IMG/VR virus record: IMGVR_UViG_3300025732_000105
Span: 1 to 38,771 of that record
Length of the DNA: 38,771 bases
Direction: 5' to 3' (one strand)
Origin: a virus
Under the pieces are notes generated by a model. That model did not search any database and was not told the DNA's origin. It saw only the letters and a list, made by a program, of their open reading frames with translations. Positions 1 to 38,771 of the stretch are shown here, piece after piece; within the stretch, counting starts at the first letter, position 1, and every line of letters starts with the position of its first letter. Position numbers and translations under genes: made by a program.

Positions 1-1
1 A

Positions 2-2692
2 TCAACATCCGACATCTTCTATGCTTTGAAGCAGTCACGCAAAGCGTTTGAGAACAAGACGATTGGCCCATATAGGGCGGCGGATGGCCAGATTGCTTTC
101 CGCACCAAGCAAGAGCCTACGCAATACGGCGCATCGTTCATTGCCAAAGAAAAGTCTTTCAAAGACAACCTGCTTGGCAACGTCATGGGCTTGGCTGGAC
201 GTGTCCAGTACATTGACAAAGACGCAGCCTTGTCTGAGGCTTTTAAACGTGGCGTAGCTAGCAACGCCATCACTTCTTTGGAGGCACAGAACGCAGAGTT
301 CTATTTGCGATTTGGCCAACAGCGCAGCCAGTATGCGGGTCAGGCGCTGACCAACGGAAAGCTTATCTTGCGCAAAGGCGAAGGCGGCGGGTACGTCTAC
401 GACAGCGTCAAGGGCGCTAATATGTTGGAAGTGGCAGAGGCTCTGCACAAGGGCAAGTTTGCCAACGACTCAGAAGCCGAAGCAATCTTGACAGCATACG
501 TGGCAGGCGAGCGTGCCAAAGTCAAAGGCTGGGAGAAACTCAACTACGAGAACCCTGCGTTGGCTGAGAAAGAGTACAACGATGTCATGCGTTTGCTCAA
601 CAGCGACAAGACCAAGAAAGATGCCGTGCTTGAAGCTGCACGCATCTACAAAGAGTTCAACGACGGCCAGATCGACTTCCTCGTGCAGACAGGCGCGATC
701 ACCGAGAAGCTGGCCAAAGAACTTAAGTCCGTACCTTACATCCCGTACTACCGCGTTAACAGCAACAGCGGCAACATCGAGCTGATGGTGGACAAAGAGA
801 CGCCCGTTCGTATCGGCAACGTCAAGACAGAGCCACAACTTAAAGAGTTGGTTGGTGGCAACAAGCAGATTCTGCCTATCTTTACAAGCTCGGTTCAGAA
901 CACGTTCATGTTGACCGACTTGGCTTTGCGCAACCAGATGATTAAAGAGTCTGCGTTCTTGCTCCACAAGATGGGTATTGCCACAGCGATTGGAGAAGGC
1001 TCCGGCCCTGCCAGCGACAGTACTGTGCGCTTTAAAAAGGACGGCAAGGATCACTTTGTGTACATTGACAAGGAAAAGTACGGCATCCCAGCGGAACTCA
1101 TCATCAAGGGCATGGAAGGTATCAAGACAACGATGCCTGCCGCCATCAAGATGCTAGGCGTGCCTGCGGATATTTTGCGCAGTTTTGTTGTGAAGAACCC
1201 TGCTTACGCTGTGCGTCAGGCTGTACGCGACCCGCTCAATGCTTGGCTGACTACAGGCACAGACGCTACGCCAGTGCTCAGCTCCTTCAAAGAGCTGGCC
1301 AGTATGGTGGCCGGCCGCAGCGAAGTGGAAAGCAAATTGATGCGTTCAGGCGCTATCAGTAGCAACGTTTTCTCTGGCGATCAGCGCGATGCGTCCAAGT
1401 TCCTCAAAGACATTACTTCTGGTAGATCTGGTTGGACTAAGCTCATGGCGAAGCTGGATGCGTTTGCTATGCAAGGCGATGCGTCTACCCGTGCTGTGGT
1501 TTACAAAGACTCCCTTGCCAAAGGCATGTCAGAACAAGCCGCACTATTGCGTACGCTTGAGTCTATGAACTTTAGCCGCCGCGGTTTGTCGCCCAGCATG
1601 CAAGCGCTGTCGATTATTATTCCATTCTTCAACGCTCAGATTCAAGGTTTGGATGTGCTGTACCGCGCATACACAGGCCAGATGCCGTTCAGTGACCAGC
1701 TTAAGATTAAGCAGAAGATGATGGCGCGAGGCATGATGCTCGCCGCAGGAACAATGGCCTACGCTGCTTTGATGGCAGACGACGAGGCGTACAAACGTGC
1801 CAAGCCTGAAGAACGTTACGGCAACTGGTTTGTGTATGTCCCCGGCTTTGACGAACCCCTGCGCGTACCTATCCCGTTTGAATTGGGTTACGCATTCAAG
1901 GCGTTGCCTGAAGCTATCATGGACATGGCGGCCAACGACGAGAAGGCATCCAAGGCCGTGGGCGGCTGGCTCAAACTGGTGGCACAGACCAATCCGTTCA
2001 GCTTGCCACAAGGTATTAAACCTATTACCGAGGTGTACCTCGGCAAGTCGTTCTTTGGTGGTGACATCGAATCACAGCGCGAGCAAAAGATGCTGGCAGG
2101 CGAGCGTTCACGCGAGTCCACTACCGAGTTTGCCAAACTGCTTGGCAGCATTACAGGCAGCGAAACCATCAAGCAGCTCACAGGTAAAGAGGGCTTGTCG
2201 CCAATCAGTATCGACTACCTCATCCGTGGTTATACAGGCGGGGCAGGTATTGCGCTGGTGCAGTTGGCCAACCCGCTACTGAACACCGAGATGAGTGCCG
2301 ACGTAGCCAAGCCTTCCCTCAAAGCCAGCAAGACGCCTATCATTGGCGGTTTGTTCCAGCCCGTTGAAGGCAGGGGCACCATTGACGAAGCGTACGACCA
2401 GATGCTAAACATTCAGCAGACCAAGGGCACGTTTAATCGTTTGGTTGAGCAAGGCAAGACTGCCGAAGCCCGTGCGTTTGCCCAAGAGCACGCTGACAAG
2501 TTGTCGCTAGCATCGGTGTCTGGCTCGGTACAGCAGAAGCTCGGTGAGTTCGCTAAATACCGCCGTCAGATTGAGGCGTCGCCTAAGCTGACGACTGAGC
2601 AAAAGGACGAGATGTTGGCAAAAATTGACAAGGCACAGACCGAATACGCCCGTGCTTTCCTCAAGGCAACCGATAGAACCACACGCCAGTAA
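2..2692 (+). CDS. Large virion-type protein with LPD38-like domain, 5' partial
   Basis: The frame is open to the left edge, so only the C-terminal ~896 residues are visible and the true start lies outside the window. The central part (around residues 440-640 of the visible protein) has the pattern I associate with large polyvalent phage proteins of the LPD38 type: a conserved MNFSRRG motif, then a hydrophobic stretch (SIIIPFFNAQIQGLDVLYRA), then MMLAAGTMAYAALM and an FVYVPGF segment. The C-terminus is charged and helical. Such proteins are very large and are thought to be carried in the capsid and delivered with the DNA. This position at the end of the plus-strand structural block fits an internal virion or ejection protein. 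No catalytic motif is visible here; an enzyme domain could lie in the missing N-terminal part. It ends at TAA, followed by the convergent terminator region. Confidence 0.8.
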   Translation, partial: STSDIFYALKQSRKAFENKTIGPYRAADGQIAFRTKQEPTQYGASFIAKEKSFKDNLLGNVMGLAGRVQYIDKDAALSEAFKRGVASNAITSLEAQNAEFYLRFGQQRSQYAGQALTNGKLILRKGEGGGYVYDSVKGANMLEVAEALHKGKFANDSEAEAILTAYVAGERAKVKGWEKLNYENPALAEKEYNDVMRLLNSDKTKKDAVLEAARIYKEFNDGQIDFLVQTGAITEKLAKELKSVPYIPYYRVNSNSGNIELMVDKETPVRIGNVKTEPQLKELVGGNKQILPIFTSSVQNTFMLTDLALRNQMIKESAFLLHKMGIATAIGEGSGPASDSTVRFKKDGKDHFVYIDKEKYGIPAELIIKGMEGIKTTMPAAIKMLGVPADILRSFVVKNPAYAVRQAVRDPLNAWLTTGTDATPVLSSFKELASMVAGRSEVESKLMRSGAISSNVFSGDQRDASKFLKDITSGRSGWTKLMAKLDAFAMQGDASTRAVVYKDSLAKGMSEQAALLRTLESMNFSRRGLSPSMQALSIIIPFFNAQIQGLDVLYRAYTGQMPFSDQLKIKQKMMARGMMLAAGTMAYAALMADDEAYKRAKPEERYGNWFVYVPGFDEPLRVPIPFELGYAFKALPEAIMDMAANDEKASKAVGGWLKLVAQTNPFSLPQGIKPITEVYLGKSFFGGDIESQREQKMLAGERSRESTTEFAKLLGSITGSETIKQLTGKEGLSPISIDYLIRGYTGGAGIALVQLANPLLNTEMSADVAKPSLKASKTPIIGGLFQPVEGRGTIDEAYDQMLNIQQTKGTFNRLVEQGKTAEARAFAQEHADKLSLASVSGSVQQKLGEFAKYRRQIEASPKLTTEQKDEMLAKIDKAQTEYARAFLKATDRTTRQ

Positions 2693-2738
2693 AGCCGTCC
2701 CTGATCCCGATCTTTGCTCGGGCGTCAAACAAACGGAT

Positions 2739-2765
2739 GCCGAGGGCCTTGTTCAAGCCCTCGGC
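2739..2765. terminator. Convergent hairpin terminator between late and early blocks
   Basis: GCCGAGGG and CCCTCGGC form an 8-bp GC-rich stem, extended by CTTG/CAAG with one bulged C and a TT loop. A second hairpin follows at 2788-2807 (CAGGGG/CCCCTG). The region sits between the stop of the plus-strand virion gene (2692) and the stop of the minus-strand primase gene (2815), so transcripts from both sides run into it. The U-tracts are weak, so termination efficiency is uncertain. Confidence 0.6.
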
Positions 2766-2814
2766 TCTTACAGCCTCAGTGTCGATGCAGGGGACGAAGA
2801 ACCCCTGTCCCCTC

Positions 2815-5778
2815 TCAAGCCGCTGCCACGGATATTGGATTGATAACTTCTTCATCCAGACTAGAAATTTCTCTCGAAATCTTCATGGTAGCTACCCGCA
2901 TGGGTGGGCCACTGGTTCTTGCCATCAAATCTTTCTTAGGCATGTAAGAGACCACAAACTGTTTCTCAAGCTGGCGCTTGAAGTCAGCGTAACCAAAGCT
3001 CATGTTGGAGCAGAAGGTTTTGAGCAGGCGCTCCTCGATATAGAAGTCAACGTGGTTGGCTGTAACGCCGTGCTCCACGCGCCCCATAACTACCGAGCGG
3101 GTAGTAGACGAGTCGATCAACGCGGTGTCCCCCAGCAGTGCGCTTGCGCCTGTCTTGGCGTTAAAGCGTACCACCACGAACTTGCCGTAGTTCTCTTGGA
3201 TAAAGCCGTTCAGGATGTCTTCAGCATTGCGCTTGCTTGACCGTACGGTGCCGCGTGCCACGTTCACCCTAGCCTTCAAGAATTCCTTGATCTCGTTCAG
3301 GGGAAAGTCAACAATGTTCAGATACTTATTGCCGAGAACTGCACCTGCCGTCATGATTGTGCCCACGCCTGCCATCCAGAATCGCTCGTCATTGGTGGCG
3401 TTGAAGTCCTTGTAGCAATTACGCACAACGTCAGGCACCAGCGTCTTGAGCATCGGCACGTTCTTGGCCAAGAACTCAGCCAACTCATGGCCAACCACGC
3501 CGTAGTTTTCTTGCAACGACTTGATGACTTCAATCTCATGGGGCTCCCATGACAACTCCTCGTCCATCACAAACTCCAGAACACGGCGCATCTCACCCTC
3601 AGACGAGTGCTTGCGTGATCCGGTTAGGTAGTCCACGACGTGGGTATTGGAAGACATGATGGCCACGGTCTGCCAGATCGAAAGGTTCAAGCGTTCCTTG
3701 TTAGCGCCTGACTCCATACGCTCCTTGCCGCGACCCTCGGTCATGTCCAGTAGGAACTCGGGGAACCACTCAGCATCCTTGCGGTTCTTGGCAGTGATCT
3801 CATCGGTCACCAAGGGCAGGCTTTGCAGCAGACCCAAGCGTTGTTGCATGGCCACAGGAGAAGTGCTCTTGCCTGTGCGGTAGTGTGTTGGGTGACCCCA
3901 GATTGAGGCCGCCCCTTCCAGTGCCAACGACTTACCCGTACCGGACTCGGTTGAGCCGCAGTGGTAGGTCATGCCGTAGATACCTGTGAAGCGCATGAAG
4001 GGAGCGCTTGCTCCTGCCAGTACAACGCACAGATGGCCGTACAACCTCTTTGCGATGAGCATCTTAATGAACGTCACCCAGTTCTCGATATTGCCGTTGG
4101 GTCTGGTGTTGGCCACGATGTTCTCAAGGCCGGGCATCGGCACTTCCACAGGCGCTGATGTGGCGCTGTAAATCTTGCCTGCGTAAACGAACGTGCCGTT
4201 TTCTTGCCAGCCGTAGTTGGCCGGCACTTTGATGGGCGACTTGTCGTTGCTCATCTTCTCAACGCTTGCGCGTATGTAGTCAAACAAATTCTTGTCGTTG
4301 CCTCGGCCAAAGGCCGCCACGATGTTTTGGTTGGCCAGTGTCTTGACCGTTTCGTCTTGGCTCACGACAGCCTTCTGTGCCATTGTGATGTTCTGCACGC
4401 CTTCACGCCGGATGGCCATGAGGTGTACTGTGTGTTCTCCGTTGTGGCTCAGGATGTCCACAGGGAAAAGGTCGTAGGGGAGAATCAAAACATTGCGCGT
4501 GGTCTTGTTGCCCTGCGCATCTTCGTCTTCCTTCTGGATAAAAATGCCACCACGCTCACCATAAGCGTAGCCACGGGGTGCTTCAGGGCGAAGTACCTTC
4601 TTGACTTCCTCGTCCATTGCAACGCGGGGCAACTCCACCACGCTCTCAACGGTTGTCACCGCCATGTCGCGGCCGAATACTAGCGGGTTCGTAATCTTTC
4701 CCCAGTGCTGACAGCCGGGGCAAACACCGGGGTTCTCCGAGTCCATCTTCGTGCAGGGGTAGGGGCCTTTGATCTCGGCCAGCTTCGTCTTCATGCGGTC
4801 TTCGCTGTACGGGTGCATGTCGCTGATCCACTTTGATGCACCTTCGCCGTCTACGCATACCTTCGTCCAAGACAGGATGCCGCGCCACAGCGGTTCCATG
4901 CCGTCCTGCTCAGCGTGCTCAACGTAGTGTGCGATCTGACCACAGCCTGTGCCTGCGCGGGTCTTGACCACGATGTTCTTGAAGCGGGTGACGCTGTTCT
5001 CAAACAGTTTGACTTGGGCTGCAGACGGTGCGGCTGGCCTAGTACCGGGGAGCTCAACCACGTTGTTTGGCTGCTTGGCTGAGACTTCGTACTGCGTACC
5101 GATGAGGTTCTTCTCCACCACTGCGCGGATGTCGGCCAACTCAAACACCGCACCTTCGCTTACAAAGCGCACGTTGGTCTGCTCACGCACACGCTTCTTA
5201 TTCTTGATGCCTTTGTTGATGGTGTCAGGAACTCGCAAGACTCGGGATGCGTCTGAGGTAACTGTTGGGTCAATGTCCAGCTTGTTCTGGTAGCACATGC
5301 GCTTGAACGCTTCGGCCACAGGCTTCCACTCGTCGACATCCACGGCTTCAGTCAGCGGCCAGTATGCGTGTACACCGCCGCCAGACGCCACCATCCATGG
5401 GTCGCCCAGTGCGGACAGCCCAGTAGCCTCGGTGAAATCCATGATGGCCTGTGCCGCCAGCTTTGCGCTTGCGTATGCCTTGGGCTTGACGTTGCCCTCT
5501 TCGTCAGGGATGTCCTTGGGGTGGTTGCAGTCTACGTCAACGGCAAACGTTTTGACCATCTGCACATTCTCAGCAGTGCGCTTGTTCTCGCCTTCTCCAA
5601 ACGTACCCAACGCAAAGTAAATGTCTTCGCCCGATTTCTTCCATCTGTCAATGACAGGTTGTGCTTCCTCCAATGTGTGAACATATACGTGTTCTTTTTT
5701 TCTTGAGAGTTCCACCACACAATAGCGCCCATTTCCGGGCGGTGGCAAAACCGCCGCTACAAACTCAAGCGGTTCCAT
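2815..5778 (-). CDS. AEP-type primase fused to superfamily 3-like helicase
   Basis: This 987-residue replication protein combines primer synthesis with DNA unwinding. The N-terminal archaeo-eukaryotic primase (PrimPol) domain shows AVDVDC (D81, D83), ASGGGVHAYW (H137) and a DIDPTVTSDASR segment (about 168-179), matching the DxD / sGxxH / D motif set. A cysteine-containing middle region (C279, C342, C353, C356; PCTK...GVCPGC) probably binds zinc. The C-terminal half is a DUF927-like or SF3-like ATPase with Walker A GSTESGTGKS (608-617), Walker B LPLVTDEI (654-661), a sensor-1 like IMSSNT (707-712) and arginines R731/R732 in EMRRVLEF. It is the last gene of the minus-strand block and converges on the virion operon. 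It probably works with the family A polymerase at 11.2-13.2 kb. The ATG start is preceded by a modest AAGGCGTTAA-type SD. Confidence 0.9.
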   Translation of the reverse strand: MEPLEFVAAVLPPPGNGRYCVVELSRKKEHVYVHTLEEAQPVIDRWKKSGEDIYFALGTFGEGENKRTAENVQMVKTFAVDVDCNHPKDIPDEEGNVKPKAYASAKLAAQAIMDFTEATGLSALGDPWMVASGGGVHAYWPLTEAVDVDEWKPVAEAFKRMCYQNKLDIDPTVTSDASRVLRVPDTINKGIKNKKRVREQTNVRFVSEGAVFELADIRAVVEKNLIGTQYEVSAKQPNNVVELPGTRPAAPSAAQVKLFENSVTRFKNIVVKTRAGTGCGQIAHYVEHAEQDGMEPLWRGILSWTKVCVDGEGASKWISDMHPYSEDRMKTKLAEIKGPYPCTKMDSENPGVCPGCQHWGKITNPLVFGRDMAVTTVESVVELPRVAMDEEVKKVLRPEAPRGYAYGERGGIFIQKEDEDAQGNKTTRNVLILPYDLFPVDILSHNGEHTVHLMAIRREGVQNITMAQKAVVSQDETVKTLANQNIVAAFGRGNDKNLFDYIRASVEKMSNDKSPIKVPANYGWQENGTFVYAGKIYSATSAPVEVPMPGLENIVANTRPNGNIENWVTFIKMLIAKRLYGHLCVVLAGASAPFMRFTGIYGMTYHCGSTESGTGKSLALEGAASIWGHPTHYRTGKSTSPVAMQQRLGLLQSLPLVTDEITAKNRKDAEWFPEFLLDMTEGRGKERMESGANKERLNLSIWQTVAIMSSNTHVVDYLTGSRKHSSEGEMRRVLEFVMDEELSWEPHEIEVIKSLQENYGVVGHELAEFLAKNVPMLKTLVPDVVRNCYKDFNATNDERFWMAGVGTIMTAGAVLGNKYLNIVDFPLNEIKEFLKARVNVARGTVRSSKRNAEDILNGFIQENYGKFVVVRFNAKTGASALLGDTALIDSSTTRSVVMGRVEHGVTANHVDFYIEERLLKTFCSNMSFGYADFKRQLEKQFVVSYMPKKDLMARTSGPPMRVATMKISREISSLDEEVINPISVAAA

Positions 5779-5792
5779 ATTTAACGCCTTAA

Positions 5793-5975
5793 TCAGAAAA
5801 GGTTTAGTTGTTTGGGGTCAATGAACGGATGTGCTTCCGTTGGAGCAAGCGCCACAAAGCGACGCAACAATTCTTTCTGCCATTCCTTTGGCATGCCGTG
5901 CAGATCATCCACCGCATCAGCGCAGTAGTTGATGAGCTCCCTGTTGGTCAGGGTTCGAGGTTGTATTCCTTGCAT
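5793..5975 (-). CDS. Small hypothetical phage protein, 60 aa
   Basis: I do not recognise a function. The protein is helical and ends PFIDPKQLNLF. An upstream in-frame ATG at 5987 has no ribosome-binding site. The ATG at 5975 is preceded by GGAGAAG at the right spacing, so I choose 5975. It overlaps the end of the HTH gene by 28 nt, which suggests translational coupling, and it ends 14 nt before the primase-helicase gene. It is therefore co-transcribed with both and may be a replication accessory, which is inference from position only. Confidence 0.65.
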   Translation of the reverse strand: MQGIQPRTLTNRELINYCADAVDDLHGMPKEWQKELLRRFVALAPTEAHPFIDPKQLNLF

Positions 5976-6226
5976 ATTCTTCTCCATGCTTGTTCTGCGT
6001 CCCGTGACGACTTCATTATTTCTAAAAGGAGTTCAACGCGGTTTTGATACGCGACAAAAACGTCCTTGCCTTCGAACCAGTTGTACACAGTCTGGCGTGT
6101 AACTCCGAGCGCATACGCGATCTTTGTCACAGGGAAATCTAAGTAGATTGCCCAACGCCCAAGCTGATTGCCGGGCGTTTTCTTGGCAGCCATGACTGCG
6201 TCAATTACTCTTTGTGAATAAGCCAT
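5948..6226 (-). CDS. Helix-turn-helix DNA-binding protein
   Basis: This is a 92-residue protein with a Cro/CI-type helix-turn-helix in its first half: residues around 30-52 read TKIAYALGVTRQTVYNWFEG, where the turn GVTRQTVYNW is diagnostic. The N-terminal part (GNQLGRWAIYLDFP) looks like helix 1. It likely binds operator DNA as a small phage regulator. The upstream leader (ACCCAAACACT before the ATG) has no clear SD, unusual for this genome, which may mean weak or regulated translation. Together with the winged-helix protein at 17.2-17.8 kb it is a candidate reader of the 18-bp operator sites at 8035, 18085 and 25375, but nothing in the sequence proves this. Confidence 0.85.
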   Translation of the reverse strand: MAYSQRVIDAVMAAKKTPGNQLGRWAIYLDFPVTKIAYALGVTRQTVYNWFEGKDVFVAYQNRVELLLEIMKSSRDAEQAWRRICKEYNLEP

Positions 6227-6298
6227 AGTGTTTGGGTGGGGGTACTAGCCGTTCGTCCGCAAGCCCGTTAGAACTCTGCACGACGTTCCCCCCGATCT

Positions 6299-6517
6299 TT
6301 ACTTTCTGTTTTGTGCCAGCAGCAAGCAGGTGGCACGTTCAATTTCGACTTGGTCAAACAAAGCACAAGCCGTGACCATAGGGTCAGCGCCGTTGGATAC
6401 AGCCTTTTCCCACTTGTCACGTCGATCGTGCATACCAAAAGAGCAAGAGGCAATTCCGACTATGAGCACCATTGCTCCGATGCCCCACATGCGGAGCCAA
6501 AATTTATTTTCTTCCAT
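6299..6517 (-). CDS. Small single-span membrane protein, 72 aa
   Basis: The start at 6517 has an excellent SD (AAGGAGAAAACA before the ATG); the longer in-frame extension upstream would run through the tRNA-like element and is rejected. Residues 8-26 (LRMWGIGAMVLIVGIASCS) form one hydrophobic helix. The rest is a short soluble tail with FDQVEIERATCLLLAQ. No family recognised. The gene follows the tRNA-like structure, which lies in its 5' leader. Confidence 0.7.
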   Translation of the reverse strand: MEENKFWLRMWGIGAMVLIVGIASCSFGMHDRRDKWEKAVSNGADPMVTACALFDQVEIERATCLLLAQNRK

Positions 6518-6534
6518 TGTTTTCTCCTTGAAGG

Positions 6535-6609
6535 TGGGGGTTGGGTGGGGATCGAACCCACCACTCCACAGTGCATGCCGGAATCGAACCGGCCCTTTTA
6601 CCAACCCCC
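6535..6609 (-). tRNA. tRNA-like element, D-armless class II fold (Ser-CGA-like?)
   Basis: Read on the minus strand, the ends GGGGGTTGG (6609-6601) and CCAACCCCC (6544-6536) pair over 9 bp. Inside are a short single strand TAAAAGG (6600-6594), an arm GCCGG-TTCGATT-CCGGC (6593-6577), a short CACT-GTGG-AGTG hairpin (6573-6562), and a canonical T-arm GTGGG-TTCGATC-CCCAC (6561-6545). A normal D-arm is missing. If the first arm is the anticodon arm, the anticodon is CGA and the extra hairpin is a class II variable arm, as in tRNA-Ser. Because both loops are T-loop-like (TTCGAT), the alternative is a rearranged tRNA remnant with two T-arms. It sits between the ssDNA-binding candidate and a small membrane protein gene, so it is probably transcribed within the mRNA. 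Confidence 0.4.
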
Positions 6610-6616
6610 GATTCAA

Positions 6617-7588
6617 TTACTCGTCATCCCAGTCAGACACGATGTCAGCGAGCTTGCCTTTCTTGGCAGGCACAGCAGACGGCTTCGCGGCTTCCTTGCG
6701 GACTTCGGGTTCAGCATCGTCCTCTTCCACCGCGGGCTTGGCTTTCGCTTTAGCGGCCTTGGCAGCGATCGGCTCGTATGCTGGAGCATCTTCTTCCTTG
6801 GTCAGCTCACCCATGGGGCGCTTGCCGGGGATTGCCAATGGAGCAGGGGCGGCCTTCACACCATCAGAAGCGGCAACAGTCATGACAACTGCACGCTTGG
6901 CTTCATCGCTTTCGCCTTGCGCCTTGACGATCTCATACTCTTCTGGAGTCAACCAACGATTGGGCGCGAAGTGCAACTTGGGCGCTTCTGCTTTCGTGTC
7001 GAACTTCATGCGAGTGACGATCATCTCGGGGCTGATGGGAGGGTTCTGCATGGCCAAGTTGCGAGCGAAGGCTTGCAATGGGCGCTTGTCTCCGTCTTCC
7101 TTGCCGAACACCGAAGTGGCTGGCAAAGTCAACTGCAACACTGCACCTTCAATATTGTTCTCAAGCACCACAGCCAAGCGTTGTTGGTAGCGGCAGGCGC
7201 GGCTATTACCCTGACCTGAACCTGCGATGTTCTGAGGGCATGACATGCAAGTTGCCGCTTGCTTGTTCTCGGCGGATGCGTCTGGGCGCTCACCATCGTT
7301 GCTCCAGCAGTCAGGGCCAGTGATGTTGTCACCGTCGTAAGACTTAGCGTAGAAGATACGGCTGACCTTGGGGGCGGCCTTGACGATGATGACATCCAAG
7401 AAGCGCTCGTCGATAGCGGCGATCTCTTTGCCTCCGGACAGCAAGCGGAACACACCACCTTTGATGGAGATGCGCTGTGTGCTACTGCCTACGCCGCCGC
7501 CTGTCAGGGCTTTGGCTGTCTCAGATAACTCATGGTTGCGTGCGAATGAAGGTACGTTTGCAGGGTTGAATAGTGCGATATTAGTCAT
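6617..7588 (-). CDS. Putative ssDNA-binding protein with acidic C-terminal tail
   Basis: This 323-residue protein has a probable OB-like N-terminal half (RISIKGGVFRLLSGGKEI), a central metal-binding cluster (C117 region PDCWSNDGERPD, then ATCMSCPQN and a later ACRYQ), and an Ala/Lys/Glu-rich linker ending in the acidic tail SDWDDE. A flexible linker plus a terminal acidic, aromatic tip is typical of phage and bacterial ssDNA-binding proteins (as in T7 gp2.5 and T4 gp32), where it recruits partners. T4 gp32 also binds zinc. Its position beside recombination and replication genes agrees. Homologs are often annotated hypothetical, so the call is an inference from architecture. Confidence 0.55.
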   Translation of the reverse strand: MTNIALFNPANVPSFARNHELSETAKALTGGGVGSSTQRISIKGGVFRLLSGGKEIAAIDERFLDVIIVKAAPKVSRIFYAKSYDGDNITGPDCWSNDGERPDASAENKQAATCMSCPQNIAGSGQGNSRACRYQQRLAVVLENNIEGAVLQLTLPATSVFGKEDGDKRPLQAFARNLAMQNPPISPEMIVTRMKFDTKAEAPKLHFAPNRWLTPEEYEIVKAQGESDEAKRAVVMTVAASDGVKAAPAPLAIPGKRPMGELTKEEDAPAYEPIAAKAAKAKAKPAVEEDDAEPEVRKEAAKPSAVPAKKGKLADIVSDWDDE

Positions 7589-7597
7589 AATAAGGTC

Positions 7598-8011
7598 TCA
7601 TTTCGTTGGTTTAGTTACGCGAATCTCAAACTCCGTTACGGAGTTCAAGCCCGGAGGGAGAGAGCCCGGGTTCTCTTCGAGGTACCGTGCCATGTTGGTT
7701 TGCGCGATGCGTTTCTCCAGCAAGTCCACGACTTCATGCTCAAGAATAAACTTCTTGAATGAGTCCCAGTCCTGCGTGTTGTAACGCGTCTTGGTCACCA
7801 TTGACACAGTTCCAAAGGAAGTCTGCACGGACTTGACGCCCATGGACTTCATCTGGTCTTTCATCGCAAAGCGGATCTCATCTTGCTGTGCCTTCAGAGT
7901 TTCGATTTCGTTGTCGTACTCTTGCGTCAGCAGGTCGATGCGCTCCTTGATTTTGCGATAGATTTTTGCAAGCCTGTCCAGAGGGACTGGCTCTTGGGTT
8001 TCTTCAGACAT
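7598..8011 (-). CDS. Gp157-like coiled-coil protein
   Basis: This 137-residue protein begins with a long helical coiled coil (LDRLAKIYRKIKERIDLLTQ... to about residue 60). A short segment KSMGVKSVQTSFGTVSMVTK follows, then a helical tail. This order, helices followed by a (M/G)xKxVxTxxxTVS(L/M) strand, resembles siphovirus Gp157-type proteins and, more loosely, Gam-like host nuclease inhibitors. The role is unproven; recombination or phage resistance functions are suggested for the family. It is the first gene after the promoter/operator at 8035-8052 and has a strong SD (CAGGAGAAAGCACA). Confidence 0.5.
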   Translation of the reverse strand: MSEETQEPVPLDRLAKIYRKIKERIDLLTQEYDNEIETLKAQQDEIRFAMKDQMKSMGVKSVQTSFGTVSMVTKTRYNTQDWDSFKKFILEHEVVDLLEKRIAQTNMARYLEENPGSLPPGLNSVTEFEIRVTKPTK

Positions 8012-8034
8012 TGTGCTTTCTCCTGTGATTATTT

Positions 8035-8052
8035 TTGTCTAAGGTTTGACAG
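8035..8052. promoter_or_regulatory. 18-bp operator-like near-palindrome, site 1
   Basis: TTGTCTAAGGTTTGACAG lies 24 nt upstream of the start at 8011. On the minus strand it is followed directly by AAAATAAT, a possible -10 element; a matching -35 is poor, which could mean dependence on an activator. Fourteen or more of the 18 positions match the two other sites at 18085 and 25375, and all three lie in front of leftward operons. Confidence 0.6.
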
Positions 8053-8085
8053 TTTACATAGTTTTCTTTGCGTTGCAACCCCCTT

Positions 8086-9645
8086 TCAAGAATTTATTTC
8101 TGTGTCGAACATCTCTGTAAGTAAAGAGTTATCACTTACTTTATCTTCTAGTGCTTTAAACATCTTCTTCTCGATCGGGCTACCCTGAATGTGTATCACA
8201 GTAACCTTGTCGGAATCTTGACCTTTACGATCGGCTCGTGCTATGCACTGCACGTACTGCTCCACGCTCATCAGTGGCCCATAGAAGATCACAGTGTCGG
8301 CAGCAGTCAGGGTAATCCCGTGCGCACTAGCTTGCGGTTGCATCACCAACACGCGAGGGTCAGGCTCACTCTGGAATCTACGGATTGTGTCTGCGCGTTT
8401 TGGCGGTGTGATACTGCCGTGGATGCACTCAACAGAGATGCCCTTCTTCAAGAGGTGGTTGTAGATGGTGTCGATGGTGCTTCGGAACAGCGCAAAGATG
8501 ATGACCTTGCGTGTTGTCTCTTCCAAGATTTCCTCAAGCACACCAAGGCGAGGCGCTGAGTCGAACTCCACAACTTCCCTGTCGTCTGTGTACGCCGCAC
8601 CGCAACTGATCTGCAAGAGCTTTGATACGCCGGCCGCCGCATTGACTGCACTGATGGTCTCGCCTGCCGCCTGCACCATCATCTTGTCTTTGAGCATGTT
8701 GTAGTACTTGGCCTGCTGTGGTGTCAGCGGTACTTCACGCGTCATGGTAATGACCGGCGGTAAGTCAAGGCACATCTCTTTGGTAAAGCGAATGGCCGGT
8801 TGCAAGGCTTGATGTACCAACTCAGGGGCGTTGGGCTTAGCCGCCCACTTAAACATCGTGATCTTGTGCATGACCTGATCGCGCCACGCAGTGAAGAACT
8901 TGGGCACGTTGTCGGGGTTAACCAACTTGGCCAAGCCGTACGCATCAGCAGGCGACTGCGATGCAGGCGTACCAGTCATCATCCAGAGGAACGTGTTGGG
9001 CTTCACGATGGACTTGAGCGTCTTCCAACGCTTGGTTGTCATGGTCTTGTAAGCATTAGCCTCGTCGACAATGATTAAGTCAAAGCGCCCATCGTTGTTG
9101 ATCTCGTCAGCGATCAGGTTCAACCCGTCATAGTTGGCGATGACGAACTCGTAGTCTTGCTGAACCATCTCGATACGGCGACTAGCCTGCGCATGGTGCG
9201 CGACGATGGCAGAGCGATGGATGATGCTGTTATTCAGATCGCCAAGCCATGCAGACTGCATGATCGACAAGGGACACAGAATCAAACAGCGCCTGACTTC
9301 TTTGCGTTGCATCAGGTAGTCGGCGGCCCACAATGCTGAGAGCGTCTTGCCAGTGCCCGGCTCGCTAAACACGAAGGCTTTGCGATTGAGCGTTAAGAAA
9401 GATGCGGTCTCGATCTGGTGCTTCATGGGCTTGTATTTCCCCGGCCAGTTGTATCGCCTAGTGATGGGCGACTGAATGTTTTTCACACCTAGATTGCGCA
9501 GTACCCGACATTCGTCAAGCCCCCAATACACAGCGACATCGAAGCCCCCATCGGAGCGTTCCATGACTTTGTGCTTGGGTATTACCTGATACTTCTGTGG
9601 GTTGCGAGTGCGAAAGACAAGTGCTTTGTCCTCGATGATTTCCAT
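8086..9645 (-). CDS. SNF2-like superfamily 2 DNA helicase/translocase
   Basis: This 519-residue ATPase contains both RecA-like lobes. Lobe 1 has the HQ region at 76, Walker A SEPGTGKT (94-101), motif II DEAN (194-197) and motif III TGTPA (224-228). Lobe 2 has KVIIFALFRSTI, IHGSITPPKR (motif IV/V region), QASAHGITLTAADTVIF (motif V) and motif VI ARADRKGQ (469-476). This is the pattern of SNF2-family remodeller-like helicases found in many phages, thought to act in replication restart, recombination or DNA remodelling. It lies between the Gp157-like and HNH genes in the replication block. The start has an ACGGAGAAAGC SD. Confidence 0.93.
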   Translation of the reverse strand: MEIIEDKALVFRTRNPQKYQVIPKHKVMERSDGGFDVAVYWGLDECRVLRNLGVKNIQSPITRRYNWPGKYKPMKHQIETASFLTLNRKAFVFSEPGTGKTLSALWAADYLMQRKEVRRCLILCPLSIMQSAWLGDLNNSIIHRSAIVAHHAQASRRIEMVQQDYEFVIANYDGLNLIADEINNDGRFDLIIVDEANAYKTMTTKRWKTLKSIVKPNTFLWMMTGTPASQSPADAYGLAKLVNPDNVPKFFTAWRDQVMHKITMFKWAAKPNAPELVHQALQPAIRFTKEMCLDLPPVITMTREVPLTPQQAKYYNMLKDKMMVQAAGETISAVNAAAGVSKLLQISCGAAYTDDREVVEFDSAPRLGVLEEILEETTRKVIIFALFRSTIDTIYNHLLKKGISVECIHGSITPPKRADTIRRFQSEPDPRVLVMQPQASAHGITLTAADTVIFYGPLMSVEQYVQCIARADRKGQDSDKVTVIHIQGSPIEKKMFKALEDKVSDNSLLTEMFDTEINS

Positions 9646-9656
9646 GCTTTCTCCGT

Positions 9657-9890
9657 TTATTTATTATCTGATCGGTTCGCTGACTTACTTCGCATACGAA
9701 GGTTTCCCTTAGCTGACGTACCGCCTGAGCGCATAGGCTTGATGTGGTCTACATCTTTGCCGTCACCCTTGGTGGCCGCACCGGTCTTCTCCATCATGCG
9801 CCGAGCCTTGACTCGTTCTGCGCGTTTCTTGATCTGCTCGGGCTTGCCTTGGTAGTTGTCGTACTCACTGCGGTAGTTGCGTGTAGCCAT
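9657..9890 (-). CDS. Small HNH-type nuclease-like protein
   Basis: This 77-residue basic protein has an HNH-like core: DVDHIKPMRSGGTSAKGNLR followed by MRSKSANRSDN. The DH pair is the first His with its neighbouring Asp, N at the NLR turn is the central residue, and the closing N/R-S-D region replaces the usual last histidine. The flanking CxxC zinc knuckle of larger HNH enzymes is absent. Small proteins of this kind occur widely in phages and are called HNH endonucleases, but the missing final histidine makes catalysis uncertain. SD: TTAGGAGCAATC. Confidence 0.65.
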   Translation of the reverse strand: MATRNYRSEYDNYQGKPEQIKKRAERVKARRMMEKTGAATKGDGKDVDHIKPMRSGGTSAKGNLRMRSKSANRSDNK

Positions 9891-9898
9891 GATTGCTC

Positions 9899-10210
9899 CT
9901 AATGTTTAACAGGGGGTTTAAGTAATTCTTCAATCGAAACGGATGACTCGACAGTCATGAGCCGTGTCATCTCAGGCATCATCTTCTCGACCGTGGCTCG
10001 GGCTTTTGCGTTTGCTGCCTCTGCCTGCTTCGAGAGTTGCTTGGTAACTGTAATCATGACCGCGCCTTCTGTTGTGCTGCTGAGCATGTTTTTGTTTCTT
10101 TCAAGCGCGTCTTGAATTGCATCAGCCATGTTGTTCGCTTTTGCTGACCACGCATTGAGTGTGCGGCCTTCGTCTGAATCGGTCATGATGTCTATGTCGT
10201 AAATGTGCAT
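9899..10210 (-). CDS. Hypothetical protein, 103 aa
   Basis: I choose the ATG at 10210, which has a strong SD (AAGGAGAAAGAC), over a longer frame that overlaps the nuclease gene. The protein begins MHIYDIDIMTDSDEGRTLNA, which looks like a small beta-strand-rich start, followed by a long helix (KQLSKQAEAANAKARATVEK) and a polar tail. No recognised family. It lies between the nuclease and the HNH genes in the same transcript. Confidence 0.65.
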   Translation of the reverse strand: MHIYDIDIMTDSDEGRTLNAWSAKANNMADAIQDALERNKNMLSSTTEGAVMITVTKQLSKQAEAANAKARATVEKMMPEMTRLMTVESSVSIEELLKPPVKH

Positions 10211-10220
10211 GTCTTTCTCC

Positions 10221-10889
10221 TTAATGTTTTGGGTGATTTTCACAAGTTGTAACTGGGCACCATGGGCACAGTGGTGATGGTCTTGGGTTCCATACGCCTG
10301 ACGCATGCGCTTGCTCAATCCTAGCTACGCGCTGGCGATACTGCCACCACTCTGCATCGGCTTGGTCAACCGTATATGACGCCCTAACCATATCATTCTT
10401 GACCACGAACAGCAACGCTGCGTTGACCTTCCTGATGTGTGGGAAGTGGGCGAATACCATGAGCGCCATCAGTTTAAGTTGCTCACGATCGGGGTATTTG
10501 TTGTTGCCTGTCTTGTAGTCCACAACCCAACAAGTTAAGTTGTCATCGTCCACGATCAGCAAGTCTGCAATGCCACGAAGCCATACATCTTTGCCAAGGA
10601 ATTCGCAGGGCTTTAAGTCAACAGTCAGACCCATCTTGTACTCGCACAGCTTGCGGCCGGGCTTGGCGTTGAGAGCATCGAGCGTATCCTTGATGAACTC
10701 GAACTCTGGGGGGATGGGCTTGCCTTCCTTGATGTAAAGCTCTGCGGCTTCGTGTAGGCTCGTGCCGTAGCGCGTCGCTTCAGTCTCTTGGAACTTGTAG
10801 TTCTTCAAGACCTTGACTTCGTGATACCTACGGGCACAGCCCTCGTAGTCTTTGAGGGAGGAGTGGCTCCATGTAATTGGCTTGGTCAT
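10221..10889 (-). CDS. Cas4/RecB-like PD-(D/E)XK nuclease with Fe-S cysteines
   Basis: This 222-residue exonuclease-like protein starts with the WSHSSLKDYEGCARRY motif typical of RecB/AddB-type nuclease domains. The catalytic core is H46, D109 (RGIADLLIVD), D124 and K126 (VVDYKTG), followed by the QLKLMALM helix with the conserved Q. Four cysteines, C18 plus C208, C211 and C216 (CPWC...C near the C-terminus), match the 4Fe-4S arrangement of Cas4 and AddB. A role in end processing or recombination is likely. Its start overlaps the stop of the HExxH gene by 4 nt (ATGA), so the two are probably translationally coupled. There is no CRISPR array or cas1 here, so a Cas4 role in adaptation is not implied. 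Confidence 0.88.
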   Translation of the reverse strand: MTKPITWSHSSLKDYEGCARRYHEVKVLKNYKFQETEATRYGTSLHEAAELYIKEGKPIPPEFEFIKDTLDALNAKPGRKLCEYKMGLTVDLKPCEFLGKDVWLRGIADLLIVDDDNLTCWVVDYKTGNNKYPDREQLKLMALMVFAHFPHIRKVNAALLFVVKNDMVRASYTVDQADAEWWQYRQRVARIEQAHASGVWNPRPSPLCPWCPVTTCENHPKH

Positions 10890-11191
10890 TCAAACTTCGC
10901 AGTCTTGATGGCTACTGTTAATCGGTTGGCAAACTGTGTGACGAATGCCTCGTTGTTGTTCAGCTCGTGCTGACCCATGTCTTCAAGAATGGCGTGCACG
11001 ACTTCGTGCCAGAACGTATCGGCCAGCTCGTCCTTGGTAAACTTCCTGCCCGTGACGTTGCTCATCTTGCCAAGCCGGATGCACTGCTCTGGGTAGAACG
11101 TGCGCCCCATGTCTCGGCGGTGAAGCATGGCTTCCACCACCTCCACGCTGTACCACTTCTTGCCAACACGCATGCGTGTGGGTAATCTCAT
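10886..11191 (-). CDS. Small zinc-metallopeptidase-like protein (HExxH)
   Basis: This 101-residue protein carries WHEVVHAILEDMG, an HExxH zinc site (H62, E63, H66), in a helix preceded by FTKDELADTF. Compact proteins of this type resemble SprT-like or ImmA/IrrE-like minimal metallopeptidase domains. The third zinc ligand is not certain; E82 in NNNEAFVTQF, a helix downstream, is a good candidate. It is coupled to the nuclease gene by ATGA overlap and follows the DNA polymerase gene. Possible jobs are cleaving a repressor or a DNA-protein crosslink, or a structural remnant. SD: AAAGGAGAGAGT. Confidence 0.7.
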   Translation of the reverse strand: MRLPTRMRVGKKWYSVEVVEAMLHRRDMGRTFYPEQCIRLGKMSNVTGRKFTKDELADTFWHEVVHAILEDMGQHELNNNEAFVTQFANRLTVAIKTAKFE

Positions 11192-11202
11192 ACTCTCTCC
11201 TT

Positions 11203-13173
11203 TTAGTTTTTTGCTAACCCATACCTACGGTGCGCACCACCGTCAGCGTCCAACGGAATACCGGGCATGTAGCTCGGCTCCATAGTCATCTGAGCCAAGA
11301 CCCAAGTCTTAGCTTCCTCAACCTCTGCCTCGGGCACAACAACGATCTGCTCGTCATGTACCGTCCCCGCCACAAAGTACCTCTTTGCGGTTCGTAGCAT
11401 CCCATCTGTCATCACGATACGCGCAGTGCCCTGCACCACGTTGTTCGTAATCTTGCCTGCGTACAGCTTGGTAGCGTCTGGCCCGTATACCCACTGGCTC
11501 CTACCTTTCTCGTCCTTCTGCTGTCGCAAGTCAGGGTAAAGTAAGCTCATGCCGTTGGGCAAAACTATCTCCCCCTTCTTGAAGGTAATACATTTATACA
11601 CGAACTCTTTGCCGTCTGCAAGCGATGTTTGTATCAGGCCAGAGCACATGTCCCAGAAGCTCACAACGGGGTGCGCAGTAGCCCTGTACTTGTCGATGAT
11701 CTTCTTGGCCGCCACGCAGTGAATCAGGAGTTCCTGATCGCTACAGGTGTGCGGTATCTCCATCATCTTGGTGTAGTTGTCATCCCACTCAAGGAACTTG
11801 TCGATGTACGCGCCGTCTACACCAAGCTTCTTAGCAAAATCTTTCTCGTACCTAACGGGCGGTGCACCAAGAAATCCGACAAGCAGTTGCGCTGCAAATG
11901 CCGCCCAACCGAGTCCATAGCCGCAACCCAAGAGCGCACTTTTTGCAGACTGCCGTAGGTCTGGGTGCGATTCCTTACTAAGTCCGGGTATGTTAAACAT
12001 CTGCGCACCAAACGCGGCGTAAGGATCACCGCCTGCCCTGAAGATCGTGAGCATATCTTGGTAATCCGAAAGCCACGCAAGTACTCGCGGTTCAATCTGC
12101 GAGAGATCGCCCACGACAAGCTGATAACCTTCGGGAGCCATAATCGCTTTGCGTAAGAACGAGCCTCGCTTGAGGTTTTGCATGTTAATGGCCGAGCCTT
12201 TGGCCGCGGTCCATCGCCCCGTCTGAGCACCATAGTAGGAGAGGGGGACAGGAAGCGCACCGCGTTGGCTGATGTCGAGGAAGCGTTGTGCTCGGGTACG
12301 TTCGGTTGTGGACTTAACCCGAAGGCGCGCTTGACAAAGGAGGGCAACGTCCTCGCGTTCACCATTGAGGAGCGTTTGAAATAGCGCATCGTTCTTTGCA
12401 AGAGCAAGCGCCTCTTTACCTGTGGTCTTAGAGACTTTAGTTGGGGGTTGGATGCCCAGCGCAGTGAGGGCTTGCGCAAACTTCGGGTTCGACGCAAGCG
12501 CAGCTTCCTCCACGCCGAGCTTCTGTAGTAGTGCTTCACGATCTTCTCTCTCCTTTTCGATTGCGTTCTGTAGCATGAGGGCGTCGAGCTGCAACACTGG
12601 GCGTGTGTACATCTTGAGTGTCATGTCGATGAGCCTGAGTTCACTGGACGGGTAGCCCTTGACCAAGCGCTTGAATATTTCCTCGCACAAGTACACATCG
12701 TGTGCGCAGTAGTCGGCCAGCTCCTTCTCCATCTCTGGTGTCAGGCTGTCGTAGCCGTTGGTGTTGTACACCGCGTTGCCCTTGGGCGGCAGGCCGAAAG
12801 CTTCGGCCAACTTCATCAGTGAGTTGCCAACTTCAACACCCCGTAGAGCGCGAGCCATGGACAGAGAATCAAAAATAAAGCATGGATGCCAGTCATACGT
12901 CCACTCCAATATAGATACATCGAACTGAGCGTTGTGAGCCAGAACAGCAGTAGTAGCAGGGTCGTAACAAGCAAGGATGCGCGGTAGCTCATCACCTCTG
13001 TACCACTGTGTAATCTTGTCTGATCCAAACTCGTGGATGCAGGCTCCGAATGCTTTGAATCTTGGGTCACGTATGTATTCCTCCGTTGTCATCTTACTAA
13101 GTGTGTACCCGTCCTTGGTATCCCACTTTGTTTCAAAGTCGATCGTGATGATTTGTTTATATGGTGCGCTCAT
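11203..13173 (-). CDS. Family A DNA polymerase (T7-like)
   Basis: This 656-residue replicative polymerase has an N-terminal 3'-5' proofreading domain (IDFET, D12/E14; HNAQFDVSILE near 80-90; YCAHDVYLCEE with D159) and a C-terminal polymerase domain. The polymerase shows TGRWTA (318-323), motif A VGDLSQIEPR (D356), motif B RQSAKSALLGCGYG (407-420) and motif C TVHDEQ (H606-D607-E608). The length and lack of a 5'-3' exonuclease domain fit phage T7-type polymerases. T7 polymerase needs host thioredoxin; whether this one uses the phage glutaredoxin gene product is unknown. Its start overlaps the upstream zinc-ribbon gene by 17 nt. Confidence 0.96.
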   Translation of the reverse strand: MSAPYKQIITIDFETKWDTKDGYTLSKMTTEEYIRDPRFKAFGACIHEFGSDKITQWYRGDELPRILACYDPATTAVLAHNAQFDVSILEWTYDWHPCFIFDSLSMARALRGVEVGNSLMKLAEAFGLPPKGNAVYNTNGYDSLTPEMEKELADYCAHDVYLCEEIFKRLVKGYPSSELRLIDMTLKMYTRPVLQLDALMLQNAIEKEREDREALLQKLGVEEAALASNPKFAQALTALGIQPPTKVSKTTGKEALALAKNDALFQTLLNGEREDVALLCQARLRVKSTTERTRAQRFLDISQRGALPVPLSYYGAQTGRWTAAKGSAINMQNLKRGSFLRKAIMAPEGYQLVVGDLSQIEPRVLAWLSDYQDMLTIFRAGGDPYAAFGAQMFNIPGLSKESHPDLRQSAKSALLGCGYGLGWAAFAAQLLVGFLGAPPVRYEKDFAKKLGVDGAYIDKFLEWDDNYTKMMEIPHTCSDQELLIHCVAAKKIIDKYRATAHPVVSFWDMCSGLIQTSLADGKEFVYKCITFKKGEIVLPNGMSLLYPDLRQQKDEKGRSQWVYGPDATKLYAGKITNNVVQGTARIVMTDGMLRTAKRYFVAGTVHDEQIVVVPEAEVEEAKTWVLAQMTMEPSYMPGIPLDADGGAHRRYGLAKN

Positions 13174-13447
13174 TTTTCTCCTTGAGTATGTCTTCGGCTT
13201 CTTTTAAAAGCGCTTTGCTAAATTTGTATCGCTGTCTGAAGCCCTGTATTTCTTCATCCGTCAGCCCTTCCCACTCACGGTCTTTGATTTGCTCAACCAT
13301 GTCACACAGGCCGGCAAAACAAGTAGGGCAGAAGGCCACTGGCAGTATGCCAAGGTAGCCCTGTATACCGCCCTCGTCATCGGTGAAGTCACACTGGCAG
13401 ACACTGCACTTGTGGTCAGTGCCTACGTGGTCAAAGCCTTCAATCAT
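13157..13447 (-). CDS. Zinc-ribbon-like protein, 96 aa
   Basis: Two CxxC pairs (CSVC at 14-17 and CPTC near 40) separated by about 23 residues would bind one zinc ion. The rest is helical with a charged C-terminus. No specific family recognised. Its start overlaps the 31-residue gene upstream by ATGA, and its end overlaps the polymerase start. It may be a small polymerase or nucleic-acid accessory, but that rests only on position. Confidence 0.7.
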   Translation of the reverse strand: MIEGFDHVGTDHKCSVCQCDFTDDEGGIQGYLGILPVAFCPTCFAGLCDMVEQIKDREWEGLTDEEIQGFRQRYKFSKALLKEAEDILKEKNERTI

Positions 13448-13539
13448 AGTGGCGCGTCCTCTTCATTCTCAGGGTTGAACTTAGCTTTGCGTTGGTCTTT
13501 ATGCTTGGGGTTTGGGAATGGTGGGAATGGCCAAGTCAT
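13444..13539 (-). CDS. Tiny proline-rich protein, 31 aa
   Basis: This ORF (MTWPFPPFPNPKHKDQ... ending NEEDAPL) is joined to both neighbours by exact ATGA overlaps and has an AAGGGG SD. A perfect coupling on both sides and no gap make it a real gene in my view. It has a Pro/Phe-rich N-terminus and a charged tail; function unknown. Confidence 0.6.
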   Translation of the reverse strand: MTWPFPPFPNPKHKDQRKAKFNPENEEDAPL

Positions 13540-13823
13540 TTGGTGCCCCTTTGACGAAGTTGTCCGGGGTCAGACGCAAGTGCATACGAATCGTGTAGCA
13601 GGCGCAGTTGCTTGCATACCCCATCAATTGCCAATCTGTTACCCGCCTCAAAGCCTTCTTGGTAAGTCATAAAACTACTTGGGTCAGTGTTTGACAGTAC
13701 GTGTTGTGCTACCAACTTGGCGAAGTGTTCAATTCTTTCGATGTAAACAATCTCATCCCCTGATTCCCAGTAGTGCGGCAGTTTGGCTTCGATCGCCATC
13801 TTGGTGATGTCATCTCGTGTCAT
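13536..13823 (-). CDS. Small phage protein, paralog family member 1, 95 aa
   Basis: Begins MTRDDITKMAIEAKLP and contains IERIEHFAKLVAQH, the same layout as the proteins at 13975-14175 and 16289-16507 (MT-x-(D/E)-(D/E)-I, then (E/A)xFAKLVAQHE). These share a common small helical family seen in many phages, of unknown role. This copy has diverged after the FAKLVAQH helix (SSFMTYQEGFEAGN). ATGA overlaps on both sides place it in a coupled cascade. Its start codon lies in the RGEA-stop tail of the next gene upstream. Confidence 0.7.
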   Translation of the reverse strand: MTRDDITKMAIEAKLPHYWESGDEIVYIERIEHFAKLVAQHVLSNTDPSSFMTYQEGFEAGNRLAIDGVCKQLRLLHDSYALASDPGQLRQRGTK

Positions 13824-13978
13824 GCTTCACCCCTCAGTTGTTTCTGTTGAATGTCGTAGGCTTCTTTCCACTTCTGGTACTTGACCTTGCAGTCTTCACA
13901 GATGCAATCCCATTCGAACTCGTCAGGGTCAGCGATGCCGCCCTCCATTTTGATCGGTGCTTTTCCAAAGTCAGTCAT
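13820..13978 (-). CDS. Small CxC/CxxC protein, 52 aa
   Basis: The ATG at 13978, overlapping the upstream stop by ATGA, is chosen over a longer open frame. The protein has CICEDC (C25-C30) within FEWDCICEDCKVKYQKWKEA, a possible metal or redox knuckle, then a basic helix ending LRGEA. The RGEA codons hold the SD-like AGGGGTGA for the next gene. No recognised family. Confidence 0.65.
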   Translation of the reverse strand: MTDFGKAPIKMEGGIADPDEFEWDCICEDCKVKYQKWKEAYDIQQKQLRGEA

Positions 13979-14175
13979 GCTTGTCCCCTGTTGCGTATCT
14001 TCTCCACGTACTCGTGCAGTAACCATGACTCAACCATCTGAGCAATTGCTTCACGCTCATTGAACGCTACCAGTTTGACCAGACCTTCAAACTTCTCGAT
14101 GTCCTTGTCGCTGGCGTGCCTGATGAAGCCAAGCCCTACCTTGTCTGCAAGGCTGAATAGTTCTTCGTGTGTCAT
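13975..14175 (-). CDS. Small phage protein, paralog family member 2, 66 aa
   Basis: MTHEELFSLADKVG, then FEGLVKLVAFNEREAIAQMV and a C-terminus ending RNRGQA. It aligns with the family members at 13536 and 16289 in the order: MTxEE start, F-LVKLVA helix, EREA/EREAC, and RGxA tail. Function unknown. ATGA overlaps both neighbours. Divergence between copies suggests old duplication within the phage lineage. Confidence 0.7.
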   Translation of the reverse strand: MTHEELFSLADKVGLGFIRHASDKDIEKFEGLVKLVAFNEREAIAQMVESWLLHEYVEKIRNRGQA

Positions 14176-14393
14176 TTCTTTCTCTCCTGTTCCATTGCAT
14201 GCAACACTTCCTCAATGTGACCCATGTGGTTACCCGACCATGCGTCCCATGTAGCGGTGCGTTTCTGATTGATGGTCAGGTCTCCGTTAGGGCTGTGCCG
14301 TAGTAGCTCCCCCATGTCTGCGCAGCTTGCAGTGAACTGCTTGGGCGCCTCTTGGTCTGGGCATATTGTGTATGTGTATGGTAGTTTTGCCAT
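14172..14393 (-). CDS. Hypothetical protein, 73 aa
   Basis: First gene of the ATGA-coupled cascade leading into the polymerase gene, with a strong SD (AAGGAGAAAGCA). Two cysteines (C12, C24) and the segments TINQKRTATWDAWSGNHMG and EEVLHAMEQERKK. No recognised family. Confidence 0.7.
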   Translation of the reverse strand: MAKLPYTYTICPDQEAPKQFTASCADMGELLRHSPNGDLTINQKRTATWDAWSGNHMGHIEEVLHAMEQERKK

Positions 14394-14409
14394 TGCTTTC
14401 TCCTTGTTG

Positions 14410-14706
14410 TTAATTAAAGTTTTCTTTTGGTGGTGCGTCGAGGAGGTTTAGAAAGCCGAAAAAATCGTTTGCCGCCAACATGAGTTGCGACGCCTCCATC
14501 TCGTCACAGTTTAGGGTGACGACTCCTGCCATTTGATCTTCAGCACGGCCAATGATGACAATGCCTTGCGCTTTACCATCGCCATAACACATCACCAACT
14601 TGTGGATCAGTAGTCTGAAGTGGTGTTGTTCCTCGTCCGACATGGCTTCGACTCGGCGCTCGAGTTCTTCCTCTGTCATTGAGAAGTCAGGTTCTATGTA
14701 GCTCAT
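14410..14706 (-). CDS. Hypothetical acidic protein, 98 aa
   Basis: Acidic N-terminal helix (TEEELERRVEAMSDEEQHH), then a beta-type segment IVIIGRAEDQMAGVVTLNCD and a C-terminal helix with FFGFLNLL. No known domain recognised. It overlaps the VRR-NUC gene by 20 nt, so expression is likely coupled. Confidence 0.65.
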   Translation of the reverse strand: MSYIEPDFSMTEEELERRVEAMSDEEQHHFRLLIHKLVMCYGDGKAQGIVIIGRAEDQMAGVVTLNCDEMEASQLMLAANDFFGFLNLLDAPPKENFN

Positions 14707-14998
14707 TGCGTAGCTCCGTCAGTAATAGTTTCAACTCAAGCAGGTTGTGCTCCCGTGCGATGAACACGGTTCCGCCATGGTTGAGGATGGCGTTGAGTTC
14801 CCTGTCTTGCAGTGCTGTGGTTTGTCCTTTGCCAGCTTTGCATTCGATGGCGATGAAGTGTCCGTCCATGCAAGCAACGATGTCAGGTATACCCGCTCGG
14901 CCGAAGCCATTAGCGGGGGGCATGAAGTGGTAGATGTCAAGGGAGTCAAGCAGCTTCCTCACTGCCGTCTTCACTTTCGCTTCCGGTGTATTCGCCAT
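14687..14998 (-). CDS. VRR-NUC-type PD-(D/E)XK nuclease
   Basis: A compact 103-residue nuclease domain: GRAGIPDIVACMDGHFIAIE has D39 and E52, followed by CKAGKG with K54 and a conserved Q near 59. The order G-I-PD ... E-x-K and the later alpha/beta segment are typical of VRR-NUC or Holliday junction resolvase-like phage enzymes. A role in resolving branched DNA before packaging is plausible, not shown. It overlaps both neighbours (20 and 53 nt). Confidence 0.85.
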   Translation of the reverse strand: MANTPEAKVKTAVRKLLDSLDIYHFMPPANGFGRAGIPDIVACMDGHFIAIECKAGKGQTTALQDRELNAILNHGGTVFIAREHNLLELKLLLTELRNELHRT

Positions 14999-15515
14999 AA
15001 AAGTTAGCTTTCATAAGTTCGTCGTAGTTAAAGTGCTCACCGATACAACCAACGATGTCGATGTCGGGGCCTTCGCTCTCATACACAGTGTCGTTGTAGA
15101 TGTACTTGTACTTGGGCACACTCAGTTGCTTGTACGCAAACGCAAGGCCGATAGGCGTAGGCTTCCACATCCCTGCTGAACGGCTCTTGGCACCACTCAC
15201 AGGGGCAGGCACAACCATGTTCCAGTGACGCAACGTACCTAGTTGAGGGGTGCGCAGCATCCACACCGGTGCAGTGCGCTGTACGTCGATCCAACCATCC
15301 TCACGCGGGTTTTGTAGGCACAGCCAGATCAACTGCCGTGCCATGGCCGCAGTAATACCGCGCCTGTACAGCTTACCCCAGCGATCGCACACTGGGCAGT
15401 GACCACCATCGCTTTTGATGACGCTGTTCCAGATATGGCCAGCCTGCTCAAGCGTAGCGCCTTCGTAGAGGTTCACGTATGTCGGCACTTCGCCGTCTGT
15501 AATTGGTTCGATCAT
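14946..15515 (-). CDS. Hypothetical zinc-knuckle protein, 189 aa
   Basis: Has GHCPVCDRWGKLYRRGI (C40-C43 region), a helix, and a beta-rich second half (GLAFAYKQLSVPKYKYIYND). Proteins of this layout occur in several phages without assigned function; a nucleic-acid-binding role is an inference from the single CxxC plus basic stretch. SD: GAGAGGGT. Its 3' end overlaps the VRR-NUC gene by 53 nt, one of the largest overlaps here. Confidence 0.6.
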   Translation of the reverse strand: MIEPITDGEVPTYVNLYEGATLEQAGHIWNSVIKSDGGHCPVCDRWGKLYRRGITAAMARQLIWLCLQNPREDGWIDVQRTAPVWMLRTPQLGTLRHWNMVVPAPVSGAKSRSAGMWKPTPIGLAFAYKQLSVPKYKYIYNDTVYESEGPDIDIVGCIGEHFNYDELMKANFYGEYTGSESEDGSEEAA

Positions 15516-15516
15516 G

Positions 15517-15786
15517 TTAGTACCCTCTCACTTCTTTAAGTTTCTGCATGTAGTGCTTGGCTTTACCTGCGTCATCGCTTCCGTCCTTGCGTCCGGCACG
15601 CATGGTGTACTTGATGATGTTGCCTTTGAGGAAGCCCTCGAACTCGTCGCTCGTGAGTATCAACTCCATCACAGCCCATGGTTGCACAGGCATATCTTTG
15701 TAGTGCGTGCCACTGATCTGCAAGTCATCAGCCGTGAGGCCATTGAGTCCTGCGAACAAGTCCATCTGTTTGTCGTTACTAATCAT
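15517..15786 (-). CDS. DUF3310-like protein
   Basis: An 89-residue protein with the DUF3310 signature: HYKDMPVQPWAVME, a helix, then GNIIKYTMRAGRKDGSDDAG and KAKHYMQKL. In this family the HY and the NxxKYxxRAG motif are conserved. The role is unknown, though links to nucleotide metabolism are proposed. Its start lies in the KEKERND tail of the next gene, whose codons contain the AAGGAGAAAG SD. Confidence 0.85.
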   Translation of the reverse strand: MISNDKQMDLFAGLNGLTADDLQISGTHYKDMPVQPWAVMELILTSDEFEGFLKGNIIKYTMRAGRKDGSDDAGKAKHYMQKLKEVRGY

Positions 15787-15991
15787 TTCGTTCTTTCTCC
15801 TTGCGGTTTAAAAATACAGCGTCAGCAGGGTTGCGTGGACGCTCGAACACTTCGTAATAATTCCGTGGTCTGGTGCCCATGGCCTTGCGTAGCCAAGCAG
15901 CACCGCCCATCTCTTGAAACTTCTCCCACTCCGCGTCACTTAAACGTACGTATCGTGCCTTTAGGGGGGCGGGGGGCTTTGGTCGGGGCAT
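15779..15991 (-). CDS. Hypothetical protein, 70 aa, possible DNA-binding
   Basis: The longer frame has an ATG at 16009 without SD. The ATG at 15991 follows AAGGAG with a 9-nt gap, and that SD is inside the first codons of the longer frame, so 15991 is the start. Contains VRLSDAEWEKFQEMGGAAWL, which resembles a ribbon-helix-helix-like or small helical module, with a Pro/Arg-rich N-terminus. It overlaps its upstream neighbour by 56 nt in another frame. Confidence 0.6.
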   Translation of the reverse strand: MPRPKPPAPLKARYVRLSDAEWEKFQEMGGAAWLRKAMGTRPRNYYEVFERPRNPADAVFLNRKEKERND

Positions 15992-16187
15992 GTACCAGTA
16001 CTCCTTCATGCTTGTTTGGTTGTCGTTCCTTGGCGCGGGTGAACACGCCAAACTGTTTGTATCCAAGGTCTTCCTCCGTTTTGAGTTGGTTGCTTGGGTT
16101 CTTTGCGCGGAAGTAGGGGTCAGACATAAAGATGCTTGGCCGTTGCACCTGCGCAAGTTCTTCCCATGGGTTCAGGACTTTTGTCAT
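15936..16187 (-). CDS. Hypothetical basic protein, 83 aa
   Basis: Lys/Arg/Pro-rich protein (MTKVLNPWEELAQVQRPSIF, then FTRAKERQPNKH, ending KAPRPPKGTIRTFK). No motif recognised. SD: AGAGGTGAAGC, inside the 19-bp repeat that occurs again at 16289-16307. Overlap with the 70-aa gene means one DNA stretch is read in two frames for 56 nt; both readings have natural amino acid composition. Confidence 0.6.
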   Translation of the reverse strand: MTKVLNPWEELAQVQRPSIFMSDPYFRAKNPSNQLKTEEDLGYKQFGVFTRAKERQPNKHEGVLVHAPTKAPRPPKGTIRTFK

Positions 16188-16307
16188 GCTTCACCTCTTG
16201 CTTTCCAAAACGCATACCTGAGACTGCCAGCAATAGTGAGCAGACATACATCCAGACATGAATAGACAAAAACAAAAAACAAAGTTTCTCATGCTTCACC
16301 TCTTGCT
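16184..16307. repeat. 19-bp direct repeats, 105-bp period
   Basis: TCATGCTTCACCTCTTGCT is found at 16184-16202 and 16289-16307, a period of exactly 105 bp. On the minus strand each copy reads SD plus overlapping stop/start (AGAGGTGAAGCATGA). The 33-codon lipoprotein-like ORF occupies the unit between the copies. A shorter form (TCATGCTTCACC) is at 13821-13832, also at a gene junction. Confidence 0.8.
16191..16292 (-). CDS. Tiny putative lipoprotein, 33 aa
   Basis: MRNFVFCFCLFMSGC: a single positive residue, a hydrophobic stretch and a lipobox-like MSGC at about residues 12-15, followed by 18 residues rich in Cys, Trp and Gln. The start overlaps the stop of the paralog gene by ATGA, with the AGAGGTGA SD in that gene's RGEA tail. 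It ends 3 nt before the next ATG. A signal-peptide II role (for example superinfection exclusion or cor-like) is only a guess; the size is very small. Confidence 0.45.
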   Translation of the reverse strand: MRNFVFCFCLFMSGCMSAHYCWQSQVCVLESKR

Positions 16308-16507
16308 CGGATTTCATTCGCCACTCCAGTGCGCGGGAACCCATTGCTGTTCCAGTTCTCAGCAATGTCGGCACACGCCTCACGCTCATGCTGTGCTACT
16401 AGCTTGGCAAAGGCTTCAAGCGCTATAACATCCATATCCCACCACCTAGTTGTAGTTGGCGGATTATGCGCTTTTAGTACCATCTCAATGATTTCATCTT
16501 GTGTCAT
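16289..16507 (-). CDS. Small phage protein, paralog family member 3, 72 aa
   Basis: MTQDEIIEMVLKAHNP, then EAFAKLVAQHEREACADIAE and tail ANEIRARGEA. This is the most complete member of the paralog family at 13536 and 13975, and resembles common short phage proteins with an FAxLVAxxEREACA helix. Function unknown. Its RGEA-stop codons provide the SD for the lipoprotein-like ORF. Confidence 0.75.
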   Translation of the reverse strand: MTQDEIIEMVLKAHNPPTTTRWWDMDVIALEAFAKLVAQHEREACADIAENWNSNGFPRTGVANEIRARGEA

Positions 16508-16508
16508 A

Positions 16509-16742
16509 TCAATACCCCAACTGTTTCATCGCGGCTTGCAGGCCGGCCACTCCACCCACGCGCTGGTCGTTGATGAAGATCTGCGGCATCTGCTTAGCAT
16601 CGGGGTAGTGAGCCACGAAGTTAGCGAAGCGATCGCCCACCATGATGTCAACCTCCTCGTAGTTCAGCCCCGCCATGTCCATGACCATCTTGGCCGTTGT
16701 GCAGTTGGGGCAGTTAGCCTTGGTGTAGATTGTGATGTTCAT
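16509..16742 (-). CDS. Glutaredoxin
   Basis: A complete 77-residue thioredoxin-fold redox protein with the active site CPNC (11-14) in ITIYTKANCPNCTTAKMVMD, a TxxP-like QMPQIFIND (cis-Pro) and GGVAGLQAAM (the glutathione/helix motif). Such proteins reduce ribonucleotide reductase or other disulfides; no reductase gene is visible in this window. SD: CAGGAGAAAAAG, with an ATGA overlap to the next gene upstream. Confidence 0.92.
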   Translation of the reverse strand: MNITIYTKANCPNCTTAKMVMDMAGLNYEEVDIMVGDRFANFVAHYPDAKQMPQIFINDQRVGGVAGLQAAMKQLGY

Positions 16743-17182
16743 CTTTTTCTCCTGACTCTTACTGAGCCTTTGGTTACGTTCCAGTCGGTGTTATAGCCTT
16801 GGTTGGATACATCTAGCGTACTCATGGCTATGCGTTTGCGGGCACTTATGTACTGCCCTCTTGCATTGTCAAGTTCCCTGTCGTGTATCGCGTCTTTCTC
16901 CGTATCGTACGGGCTTGTCTCGAGCTTGCGCAGGAGTAGTATGTCCTTGTCCGGCGTTTGCTCCCACAAGCGTTTGCTGATCTTGGATAAGTGGTTGGCA
17001 ACAAAAACTCTGATGCCAATCTTCCAAGGGTATGGTACGGGCGGAACGCGCTTCAATGGCGGATCGCACTCGTCAAGTCTCTTGCCTGACAAAGCGTGGA
17101 ACAAGCTCACCGCATCAAAGACTGACCCTGCGTTCCGCCACGTTTTTATTACAGCCGCATCCCAGTTTTTCTGGTCGCTCAT
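16739..17182 (-). CDS. Hypothetical basic protein, 147 aa
   Basis: The ATG at 17182 (MSDQ) is preferred to a TTG at 17194. The protein is alternately helical and basic (KTWRNAGSVFDAVSLF, KRLWEQTPDKDILLLRKLE, QYISARKRIAMS) and ends VRVRRKR. No family recognised. It starts 2 nt downstream of the stop of the winged-helix gene. Confidence 0.65.
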   Translation of the reverse strand: MSDQKNWDAAVIKTWRNAGSVFDAVSLFHALSGKRLDECDPPLKRVPPVPYPWKIGIRVFVANHLSKISKRLWEQTPDKDILLLRKLETSPYDTEKDAIHDRELDNARGQYISARKRIAMSTLDVSNQGYNTDWNVTKGSVRVRRKR

Positions 17183-17183
17183 T

Positions 17184-17843
17184 TTAGCCACCAAACAACT
17201 GCTTCAAGTGGACGTACAGCGCACGCGCTTCGTACACAGTCATGTTGTTGACGATGTCCTCGGGGGTGCGTGAGCGGATGATTGTTGTGGCTCGTTTGGC
17301 TCCGTGGGACAGCGCACCGCCCATGGCGTATGCGGCCGCATCAAGTGCATCTTGGCTAGGCGTAGGCATAGCTTCCAGCTTCTCGCGTAGCAATGCACCG
17401 ATGCCTGTCACGCCGTTCGTAGCACGCTTAGTGTACTTGCGCTTGACCTTAACTTCTACGGGCTTGGGCACAACCTTGGCTTCTTTCTTCTTGGCTTTCA
17501 ATGGGCGGTACTCAGGCACGATGGTAATGTATCTGCCCCGATCATCGCGCTCAGCCAACCCTTGCTTGGCAAACTGTGCAAGCAGTGAACCCACCGAGCT
17601 TTCTTTGTAGCCCAGCTTCTCCATGTCTGCGCATATCTCAGCGTTGGTCAGGTTGGGGTGCTTCTTAATGAACTCGAACGTGGCTCGGGTCACGTTGTTG
17701 GTAACACCAAACAGTTTCTTGCGGGTGTCGTAGTTGATGCCTTGAGTCTGTGTGTTTGCTTGTGTGGTTTGCATATCGTCTTTCTCCCAGTTGTTGATTG
17801 TGTTTTTAAGTGCATTGCTAAGCGCGGTTTGAATGTCAGGCAT
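17184..17843 (-). CDS. Winged-helix DNA-binding protein, 219 aa
   Basis: Residues about 50-110 form a winged helix: TFEFIKKHPNLTNAEICADM (helix 1-2), GYKESSVGSLLAQFAKQGLA (recognition helix) and a wing ERDDRGRYITIV. A basic linker KAKKKEAKVVPKPVEVKVKR and KRKYTKR follow, then a C-terminal helical domain (EDIVNNMTVYEARALYVHLK). This is a likely regulator or replication protein. It is the second gene after the 18.08-kb promoter/operator and is a candidate autoregulator of it, which is inference. Confidence 0.7.
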   Translation of the reverse strand: MPDIQTALSNALKNTINNWEKDDMQTTQANTQTQGINYDTRKKLFGVTNNVTRATFEFIKKHPNLTNAEICADMEKLGYKESSVGSLLAQFAKQGLAERDDRGRYITIVPEYRPLKAKKKEAKVVPKPVEVKVKRKYTKRATNGVTGIGALLREKLEAMPTPSQDALDAAAYAMGGALSHGAKRATTIIRSRTPEDIVNNMTVYEARALYVHLKQLFGG

Positions 17844-18057
17844 TTGGGTTTCCTCCTAGTAAGAGCATGACAAGGGTGATTACGGCGATTGCCGCGATGG
17901 ATAAAAGGGTGGTTTGCTCAAGGTCTGTGAGACCCTGCTTGTCCCCTAACAGGACAGACTGTGCCCAGTCTTCCTCGGGTGTTGGGATAGGGGATGGCGG
18001 TGTGTAGAGCAGGCCAATTTTGACCTTGCCCGTATCGTACGGAACATGTTTTGACAT
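17836..18057 (-). CDS. Small C-terminal membrane-anchored protein, 73 aa
   Basis: I choose the ATG at 18057 with SD GGAGAAAGCT. The C-terminus (TTLLSIAAIAVITLVMLLLG) is one long transmembrane helix preceded by a soluble, Pro-rich part (YTPPSPIPTPEEDW). First gene after the 18.08-kb promoter; overlaps the winged-helix gene by 8 nt. Function unknown. Confidence 0.7.
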   Translation of the reverse strand: MSKHVPYDTGKVKIGLLYTPPSPIPTPEEDWAQSVLLGDKQGLTDLEQTTLLSIAAIAVITLVMLLLGGNPNA

Positions 18058-18079
18058 AGCTTTCTCCTTAGTTTTTGCC

Positions 18080-18109
18080 ATTATTTGTCTAGGCTTAGAC
18101 AAAAGTCAA
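18080..18109 (-). promoter_or_regulatory. Sigma70-like promoter with 18-bp operator in its spacer
   Basis: On the minus strand TTGACT (-35, 18109-18104), an 18-nt spacer and AATAAT (-10, 18085-18080). The spacer is filled exactly by the operator (18085-18102), whose minus-strand half-sites TTGTCTA and TAGACAA are perfect inverted repeats around AGCC. Binding there would block RNA polymerase. It faces the genes starting at 18057. Confidence 0.75.
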
Positions 18110-18165
18110 GGGGAATTTCCCCGCGTTCAGGGAATTCCCACGCGAAAAAGAGTTGTTGATAGTAG

Positions 18166-18258
18166 TCAGAATGGCCGCCAGTAAAAGAGATCACAGGCCA
18201 GTACCATAATGGCTAACAGAAGTATTACTCTTTCAAATTTTTCATAGGGTGTCATCAT
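18166..18258 (-). CDS. Tiny single-span membrane peptide, 30 aa
   Basis: MMTPYEKFER then VILLLAIMVLACDLF and YWRPF. The ATG at 18258 has SD AAAGGAG with 6-nt spacing, and the ORF overlaps the end of the 63-aa gene in another frame by 17 nt. One short transmembrane helix and a Trp/Phe-rich C-terminus. It could be a small inner-membrane regulator; unproven. Confidence 0.45.
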   Translation of the reverse strand: MMTPYEKFERVILLLAIMVLACDLFYWRPF

Positions 18259-18433
18259 CGTCTTCTCCTTTGTCTTCATCGGGTGTGATGTCGAGGCGGT
18301 ACATAACTTCGAGCACCAGTTGGTGGATGTCCTCGAAGTATTCGCTTCTGAAGTCTGATGGATCCATCAGGTATCTGCGCAGGTCATGCTCAATACAGCG
18401 CATGTACAGGTCAACTTTGTCTTCTACTTTCAT
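18242..18433 (-). CDS. Hypothetical acidic protein, 63 aa
   Basis: Helical, starting MKVEDKVDLYMRCIEHDLRR and ending with a run of acidic residues (DEDKGEDDDDTL). No family recognised. It is coupled upstream by ATGA overlap to the 120-aa gene. Confidence 0.65.
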   Translation of the reverse strand: MKVEDKVDLYMRCIEHDLRRYLMDPSDFRSEYFEDIHQLVLEVMYRLDITPDEDKGEDDDDTL

Positions 18434-18792
18434 TTAATTTCCTCCTTGATGTAATCGTTTGCTTCTTCCTCGGTGTTAAAGCACAGGCATTCGCCGTTCT
18501 CATCTATCCACTCGCCCGAGAAGTTCTTGCCATAGATACCCCAGTAGTCATCGCCTACATACTCAGCGTGCCAGTCGTTGGGGTCTTTGCTGTACAGCTC
18601 ATGCACTAGCTTGCGACACAGCGTGTCGTCCTCACCAGTCAGGCGTGAGAGTTCAGCGAAGTGATGTTCTTGCAGTAGGTCAGCGATGCGATCGCGTAGC
18701 CTATCCCTTTGCTCATCCTCGTATGCTTGCCTGTCCAACGTGCGTTGGTGTTCGGCCAGTAGGCCATCGTAGTAAGCGTCTAGTCCTTGCAT
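18430..18792 (-). CDS. Hypothetical protein, 120 aa
   Basis: The ATG at 18792 with SD AAGGAGAATGAA is preferred to the longer frame. N-terminal helix (YDGLLAEHQRTLDRQAYEDE), then a helical RDRIADLLQEHHFAEL region and a beta-rich acidic end (WGIYGKNFSGEWIDENGECL). Unknown function. Confidence 0.65.
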   Translation of the reverse strand: MQGLDAYYDGLLAEHQRTLDRQAYEDEQRDRLRDRIADLLQEHHFAELSRLTGEDDTLCRKLVHELYSKDPNDWHAEYVGDDYWGIYGKNFSGEWIDENGECLCFNTEEEANDYIKEEIK

Positions 18793-18793
18793 T

Positions 18794-19150
18794 TCATTCT
18801 CCTTTTGATTCAAGTTCTTTGATGAGTGCGTCAAGCCACCGGTGTCGGTAGGCTTGTACTTGTTTGTGATACTCGTTATGCCCGCGCCCGAACTTCACGC
18901 GGTATCCCACGTTGACTTCCAGCCATCGCCCGACAGAACCATGCGGGCCGAGCCGCCCCACGATGAGCGCGGTTGCGGTTCTCATGGACTTCTGCGTAAT
19001 TTGCTCCTCATAGTGCGCCTTGCGAATTGAGTCGCAGATATACACACGCATGATTGGGTCATGGAGGTAACTGTTCCACCCCCCTGAACCATCCCATAGG
19101 TACCGCTTAGCCGCCCGCAGTGCACCACTTGTTGTGTTTACTTTCTTCAT
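18794..19150 (-). CDS. Hypothetical basic protein, 118 aa
   Basis: Basic, with SGALRAAKRYLWDGSGG, a central YICDSIRKAHYEEQI helix and an HRWLDALIKELE C-terminal helix. SD: AAAAGGAGAAAGTAA. No recognised family. The 17-bp palindrome at 19171 lies just upstream of its start. Confidence 0.65.
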   Translation of the reverse strand: MKKVNTTSGALRAAKRYLWDGSGGWNSYLHDPIMRVYICDSIRKAHYEEQITQKSMRTATALIVGRLGPHGSVGRWLEVNVGYRVKFGRGHNEYHKQVQAYRHRWLDALIKELESKGE

Positions 19151-19170
19151 TTACTTTCTCCTTTTAAATA

Positions 19171-19187
19171 CGGGTCACAGTGACCCG
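19171..19187. repeat. 17-bp palindrome CGGGTCACAGTGACCCG, copy 1
   Basis: A perfect palindrome apart from the central base, directly 3' of the stop of the peptidase gene (19189, minus strand). As minus-strand RNA it could fold as a 6-bp stem, followed by TATTTAAAAGG, a weak U-tract. Same sequence (other centre base) at 23099 and 24594, and degenerate copies at 24173 and 25099. Confidence 0.75.
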
Positions 19188-19188
19188 C

Positions 19189-20322
19189 TTATGCTTCACA
19201 ATGAATGGCATCGAACAGCGTGCACAGCACAGTCGATGCGTCGTAGGTACGCGCCTGTATCAGCGCTTCTTGTAATAGGTCATCGGTCAGTAGCTTGCGG
19301 TTGAGGAACCGCAACGCAAGGTCAGGTTGTTCGGGATACACCGCCTCGCTGATCTGCTCAAGCAGGAAGTCGTGATGCCCAACCATCGCATCGTACAGGC
19401 CGTCAAGTAAGTCCTCGGTCTGCCAGTACTCGTCATCCTCCCACTTAGAAAAGTATCTGCTTTGGTTGATGTTGCGCTCGGTGTAGCCCTTGTCGTATGT
19501 ACTCCACCAGTTGGTCAAACCTGTGTCGTACTTGGTTTCTTTGTACTCGGGCACAGTTGGGTCACGATCGACAGGCAGCTTATCCCATTCGACTTGCAAT
19601 ACAGACTGAGCAAGCAACTCGAAGTGCGCGATGTTAAGAGACTCTTGCTGACTGTGCTCGCTGTTGTAGCCCACGCTGATGTTGGTGCACTCGGGGATGA
19701 TGTCAACGAACTCAGCAGTGTCGGTGTACACGCCAGTGTCATCGGGTGCATACATCAGGTTCTCATCGTGCAAGTTAAGCGCGTCAGCTAGGGCTTGACA
19801 GAATGTATCCGAAGCACAGCGACCCCAACCCTGATGACTGATGACGCTGTCCGTACCCCTGCGGTCAAACGCTATGGCACGATCGAACTGCGAAAGCAAA
19901 GACTTGTGCGTGCTCTCCAAGAACTTAGCACCGATACCACCGCACTCCTCGCCTTGGCTGAAGATGTAGTAGCCCTTGACATCCGCATGGATGAGGTGCA
20001 TCAGCATGGCACAACCCGCGCCGTCATCAGCACCGAGCGGTGCACCATCGGCATACCACATAGCCTTGGTCTTGCGTATCTTGTTGGCACCTACCTCACG
20101 ATGTACTGTGTCAACGTGAGCGATGAACAGGGTACGCGAACCTGCGATGCGATTGTCAACGTGGAGATTACCCGCGCCGTCAACGCTAGTGAAAGACTTA
20201 AGGGTTGAAGGGAGAGAATTGAACAGCCACTCGGTGAACGCTGACACAGCGACAGTATTGTGTGGACGCTTGGCGGACAACGCACGAGCGAGTGTTTTGT
20301 AAAGTGTAGATTTCTTGTTCAT
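19189..20322 (-). CDS. M28/M20/M42-type co-catalytic zinc peptidase
   Basis: This 377-residue enzyme-like protein has the full metal-ligand set of di-zinc exopeptidases: H69 and D71 in FIAHVDTVHR, D99/D100 in GADDGAGCAM, E125-E126 in SQGEECGG, D153 in AFDRRGT and H223 in SEHSQQESL. The order HxD, D, EE, D, H is that of M28/M20/M42 aminopeptidases and deacylases. A phage-encoded copy is unusual. The N-terminus (about 20-60) and C-terminal acidic domain (about 230-377, with KWEDDEYW) are not from a recognised accessory domain. Its substrate is unknown. SD: TAAGGAACAATC. Confidence 0.82.
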   Translation of the reverse strand: MNKKSTLYKTLARALSAKRPHNTVAVSAFTEWLFNSLPSTLKSFTSVDGAGNLHVDNRIAGSRTLFIAHVDTVHREVGANKIRKTKAMWYADGAPLGADDGAGCAMLMHLIHADVKGYYIFSQGEECGGIGAKFLESTHKSLLSQFDRAIAFDRRGTDSVISHQGWGRCASDTFCQALADALNLHDENLMYAPDDTGVYTDTAEFVDIIPECTNISVGYNSEHSQQESLNIAHFELLAQSVLQVEWDKLPVDRDPTVPEYKETKYDTGLTNWWSTYDKGYTERNINQSRYFSKWEDDEYWQTEDLLDGLYDAMVGHHDFLLEQISEAVYPEQPDLALRFLNRKLLTDDLLQEALIQARTYDASTVLCTLFDAIHCEA

Positions 20323-20331
20323 GATTGTTCC

Positions 20332-22068
20332 TTAGATTATTGCGAGTGAGTTGTTGTATGCCTGAGTAACCAAGGCGGTGCAGAGTTTGTTGCGTGTGAT
20401 TCTGTTGAACTCTGTTCTGTCCATGCTGTTGACAAACTCTGTGCTGTATACGCCCTTAGCGTGTAGCGTGTGGCCATCGTGTACATAGGTCATGCTGATC
20501 GTGACTTGATCCATGGCTATCGAGTAGTCCCACAGCATGTGCGTGTTCCACAGCATGTCCATGGTTAGCATCGTTGGCTCGGGTGTAGCAGGTGGGGTAG
20601 CATCCGCCTCGTCCTCGGCATCGTCATCCTTGTCGGCAGTCGCGTCAGCGATGTCTTGCGGGATGTAATCGTCATGGTAACGCTTGCCCTGATACTCAGT
20701 CCACTCGACGCAGTTATCGGTGTACCAATTGCCCGACTCCTCGCACTGCCAGCATTCATCGTCCTTCAGCATGTACTCATCGGTGTCCTCGGTACGGCAG
20801 ATGCGCTCATCGTCAATGTGATACCACTCGCCGTCAATCTCAACGGCTTCCTCGATGTGCTCGTACTCGCCGTTCTCAAGCTCGACAATGTTGTTGTCAG
20901 ACAAACGCTCGACATCGTAGTAGTCAGACTGAGACTCGACATACACCACATCGTCCTCGTGGATGTAGTACTGATCGCCACCCCTGCTGTACGCATAGCG
21001 GTAGTTGTTCTCCTGACAGTGGGTGCATACACGAGAGTCCTCGTAGCGACCGACCCAGTAGCCATCGTCCTCGTCGGTATCGTCACCGCAGTCAGCGCAC
21101 TCGAAGGTGTTGTCGTTGTACTCGGTAGGTGCACCGCCAGTCTGATCGCAGATGTAGTCACCATCCGCATCGACCACGATGTATGTCTCGTTGCCTGCAC
21201 AATCAATCTTGACATGCTTGTCACTGCCGTCAAGGTAGGGAGAGAGGAAGTCATCGCGTGTCTCGTAGTACGCTAGCTTCTCGCCGTCTTGCCAACTAGA
21301 TTCCTTGGCGTAGCCCTGATCGGCAAGCCAGTTCTCCATGCCTGCATCGGCTTGGCTGTACGATGAATCGTTAGATGGTCTGAGGTAGGTACGAACGTAA
21401 TACTTGTACCCTGTGTCGGGGTTGGTCATGCACAGCGCACGCCCCATGGTCTTGTCGCCCTCGATACGCACGGCCATGTGCCACCCGTACTTGGGGTTGT
21501 ATGCCTCATAGGGGTGACGCGTCACGCCGTCACGACAGCCGACACCGCGATCCTCGCCCCATACCATGCACGACTGAGGCCCACGATGTAGGTGGTAGAT
21601 CATCTCGGCTGTTGTATGTACGAACTTGAACTGCGATGCTGTGCCGTAGCGTGAGACTAGATCGCGGATGACGTGATCGGCGAGGGCGAAGTGTCTGTTG
21701 AGATACTTGCCCACCGATGTGACAGTCTGAATGTCACGCCGTCCCTTGTCCTCGTTCTGTGTGTATGCGATCTTAGACTTATCGCCTTGGGATACATGCG
21801 GCCATTCAAGAAGCATCTGTTGCCAGTCATAGGGACGAGCGAGCAGTACTGCCGCTTTGACAGCCTCGTGCATGGGATAGCGTTGTATCTCACGGGTAAT
21901 CCATCGGCGTTGCTCACGCTCAATGTCAATGGCTATGGCAGTACCGGAGTCACGCGCCGTGTGGTAGGCGACTCGGTAGTCATTGTCCACGATGCGAATG
22001 GCACGCTCTGCCTTGGTCATGATCTCCAGCATCTGTGTGCCGTCGTATGTGTTGTTTGTTGTAGTCAT
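20332..22068 (-). CDS. Large acidic multi-zinc-knuckle protein, 578 aa
   Basis: I do not recognise a family. The N-terminal half (to about 280) is mixed alpha/beta with HTTAEMIYHLHRG and a C/W-rich SCMVWGEDRG. The middle (about 315-475) is very acidic and Tyr-rich with zinc-knuckle-like pairs (CADC, CTHC, CWQC) and a loosely repeated unit of the form W/Y-Y-H-x-D-D (YYIHEDDVVY, EWYHIDDERI, GKRYHDDYIP). The C-terminal ~90 residues are a separate domain after an acidic linker (ADKDDDAEDEADATPP). It starts 9 nt upstream of the peptidase gene, so they are co-transcribed. Confidence 0.7.
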   Translation of the reverse strand: MTTTNNTYDGTQMLEIMTKAERAIRIVDNDYRVAYHTARDSGTAIAIDIEREQRRWITREIQRYPMHEAVKAAVLLARPYDWQQMLLEWPHVSQGDKSKIAYTQNEDKGRRDIQTVTSVGKYLNRHFALADHVIRDLVSRYGTASQFKFVHTTAEMIYHLHRGPQSCMVWGEDRGVGCRDGVTRHPYEAYNPKYGWHMAVRIEGDKTMGRALCMTNPDTGYKYYVRTYLRPSNDSSYSQADAGMENWLADQGYAKESSWQDGEKLAYYETRDDFLSPYLDGSDKHVKIDCAGNETYIVVDADGDYICDQTGGAPTEYNDNTFECADCGDDTDEDDGYWVGRYEDSRVCTHCQENNYRYAYSRGGDQYYIHEDDVVYVESQSDYYDVERLSDNNIVELENGEYEHIEEAVEIDGEWYHIDDERICRTEDTDEYMLKDDECWQCEESGNWYTDNCVEWTEYQGKRYHDDYIPQDIADATADKDDDAEDEADATPPATPEPTMLTMDMLWNTHMLWDYSIAMDQVTISMTYVHDGHTLHAKGVYSTEFVNSMDRTEFNRITRNKLCTALVTQAYNNSLAII

Positions 22069-22089
22069 TGCTTTCTCCTTTGGTTGTGG

Positions 22090-22278
22090 TTAGTTAGTTG
22101 CTTCACTTACAAAATACTTGAACACCTGATACGCCAAGCCGTACGCCCCGATGGTGTACAGCCCGAGCCACAAGTACCCAACCCCGAACTCATCGAGCCC
22201 CGTGTATCCGATGTACATGGATAGCATGAAACATGCGGTCATCATTAGCGTTAGGGCTTTGTCTGTCTTAGTTTTCAT
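22090..22278 (-). CDS. Two-span small membrane protein, 62 aa
   Basis: Two hydrophobic helices (LTLMMTACFMLSMYIGYT and GYLWLGLYTIGAYGLAYQVF) separated by a short GLDEFG loop. Start overlaps the upstream gene by ATGA. Holin-like in outline, but the site is within the early block, so lysis is not assigned. Confidence 0.65.
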   Translation of the reverse strand: MKTKTDKALTLMMTACFMLSMYIGYTGLDEFGVGYLWLGLYTIGAYGLAYQVFKYFVSEATN

Positions 22279-22490
22279 TTCGTTTCTCCTTTGGTTTGTT
22301 TAGTTACTCTCGTGGTTCTTCGTGCGTCTCGGCTGACCACCTTGTCTACCGCACCGGCTACCAATAAAAAGTTTTGCCGAAAATGATAGGACGTGTAGAA
22401 CGTATCCCCCATCAAGTCGTGTCCGTACATGTGCAGGAACTCCCGCACTAACCTAAGCGCATCCATCGCGTCTTCATCTATTCGTGCCAT
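22275..22490 (-). CDS. Hypothetical protein, 71 aa
   Basis: Helical start (DAMDALRLVREFLHMYGHDL) and a basic tail rich in Arg/Thr/Lys. No family. SD: AAGGAGAAAGTA. Overlaps its upstream gene by 17 nt. Confidence 0.65.
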   Translation of the reverse strand: MARIDEDAMDALRLVREFLHMYGHDLMGDTFYTSYHFRQNFLLVAGAVDKVVSRDARRTTRVTKQTKGETK

Positions 22491-22704
22491 TACTTTCTCC
22501 TTGGTTTAACAGTTGATCTCGCCATGCGTTCAGTTCTTCGAGCACCGCTTGGCGTGTGCCTGTGCATCCGTACTCTTTCTTCAGGATGCTGTATGCGCTT
22601 GGGCCTTTGCTTCGGCTCATGCCGAGAATCTCTAGCTTTAGCATCGCCCTCAGTGTGAGCAGTCGTGCCATCTCCATCTGGTCAGGCGTTGTTAGTACAG
22701 TCAT
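22474..22704 (-). CDS. Hypothetical helical protein, 76 aa
   Basis: Contains MEMARLLTLRAMLKLEILG and SAYSILKKEYGCTGTRQAVL, the second being a possible short helix-turn-helix. Too short to be sure. ATGA overlap with the zinc-knuckle gene upstream. Confidence 0.65.
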   Translation of the reverse strand: MTVLTTPDQMEMARLLTLRAMLKLEILGMSRSKGPSAYSILKKEYGCTGTRQAVLEELNAWRDQLLNQGESNGTNR

Positions 22705-22832
22705 TTCATTTCTCCTTCGGTTGGTTGTTCGTAGTCATCGCATCCTGCCTCTGCCCAGTTGCCATCGCTAGCATCGGGGTGGTGATACCCGCAGTGGTAG
22801 CAGTACTGTTCTTCGTATGTATCCGTACTCAT
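22701..22832 (-). CDS. Tiny CxxC protein, 43 aa
   Basis: MSTDTYEEQYCYHCGYHHPD..., with a CYHC pair at about residues 11-14 and tail TEGEMK. The ATGA overlap on both sides, and the tail codons that hold the AAGGAGAAATG SD of the next gene, argue for a real gene. Possible zinc knuckle. Confidence 0.55.
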   Translation of the reverse strand: MSTDTYEEQYCYHCGYHHPDASDGNWAEAGCDDYEQPTEGEMK

Positions 22833-23020
22833 TTCATTTCTCCTTCGGGTGTGTATGCTGAACAGTACTTAGCTTCGCGCTGTGCGAAAGCATCGGCTTG
22901 TTTGTTTTCTTCTAGGTTCTTAGAGAACGGCACGATTACTTTCCTATTCAGCCCACATATAAGCCTGACATGGAAGTAACCATCGTGTGTTGCGTTCTCA
23001 CAATTTCTACATGATTTCAT
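22829..23020 (-). CDS. Small Cys-rich zinc protein, 63 aa
   Basis: Starts MKSCRNCENATHDGYFHVRL, with C4, C7, C22 and C53 as possible zinc ligands. Ends TPEGEMK; the similar ending of the next gene reflects the shared SD/stop/start cassette. It is the gene immediately after the pseudoknot leader (23044-23095), so translation may be controlled. SD AAGGAGAAAG begins about 10 nt downstream of the pseudoknot. Confidence 0.65.
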   Translation of the reverse strand: MKSCRNCENATHDGYFHVRLICGLNRKVIVPFSKNLEENKQADAFAQREAKYCSAYTPEGEMK

Positions 23021-23043
23021 TTACTTTCTCCTTAGTTGCAAGT

Positions 23044-23095
23044 GCCGTGTGATTTCAAGGTAGGGTGTGACTGCCACACGGCGAAGCAGTCACAC
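23044..23095 (-). ncRNA. H-type pseudoknot in the leader of the 63-aa gene
   Basis: As minus-strand RNA: stem 1, GTGTGACTGC (23095-23086) with GCAGTCACAC (23074-23065), 10 bp; stem 2, GCCGTGTG (23082-23075) with CACACGGC (23051-23044), 8 bp. Loop 1 is 3 nt, there is no nucleotide between the stems, and loop 3 is 13 nt, good geometry for a coaxial pseudoknot. About 10 nt later is the SD. Such structures control translation (for example the T4 gene 32 leader and SAM-II/preQ1-type riboswitches). The ligand is unknown. Confidence 0.6.
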
Positions 23096-23098
23096 ATT

Positions 23099-23115
23099 CG
23101 GGTCACTGTGACCCG
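23099..23115. repeat. 17-bp palindrome, copy 2
   Basis: CGGGTCACTGTGACCCG overlaps the last codons and stop of the 238-aa gene (23103; TCA CAG TGA is part of it). On the plus strand it is followed by TTTTTATTT. The pseudoknot begins 4 nt away. A degenerate copy is at 24173-24189 (CGGGTCTTTGTGACCCG). Confidence 0.75.
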
Positions 23116-23819
23116 TTTTTATTTAACCCATGCCATGTCGCAGGCACAGGTTCGTTGTCATCCAGTACATCCATCAGGTCAAGGGCGTATCTGATCTGCC
23201 TGACCTTGGCTTCGTTCTCTGCGTGCGGGTCAAGCTCTTGCGCTTGCTCAGCCATGGCCAAATCTTTTAGTGTGCGGTTCCTGAGCCGCGTAACTTGCTT
23301 GGCGTGTAGCGTGGTGGGTACGAGGCGCTCGAATGGGATTTTCATTTTCGCCTTGGGCTTGCGTTCGATCTGATCGAACAGGTCAAGCACTCGTCCCTTG
23401 ATTTTCGCGGGTACCCAATCAGTCCAATGCGTGCCGTCATTGGGTAAGTCTTTGTCCGATGCGATCATGGTCGGTGTCTTGCGGTCGATCTTGCAGTGGT
23501 TCAGCATCTTCGCCTTGAGTGCGTTCAGCACAGTCAGGTACGCTTCGAGTGCCTCACGCCTCGCATCATTTTCGCTACCGCCTTTGTACCGCAACATGCC
23601 TTGCACGTTGTCACGCTCAGCCTCAAGGGGTTGCATGAACTCACGCCACAATCGGGTGAGTTGTTTGGTTCGGGCGTTCTCTGACTTGAGTATGGCCTGT
23701 TGCTCGGCCACGATTCGCTTGATGTTCTCGGCCTGATACGGCGGAGTTTTGCGTGCCACGAGGCGTGCGTGGAGTTGGTTTGGGGTGAGTTTTAGGTAGT
23801 GTTTGTAGGAGGTATCCAT
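23103..23819 (-). CDS. Basic protein next to candidate origin, 238 aa
   Basis: A 238-residue, Lys/Arg-rich, helical protein with a predicted coiled coil (NIKRIVAEQQAILKSENART, then a Glu/Arg-rich stretch), GTHWTDWVPAKIKGRV and a C-terminal LRNRTLKDLAMAEQAQ region. No family recognised. Its start region is inside the iteron-like repeat (23811-23828), which suggests self-regulation or an initiator role, but there is no sequence proof. The SD is poor (AGAAAGCG). Confidence 0.6.
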   Translation of the reverse strand: MDTSYKHYLKLTPNQLHARLVARKTPPYQAENIKRIVAEQQAILKSENARTKQLTRLWREFMQPLEAERDNVQGMLRYKGGSENDARREALEAYLTVLNALKAKMLNHCKIDRKTPTMIASDKDLPNDGTHWTDWVPAKIKGRVLDLFDQIERKPKAKMKIPFERLVPTTLHAKQVTRLRNRTLKDLAMAEQAQELDPHAENEAKVRQIRYALDLMDVLDDNEPVPATWHGLNKNGSQ

Positions 23820-24158
23820 GATTTTCGCTTTCTAGGGTTGGAGGTATCCGTGCATTTTCGCAACTATCCGCAGACTTGGACAGCCCGCAGACCGCATGAA
23901 CGCTAGTGTACGCCAAAAAGTGTCCAAGTATCTATCATTTTTACAAAATGCTTTCAAGCTACAAGGTTTGCACGGCTTGTCGAGCTTGCGAGAATGTGCA
24001 CACATATAAATAAATACTCCTATATATATAAATATATTTAAAAAGATAGATAGTTGGATACTTTTTTGAGGACGCCTGAATCCATGCGGGTTTGCGGGTG
24101 TCTGACCTTGCGGATAGTCGCGAAAATGTGGATAGCTAGTTTTTGGGGTCATTTTCGC
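23811..24158. other. Candidate replication origin / control region
   Basis: Mostly without genes. Repeat A (23813-23828) is TATCC-ATG-ATTTTCGC; repeat B (23845-23872) is TATCC-GTGC-ATTTTCGC-AA-CTATCCGCA; repeat C (24109-24134, opposite strand) is TATCC-AC-ATTTTCGC-GA-CTATCCGCA. B and C face each other and flank an AT-rich island at 24001-24062 (tatatatataaatatat). A further ATTTTCGC is at 24151. Iterons around an AT-rich unwinding element are a standard origin layout; a cis-regulatory cluster is the alternative. Confidence 0.5.
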
Positions 24159-24298
24159 GGGTTCGAGATTTTCGGGTCTTTGTGACCCGATTCCTTGCGT
24201 TGAGCGTGGGCTATCTTGGCCATGAAGTAGGGGCGTTGTTGGTGTTGCCATGTAGCAAGCGCGAGGTCTTTGGGTGAGGGTGTTGCGAATAAAGGCAT
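24149..24298 (-). CDS. Small basic protein, 49 aa
   Basis: ATG at 24298 with SD AAGGAGAACCGC. The protein (MPLFATPSPKDLALATWQHQ...) is basic at its end (QRKESGHKDPKISNPRK). The 3' end overlaps the degenerate palindrome and the repeat region. No family recognised. Confidence 0.5.
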   Translation of the reverse strand: MPLFATPSPKDLALATWQHQQRPYFMAKIAHAQRKESGHKDPKISNPRK

Positions 24299-24315
24299 GC
24301 GGTTCTCCTTGGGGT

Positions 24316-24510
24316 TTAGTTGATTGCCGAAATTGCGGGGGCATCTGTGCAAACACACACGATGCGTTCAAAACGCTTGGCATTTTCTAGGGTGTGAACC
24401 ACTACGTTTTTGCCTGTGTGCGTGTAACTTTCAACACGCATGGGTTTGCCGTGCACTTCAATGATTTGCCCGATGCGGTATTGGGCTTTAGGGATAAAAG
24501 CGAATTTCAT
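24316..24510 (-). CDS. Hypothetical small beta protein, 64 aa
   Basis: ATG at 24510 preceded by AAGGAGAACCCC; longer frame rejected. Contains YRIGQIIEVHGKPMRVESYT, then TGKNVVVHTLEN, like a small SH3/OB-type barrel. It follows the tandem terminators at 24556-24610, so it probably has a promoter of its own. Confidence 0.55.
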   Translation of the reverse strand: MKFAFIPKAQYRIGQIIEVHGKPMRVESYTHTGKNVVVHTLENAKRFERIVCVCTDAPAISAIN

Positions 24511-24555
24511 GGGGTTCTCCTTGGGTTTAAAAATGAATAGACAAGAAACGAAACA

Positions 24556-24580
24556 ACGCAAGAGGCTCTTTCTCTTGCGT
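24556..24580 (-). terminator. Rho-independent terminator
   Basis: ACGCAAGAG and CTCTTGCGT form a perfect 9-bp stem with a 7-nt loop. On the minus strand it is followed by TGTTTCGTTTCTTG. It lies downstream of the 126-aa gene and of a second hairpin at 24594. Confidence 0.65.
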
Positions 24581-24583
24581 CGC

Positions 24584-24610
24584 CAGAAAAAAGCGGGTCA
24601 CTGTGACCCG
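24584..24610 (-). terminator. Terminator using 17-bp palindrome, copy 3
   Basis: CGGGTCACAGTGACCCG on the minus strand followed by CTTTTTTC. It comes 4 nt after the stop of the 126-aa gene (24615). Together with 24556-24580 it is a tandem terminator pair. Confidence 0.65.
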
Positions 24611-24614
24611 AAAA

Positions 24615-24995
24615 TCATGCACCGAGAGCTTTCAAGGCGCGCTTCTGATCCGATGCGCTCAGTTTGTTGAAGGCTTCGATGATTTTCGCAACGTCGTCCT
24701 TGGGTTCTTTCTTGGCGCTTGAGGCTTTACGGCGTGTTGTGCCCTCGATCATGTGCATGATGTCGCGCACTGTGGTTTTCGCGCCCTCGTAGTTCGCGCT
24801 ACTGGTGACAAGGACAACCTTGCCTGACTTCGTCTCGCGGTATTCCGCGCCAGTCTTCTCGCATGCCCATTCGATCACAATGGGGCGACACGCTTCGATT
24901 GTCGCGTAACCCGCGTCTTTCATGCCCTGAATGAGCGCGACTCTTGAATCGGCGAATGTGTTGAGAACTGTAAATGCTTTGGCTTTGTTTGTCAT
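24615..24995 (-). CDS. Hypothetical protein, 126 aa
   Basis: First gene of the leftward block. Two halves: an N-terminal domain with FADSRVALIQGMKDAGYATI, ITK-type strands (GKVVLVTSS), then a Lys-rich linker (RKASSAKKEPKDD) and a helix KIIEAFNKLSASDQKRAL. No family recognised. SD AAGGAGAAATCACC. A DNA-binding early regulator is a possibility, not shown. Confidence 0.65.
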   Translation of the reverse strand: MTNKAKAFTVLNTFADSRVALIQGMKDAGYATIEACRPIVIEWACEKTGAEYRETKSGKVVLVTSSANYEGAKTTVRDIMHMIEGTTRRKASSAKKEPKDDVAKIIEAFNKLSASDQKRALKALGA

Positions 24996-25351
24996 GGTGA
25001 TTTCTCCTTGAGTTAATTGAATTGCCTTGGGTTGACTGCCCTAGACAAACTCTATTGTGCGGTGACCCCTATTCGATCGCCCTTTATCCCTGCCTTTTCG
25101 GGTCACTTTGACCCCATTTTTGGCGTTTTTGACCCTTTTTTGGCTTTTCGGCGACCCCACCCATCCCCCACCAAGCCATATATTGACGGGGGGTCGCTGC
25201 CAGATACGAACACTGTTCCATAACCGCACAGCAAACTTTGTAGAACCTTAGTACACACAACATAAAAGTTAACAAAATCTAACTATGTCTAACCCCACCC
25301 CTCAATCCCAGATCACAAATTCCTACAAACCAAAGTACTACCCCCAAAAAT

Positions 25352-25392
25352 TTTATAAAAATTCAGAAATACCTTTGTCTAACGCTTGACAC
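25352..25392 (-). promoter_or_regulatory. Leftward promoter with operator site 3
   Basis: On the minus strand TAGACA (25381-25376), an 18-nt spacer and TATAAA (25357-25352). The operator TTGTCTAACGCTTGACAC (25375-25392) covers the -35. Predicted start of transcription is near 25345, giving a 350-nt leader to the gene at 24995. This is the best candidate for the first early promoter. Confidence 0.5.
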
Positions 25393-25396
25393 CCCC

Positions 25397-25437
25397 AAAT
25401 AAAAAAAGCCCCGGGGGTCTGCAGACTGTCCCGGGGC
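25397..25437 (-). terminator. Strong terminator pointing left, behind the early promoter
   Basis: GCCCCGGG and CCCGGGGC make an 8-bp stem with an inner palindrome GTCTGCAGAC; on the minus strand it is followed by TTTTTTTATTT. No minus-strand gene lies upstream (to the right), so it probably blocks antisense transcription from entering the control region. Confidence 0.7.
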
Positions 25438-25443
25438 GTAAGG

Positions 25444-25581
25444 ATGGCAACTAAACCATCAAGGAGAAAGCAAGCGAACTTGATGAGTTTGGCCAAAGGC
25501 CAAAAACGATCTTGCGCACCCACTCGGTTTAAGTGTACATTAGAGTCATCGCAGGTTCAAGGGCTTATGCGCAGATGTTAG
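25444..25581 (+). CDS. Possible small basic leader ORF, 45 aa
   Basis: MATKPSRRKQANLMSLAKGQ..., basic throughout, ending in an overlap (ATGTTAG) with the TerS start at 25575. That overlap is the main argument for it. The SD is poor (AAGG adjoining the ATG), so it may be only a leader. Confidence 0.25.
   Translation: MATKPSRRKQANLMSLAKGQKRSCAPTRFKCTLESSQVQGLMRRC
25512..25541 (+). promoter_or_regulatory. Weak late promoter candidate
   Basis: TTGCGC, 18 nt, TACATT, located 34 nt upstream of the TerS start at 25575. Both elements match the sigma70 consensus poorly, so a phage-encoded factor or a different promoter is possible. Confidence 0.3.
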
Positions 25582-26195
25582 ATCACTTAATCAATTTCGA
25601 ACCCGAGGTGCAGGCGCATCAGGGTAACTTTCGTCCGATGGAGAAGAACGATCCAGCGGATGTGGTCGACGGCATGGTCAAGACCGTTGACTGGCTCAAA
25701 GAGCTGGGCGCTGTAGACACAGATACTTTGGTCAATGAGTCCCAAAGCCAAGCAGCACGTACTGCTTTCACAAACATCGTCACCGCCAAACCTGCGGAAA
25801 TGACGCATACCTCTCTGGCAAACGTGAAAACGCCAGAGGCCGTCCAAAGATTAGTGGGCATGTTGTCGGCATACGACTGGGAATTTGTTCAGCAAGCTAA
25901 ACAAATCAGGGGCTACACAGTGGCCAAGCTGGTCGAGGAAACCGAACACCCAAACGCCAACATCCGCTTGAAAGCGCTGGTTGCTTTAGGTAAAGTCACG
26001 GAAGTGGGCCTCTTCACCGAGAAGATCGAGGTCAAGAAAGAAGAAATGTCGGACACTGAGCTTGAGACACGGATCAAAGAAAAGCTCAACCGGTTCATGG
26101 GCGTCATCGACGTGGTGGATGTGACCAGCGAAGACGAAGCAGAAGAAGCCAAGCCAGAAGAGAATCCAGCCGCCAAGGACTCAGATGAAGCGTGA
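25575..26195 (+). CDS. Terminase small subunit-like protein
   Basis: A 206-residue protein from the ATG at 25575 (MLDHLINFEPEV). A longer GTG frame from 25533 falls in the candidate promoter. Contains helical segments VDGMVKTVDWLKELGAVDTD and RGYTVAKLVEETEHPNANIR, typical of phage proteins directly in front of TerL, and a Glu/Ala-rich acidic tail. Small subunits bind DNA at the packaging start and assemble as rings. The assignment rests mainly on position: it overlaps the TerL start by 11 nt. Confidence 0.65.
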   Translation: MLDHLINFEPEVQAHQGNFRPMEKNDPADVVDGMVKTVDWLKELGAVDTDTLVNESQSQAARTAFTNIVTAKPAEMTHTSLANVKTPEAVQRLVGMLSAYDWEFVQQAKQIRGYTVAKLVEETEHPNANIRLKALVALGKVTEVGLFTEKIEVKKEEMSDTELETRIKEKLNRFMGVIDVVDVTSEDEAEEAKPEENPAAKDSDEA

Positions 26196-27726
26196 TGATT
26201 TCACCACACTGAGCAAGAGCGAGCTTGCCGCCATGCAAAAGGCTTTGCCTTACATGAGCCTTGAGGAGAAGGCGGAACTCTTTGCCGACCTCGAGCTTCG
26301 GGAAAAACGAGCCAGTTTGAAGGCGGCCAATACCAATATGTTGGGCTTTGCCAAGGCGGTCTACCCCGGATTCAAAGTGGGGCCACACCACAAGAAGCTG
26401 GCCAAGATCTTTACCGACGTGATCGAGGGGCGCAAGAAGCGCGTGATTATCAACATCGCGCCACGTATGGGTAAGTCTGAGTTCTCCTCTTACCTGTTCC
26501 CTGCTTATTTTTTAGGCAAGTACCCAGACAAGAAGATCATCATGGGCACGCACACGGCGGGTCTGTCTGAGGACTTTGGCCGGCGCATCCGAAACTTGAT
26601 TGATACGGAGGAGTACCGTGAAGTCTTTCCTGATACGTTGGTGGCGGACGACCAAAAGGCTGCGGGAAAATGGTCAACTTCTGCTGGCGGTCAGTATTAC
26701 GCCGCTGGCGTTGGTGGCGCTCTTGCTGGTCGCGGGGCCGATTTATTTGTTATTGACGATCCTCACTCGGAGCAAGACGTAAAGTCCAACAGCCGTCTAG
26801 CGTTTGACACAGCTTGGAGCTGGTTCCAGACGGGCCCTTTGCAACGTCTGATGCCGGGCGGTGCGATTATTATCATCATGACGCGCTGGTCGCTGCTTGA
26901 TCTGACCGGCCGTTTGATCGACTACCAGACCAAAAACCCCGAAGCTATTCCTTGGGAAATCGTGGAACTGCCGGCCATCCTGAACGAAGGCGAAGAGGAC
27001 GAGAAGTCCCTCTGGCCAGAGCAGTGGTCGCTCGAGGCTCTGAAATCTACCAAGGCCAGCATTGACCCAAGGTATTGGAACGCGCAGTACATGCAGCAGC
27101 CAACGGCTGAGAACTCGGCCATCATCTCCCGCAAAATGTGGCGGATCTGGGAAGCCGATGAACCGCCAGCGTGTGAGTACATCATCCAGTCGTGGGACAC
27201 GGCGTTTGAAACCAAGAACAACTCCGACTACTCTGCGTGCACAACGTGGGGCATCTTCTACAACGAGGAAGAGAATGATTCGCCCCAGCTTATCCTTTTG
27301 GATGCGTTTAAAGATCGCATGGCTTTCCCTGAACTTAAGACTATTGCACTTAAGCACTACAAGGAGTGGGAGCCTGATGCTTTCATTGTGGAGAAAAAGG
27401 CCGCGGGTGCGCCGCTGATTCAGGAACTCAGGGCGATGGGCATACCTGTGCAGGAGTTCAGCCCATCGAGGGGAAATGACAAAACGGTGCGTGTCAATGC
27501 TGTTGCGGATTTATTCAGCAGTGGTAAAGTCTGGGCACCGGACACACGCTGGGCACGCGAGGTGATCGAGGAGATGGCGGCTTTCCCAGTGGGCGAGCAT
27601 GACGACTTCGTGGATACGACAACACAGGCGCTGCTTCGCTTCAGGCAAGGCGGCTTTATCAGTTTGGATACGGACGAGCAAGACGAACCCGCGATCTTCC
27701 GCCGTAAGACGCACGCATACTATTGA
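26185..27726 (+). CDS. terL: Terminase large subunit
   Basis: A 513-residue packaging motor. ATPase: Walker A IAPRMGKSE (91-99) with an arginine as in TerL P-loops, Walker B LFVIDD (187-192), then IIIIMTRWS (motif III-like). Nuclease: SWDTAFETKNNSDYSAC with D338 and FIVEKKAAG downstream. It cuts and drives DNA into the prohead. Length is in the normal range. It overlaps the small subunit gene. Confidence 0.96.
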   Translation: MKRDDFTTLSKSELAAMQKALPYMSLEEKAELFADLELREKRASLKAANTNMLGFAKAVYPGFKVGPHHKKLAKIFTDVIEGRKKRVIINIAPRMGKSEFSSYLFPAYFLGKYPDKKIIMGTHTAGLSEDFGRRIRNLIDTEEYREVFPDTLVADDQKAAGKWSTSAGGQYYAAGVGGALAGRGADLFVIDDPHSEQDVKSNSRLAFDTAWSWFQTGPLQRLMPGGAIIIIMTRWSLLDLTGRLIDYQTKNPEAIPWEIVELPAILNEGEEDEKSLWPEQWSLEALKSTKASIDPRYWNAQYMQQPTAENSAIISRKMWRIWEADEPPACEYIIQSWDTAFETKNNSDYSACTTWGIFYNEEENDSPQLILLDAFKDRMAFPELKTIALKHYKEWEPDAFIVEKKAAGAPLIQELRAMGIPVQEFSPSRGNDKTVRVNAVADLFSSGKVWAPDTRWAREVIEEMAAFPVGEHDDFVDTTTQALLRFRQGGFISLDTDEQDEPAIFRRKTHAYY

Positions 27727-27734
27727 GGACAAAC

Positions 27735-30245
27735 ATGGCAACGAACATCGACAAAGCGCTGTACCAGCAACCCACTGGCATTGATGCACTGGCAGAGCAA
27801 GAGTCCCCCTTGGAGATCGAGATCGTTGATCCCGAAGAAGTCACCATTGGTATGGACGGTATGGAGATCAATTTGATTTCCGGCCAAGACGATACTGAAG
27901 AAGGCTTTGATGACAACTTGGCCGAGTACATGGACGATGGTGCCTTGCAGTCACTGGCCGGTGACTTGGTCTCTGACATTGACAACGACAAGGGCTCACG
28001 CAAAGAGTGGGAGAAAACCTACGTTGATGGCTTGAAGCTGCTTGGGCTTCAGATCGAGGAAAGAACAGAACCATGGCAAGGCGCTTGCGGTGTGTTCCAC
28101 CCAATGATTACAGAGGCGGTTGTTAGGTTCCAGTCCGAGACAATCACTGAGACGTTCCCCGCGCAAGGGCCTGTGCGTTCCAAAATTTTGGGCAAAGATA
28201 CGCCTGAGTTGAAAGAGATCGCAGCCAACGTCGAAGACGACATGAACTACGAGCTGACCGAGAACATGGTCGAGTACCGCTCCGAGCATGAGCGCATGTT
28301 GTGGAGCCTGCCAGCCACAGGTTCAGCATTCAAGAAGGTTTACTACGACCCAGCCCTTGGCCGGCAGGTGTCGATGTTTGTGCCTGCGGAAGACATGCTG
28401 CTGCCCTACGGCGCAACAGATTTGGATACTTGCCACCGCGTCACGCACGTCATGCGCAAGACCAAGAACGAGATCGTGAAGCTTCAGCAAGCTGGGTTTT
28501 ACTTGGACATCGACCTGCCCGATGCGCCCAAAGATCGTACTGACATTCAGAAAGCCAAGGACAAAGAGACAGGTTTCAACGACCTGAGCGATGACCGCTA
28601 TGTCATCTATGAGTGCCACGTTGACTTGAACCTTGAAGGTTACGAGGACATGACCGAAGGCGAAGATGGTGAGGAAGAAGAGACCGGCATCATGTTGCCC
28701 TACGTCGTCACCATCATCAAAGGCACAAACGACATCCTGTCAATCCGCCGCAACTGGAAGGAAGATGATGACCTGCGCCTGAAGCGCCAGCACTTTGTAC
28801 ATTACCAGTACATCCCCGGCTTTGGTGCTTACGGCTTCGGTCTGTTCCACCTTATCGGCGGTTTTGCCAAGTCAGCCACTAGTCTTATGCGTCAACTGGT
28901 GGATGCAGGAACGTTGTCCAACTTGCCCGGCGGTCTTAAGTCCCGTGGCTTGCGCATCAAGGGAGACGACACACCAATCGCTCCCGGTGAGTGGCGCGAT
29001 GTAGACGTAGCCTCTGGCAACATCCGCGACAGCATCTTGCCCCTGCCGTACAAAGAGCCAAGCGCTACGCTGTACAACTTGATGCAGACCATCGTTGATG
29101 AAGGCCGTCGCTTTGCTGCGACTGCTGACATGAAGGTCTCGGACATGAGCGCCAACGCGCCTGTGGGAACCACACTGGCTCTCTTGGAGCGGCAGCTCAA
29201 GGTGATGACGGCTGTTCAGGCTCGCGTGCACTTCGCTTTGAAGCAAGAGTTCAAGCTTCTCAAGAACATCATCCGCGACTACACCGACCCAGACTACACA
29301 TACACGCCTGAGTACGGCAGCCGTAAGGCCAAGAAAGCCGACTACGACATGGTGGACATCATCCCCGTGTCAGACCCCAACGCGGCCACCATGAGCCAGC
29401 GCGTGATCCAGTACCAAGCTGTGATCCAGATGGCGCAGATGGCTCCCGATATTTACAACCTGCCAGAGTTGCACCGCGGTATGTTGAGCGTCTTGGGCAT
29501 CAAGAACGCCGAAAAGCTGGTGCCAATCGAAGAGGACATGAAGCCTATCGACCCCGTGCAAGAGAACCAGAACGCGCTCAAAGGCACACCGCTCAAAGCC
29601 TTCTTGCACCAAGATCACGCCTCGCATATCCAAGTGCACATGATGCTCCTGCAAGACCCAATGATTCAGCAGTTCATTGGCCAGAACCCACAGGCTCCCA
29701 AGATCATGGGCGCGATCACAGCCCACATTGCAGAGCACGTTGGCTACCAGATGCGCCAGAAGATCGAGCAGCAGCTCGGTATGCCCCTGCCTCCCGAAGA
29801 CGAGAAGCTTCCACCGCAGATCGAGATTGCCTTGTCAGGCATGATGGCTCAAGCGGCTCAGCAGGTCATGATGCAGGATCAAGCCAAGGCTGCACAGGCG
29901 CAAGCACAGCAACAAGCACAAGACCCCGTCTTGCAAATGCAGATGCAGGAACTCCAGCTCAAGCAACAAGAGCTGGAACTGAAGAAACAAAAGATCATGA
30001 TGGATGCTGCTGCCAAGGCCGACGCACAGGCTTTGAAAGAGCAAGAAGTCAGCGGCAAACTGGAGTTGGAGGCTTTACGCACAGGTGCGCAAATCAAAGA
30101 AAGCCAAGCCAAACAAGAGTTTGAACAAGAACGTGCCGGCGTCCAGATGGGCGCTGACATCGCAAAGAGTAAAGCCCAGATGGATTTACAAGCGCGAACT
30201 ACTGCGCTCCAACATAGTAGCCAACGAGGAACATCTAGAAAATGA
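27735..30245 (+). CDS. Portal protein
   Basis: An 836-residue protein from the ATG at 27735 (SD GAGGACAAAC). It has the WEKTYVDGLKLLGLQIEERT and PWQGACGVFHPMITEAV start, a DxxKxPxGxT-like central segment, and PIEEDMKPIDPVQENQNALK. The last ~130 residues are a Gln/Ala/Lys-rich coiled coil (QAKAAQAQAQQQ, QELELKKQKIMM), common in large portals that reach into the capsid barrel. It forms the DNA gate of the capsid. Position after TerL and length support the call. Confidence 0.93.
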   Translation: MATNIDKALYQQPTGIDALAEQESPLEIEIVDPEEVTIGMDGMEINLISGQDDTEEGFDDNLAEYMDDGALQSLAGDLVSDIDNDKGSRKEWEKTYVDGLKLLGLQIEERTEPWQGACGVFHPMITEAVVRFQSETITETFPAQGPVRSKILGKDTPELKEIAANVEDDMNYELTENMVEYRSEHERMLWSLPATGSAFKKVYYDPALGRQVSMFVPAEDMLLPYGATDLDTCHRVTHVMRKTKNEIVKLQQAGFYLDIDLPDAPKDRTDIQKAKDKETGFNDLSDDRYVIYECHVDLNLEGYEDMTEGEDGEEEETGIMLPYVVTIIKGTNDILSIRRNWKEDDDLRLKRQHFVHYQYIPGFGAYGFGLFHLIGGFAKSATSLMRQLVDAGTLSNLPGGLKSRGLRIKGDDTPIAPGEWRDVDVASGNIRDSILPLPYKEPSATLYNLMQTIVDEGRRFAATADMKVSDMSANAPVGTTLALLERQLKVMTAVQARVHFALKQEFKLLKNIIRDYTDPDYTYTPEYGSRKAKKADYDMVDIIPVSDPNAATMSQRVIQYQAVIQMAQMAPDIYNLPELHRGMLSVLGIKNAEKLVPIEEDMKPIDPVQENQNALKGTPLKAFLHQDHASHIQVHMMLLQDPMIQQFIGQNPQAPKIMGAITAHIAEHVGYQMRQKIEQQLGMPLPPEDEKLPPQIEIALSGMMAQAAQQVMMQDQAKAAQAQAQQQAQDPVLQMQMQELQLKQQELELKKQKIMMDAAAKADAQALKEQEVSGKLELEALRTGAQIKESQAKQEFEQERAGVQMGADIAKSKAQMDLQARTTALQHSSQRGTSRK

Positions 30246-30442
30246 TCCAAGACTTCGCACACGTATTGCGCGACAAAATACGTACAGACATGAACAACTA
30301 CGCCGACGACTTGGCTGGTGGTGTGTGTCGTTCCTTTGAGGAATACCAAAAACTCTGCGGGATTATTTCAGGTCTAGCTCTCGCAGAGCGTTATCTCCTT
30401 GACCTGCTTGAGAAAGTCGAAAAAGCAAATGATGGAATCTGA
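30242..30442 (+). CDS. Hypothetical protein, 66 aa
   Basis: Starts in an ATGA overlap with the portal stop. Helical with DLAGGVCRSFEEYQKLCG and LLDLLEKVEK. Small proteins between portal and scaffold are common in phages; function unknown. It overlaps the co-chaperonin gene at 30429. Confidence 0.65.
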   Translation: MIQDFAHVLRDKIRTDMNNYADDLAGGVCRSFEEYQKLCGIISGLALAERYLLDLLEKVEKANDGI

Positions 30443-30875
30443 ATCAGGTTTAATCCTGCCTCCCGGTATTTCGTTGCCGCCCCACATTCAACCGATGGAC
30501 AAACCAGAGGCGGATGATGACAACGAAACGAAAGCAGGCGCACTGCCCACCCCAACAGGTTGGAAATTGCTCTGCGTAGTCCCTGAAGTCGAACAAAAGA
30601 TTGCAGGAACAACACTGGATCTCGTGAGAGATACAGCCACTATGCGTCAAGAAGAACACGCCACCACGGTGCTGTTTGTGTTGCGCGTAGGCCCCGATGC
30701 GTACAAAGACACCGCCAAGTTCCCCAACGGAGCATGGTGTAAAGAGGGCGACTTCGTGTTAGTGCGTACTTACTCCGGTACCCGATTCAAGATTTTCGGT
30801 AAGGAGTTCCGTCTCATCAACGATGACCAAGTTGATGCTGTTGTGCTAGACCCTCGCGGTTTGACCCGCGCTTGA
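30429..30875 (+). CDS. GroES-like co-chaperonin
   Basis: A 148-residue protein from the ATG at 30429; the core (about 45-140) has the GroES fold pattern: GWKLLCVVPEVEQKIAGTTL, a flexible mobile-loop-like segment (LVRDTATMRQEEHATTV), ATTVLFVLRVGPDAYK (like EVLAVGNG), CKEGDFVLVRTYSGTRFKIF (like VGDIVIF) and INDDQVDAVV (like SDILAIV). T4 gp31 and similar phage proteins replace host GroES to fold the major capsid protein. Its place between portal and scaffold fits capsid folding. The N-terminal extension is Pro-rich. Confidence 0.8.
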   Translation: MMESESGLILPPGISLPPHIQPMDKPEADDDNETKAGALPTPTGWKLLCVVPEVEQKIAGTTLDLVRDTATMRQEEHATTVLFVLRVGPDAYKDTAKFPNGAWCKEGDFVLVRTYSGTRFKIFGKEFRLINDDQVDAVVLDPRGLTRA

Positions 30876-30885
30876 AAGGAAGAAA

Positions 30886-31836
30886 ATGCCTGAACCATAC
30901 AAGTTCCCCGACGAAATCGAAGACAAAAAGACCGATGAGGTTGAGTTTGAAATCGAAGGCGAAGGTGAAGTAGACATCGAAATCGAGGACGATACGCCTG
31001 TCCAAGATAGAGGCCGCAAGCCTTTGGACAAGGAAGTTGCTGATCCAACCGATGACGAAATTGAGTCTTACTCGGACAAAGTCAAGACACGTATCAAAGA
31101 GTTGACCCACGCCCGTCATGACGAGCGCCGTGTCAAAGAAGCTACGATGCGTGAGAAGCAGGAGCTGGAGCGTCTAGCACAGCAGTTGATTGAGGAGAAC
31201 AAACGCCTCAAGCAAAACGTTTACACAGGACAAGAAGCCATCATTGAAGGCGCAAAGTCCAAAGCGGAGAGCGAGCTTGAAAAGGCTCGCAGTAAACTGA
31301 AAGCAGCACAAGAAGCGTACGACAACGATGCGATCGTTGCAGCCCTCGAAGAAGTGACGGATGCAAAGATCAGAGTAGAGCAAACAAAGAATTTTCGACC
31401 TACCCCTTTACAGGAAGAAAAATTTGAGGTACAAACTCCTCAAATCCAGCCCGCAAAGGCTGAGCCCGACGAAAAAACTCTGCGCTGGCAGGCAAAAAAC
31501 CAGTGGTTCGGTGCTCAAGGATTTGAAGAATACACCAGCTACGCACTAGGGCTGCATCAAAAGCTAGTCACAAACGGAGTGGACCCCCGCTCTGCTGAAT
31601 ACTTCGAGCAAATTGATGCTCGCATGAAGTCGACGTTTCCTGACTTGTTCGGGCAGACGAATGACAAGCCAAGGTCTGGTGAGGTTCAAAAGAAGCCTAC
31701 GACAGTGGTTGCCTCTGTCTCGCGTTCTACGAGCGCTGGAAAAATTAAGCTGACAACAACGCAAGTTGCGTTGGCTAAAAAATTAGGTTTAACCCCGCAG
31801 CAATACGCTGCACAAGTAGCAAAACTGGAGAACTGA
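30886..31836 (+). CDS. Scaffolding protein candidate
   Basis: A 316-residue, very charged protein: an acidic N-terminal region (VEFEIEGEGEVDIEIEDD), a long coiled coil (about 65-155, LERLAQQLIEENKRLKQNVY), and a Ser/Thr/Lys-rich C-terminus with TQVALAKKLGLTPQQYA. Position before the capsid gene, charge and helix content are typical of scaffolds that shape the prohead and are removed. SD AAAGGAAGAAA. Confidence 0.7.
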   Translation: MPEPYKFPDEIEDKKTDEVEFEIEGEGEVDIEIEDDTPVQDRGRKPLDKEVADPTDDEIESYSDKVKTRIKELTHARHDERRVKEATMREKQELERLAQQLIEENKRLKQNVYTGQEAIIEGAKSKAESELEKARSKLKAAQEAYDNDAIVAALEEVTDAKIRVEQTKNFRPTPLQEEKFEVQTPQIQPAKAEPDEKTLRWQAKNQWFGAQGFEEYTSYALGLHQKLVTNGVDPRSAEYFEQIDARMKSTFPDLFGQTNDKPRSGEVQKKPTTVVASVSRSTSAGKIKLTTTQVALAKKLGLTPQQYAAQVAKLEN

Positions 31837-31837
31837 A

Positions 31838-32296
31838 ATGGCTGAAACTATTGACCGCAAAAATCGTGATCTGACGACACGCGAAAAATCTGTCCGTGCT
31901 GTATACGTACCGCCGACAAACTTGCCTGATCCAACGCCTGAACCCGGGTATGTGTATCGCTGGGTAGCGACTCACGTTATGGGCCAAGCGGAAGTGACCA
32001 ACGTATCGCGCAAAATGCGTGAAGGTTGGGAGCCGGTGAAGGCAGAAGACCATCCGGAATTGATGATGATGGGGAACGAAAAGACTGGGAACGTGGAAAT
32101 TGGTGGCCTCATGCTCTGCAAGATGTCTACTGAAAAAGCCCGTGCTCGGGACGAGTACTACAACCAACAAGCTCAAAACCAGATGGACTCAGTTGACAAC
32201 AACTTCATGCGACAAAACGATCCACGCATGCCGTTGTTTGCCGAACGCAAGTCGACAACAACGCGTGGTGGTGGGTTTGGTTCTGGTTCTAAATAA
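31838..32296 (+). CDS. Head-associated protein, 152 aa
   Basis: Begins MAETIDRKNRDLTTREKSVR and has YRWVATHVMGQAEVTNVSRK and GWEPVKAEDHPELM. The C-terminus is flexible and Gly/Ser/Thr-rich (TTTRGGGFGSGSK). Likely a minor virion or assembly protein; no enzymatic motif. SD GGAGAACTGAA. Confidence 0.6.
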   Translation: MAETIDRKNRDLTTREKSVRAVYVPPTNLPDPTPEPGYVYRWVATHVMGQAEVTNVSRKMREGWEPVKAEDHPELMMMGNEKTGNVEIGGLMLCKMSTEKARARDEYYNQQAQNQMDSVDNNFMRQNDPRMPLFAERKSTTTRGGGFGSGSK

Positions 32297-32312
32297 ACTT
32301 AGGAGTCCTTAA

Positions 32313-32915
32313 ATGGCATCTACCGCTTCTCCCTACGGCTTCAAGCCCGTAAATGAGTTGGGTGGCCTACCATACGCTGGTAGCACTCGCTCATTCCTTA
32401 TCACCCCAGCCGGTTACGGCTACAACATTTACAACGGTAACGTTGTGTGTTTGGTGGGTGGTTACCTGCAAAACGTGACTACCGTTGGTAGCTCATCTGG
32501 CAACGTGTTCCCCGTTGGCACAATCGGCATTTTCGTCGGTTGCTCTTACGTGAACGCTCAAGGTCAGACTGTGTACTCACAGTACTACCCTGCTAACGCT
32601 TTGAACGCTGTGGCTTTCGTCGTTGACGATGACCGCGCTGTGTTCCAAGTTCAAGCTGACGGTGTTATCAGCCAAGCCGAACTGGGCCAAAACGTTATTT
32701 TGAGCGCTGCTCAAGACAACACCACAGGTTCAACAATCTCTGGCAATTCCACAATTTCCGTGAGCGCTACGGCTGCTGCTACATCAACATACGCATTCCG
32801 TATTGTTGGTTTCGCACAAGGCCCGAACCAAGCCCCCGGCGACGCTAAGACTGACATTTTGGTCAAGTTTAACGTTGGTGTTCATTCTTATAGCAACGCC
32901 ACTGGCATCGCTTAA
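32313..32915 (+). CDS. Virion protein, capsid decoration candidate
   Basis: A 200-residue protein of small and aromatic residues with many Gly/Asn/Ser (AGSTRSFLITPAGYGYNIYN, then GNVVCLVGGYLQ), typical beta-sandwich surface proteins. It directly precedes the capsid gene (16 nt), as head-decoration genes often do. Strong SD (TAGGAGTCCTTAA). Confidence 0.65.
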   Translation: MASTASPYGFKPVNELGGLPYAGSTRSFLITPAGYGYNIYNGNVVCLVGGYLQNVTTVGSSSGNVFPVGTIGIFVGCSYVNAQGQTVYSQYYPANALNAVAFVVDDDRAVFQVQADGVISQAELGQNVILSAAQDNTTGSTISGNSTISVSATAAATSTYAFRIVGFAQGPNQAPGDAKTDILVKFNVGVHSYSNATGIA

Positions 32916-32931
32916 TCAGGAGTAATTAACC

Positions 32932-33861
32932 ATGGCAATTTCACGCGCACAACTACTTAAAGAGTTGCTCCCCGGTCTGAACGCTTTGTTCGGTATGGAA
33001 TACGCACGCTACGGCGAAGAGCACAAAGAAATCTACGAAACAGAGAAATCTGAGCGTAGCTTCGAAGAAGAAACAAAGCTGGCTGGCTTTGGTTCTGCTC
33101 CAGTCAAGAACGAGGGCCAAGCCATTGCTTATGACAATGCGCAGGAAGCCTTCACAGCACGTTACAACCACGAGACTATCGCCCTCGGTTTCTCCATCAC
33201 GGAAGAAGCTGTGGAAGATAACTTGTACGACAGCTTGTCTGCTCGCTACACAAAGTCTTTGGCCCGTGCTATGGCTTACACCAAGCAAGTTAAAGCTGCT
33301 TCCGTTATCAACAACGGCTTCAGCGGTTCATACTTGGGCGGTGACGGCGTTTCTTTGTTCGGTGTTAACTCTTCCAGCGCTCGCGTTGGTCACCCACTCG
33401 TTAACGGTGGCGTGAACTACAACAGCCCAACAACTGGTGTTGACTTGAACGAAACCTCATTGGAAAACGCTGTGATTCAAATCGCTGCGTGGACAGATGA
33501 GCGCGGTCTGTTGATCGCCGCCAAGCCCCGTAAGATGATTGTTCCTCCATCACTGATGTTCACGGCCAAGCGCCTGTTGGACACAGAGTTGCGTGTTGCA
33601 ACTGCTGACAACGACATCAACGCGTTGAAGCAGATGGGTGCAATCCCTGAAGGTTACACTGTTAACCACTTCTTGACCGACGTGAACGGCTGGTATTTGA
33701 TTACCGACGTGCCAAACGGCATGAAGCACTTCGAGCGTATCGCCTTGCAAAACAGCATGGACGGTGACTTCGATACAGGTAACGTTCGTTACAAAGCCCG
33801 TGAGCGTTATAGCTTCGGCTGGTCTGATCCTCTCGGTATGTGGGGTTCTGCAGGCGCTTAA
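32932..33861 (+). CDS. Major capsid protein
   Basis: A 309-residue HK97-fold-type protein: LLPGLNALFGMEYARYGEEH, then SFEEETKLAGFGSAPVKNEG, ETIALGFSITEEAVEDNLYD and YTKSLARAMAYTKQVKAASV, with GHPLVNGGVNYN and a C-terminal YGFGWSDPLGMWGS-type segment. The layout matches capsid proteins of related phages (gpT-like). Strong SD (CAGGAGTAATTAACC) and, just after the stop, a terminator, both expected for the most abundant virion protein. Confidence 0.9.
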   Translation: MAISRAQLLKELLPGLNALFGMEYARYGEEHKEIYETEKSERSFEEETKLAGFGSAPVKNEGQAIAYDNAQEAFTARYNHETIALGFSITEEAVEDNLYDSLSARYTKSLARAMAYTKQVKAASVINNGFSGSYLGGDGVSLFGVNSSSARVGHPLVNGGVNYNSPTTGVDLNETSLENAVIQIAAWTDERGLLIAAKPRKMIVPPSLMFTAKRLLDTELRVATADNDINALKQMGAIPEGYTVNHFLTDVNGWYLITDVPNGMKHFERIALQNSMDGDFDTGNVRYKARERYSFGWSDPLGMWGSAGA

Positions 33862-33897
33862 TGCGTTTGTAAAAGGGTTGGGGGTTCCCGGCCGTAG

Positions 33898-33927
33898 AAA
33901 GGGCTCCTTCGGGGGCCCTTTTTATTT
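33898..33927 (+). terminator. Rho-independent terminator after capsid gene
   Basis: AAAGGGCTCC-TTCG-GGGGCCCTTT: a 10-bp stem (one T-G pair) with a TTCG tetraloop, followed by TTATTT. A partial terminator here gives high capsid mRNA relative to downstream genes. Confidence 0.88.
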
Positions 33928-33928
33928 G

Positions 33929-33957
33929 TTGCATGTGTTTTTTATTTGGTGTATATT
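33929..33957 (+). promoter_or_regulatory. Internal sigma70-like promoter
   Basis: TTGCAT, 17 nt, TATATT, a good -10 and moderate -35. It lies directly after the terminator and 90 nt before the next gene, so it can restart transcription for the connector genes. Confidence 0.5.
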
Positions 33958-34046
33958 GCAATCACTCCGGGGTTATCCGGTGCATTAGACAGTCCCGGCT
34001 GACGACATACAGACTAATGTGCCCCACTTGTATGTAAGGAACTATC

Positions 34047-34328
34047 ATGGCATCAACCACGTTCTCCGGCCCAGTAACGTCCACAAACGGCTTTATTGGT
34101 GCAGTCACTGGCAATACAACCGGTAATGTGACCGGCACTTTGACCTCCACAACTACAACTTCCACTGCTCTGGGTGCTATTGCTAACGCAGTAAACACTT
34201 CTGGTAAAGCTTTGGGTACTACGTTGTACAACACAACTACCAAGACTTTCTACGTTGCTCAAGGCGCTTTGGCTGCTAGCACATGGATTGATTCGTCTGA
34301 CGGTACAACTACCATCACCCCCGCCTAA
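34047..34328 (+). CDS. Ser/Thr/Gly-rich virion protein, 93 aa
   Basis: Begins MASTTFSGPVTSTNGFIGAV with repeats rich in Thr/Asn/Gly (TGNTTGNVTGTL), and ends STWIDSSDGTTTITPA. This is a beta-rich low-complexity protein, likely a head fibre or decoration protein. SD AAGGAACTATC. Confidence 0.6.
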   Translation: MASTTFSGPVTSTNGFIGAVTGNTTGNVTGTLTSTTTTSTALGAIANAVNTSGKALGTTLYNTTTKTFYVAQGALAASTWIDSSDGTTTITPA

Positions 34329-34368
34329 TTGATCTTTGGGGCTTGCCCCGATTTAAAGGAGATTGATT

Positions 34369-34653
34369 ATGACGATGCAATATGACGTACGGTCGACGTA
34401 TCTTGACGCTAGTGGCGCGGTACTAAACCAGCCAACGCGTGTCAAAGCTATTTATGTGTACTCCGGCGCAAGCGCGGGTACGCTGGAGTTGACTGACGGC
34501 AACGGCGGCACATCTCTTATCAAGATTGCTACCCCGGCTGCAGCCACTGCGAACCCTACCTACATTTTGATCCCCGGTGAAGGTGTGCGTTTTACAACGC
34601 TGCCCTATGCCGTATTGACAAACGTAGCCGCTATCACGGTGTTCTATGGCTAA
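34369..34653 (+). CDS. Small virion beta-protein, 94 aa
   Basis: ATG at 34369 with SD AAAGGAG. Contains YVYSGASAGTLELTDGNGGT and ILIPGEGVRF, beta-sandwich features. Probably a minor structural protein. The 3' end overlaps the next gene by 8 nt. Confidence 0.6.
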   Translation: MTMQYDVRSTYLDASGAVLNQPTRVKAIYVYSGASAGTLELTDGNGGTSLIKIATPAAATANPTYILIPGEGVRFTTLPYAVLTNVAAITVFYG

Positions 34654-34900
34654 GACCCCAGCATGGACGCGCAAAGAGGGAAAAAACCCGAAGGGTGGCT
34701 TGAATGCCAAGGGACGGGCCTCGTACAACAAGGCAAATCCCGGCAAGCCGGGACTGAAAGCCCCACAGCCCGAGGGCGGCAAACGCCGCGACTCTTTCTG
34801 CGCCCGTATGGAGGGCATGAAGAAGAAGCTGACAGGAGAGAAGGCCAAAAAAGACCCGAACTCCCGTATAAACAAGAGCCTTCGGGCTTGGAATTGCTGA
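34646..34900 (+). CDS. DUF6321-like small basic protein, 84 aa
   Basis: MAKTPAWTRKEGKNPKGGLN, then a Lys/Gly/Pro-rich middle and RDSFCARMEGMKKKLT, ending LRAWNC. This closely matches phage proteins of the DUF6321 type (SFCARM and LRxWNC tails). Function unknown, probably a virion protein. Confidence 0.78.
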   Translation: MAKTPAWTRKEGKNPKGGLNAKGRASYNKANPGKPGLKAPQPEGGKRRDSFCARMEGMKKKLTGEKAKKDPNSRINKSLRAWNC

Positions 34901-34910
34901 GGTTGAGCAA

Positions 34911-35159
34911 ATGGAGATGATGCTGTGGAACACTGCCCTGTCTTTCATTTCGGCACTGATCCTTTTTTGGGTCAAGTCCGTCATGGACGAGCAGAAGCGC
35001 ATTCAAATTCTGTTGAATCGTACTCGGGAAGAAATTGCCAAAGAGTACGTGACCAAGGCAGATGTTCATGGCGACATCAATCGCGTACTTCAGCGGTTAG
35101 ACCGGCTGGATGAAAAGCTTGACGCTTTTATGAAGGAGCAACGAAGTGCCCTCGGTTAG
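34911..35159 (+). CDS. Single-span membrane protein with coiled coil
   Basis: Residues 5-20 (LWNTALSFISALILFW) form one membrane helix, followed by a long helix with regular heptads (IQILLNRTREEIAKEYVTKA, LQRLDRLDEKLDAFMKEQ). Holin, spanin-like or membrane-associated virion roles are possible; lysis genes are often at such positions. SD TGAGGTTGAGC. Confidence 0.6.
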   Translation: MEMMLWNTALSFISALILFWVKSVMDEQKRIQILLNRTREEIAKEYVTKADVHGDINRVLQRLDRLDEKLDAFMKEQRSALG

Positions 35160-35565
35160 CAAAAAGCAACACAACTTTATGGCAGCGATAGCGCACAGTC
35201 CTGCGTTTGCCAAGAAGGTTGGAATCAAATCCAGTGTTGGCGAGGACTTCCTCCAAGCCGACAAAGGTAAGAAGTTTGGCTCTGGCGGTCGCACGGACAT
35301 CCAGAAAATCAACAAGCCTAAAACCGATCACGGGAAAATGGCTTTTTTCAAAGAAGGTGGAAAAATCATGGCTACAAAAAACAACGGCATCACTACTGCC
35401 AAAATGGGTTCAGTGCGTACAGCGGCTCCTAGCCGTGATGGTATTGCTTCTAAAGGCAAAACCAAAGGTACGATGGTTTCTATGTCCGGCGGCAAAGTGC
35501 TCGGCACCAAAGTATCATCCGGCAACGGAATGTGCGGTGGTGGCATGGCCAAGGGCAAGAAGTAA
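35146..35565 (+). CDS. Basic phage protein, 139 aa (possible two-part fusion)
   Basis: Starts with GTG (SD AAGGAG, 7 nt). The first half (SKKQHNFMAAIAHSPAFAKK, KKFGSGG) looks like DUF3008-type small phage proteins; the second half (RTAAPSRDGIASKGKTKG) is a motif also seen in other small phage proteins. The internal FKEGGKIMATKNN could be a former junction. Very Lys/Gly-rich. Confidence 0.6.
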   Translation: MPSVSKKQHNFMAAIAHSPAFAKKVGIKSSVGEDFLQADKGKKFGSGGRTDIQKINKPKTDHGKMAFFKEGGKIMATKNNGITTAKMGSVRTAAPSRDGIASKGKTKGTMVSMSGGKVLGTKVSSGNGMCGGGMAKGKK

Positions 35566-35568
35566 ATC

Positions 35569-35820
35569 ATGATGGCCAGCCGTGGCATGGGGGATATTTC
35601 CCCCTCAAAAATGCCCAAGGGCGTCAAAAAAGCCCGGCGGGACGATACTGACTTTACCCAATACGCCGCTGGCGGAAAGGTAGGACTGTATGACAATATC
35701 AATGCAAAGCGTAAAAGAATCGCTGAAGGCTCTGGCGAAAAAATGCGCCGAGTTGGTAGCAAAGGCGCGCCAACTAAACAAGCGTTCTTGAACTCTGCTA
35801 AGACTGCGAAGAAAAAATGA
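35569..35820 (+). CDS. Small basic phage protein, 83 aa
   Basis: Contains QYAAGGKVGLYDNINAKRKR and EGSGEKMRRVGSKGAP, ending KTAKKK. This motif set occurs in related phages next to DUF6321-type genes. Probably a virion-associated or DNA-condensing protein; unknown. Confidence 0.65.
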   Translation: MMASRGMGDISPSKMPKGVKKARRDDTDFTQYAAGGKVGLYDNINAKRKRIAEGSGEKMRRVGSKGAPTKQAFLNSAKTAKKK

Positions 35821-36764
35821 CGACTTCAGGACTCACCGCTTTCAATCTTGACCTTAACGACATGGTTGAGGAGGCTTTTGAACGGGCGGGTTCTGAACTT
35901 CGCACGGGCTATGACTTGCGCACTGCCCGTCGCTCATTGAATCTTTTGTTTGCTGACTGGGCAAACCGCGGCGTGAACATGTGGACGTTCGAGCAGAACA
36001 CCATCACGCTTGTGACTGGCCAACCTACCTACGCGCTTCCAGACGACACAGTTGACTTGCTTGACCACGTCATTCGTACTAGCGCCAACGTGCCCACAAA
36101 TCAGGCCGACCTGACGATTACGCGTATCAGCGTGTCCACGTATGCCACGATCCCAAACAAACTGATCCAAGGCCGTCCTATTCAGGTTTGGGTGCAGCGT
36201 TTAAGTGGCGGGTCAAATGCTTTGGCAGGAACTGTACAAGCTACGATTTCTGCTACTGCCACAACAATTCCTGTGACGTCTTTGGCGGGCATTCCCACCG
36301 CAGGCTTCATTCAGATTGGCTCGGAGCTGATTGGCTATAACGAGACTGCGCCAGCTACCGACAGTACTCCAGCGTACCTGTACAACTGCACACGTGGGCA
36401 GGACGGCACTACTGCTGTACAGCACAACACCGGTGCGGCCATGAGCTTGGTCCAAAAGAACAGCATCACTGTGTGGCCGACACCTAACCCCGGCACAACA
36501 TATCAGTTTGTGTACTGGCGCATGCGCCGTATTCAAGACGCTGGAGGCGGTACGAAGACCATGGATGTGCCGTTCCGTTTTGTGCCTTGCTTGGCTGCGG
36601 GCTTGGCTTACTACATTGCTTTGAAAGTGCCTGAGGGTTTGCAGCGTTTGGACGTGCTGAAGCAGCAATATGACGAGGCTTGGGACCGCGCCGCAGGTGA
36701 AGACCAAGAGAAGGCGGCTGTGCGCTTTGTGCCCCGTCAGATGTTCATTGGAAGCGGTACGTAA
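35817..36764 (+). CDS. Head-tail connector-like protein with inserted beta domain
   Basis: A 315-residue protein. The outer parts (FERAGSELRTGYDLRTARRS; PFRFVPCLAAGLAYYIALKV; QQYDEAWDRAAGEDQEKAAV) resemble phage head-tail connector or tail accessory proteins. Residues about 140-215 are inserted beta sequence of the IxATATTIPVTSL...IQIGSEL...CTRGQDGTTA...GAAM type, which I have seen as a small domain in other phage structural proteins. ATGA overlap with the preceding gene. Confidence 0.7.
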   Translation: MTTSGLTAFNLDLNDMVEEAFERAGSELRTGYDLRTARRSLNLLFADWANRGVNMWTFEQNTITLVTGQPTYALPDDTVDLLDHVIRTSANVPTNQADLTITRISVSTYATIPNKLIQGRPIQVWVQRLSGGSNALAGTVQATISATATTIPVTSLAGIPTAGFIQIGSELIGYNETAPATDSTPAYLYNCTRGQDGTTAVQHNTGAAMSLVQKNSITVWPTPNPGTTYQFVYWRMRRIQDAGGGTKTMDVPFRFVPCLAAGLAYYIALKVPEGLQRLDVLKQQYDEAWDRAAGEDQEKAAVRFVPRQMFIGSGT

Positions 36765-37196
36765 ATGGGGAACCGGTTTGCGTCAGGCAAGAATGCGATC
36801 TCGATATGCGATCGCTGCGGCTTTCAATTTAAGCTGACTGAGCTGCGCAAAGAAATTATCAAAACCAAGAACTACAATCTCTTGGTTTGCAAGACATGTT
36901 GGGATCCTGACCAGCCGCAGTTGCAATTGGGTATGTACCCAGTGGATGATCCACAAGGCTTGCGCGATCCGCGTCCTGACACGAGCTACTACCAGTCTGG
37001 TAATACAGGCTTGCAGATTGTGTTGACCAACAGTACGGCTCAAGATGCGGCAGGTCTGCCATCTGAAGGTAGTAGGGTGTACCAGTGGGGATGGAACCCT
37101 GTTGGCGGTGCAAGAAGTTTTGATGCTGCTTTAACGCTAAATTACTTGGCATTAGCGGCGCAAGTTGGTACAGTAACGATACAGATAGGAGTCTGA
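36765..37196 (+). CDS. Zinc-ribbon structural protein, 143 aa
   Basis: CDRCGF (15-20) and CKTCW (42-46) form a four-cysteine zinc ribbon, followed by PDQPQLQLGMYPVDDPQGLR and a beta-rich C-terminus. Similar proteins sit between connector and tail genes in many phages; probably a minor virion protein. Confidence 0.75.
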   Translation: MGNRFASGKNAISICDRCGFQFKLTELRKEIIKTKNYNLLVCKTCWDPDQPQLQLGMYPVDDPQGLRDPRPDTSYYQSGNTGLQIVLTNSTAQDAAGLPSEGSRVYQWGWNPVGGARSFDAALTLNYLALAAQVGTVTIQIGV

Positions 37197-37197
37197 C

Positions 37198-37389
37198 ATG
37201 GACAAGAAAGATTTAGCCCAAGACAAGAAGATGATTAAGGCTGCTGTGGCAAAACATGAGAAAGCCAAGCACCCCGGTCAACCTTTGACCAAGCTTCGCG
37301 CTGGCGGTAAAACCAACAGCGACATGCTGAAGTATGGCCGCAATATGGCCAAGGTAATGAACCAGCGTTCTGTTGGTCGCGGAGGCTAA
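37198..37389 (+). CDS. Small basic protein, 63 aa
   Basis: MDKKDLAQDKKMIKAAVAKH then KLRAGGKTNSDMLKYGRNMA, ending GRGG. Highly charged. Widespread in related phages; function unknown. Confidence 0.65.
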   Translation: MDKKDLAQDKKMIKAAVAKHEKAKHPGQPLTKLRAGGKTNSDMLKYGRNMAKVMNQRSVGRGG

Positions 37390-37390
37390 T

Positions 37391-37591
37391 ATGGCTGAGT
37401 ACAAACAACCTAAGTCTGCTCCCATCCAGCCTGCTGGCGTGAGCAACAACAAGAAGTACATGAGAGACGCCAACGTCTCTGTGGCAAATAGCCACAGCAA
37501 TGACTATCCCGGCGTCAAGACTTCTGGCATCAAGATTCGTGGCACGGGTGCTGCGACTAAAGGTGTCATGGCACGAGGCCCAATGGCATGA
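37391..37591 (+). CDS. Small protein, 66 aa
   Basis: ATG at 37391 with SD GGAGG. Contains DANVSVANSHSNDYPGVKTS and GTGAATKGVMARGPMA. Possible minor virion protein. The stop overlaps the next ATG (ATGA). Confidence 0.6.
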   Translation: MAEYKQPKSAPIQPAGVSNNKKYMRDANVSVANSHSNDYPGVKTSGIKIRGTGAATKGVMARGPMA

Positions 37592-38247
37592 ACTACACGC
37601 AGCTCAGTGACGCTATTCAGGCGTATACGGAAAATACCGAAGCGAACTTCATCGCTGAGATACCCGTGTTCGTTCAGCAAGCTGAGCAGCGTATTTACAA
37701 CTCCGTCCAGTTCCCGTCACTTCGCAAGAATGTGACAGGGTCTACGTCTGCAAACAACAAGTATCTGGGATGTCCCAACGATTTCTTGGCGGTCTACTCA
37801 ATTGCTGCCGTTGACGCTACTGGCGCGTATGAGTATTTGCTGAACAAAGACGTTAACTTTATTCGTCAGTCATACCCAAACCCCAACGAAGACAAAGGTA
37901 TACCAAAGTATTATGCTTTGTTCGGAGCGCAAAGTAACGACGTTAACGAATTGACGTTTATTCTTGGCCCTACGCCCGATGCAACGTACGACGTTGAATT
38001 GCACTATTACTACTATCCCCAGTCTATCGTTACGGCAAACACAACTTGGCTTGGCGACAACTTTGATTCGGTACTGTTGTATGGCTCTTTGGTTGAAGCA
38101 TACACCTACATGAAGGGCGAGCAGGACATGATGGGTTTATACAACCAGAAGTTCATGGAAGCGCTTGCACTGGCAAAACGTTTGGGCGATGGTATGGAGC
38201 GTCAAGACGCTTATCGTTCTGGCCAATTCCGCCAAAAGGTAACTTGA
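37588..38247 (+). CDS. Tail-tube/adaptor-like protein, 219 aa
   Basis: Begins MNYTQLSDAIQAYTENTEAN and contains FVQQAEQRIYNSVQFPSLRK, PNDFLAVYSIAAVDATG and YDVELHYYYYPQSIV. The alpha-helical start and beta end resemble phage adaptor proteins such as tail tubular A or gp11-type connectors. Position after connector genes agrees. Confidence 0.7.
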   Translation: MNYTQLSDAIQAYTENTEANFIAEIPVFVQQAEQRIYNSVQFPSLRKNVTGSTSANNKYLGCPNDFLAVYSIAAVDATGAYEYLLNKDVNFIRQSYPNPNEDKGIPKYYALFGAQSNDVNELTFILGPTPDATYDVELHYYYYPQSIVTANTTWLGDNFDSVLLYGSLVEAYTYMKGEQDMMGLYNQKFMEALALAKRLGDGMERQDAYRSGQFRQKVT

Positions 38248-38248
38248 T

Positions 38249-38698
38249 ATGTCGATTGCACAAACAGCAACCACAAGCTTTAAAGTTGAGCTGCTCCAAG
38301 CAGTCCATAACTTTGGCCCAACATCGCCTGACACATTTAAAGTGGCGTTGTATACCGGCGCGGCCAGTATCGGCCCGACAACTACGGCATACACAACAAG
38401 TGGTGAAGTAGTTGGTACAGGATACACCGCTGGTGGAAACACGCTTGTGATTTCTACGTCCCCGACATCAGGCAATAACGCGAGCAGTGTGCCAACAGCC
38501 TACATTTCGTTCAACAACACAAGCTGGACAAACGCAACATTTACTGCCCGCGGCGCATTGATTTACAACGACACTGTTGCAGGAAAACCATCCGTTGCAG
38601 TTTTGGACTTTGGTTCAGACAAAACTGTCAATAACGACACGTTCCAAATCATCTTCCCAACCCCCGATGCCAACAGCGCCATCGTGCGTATTTCTTAA
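38249..38698 (+). CDS. Virion beta-protein, 149 aa
   Basis: Contains DTFKVALYTGAASIGPTTTA and YTTSGEVVGTGYTAGGNTL, a frequent phage structural protein pattern with many Gly/Thr. Probably a tail or connector surface protein. The role is unknown. It starts 1 nt after the preceding stop. Confidence 0.65.
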   Translation: MSIAQTATTSFKVELLQAVHNFGPTSPDTFKVALYTGAASIGPTTTAYTTSGEVVGTGYTAGGNTLVISTSPTSGNNASSVPTAYISFNNTSWTNATFTARGALIYNDTVAGKPSVAVLDFGSDKTVNNDTFQIIFPTPDANSAIVRIS

Positions 38699-38707
38699 GG
38701 ATAAATC

Positions 38708-38771
38708 ATGCATACAGAAAAAAGCTCCGCCCAAGACATCGTGTCTGCTGGCATTGCAGTTCGCCCACAGA
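38708..38771 (+). CDS. Start of a further late gene, 3' partial
   Basis: MHTEKSSAQDIVSAGIAVRP, running off the right edge. SD AAGG seven nt before the ATG. No family assignment is possible from 21 codons. Confidence 0.55.
   Translation, partial: MHTEKSSAQDIVSAGIAVRPQ

Follow-up and report, generated by a model that had tools for sequence, protein, structure and literature searches.

A 75-nt tRNA-like RNA element without a D-arm lies on the minus strand of the window (the whole 38,771-nucleotide stretch of viral DNA that was analysed), running from 6609 to 6535 in the same orientation as its flanking genes. It almost certainly does not function as a tRNA. Its fold is maintained in related phages, and the gap that it occupies holds a variety of other RNA modules in relatives of the upstream gene, many of them built on the same closing stem. 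From the features of these modules, we tentatively propose that the element is a cis-encoded intercistronic RNase P-type processing module in a polycistronic phage mRNA, carrying a double-T-arm cap, a reading that we consider plausible though somewhat short of probable.

Structure and conservation of the tRNA-like element

From 5' to 3', the element reads GGGGGTTGG TAAAAGG GCCGG-TTCGATT-CCGGC ATG CACT-GTGG-AGTG GTGGG-TTCGATC-CCCAC CCAACCCCC A. The preliminary description had recognized a 9-bp closing stem, a 5/7/5 arm, an extra hairpin and a T-arm, all of which are present on the minus strand. The closing stem pairs the 5' strand GGGGGTTGG (6601-6609) with the 3' strand CCAACCCCC (6536-6544), as found in both the MFE fold and the alignment. 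The missing D-arm noted at the outset is equally real: its place is taken in all copies of the alignment by a 7-nt linker only, TAAAAGG in the window (6594-6600), of which AAA and GG are invariant. The first 5/7/5 arm (6577-6593) is followed by a 4-bp hairpin, CACT-GTGG-AGTG, at the variable-arm position (6562-6573) and by a canonical 5/7/5 T-arm (6545-6561; MFE fold and alignment). TTCGAT does occur in both loops, as TTCGATT in the first arm and TTCGATC in the T-arm. Moreover, the first-arm loop, UUCGAUU, fits the T-loop consensus, closing G-C pair included, and the two 5/7/5 arms are best read as two T-arms. The GG of the linker could be a counterpart of G18/G19, the partner of a T-loop.

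The MFE structure of the minus strand consists of exactly these arms (-38.7 kcal/mol, z -2.7, 1 of 200 shuffles as good), and the mean pair probability of the element is 0.97 when it is folded inside 130-260 nt of its natural context. A pattern scan for two T-arms with an enclosing stem picked out a single instance in the window, against none in 60 first-order-Markov shuffles. Folding of the plus strand yields the complementary fold at a slightly worse energy, which is no separate feature.

A pattern fixing both loops detected the element in nine IMG/VR contigs, all with an identical 18-nt spacing. Two independent scans, one leaving loop 1 free and the other the whole 5' half, returned the same nine contigs as their only tRNA-like matches; the first loop is therefore invariant in fact and not through search bias. 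Two compensatory double changes occur among the five distinct sequences, U-A to C-G in the closing stem (L001) and C-G to A-U in the small hairpin (L004), compared with none in a slid register. The outermost pair of the first arm was lost in two lineages, and covariation from this small set supports the structure without proving it. Each tRNA-like copy has a C or T before the first G (N-1), and ACC directly 3' of the closing stem (6533-6535 in the window), at the position of the RCC motif in RNase P substrates. Comparison with named phages gave only T-arm-sized matches for the DNA of the element, mostly to ordinary tRNAs, and no match for 1.5 kb of flanking DNA.

With nine contigs and a compensatory change in the closing stem, the paired ends, whose fate in related phages the preliminary description had left to be seen, prove to be kept. 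The same description had offered a remnant with two T-arm copies as one reading; the two T-arms stand, but "remnant" is doubtful because the compensatory changes point to a maintained structure. For its placement of the RNA in an mRNA leader, "intercistronic" is the better term.

An exchangeable slot between two genes

The element is located between the stop codon of the upstream gene (6617-7588, minus strand) and the Shine-Dalgarno sequence of a 72-aa gene. By direct reading, this Shine-Dalgarno sequence, AAGGAG (6524-6529, minus strand), lies 3' of the element, with a normal 6-nt spacing to the start at 6517. The downstream gene (6299-6517, minus strand) encodes a probable membrane protein (MEENKFWLRMWGIGAMVLIVG...), and is followed by a second slot element, of type B, GGGGGGAACGTCG...CTAGTACCCCC then ACC (6235-6293, minus strand), which precedes a gene starting at 6226. 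Considered together with the L281-L394 slot regions, it points to a hypervariable RNA cassette slot, in which a few fixed G5/C5 platforms bear many unrelated apical domains.

The upstream protein, P0001, belongs to PHROG 27714 (unknown function) and is encoded within a replication-gene cluster. It has four invariant cysteines (94, 114, 117 and 132) and an acidic C-terminal tail, features that led us to consider a single-stranded-DNA-binding protein. This candidate was rejected, as P0001 has no Pfam match and no PDB sequence match, its model is of low confidence (mean pLDDT 52.6) and the best fold match, phiC31 integrase-RDF, is non-significant (E 0.057); a parallel with T4 gene 32 mRNA was not used for the same reason.

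The contents of the gap were surveyed in 80 loci encoding close relatives of P0001, obtained by protein search and hence termed the unbiased set. Most of these loci carry other contents than the tRNA-like element, or nothing, in the gap. Many have a plain UUCG-type hairpin, GGGGGCTTCGGCCCCC; others contain GGGGGGAAAGCGGATGCTG...GCAGCGAGTACCCCC modules, whose apical part varies, GGGGGGAACGCTGTGC...GACGAGCAGTTAGTACCCCC modules or larger structures. In five loci (L043, L050, L053, L081 and L083), a plain hairpin lies between the Shine-Dalgarno sequence (AGGAG) and the AUG, where closure of the hairpin gives a spacing of ~7 nt, as in T4 gene 25. In seven others (L026, L027, L028, L054, L034, L084 and L090), the usual modules are replaced by a larger conserved structure, GGTCGCA..CCTCGTTA..TGCGTTTCC, in which a pseudoknot is possible. 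A search with the 5'-flank pattern matched at least 120 contigs and raised the distinct slot sequences to at least 92, a few of which are probably chance matches.

Unrelated RNAs of the gap are closed by the same GGGGG...CCCCC stem as the element. Two loci with the tRNA-like form (L002 and L006) and one with type B (L314) have the stop codon, the flank, CCCCCACC and the downstream gene in common, whereas the core is wholly different. One core is found on different bases: L312 and L364 have it directly on the G5 stem, L282 on a second platform. Another tRNA-like core, distinct from the one described above and with the canonical T-arm GTGAGTTCGAATCTCAC, is nested on the type-B platform in L283, L321 and L341. 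By eye, a sarcin-ricin-like internal loop is possible in the platform GGGGGGAAAGC...GCGAGUACCCCC. The slot modules that were tested against Rfam gave no match. Hence, the closing stem and the following ACC belong to the slot rather than to its individual contents. No description of such an interchangeable cassette slot was found in the literature searched.

Proposed RNase P processing and competing explanations

We call elaborate those modules that have a G-stem closure and exceed a simple hairpin in complexity. In the protein-search set, all 27 of them have RCC (ACC or GCC) immediately 3' of the closing stem, against none of the 15 plain hairpins. These copies share ancestry and are not independent events, and no probability was attached to the count for this reason. 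Of the 27, the script identified 22 distinct ACC and one GCC, and four more ACC were read by eye (L049, L066, L074 and L094, all CCCC(C)ACC, where the script had overrun into the next gene); L068, the only exception then left, has a simple hairpin and was counted among the plain ones. Elsewhere in these loci, RCC follows runs of C in ~4% of cases. ACC is retained while the 5' flanks and the next base vary, and despite altered stems (GGGGCGG in L092, mutated in L338, shortened in L066). A cultured relative, Pseudomonas phage Rollin, blurs the contrast between elaborate and plain modules, as its plain slot hairpin, TC|GGGGGCTGCAAAGCCCCC|, is followed by GCC.

The slot module resembles an RNase P site in the light of known substrate rules and of precedents among non-tRNA substrates and operon mRNAs. 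RNase P accepts hairpins composed of an acceptor stem and a T-arm, its P15 loop pairs through GGU with R73-C74-C75, and its non-tRNA substrates include pre-4.5S RNA, phage C4 RNA and mRNAs (PMC11143913). Addition of a GCC tail turns a pseudoknot aptamer into a substrate (PMC12710915), and processing of E. coli operon mRNAs by RNase P is on record in references of PMC3071783. In the element, a stable stem opens with a G1-C72-type pair, is preceded by a pyrimidine at N-1 (C|GGGGG) and is followed directly, on its 3' side, by an unpaired RCC. The T-stem and closing stem together measure 5+9 = 14 bp, and thus depart from the 12 bp that RNase P measures between T-loop and cut in tRNAs; with 14 bp, the cut preferred by the T-loop anchor may differ from that preferred by RCC. 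Pre-4.5S RNA is also without the 12-bp T-loop distance. In some elaborate modules (L077, L089 and L094), a Shine-Dalgarno sequence located 5' of the stem would be severed from its gene, which counts against RNase P processing.

In the proposed mechanism, the 5' C/U, the G1-C72-type pair in a G-rich stem, the unpaired R-C-C and a T-loop stacked on the stem would together recruit host RNase P, whose predicted cut is immediately 5' of the first G (6610|6609). Cleavage there would leave the downstream transcript with a stem at its start that sequesters the 5' end and resists 5'-end-dependent decay; 5'-terminal stem-loops stabilise mRNA according to references in PMC3997798. If trimmed further at the 3' side, the module could be set free as a small RNA. 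Docking in RNase P through the T-arm cap would be one natural route, the other caps being 4.5S-like. If this proposal is right, these phages cut their own polycistronic mRNA with the tRNA-processing enzyme of their host, through a slot of freely exchanged RNA domains. The slot would then provide a natural collection of non-tRNA RNase P substrates, as well as a clean test of the extent of RNase P action on mRNA.

A bolder version, which we regard as rather unlikely, makes the gap a cassette site for hypervariable small RNAs. Whole domains, tRNA-like ones included, would be swapped on a fixed G5/C5-ACC base cut by host RNase P, each phage releasing a different small RNA or giving the downstream mRNA a different protected 5' end, and the double-T-arm cap would define a new class of tRNA mimics that lack a D-arm.

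Among explanations that assign no role to RNase P, passive intercistronic stability or insulation is unlikely but deserves serious weight. A GC-rich stem would protect mRNA ends or separate the translation of neighbouring genes, and any cap would suffice, in agreement with the many relatives that have only the UUCG-type hairpin in the gap and with the free exchange of cap sequences. A passive stem nevertheless leaves unexplained why RCC follows elaborate and not plain modules, and does not account for the invariant T-loops and the compensatory changes of the tRNA-like cap.

Alternatively, the released module could act in trans as a small RNA or tRNA mimic whose double-T-arm cap would occupy a host or defence protein that binds tRNA, the other caps serving different purposes. 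The caps are indeed diverse and portable (L312/L364 on the G5 stem, L282 on another platform), a second tRNA-like cap with a T-arm exists (L283, L321 and L341), and other phages also have double-T-arm RNAs, one of them within the tRNA array of a cyanophage. Such a role is distinctly improbable for an element that abuts both neighbouring genes and for which the analysis identified neither a dedicated promoter nor a dedicated terminator.

A split ribosome-binding site, or translational coupling, in which the folded module shortens the distance from the Shine-Dalgarno sequence or the stop codon to the AUG, has a precedent in T4 gene 25 (PMC3014915), and a Shine-Dalgarno sequence does lie 5' of the structure in plain-hairpin relatives and in L001 and L004. 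We consider it very unlikely for the element of the window, given that AAGGAG is located 3' of it at normal spacing and that most elaborate modules have no Shine-Dalgarno sequence 5' of the stem.

Finally, the preliminary description had suggested tRNA-Ser(CGA). ARAGORN predicted no tRNA gene in the window or in its nine relatives, and Rfam, RF00005 included, gave no match at gathering thresholds, the best score being that of tRNA-Sec (RF01852; 24.9 bits, against a gathering score of 47). The would-be anticodon loop has U33, yet every copy has U at position 37 instead of the purine of tRNAs. The stem is followed by ACCT, not NCCA, with A in the place of the discriminator G73 of bacterial serine tRNAs. 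Moreover, the acceptor stem and ACC are common to unrelated modules at the same site and were therefore not inherited from a tRNA; as slot properties, they also cease to be the strongest reason for seeing a tRNA acceptor end here. That the element works as a D-armless tRNA-Ser(CGA) is thus extremely improbable: the 5/7/5 arm with U33-CGA, the class II-like extra arm, the T-arm and the weak tRNA-Sec similarity are outweighed by the negative searches, U37, a 9-bp acceptor, the lack of NCCA, a first loop that is a T-loop and an acceptor end that belongs to the slot.

Related designs and known systems

Two T-arms within one acceptor stem were found in more than 120 viral contigs and in 43 stretches of 257 Gb of cellular genomes, many of the latter being direct repeats or duplicated parts of tRNAs; this wider scan fixed both loops and is silent on the variation of loop 1 elsewhere and on kinship to the element. 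One class of double-T-arm RNAs sits in tRNA arrays, and is unannotated in the cultured Synechococcus phage S-CREM1 (L280 2001-2089; OP535465.1 44482-44570). This cyanophage-type array RNA of 88-90 nt, also seen in L102, L104, L112, L116, L129, L147 and others, consists of an acceptor, two 5' hairpins, a T-arm, a short segment and a second T-arm. A keyword search of the S-CREM1 paper gave no mention of a tRNA-like RNA. Most of the array RNAs examined were skipped by ARAGORN, and a few were read as leucine or serine tRNAs. The double-T-arm design is therefore also present in other phages, in one case among the tRNA genes of a cyanophage array, and tends to be overlooked or misread by tRNA finders. 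Another class, found in the phage contigs L107, L118, L142, L158, L204 and L205, has the form CCACTGT..GGCTTGG..GACGGTTCGATTCCGTC..T-arm..ACAGTGG. RNAs of ~125-130 nt with three T-arms in one acceptor stem occur in L018 (241-366), L169 and L173, with similar partial sequences in L111, L139, L140, L154, L203 and L215.

Among known systems, the T4 stable RNAs C and D (rnaC and rnaD) are likewise phage RNAs of unknown function. They lie in the tRNA cluster of T4, measure 139 and 119 nt and show no sequence relation to the element; with at most one T-arm each, they were rejected as homologues. The split ribosome-binding site of T4 gene 25 also places a structured RNA between genes near a start codon, but in the window the Shine-Dalgarno sequence is 3' of the structure (5' in L001 and L004). 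The S-CREM1 RNA shares two TTCGA-type T-arms, with a short segment between them, in one acceptor stem, and differs in having two further 5' arms and a location in a tRNA array, between tRNA-Phe and tRNA-Ile.

The closest parallels come from RNase P substrates. RNase P-processed operon mRNAs and the phage C4 antisense RNA are intercistronic or phage-borne non-tRNA sites (PMC11143913; references in PMC3071783) whose cleavage is established, whereas we infer that of the element. AT1-type model substrates have a T-arm stacked on the closing stem and a 3' RCC (PMC11143913), but the element has 14 rather than 12 bp from T-loop to cut, a natural mRNA context, and an extra T-arm and hairpin. Pre-4.5S RNA (ffs) is the product of a free-standing gene and gives rise to the SRP RNA, unlike the intercistronic slot stem with its tRNA-like cap and no SRP domain by Rfam. 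Yet the two share their ends: E. coli 4.5S RNA terminates in GGGGG...CCCCCACC, a GGGGG...CCCCC stem followed by ACC, with a pyrimidine before the first G.
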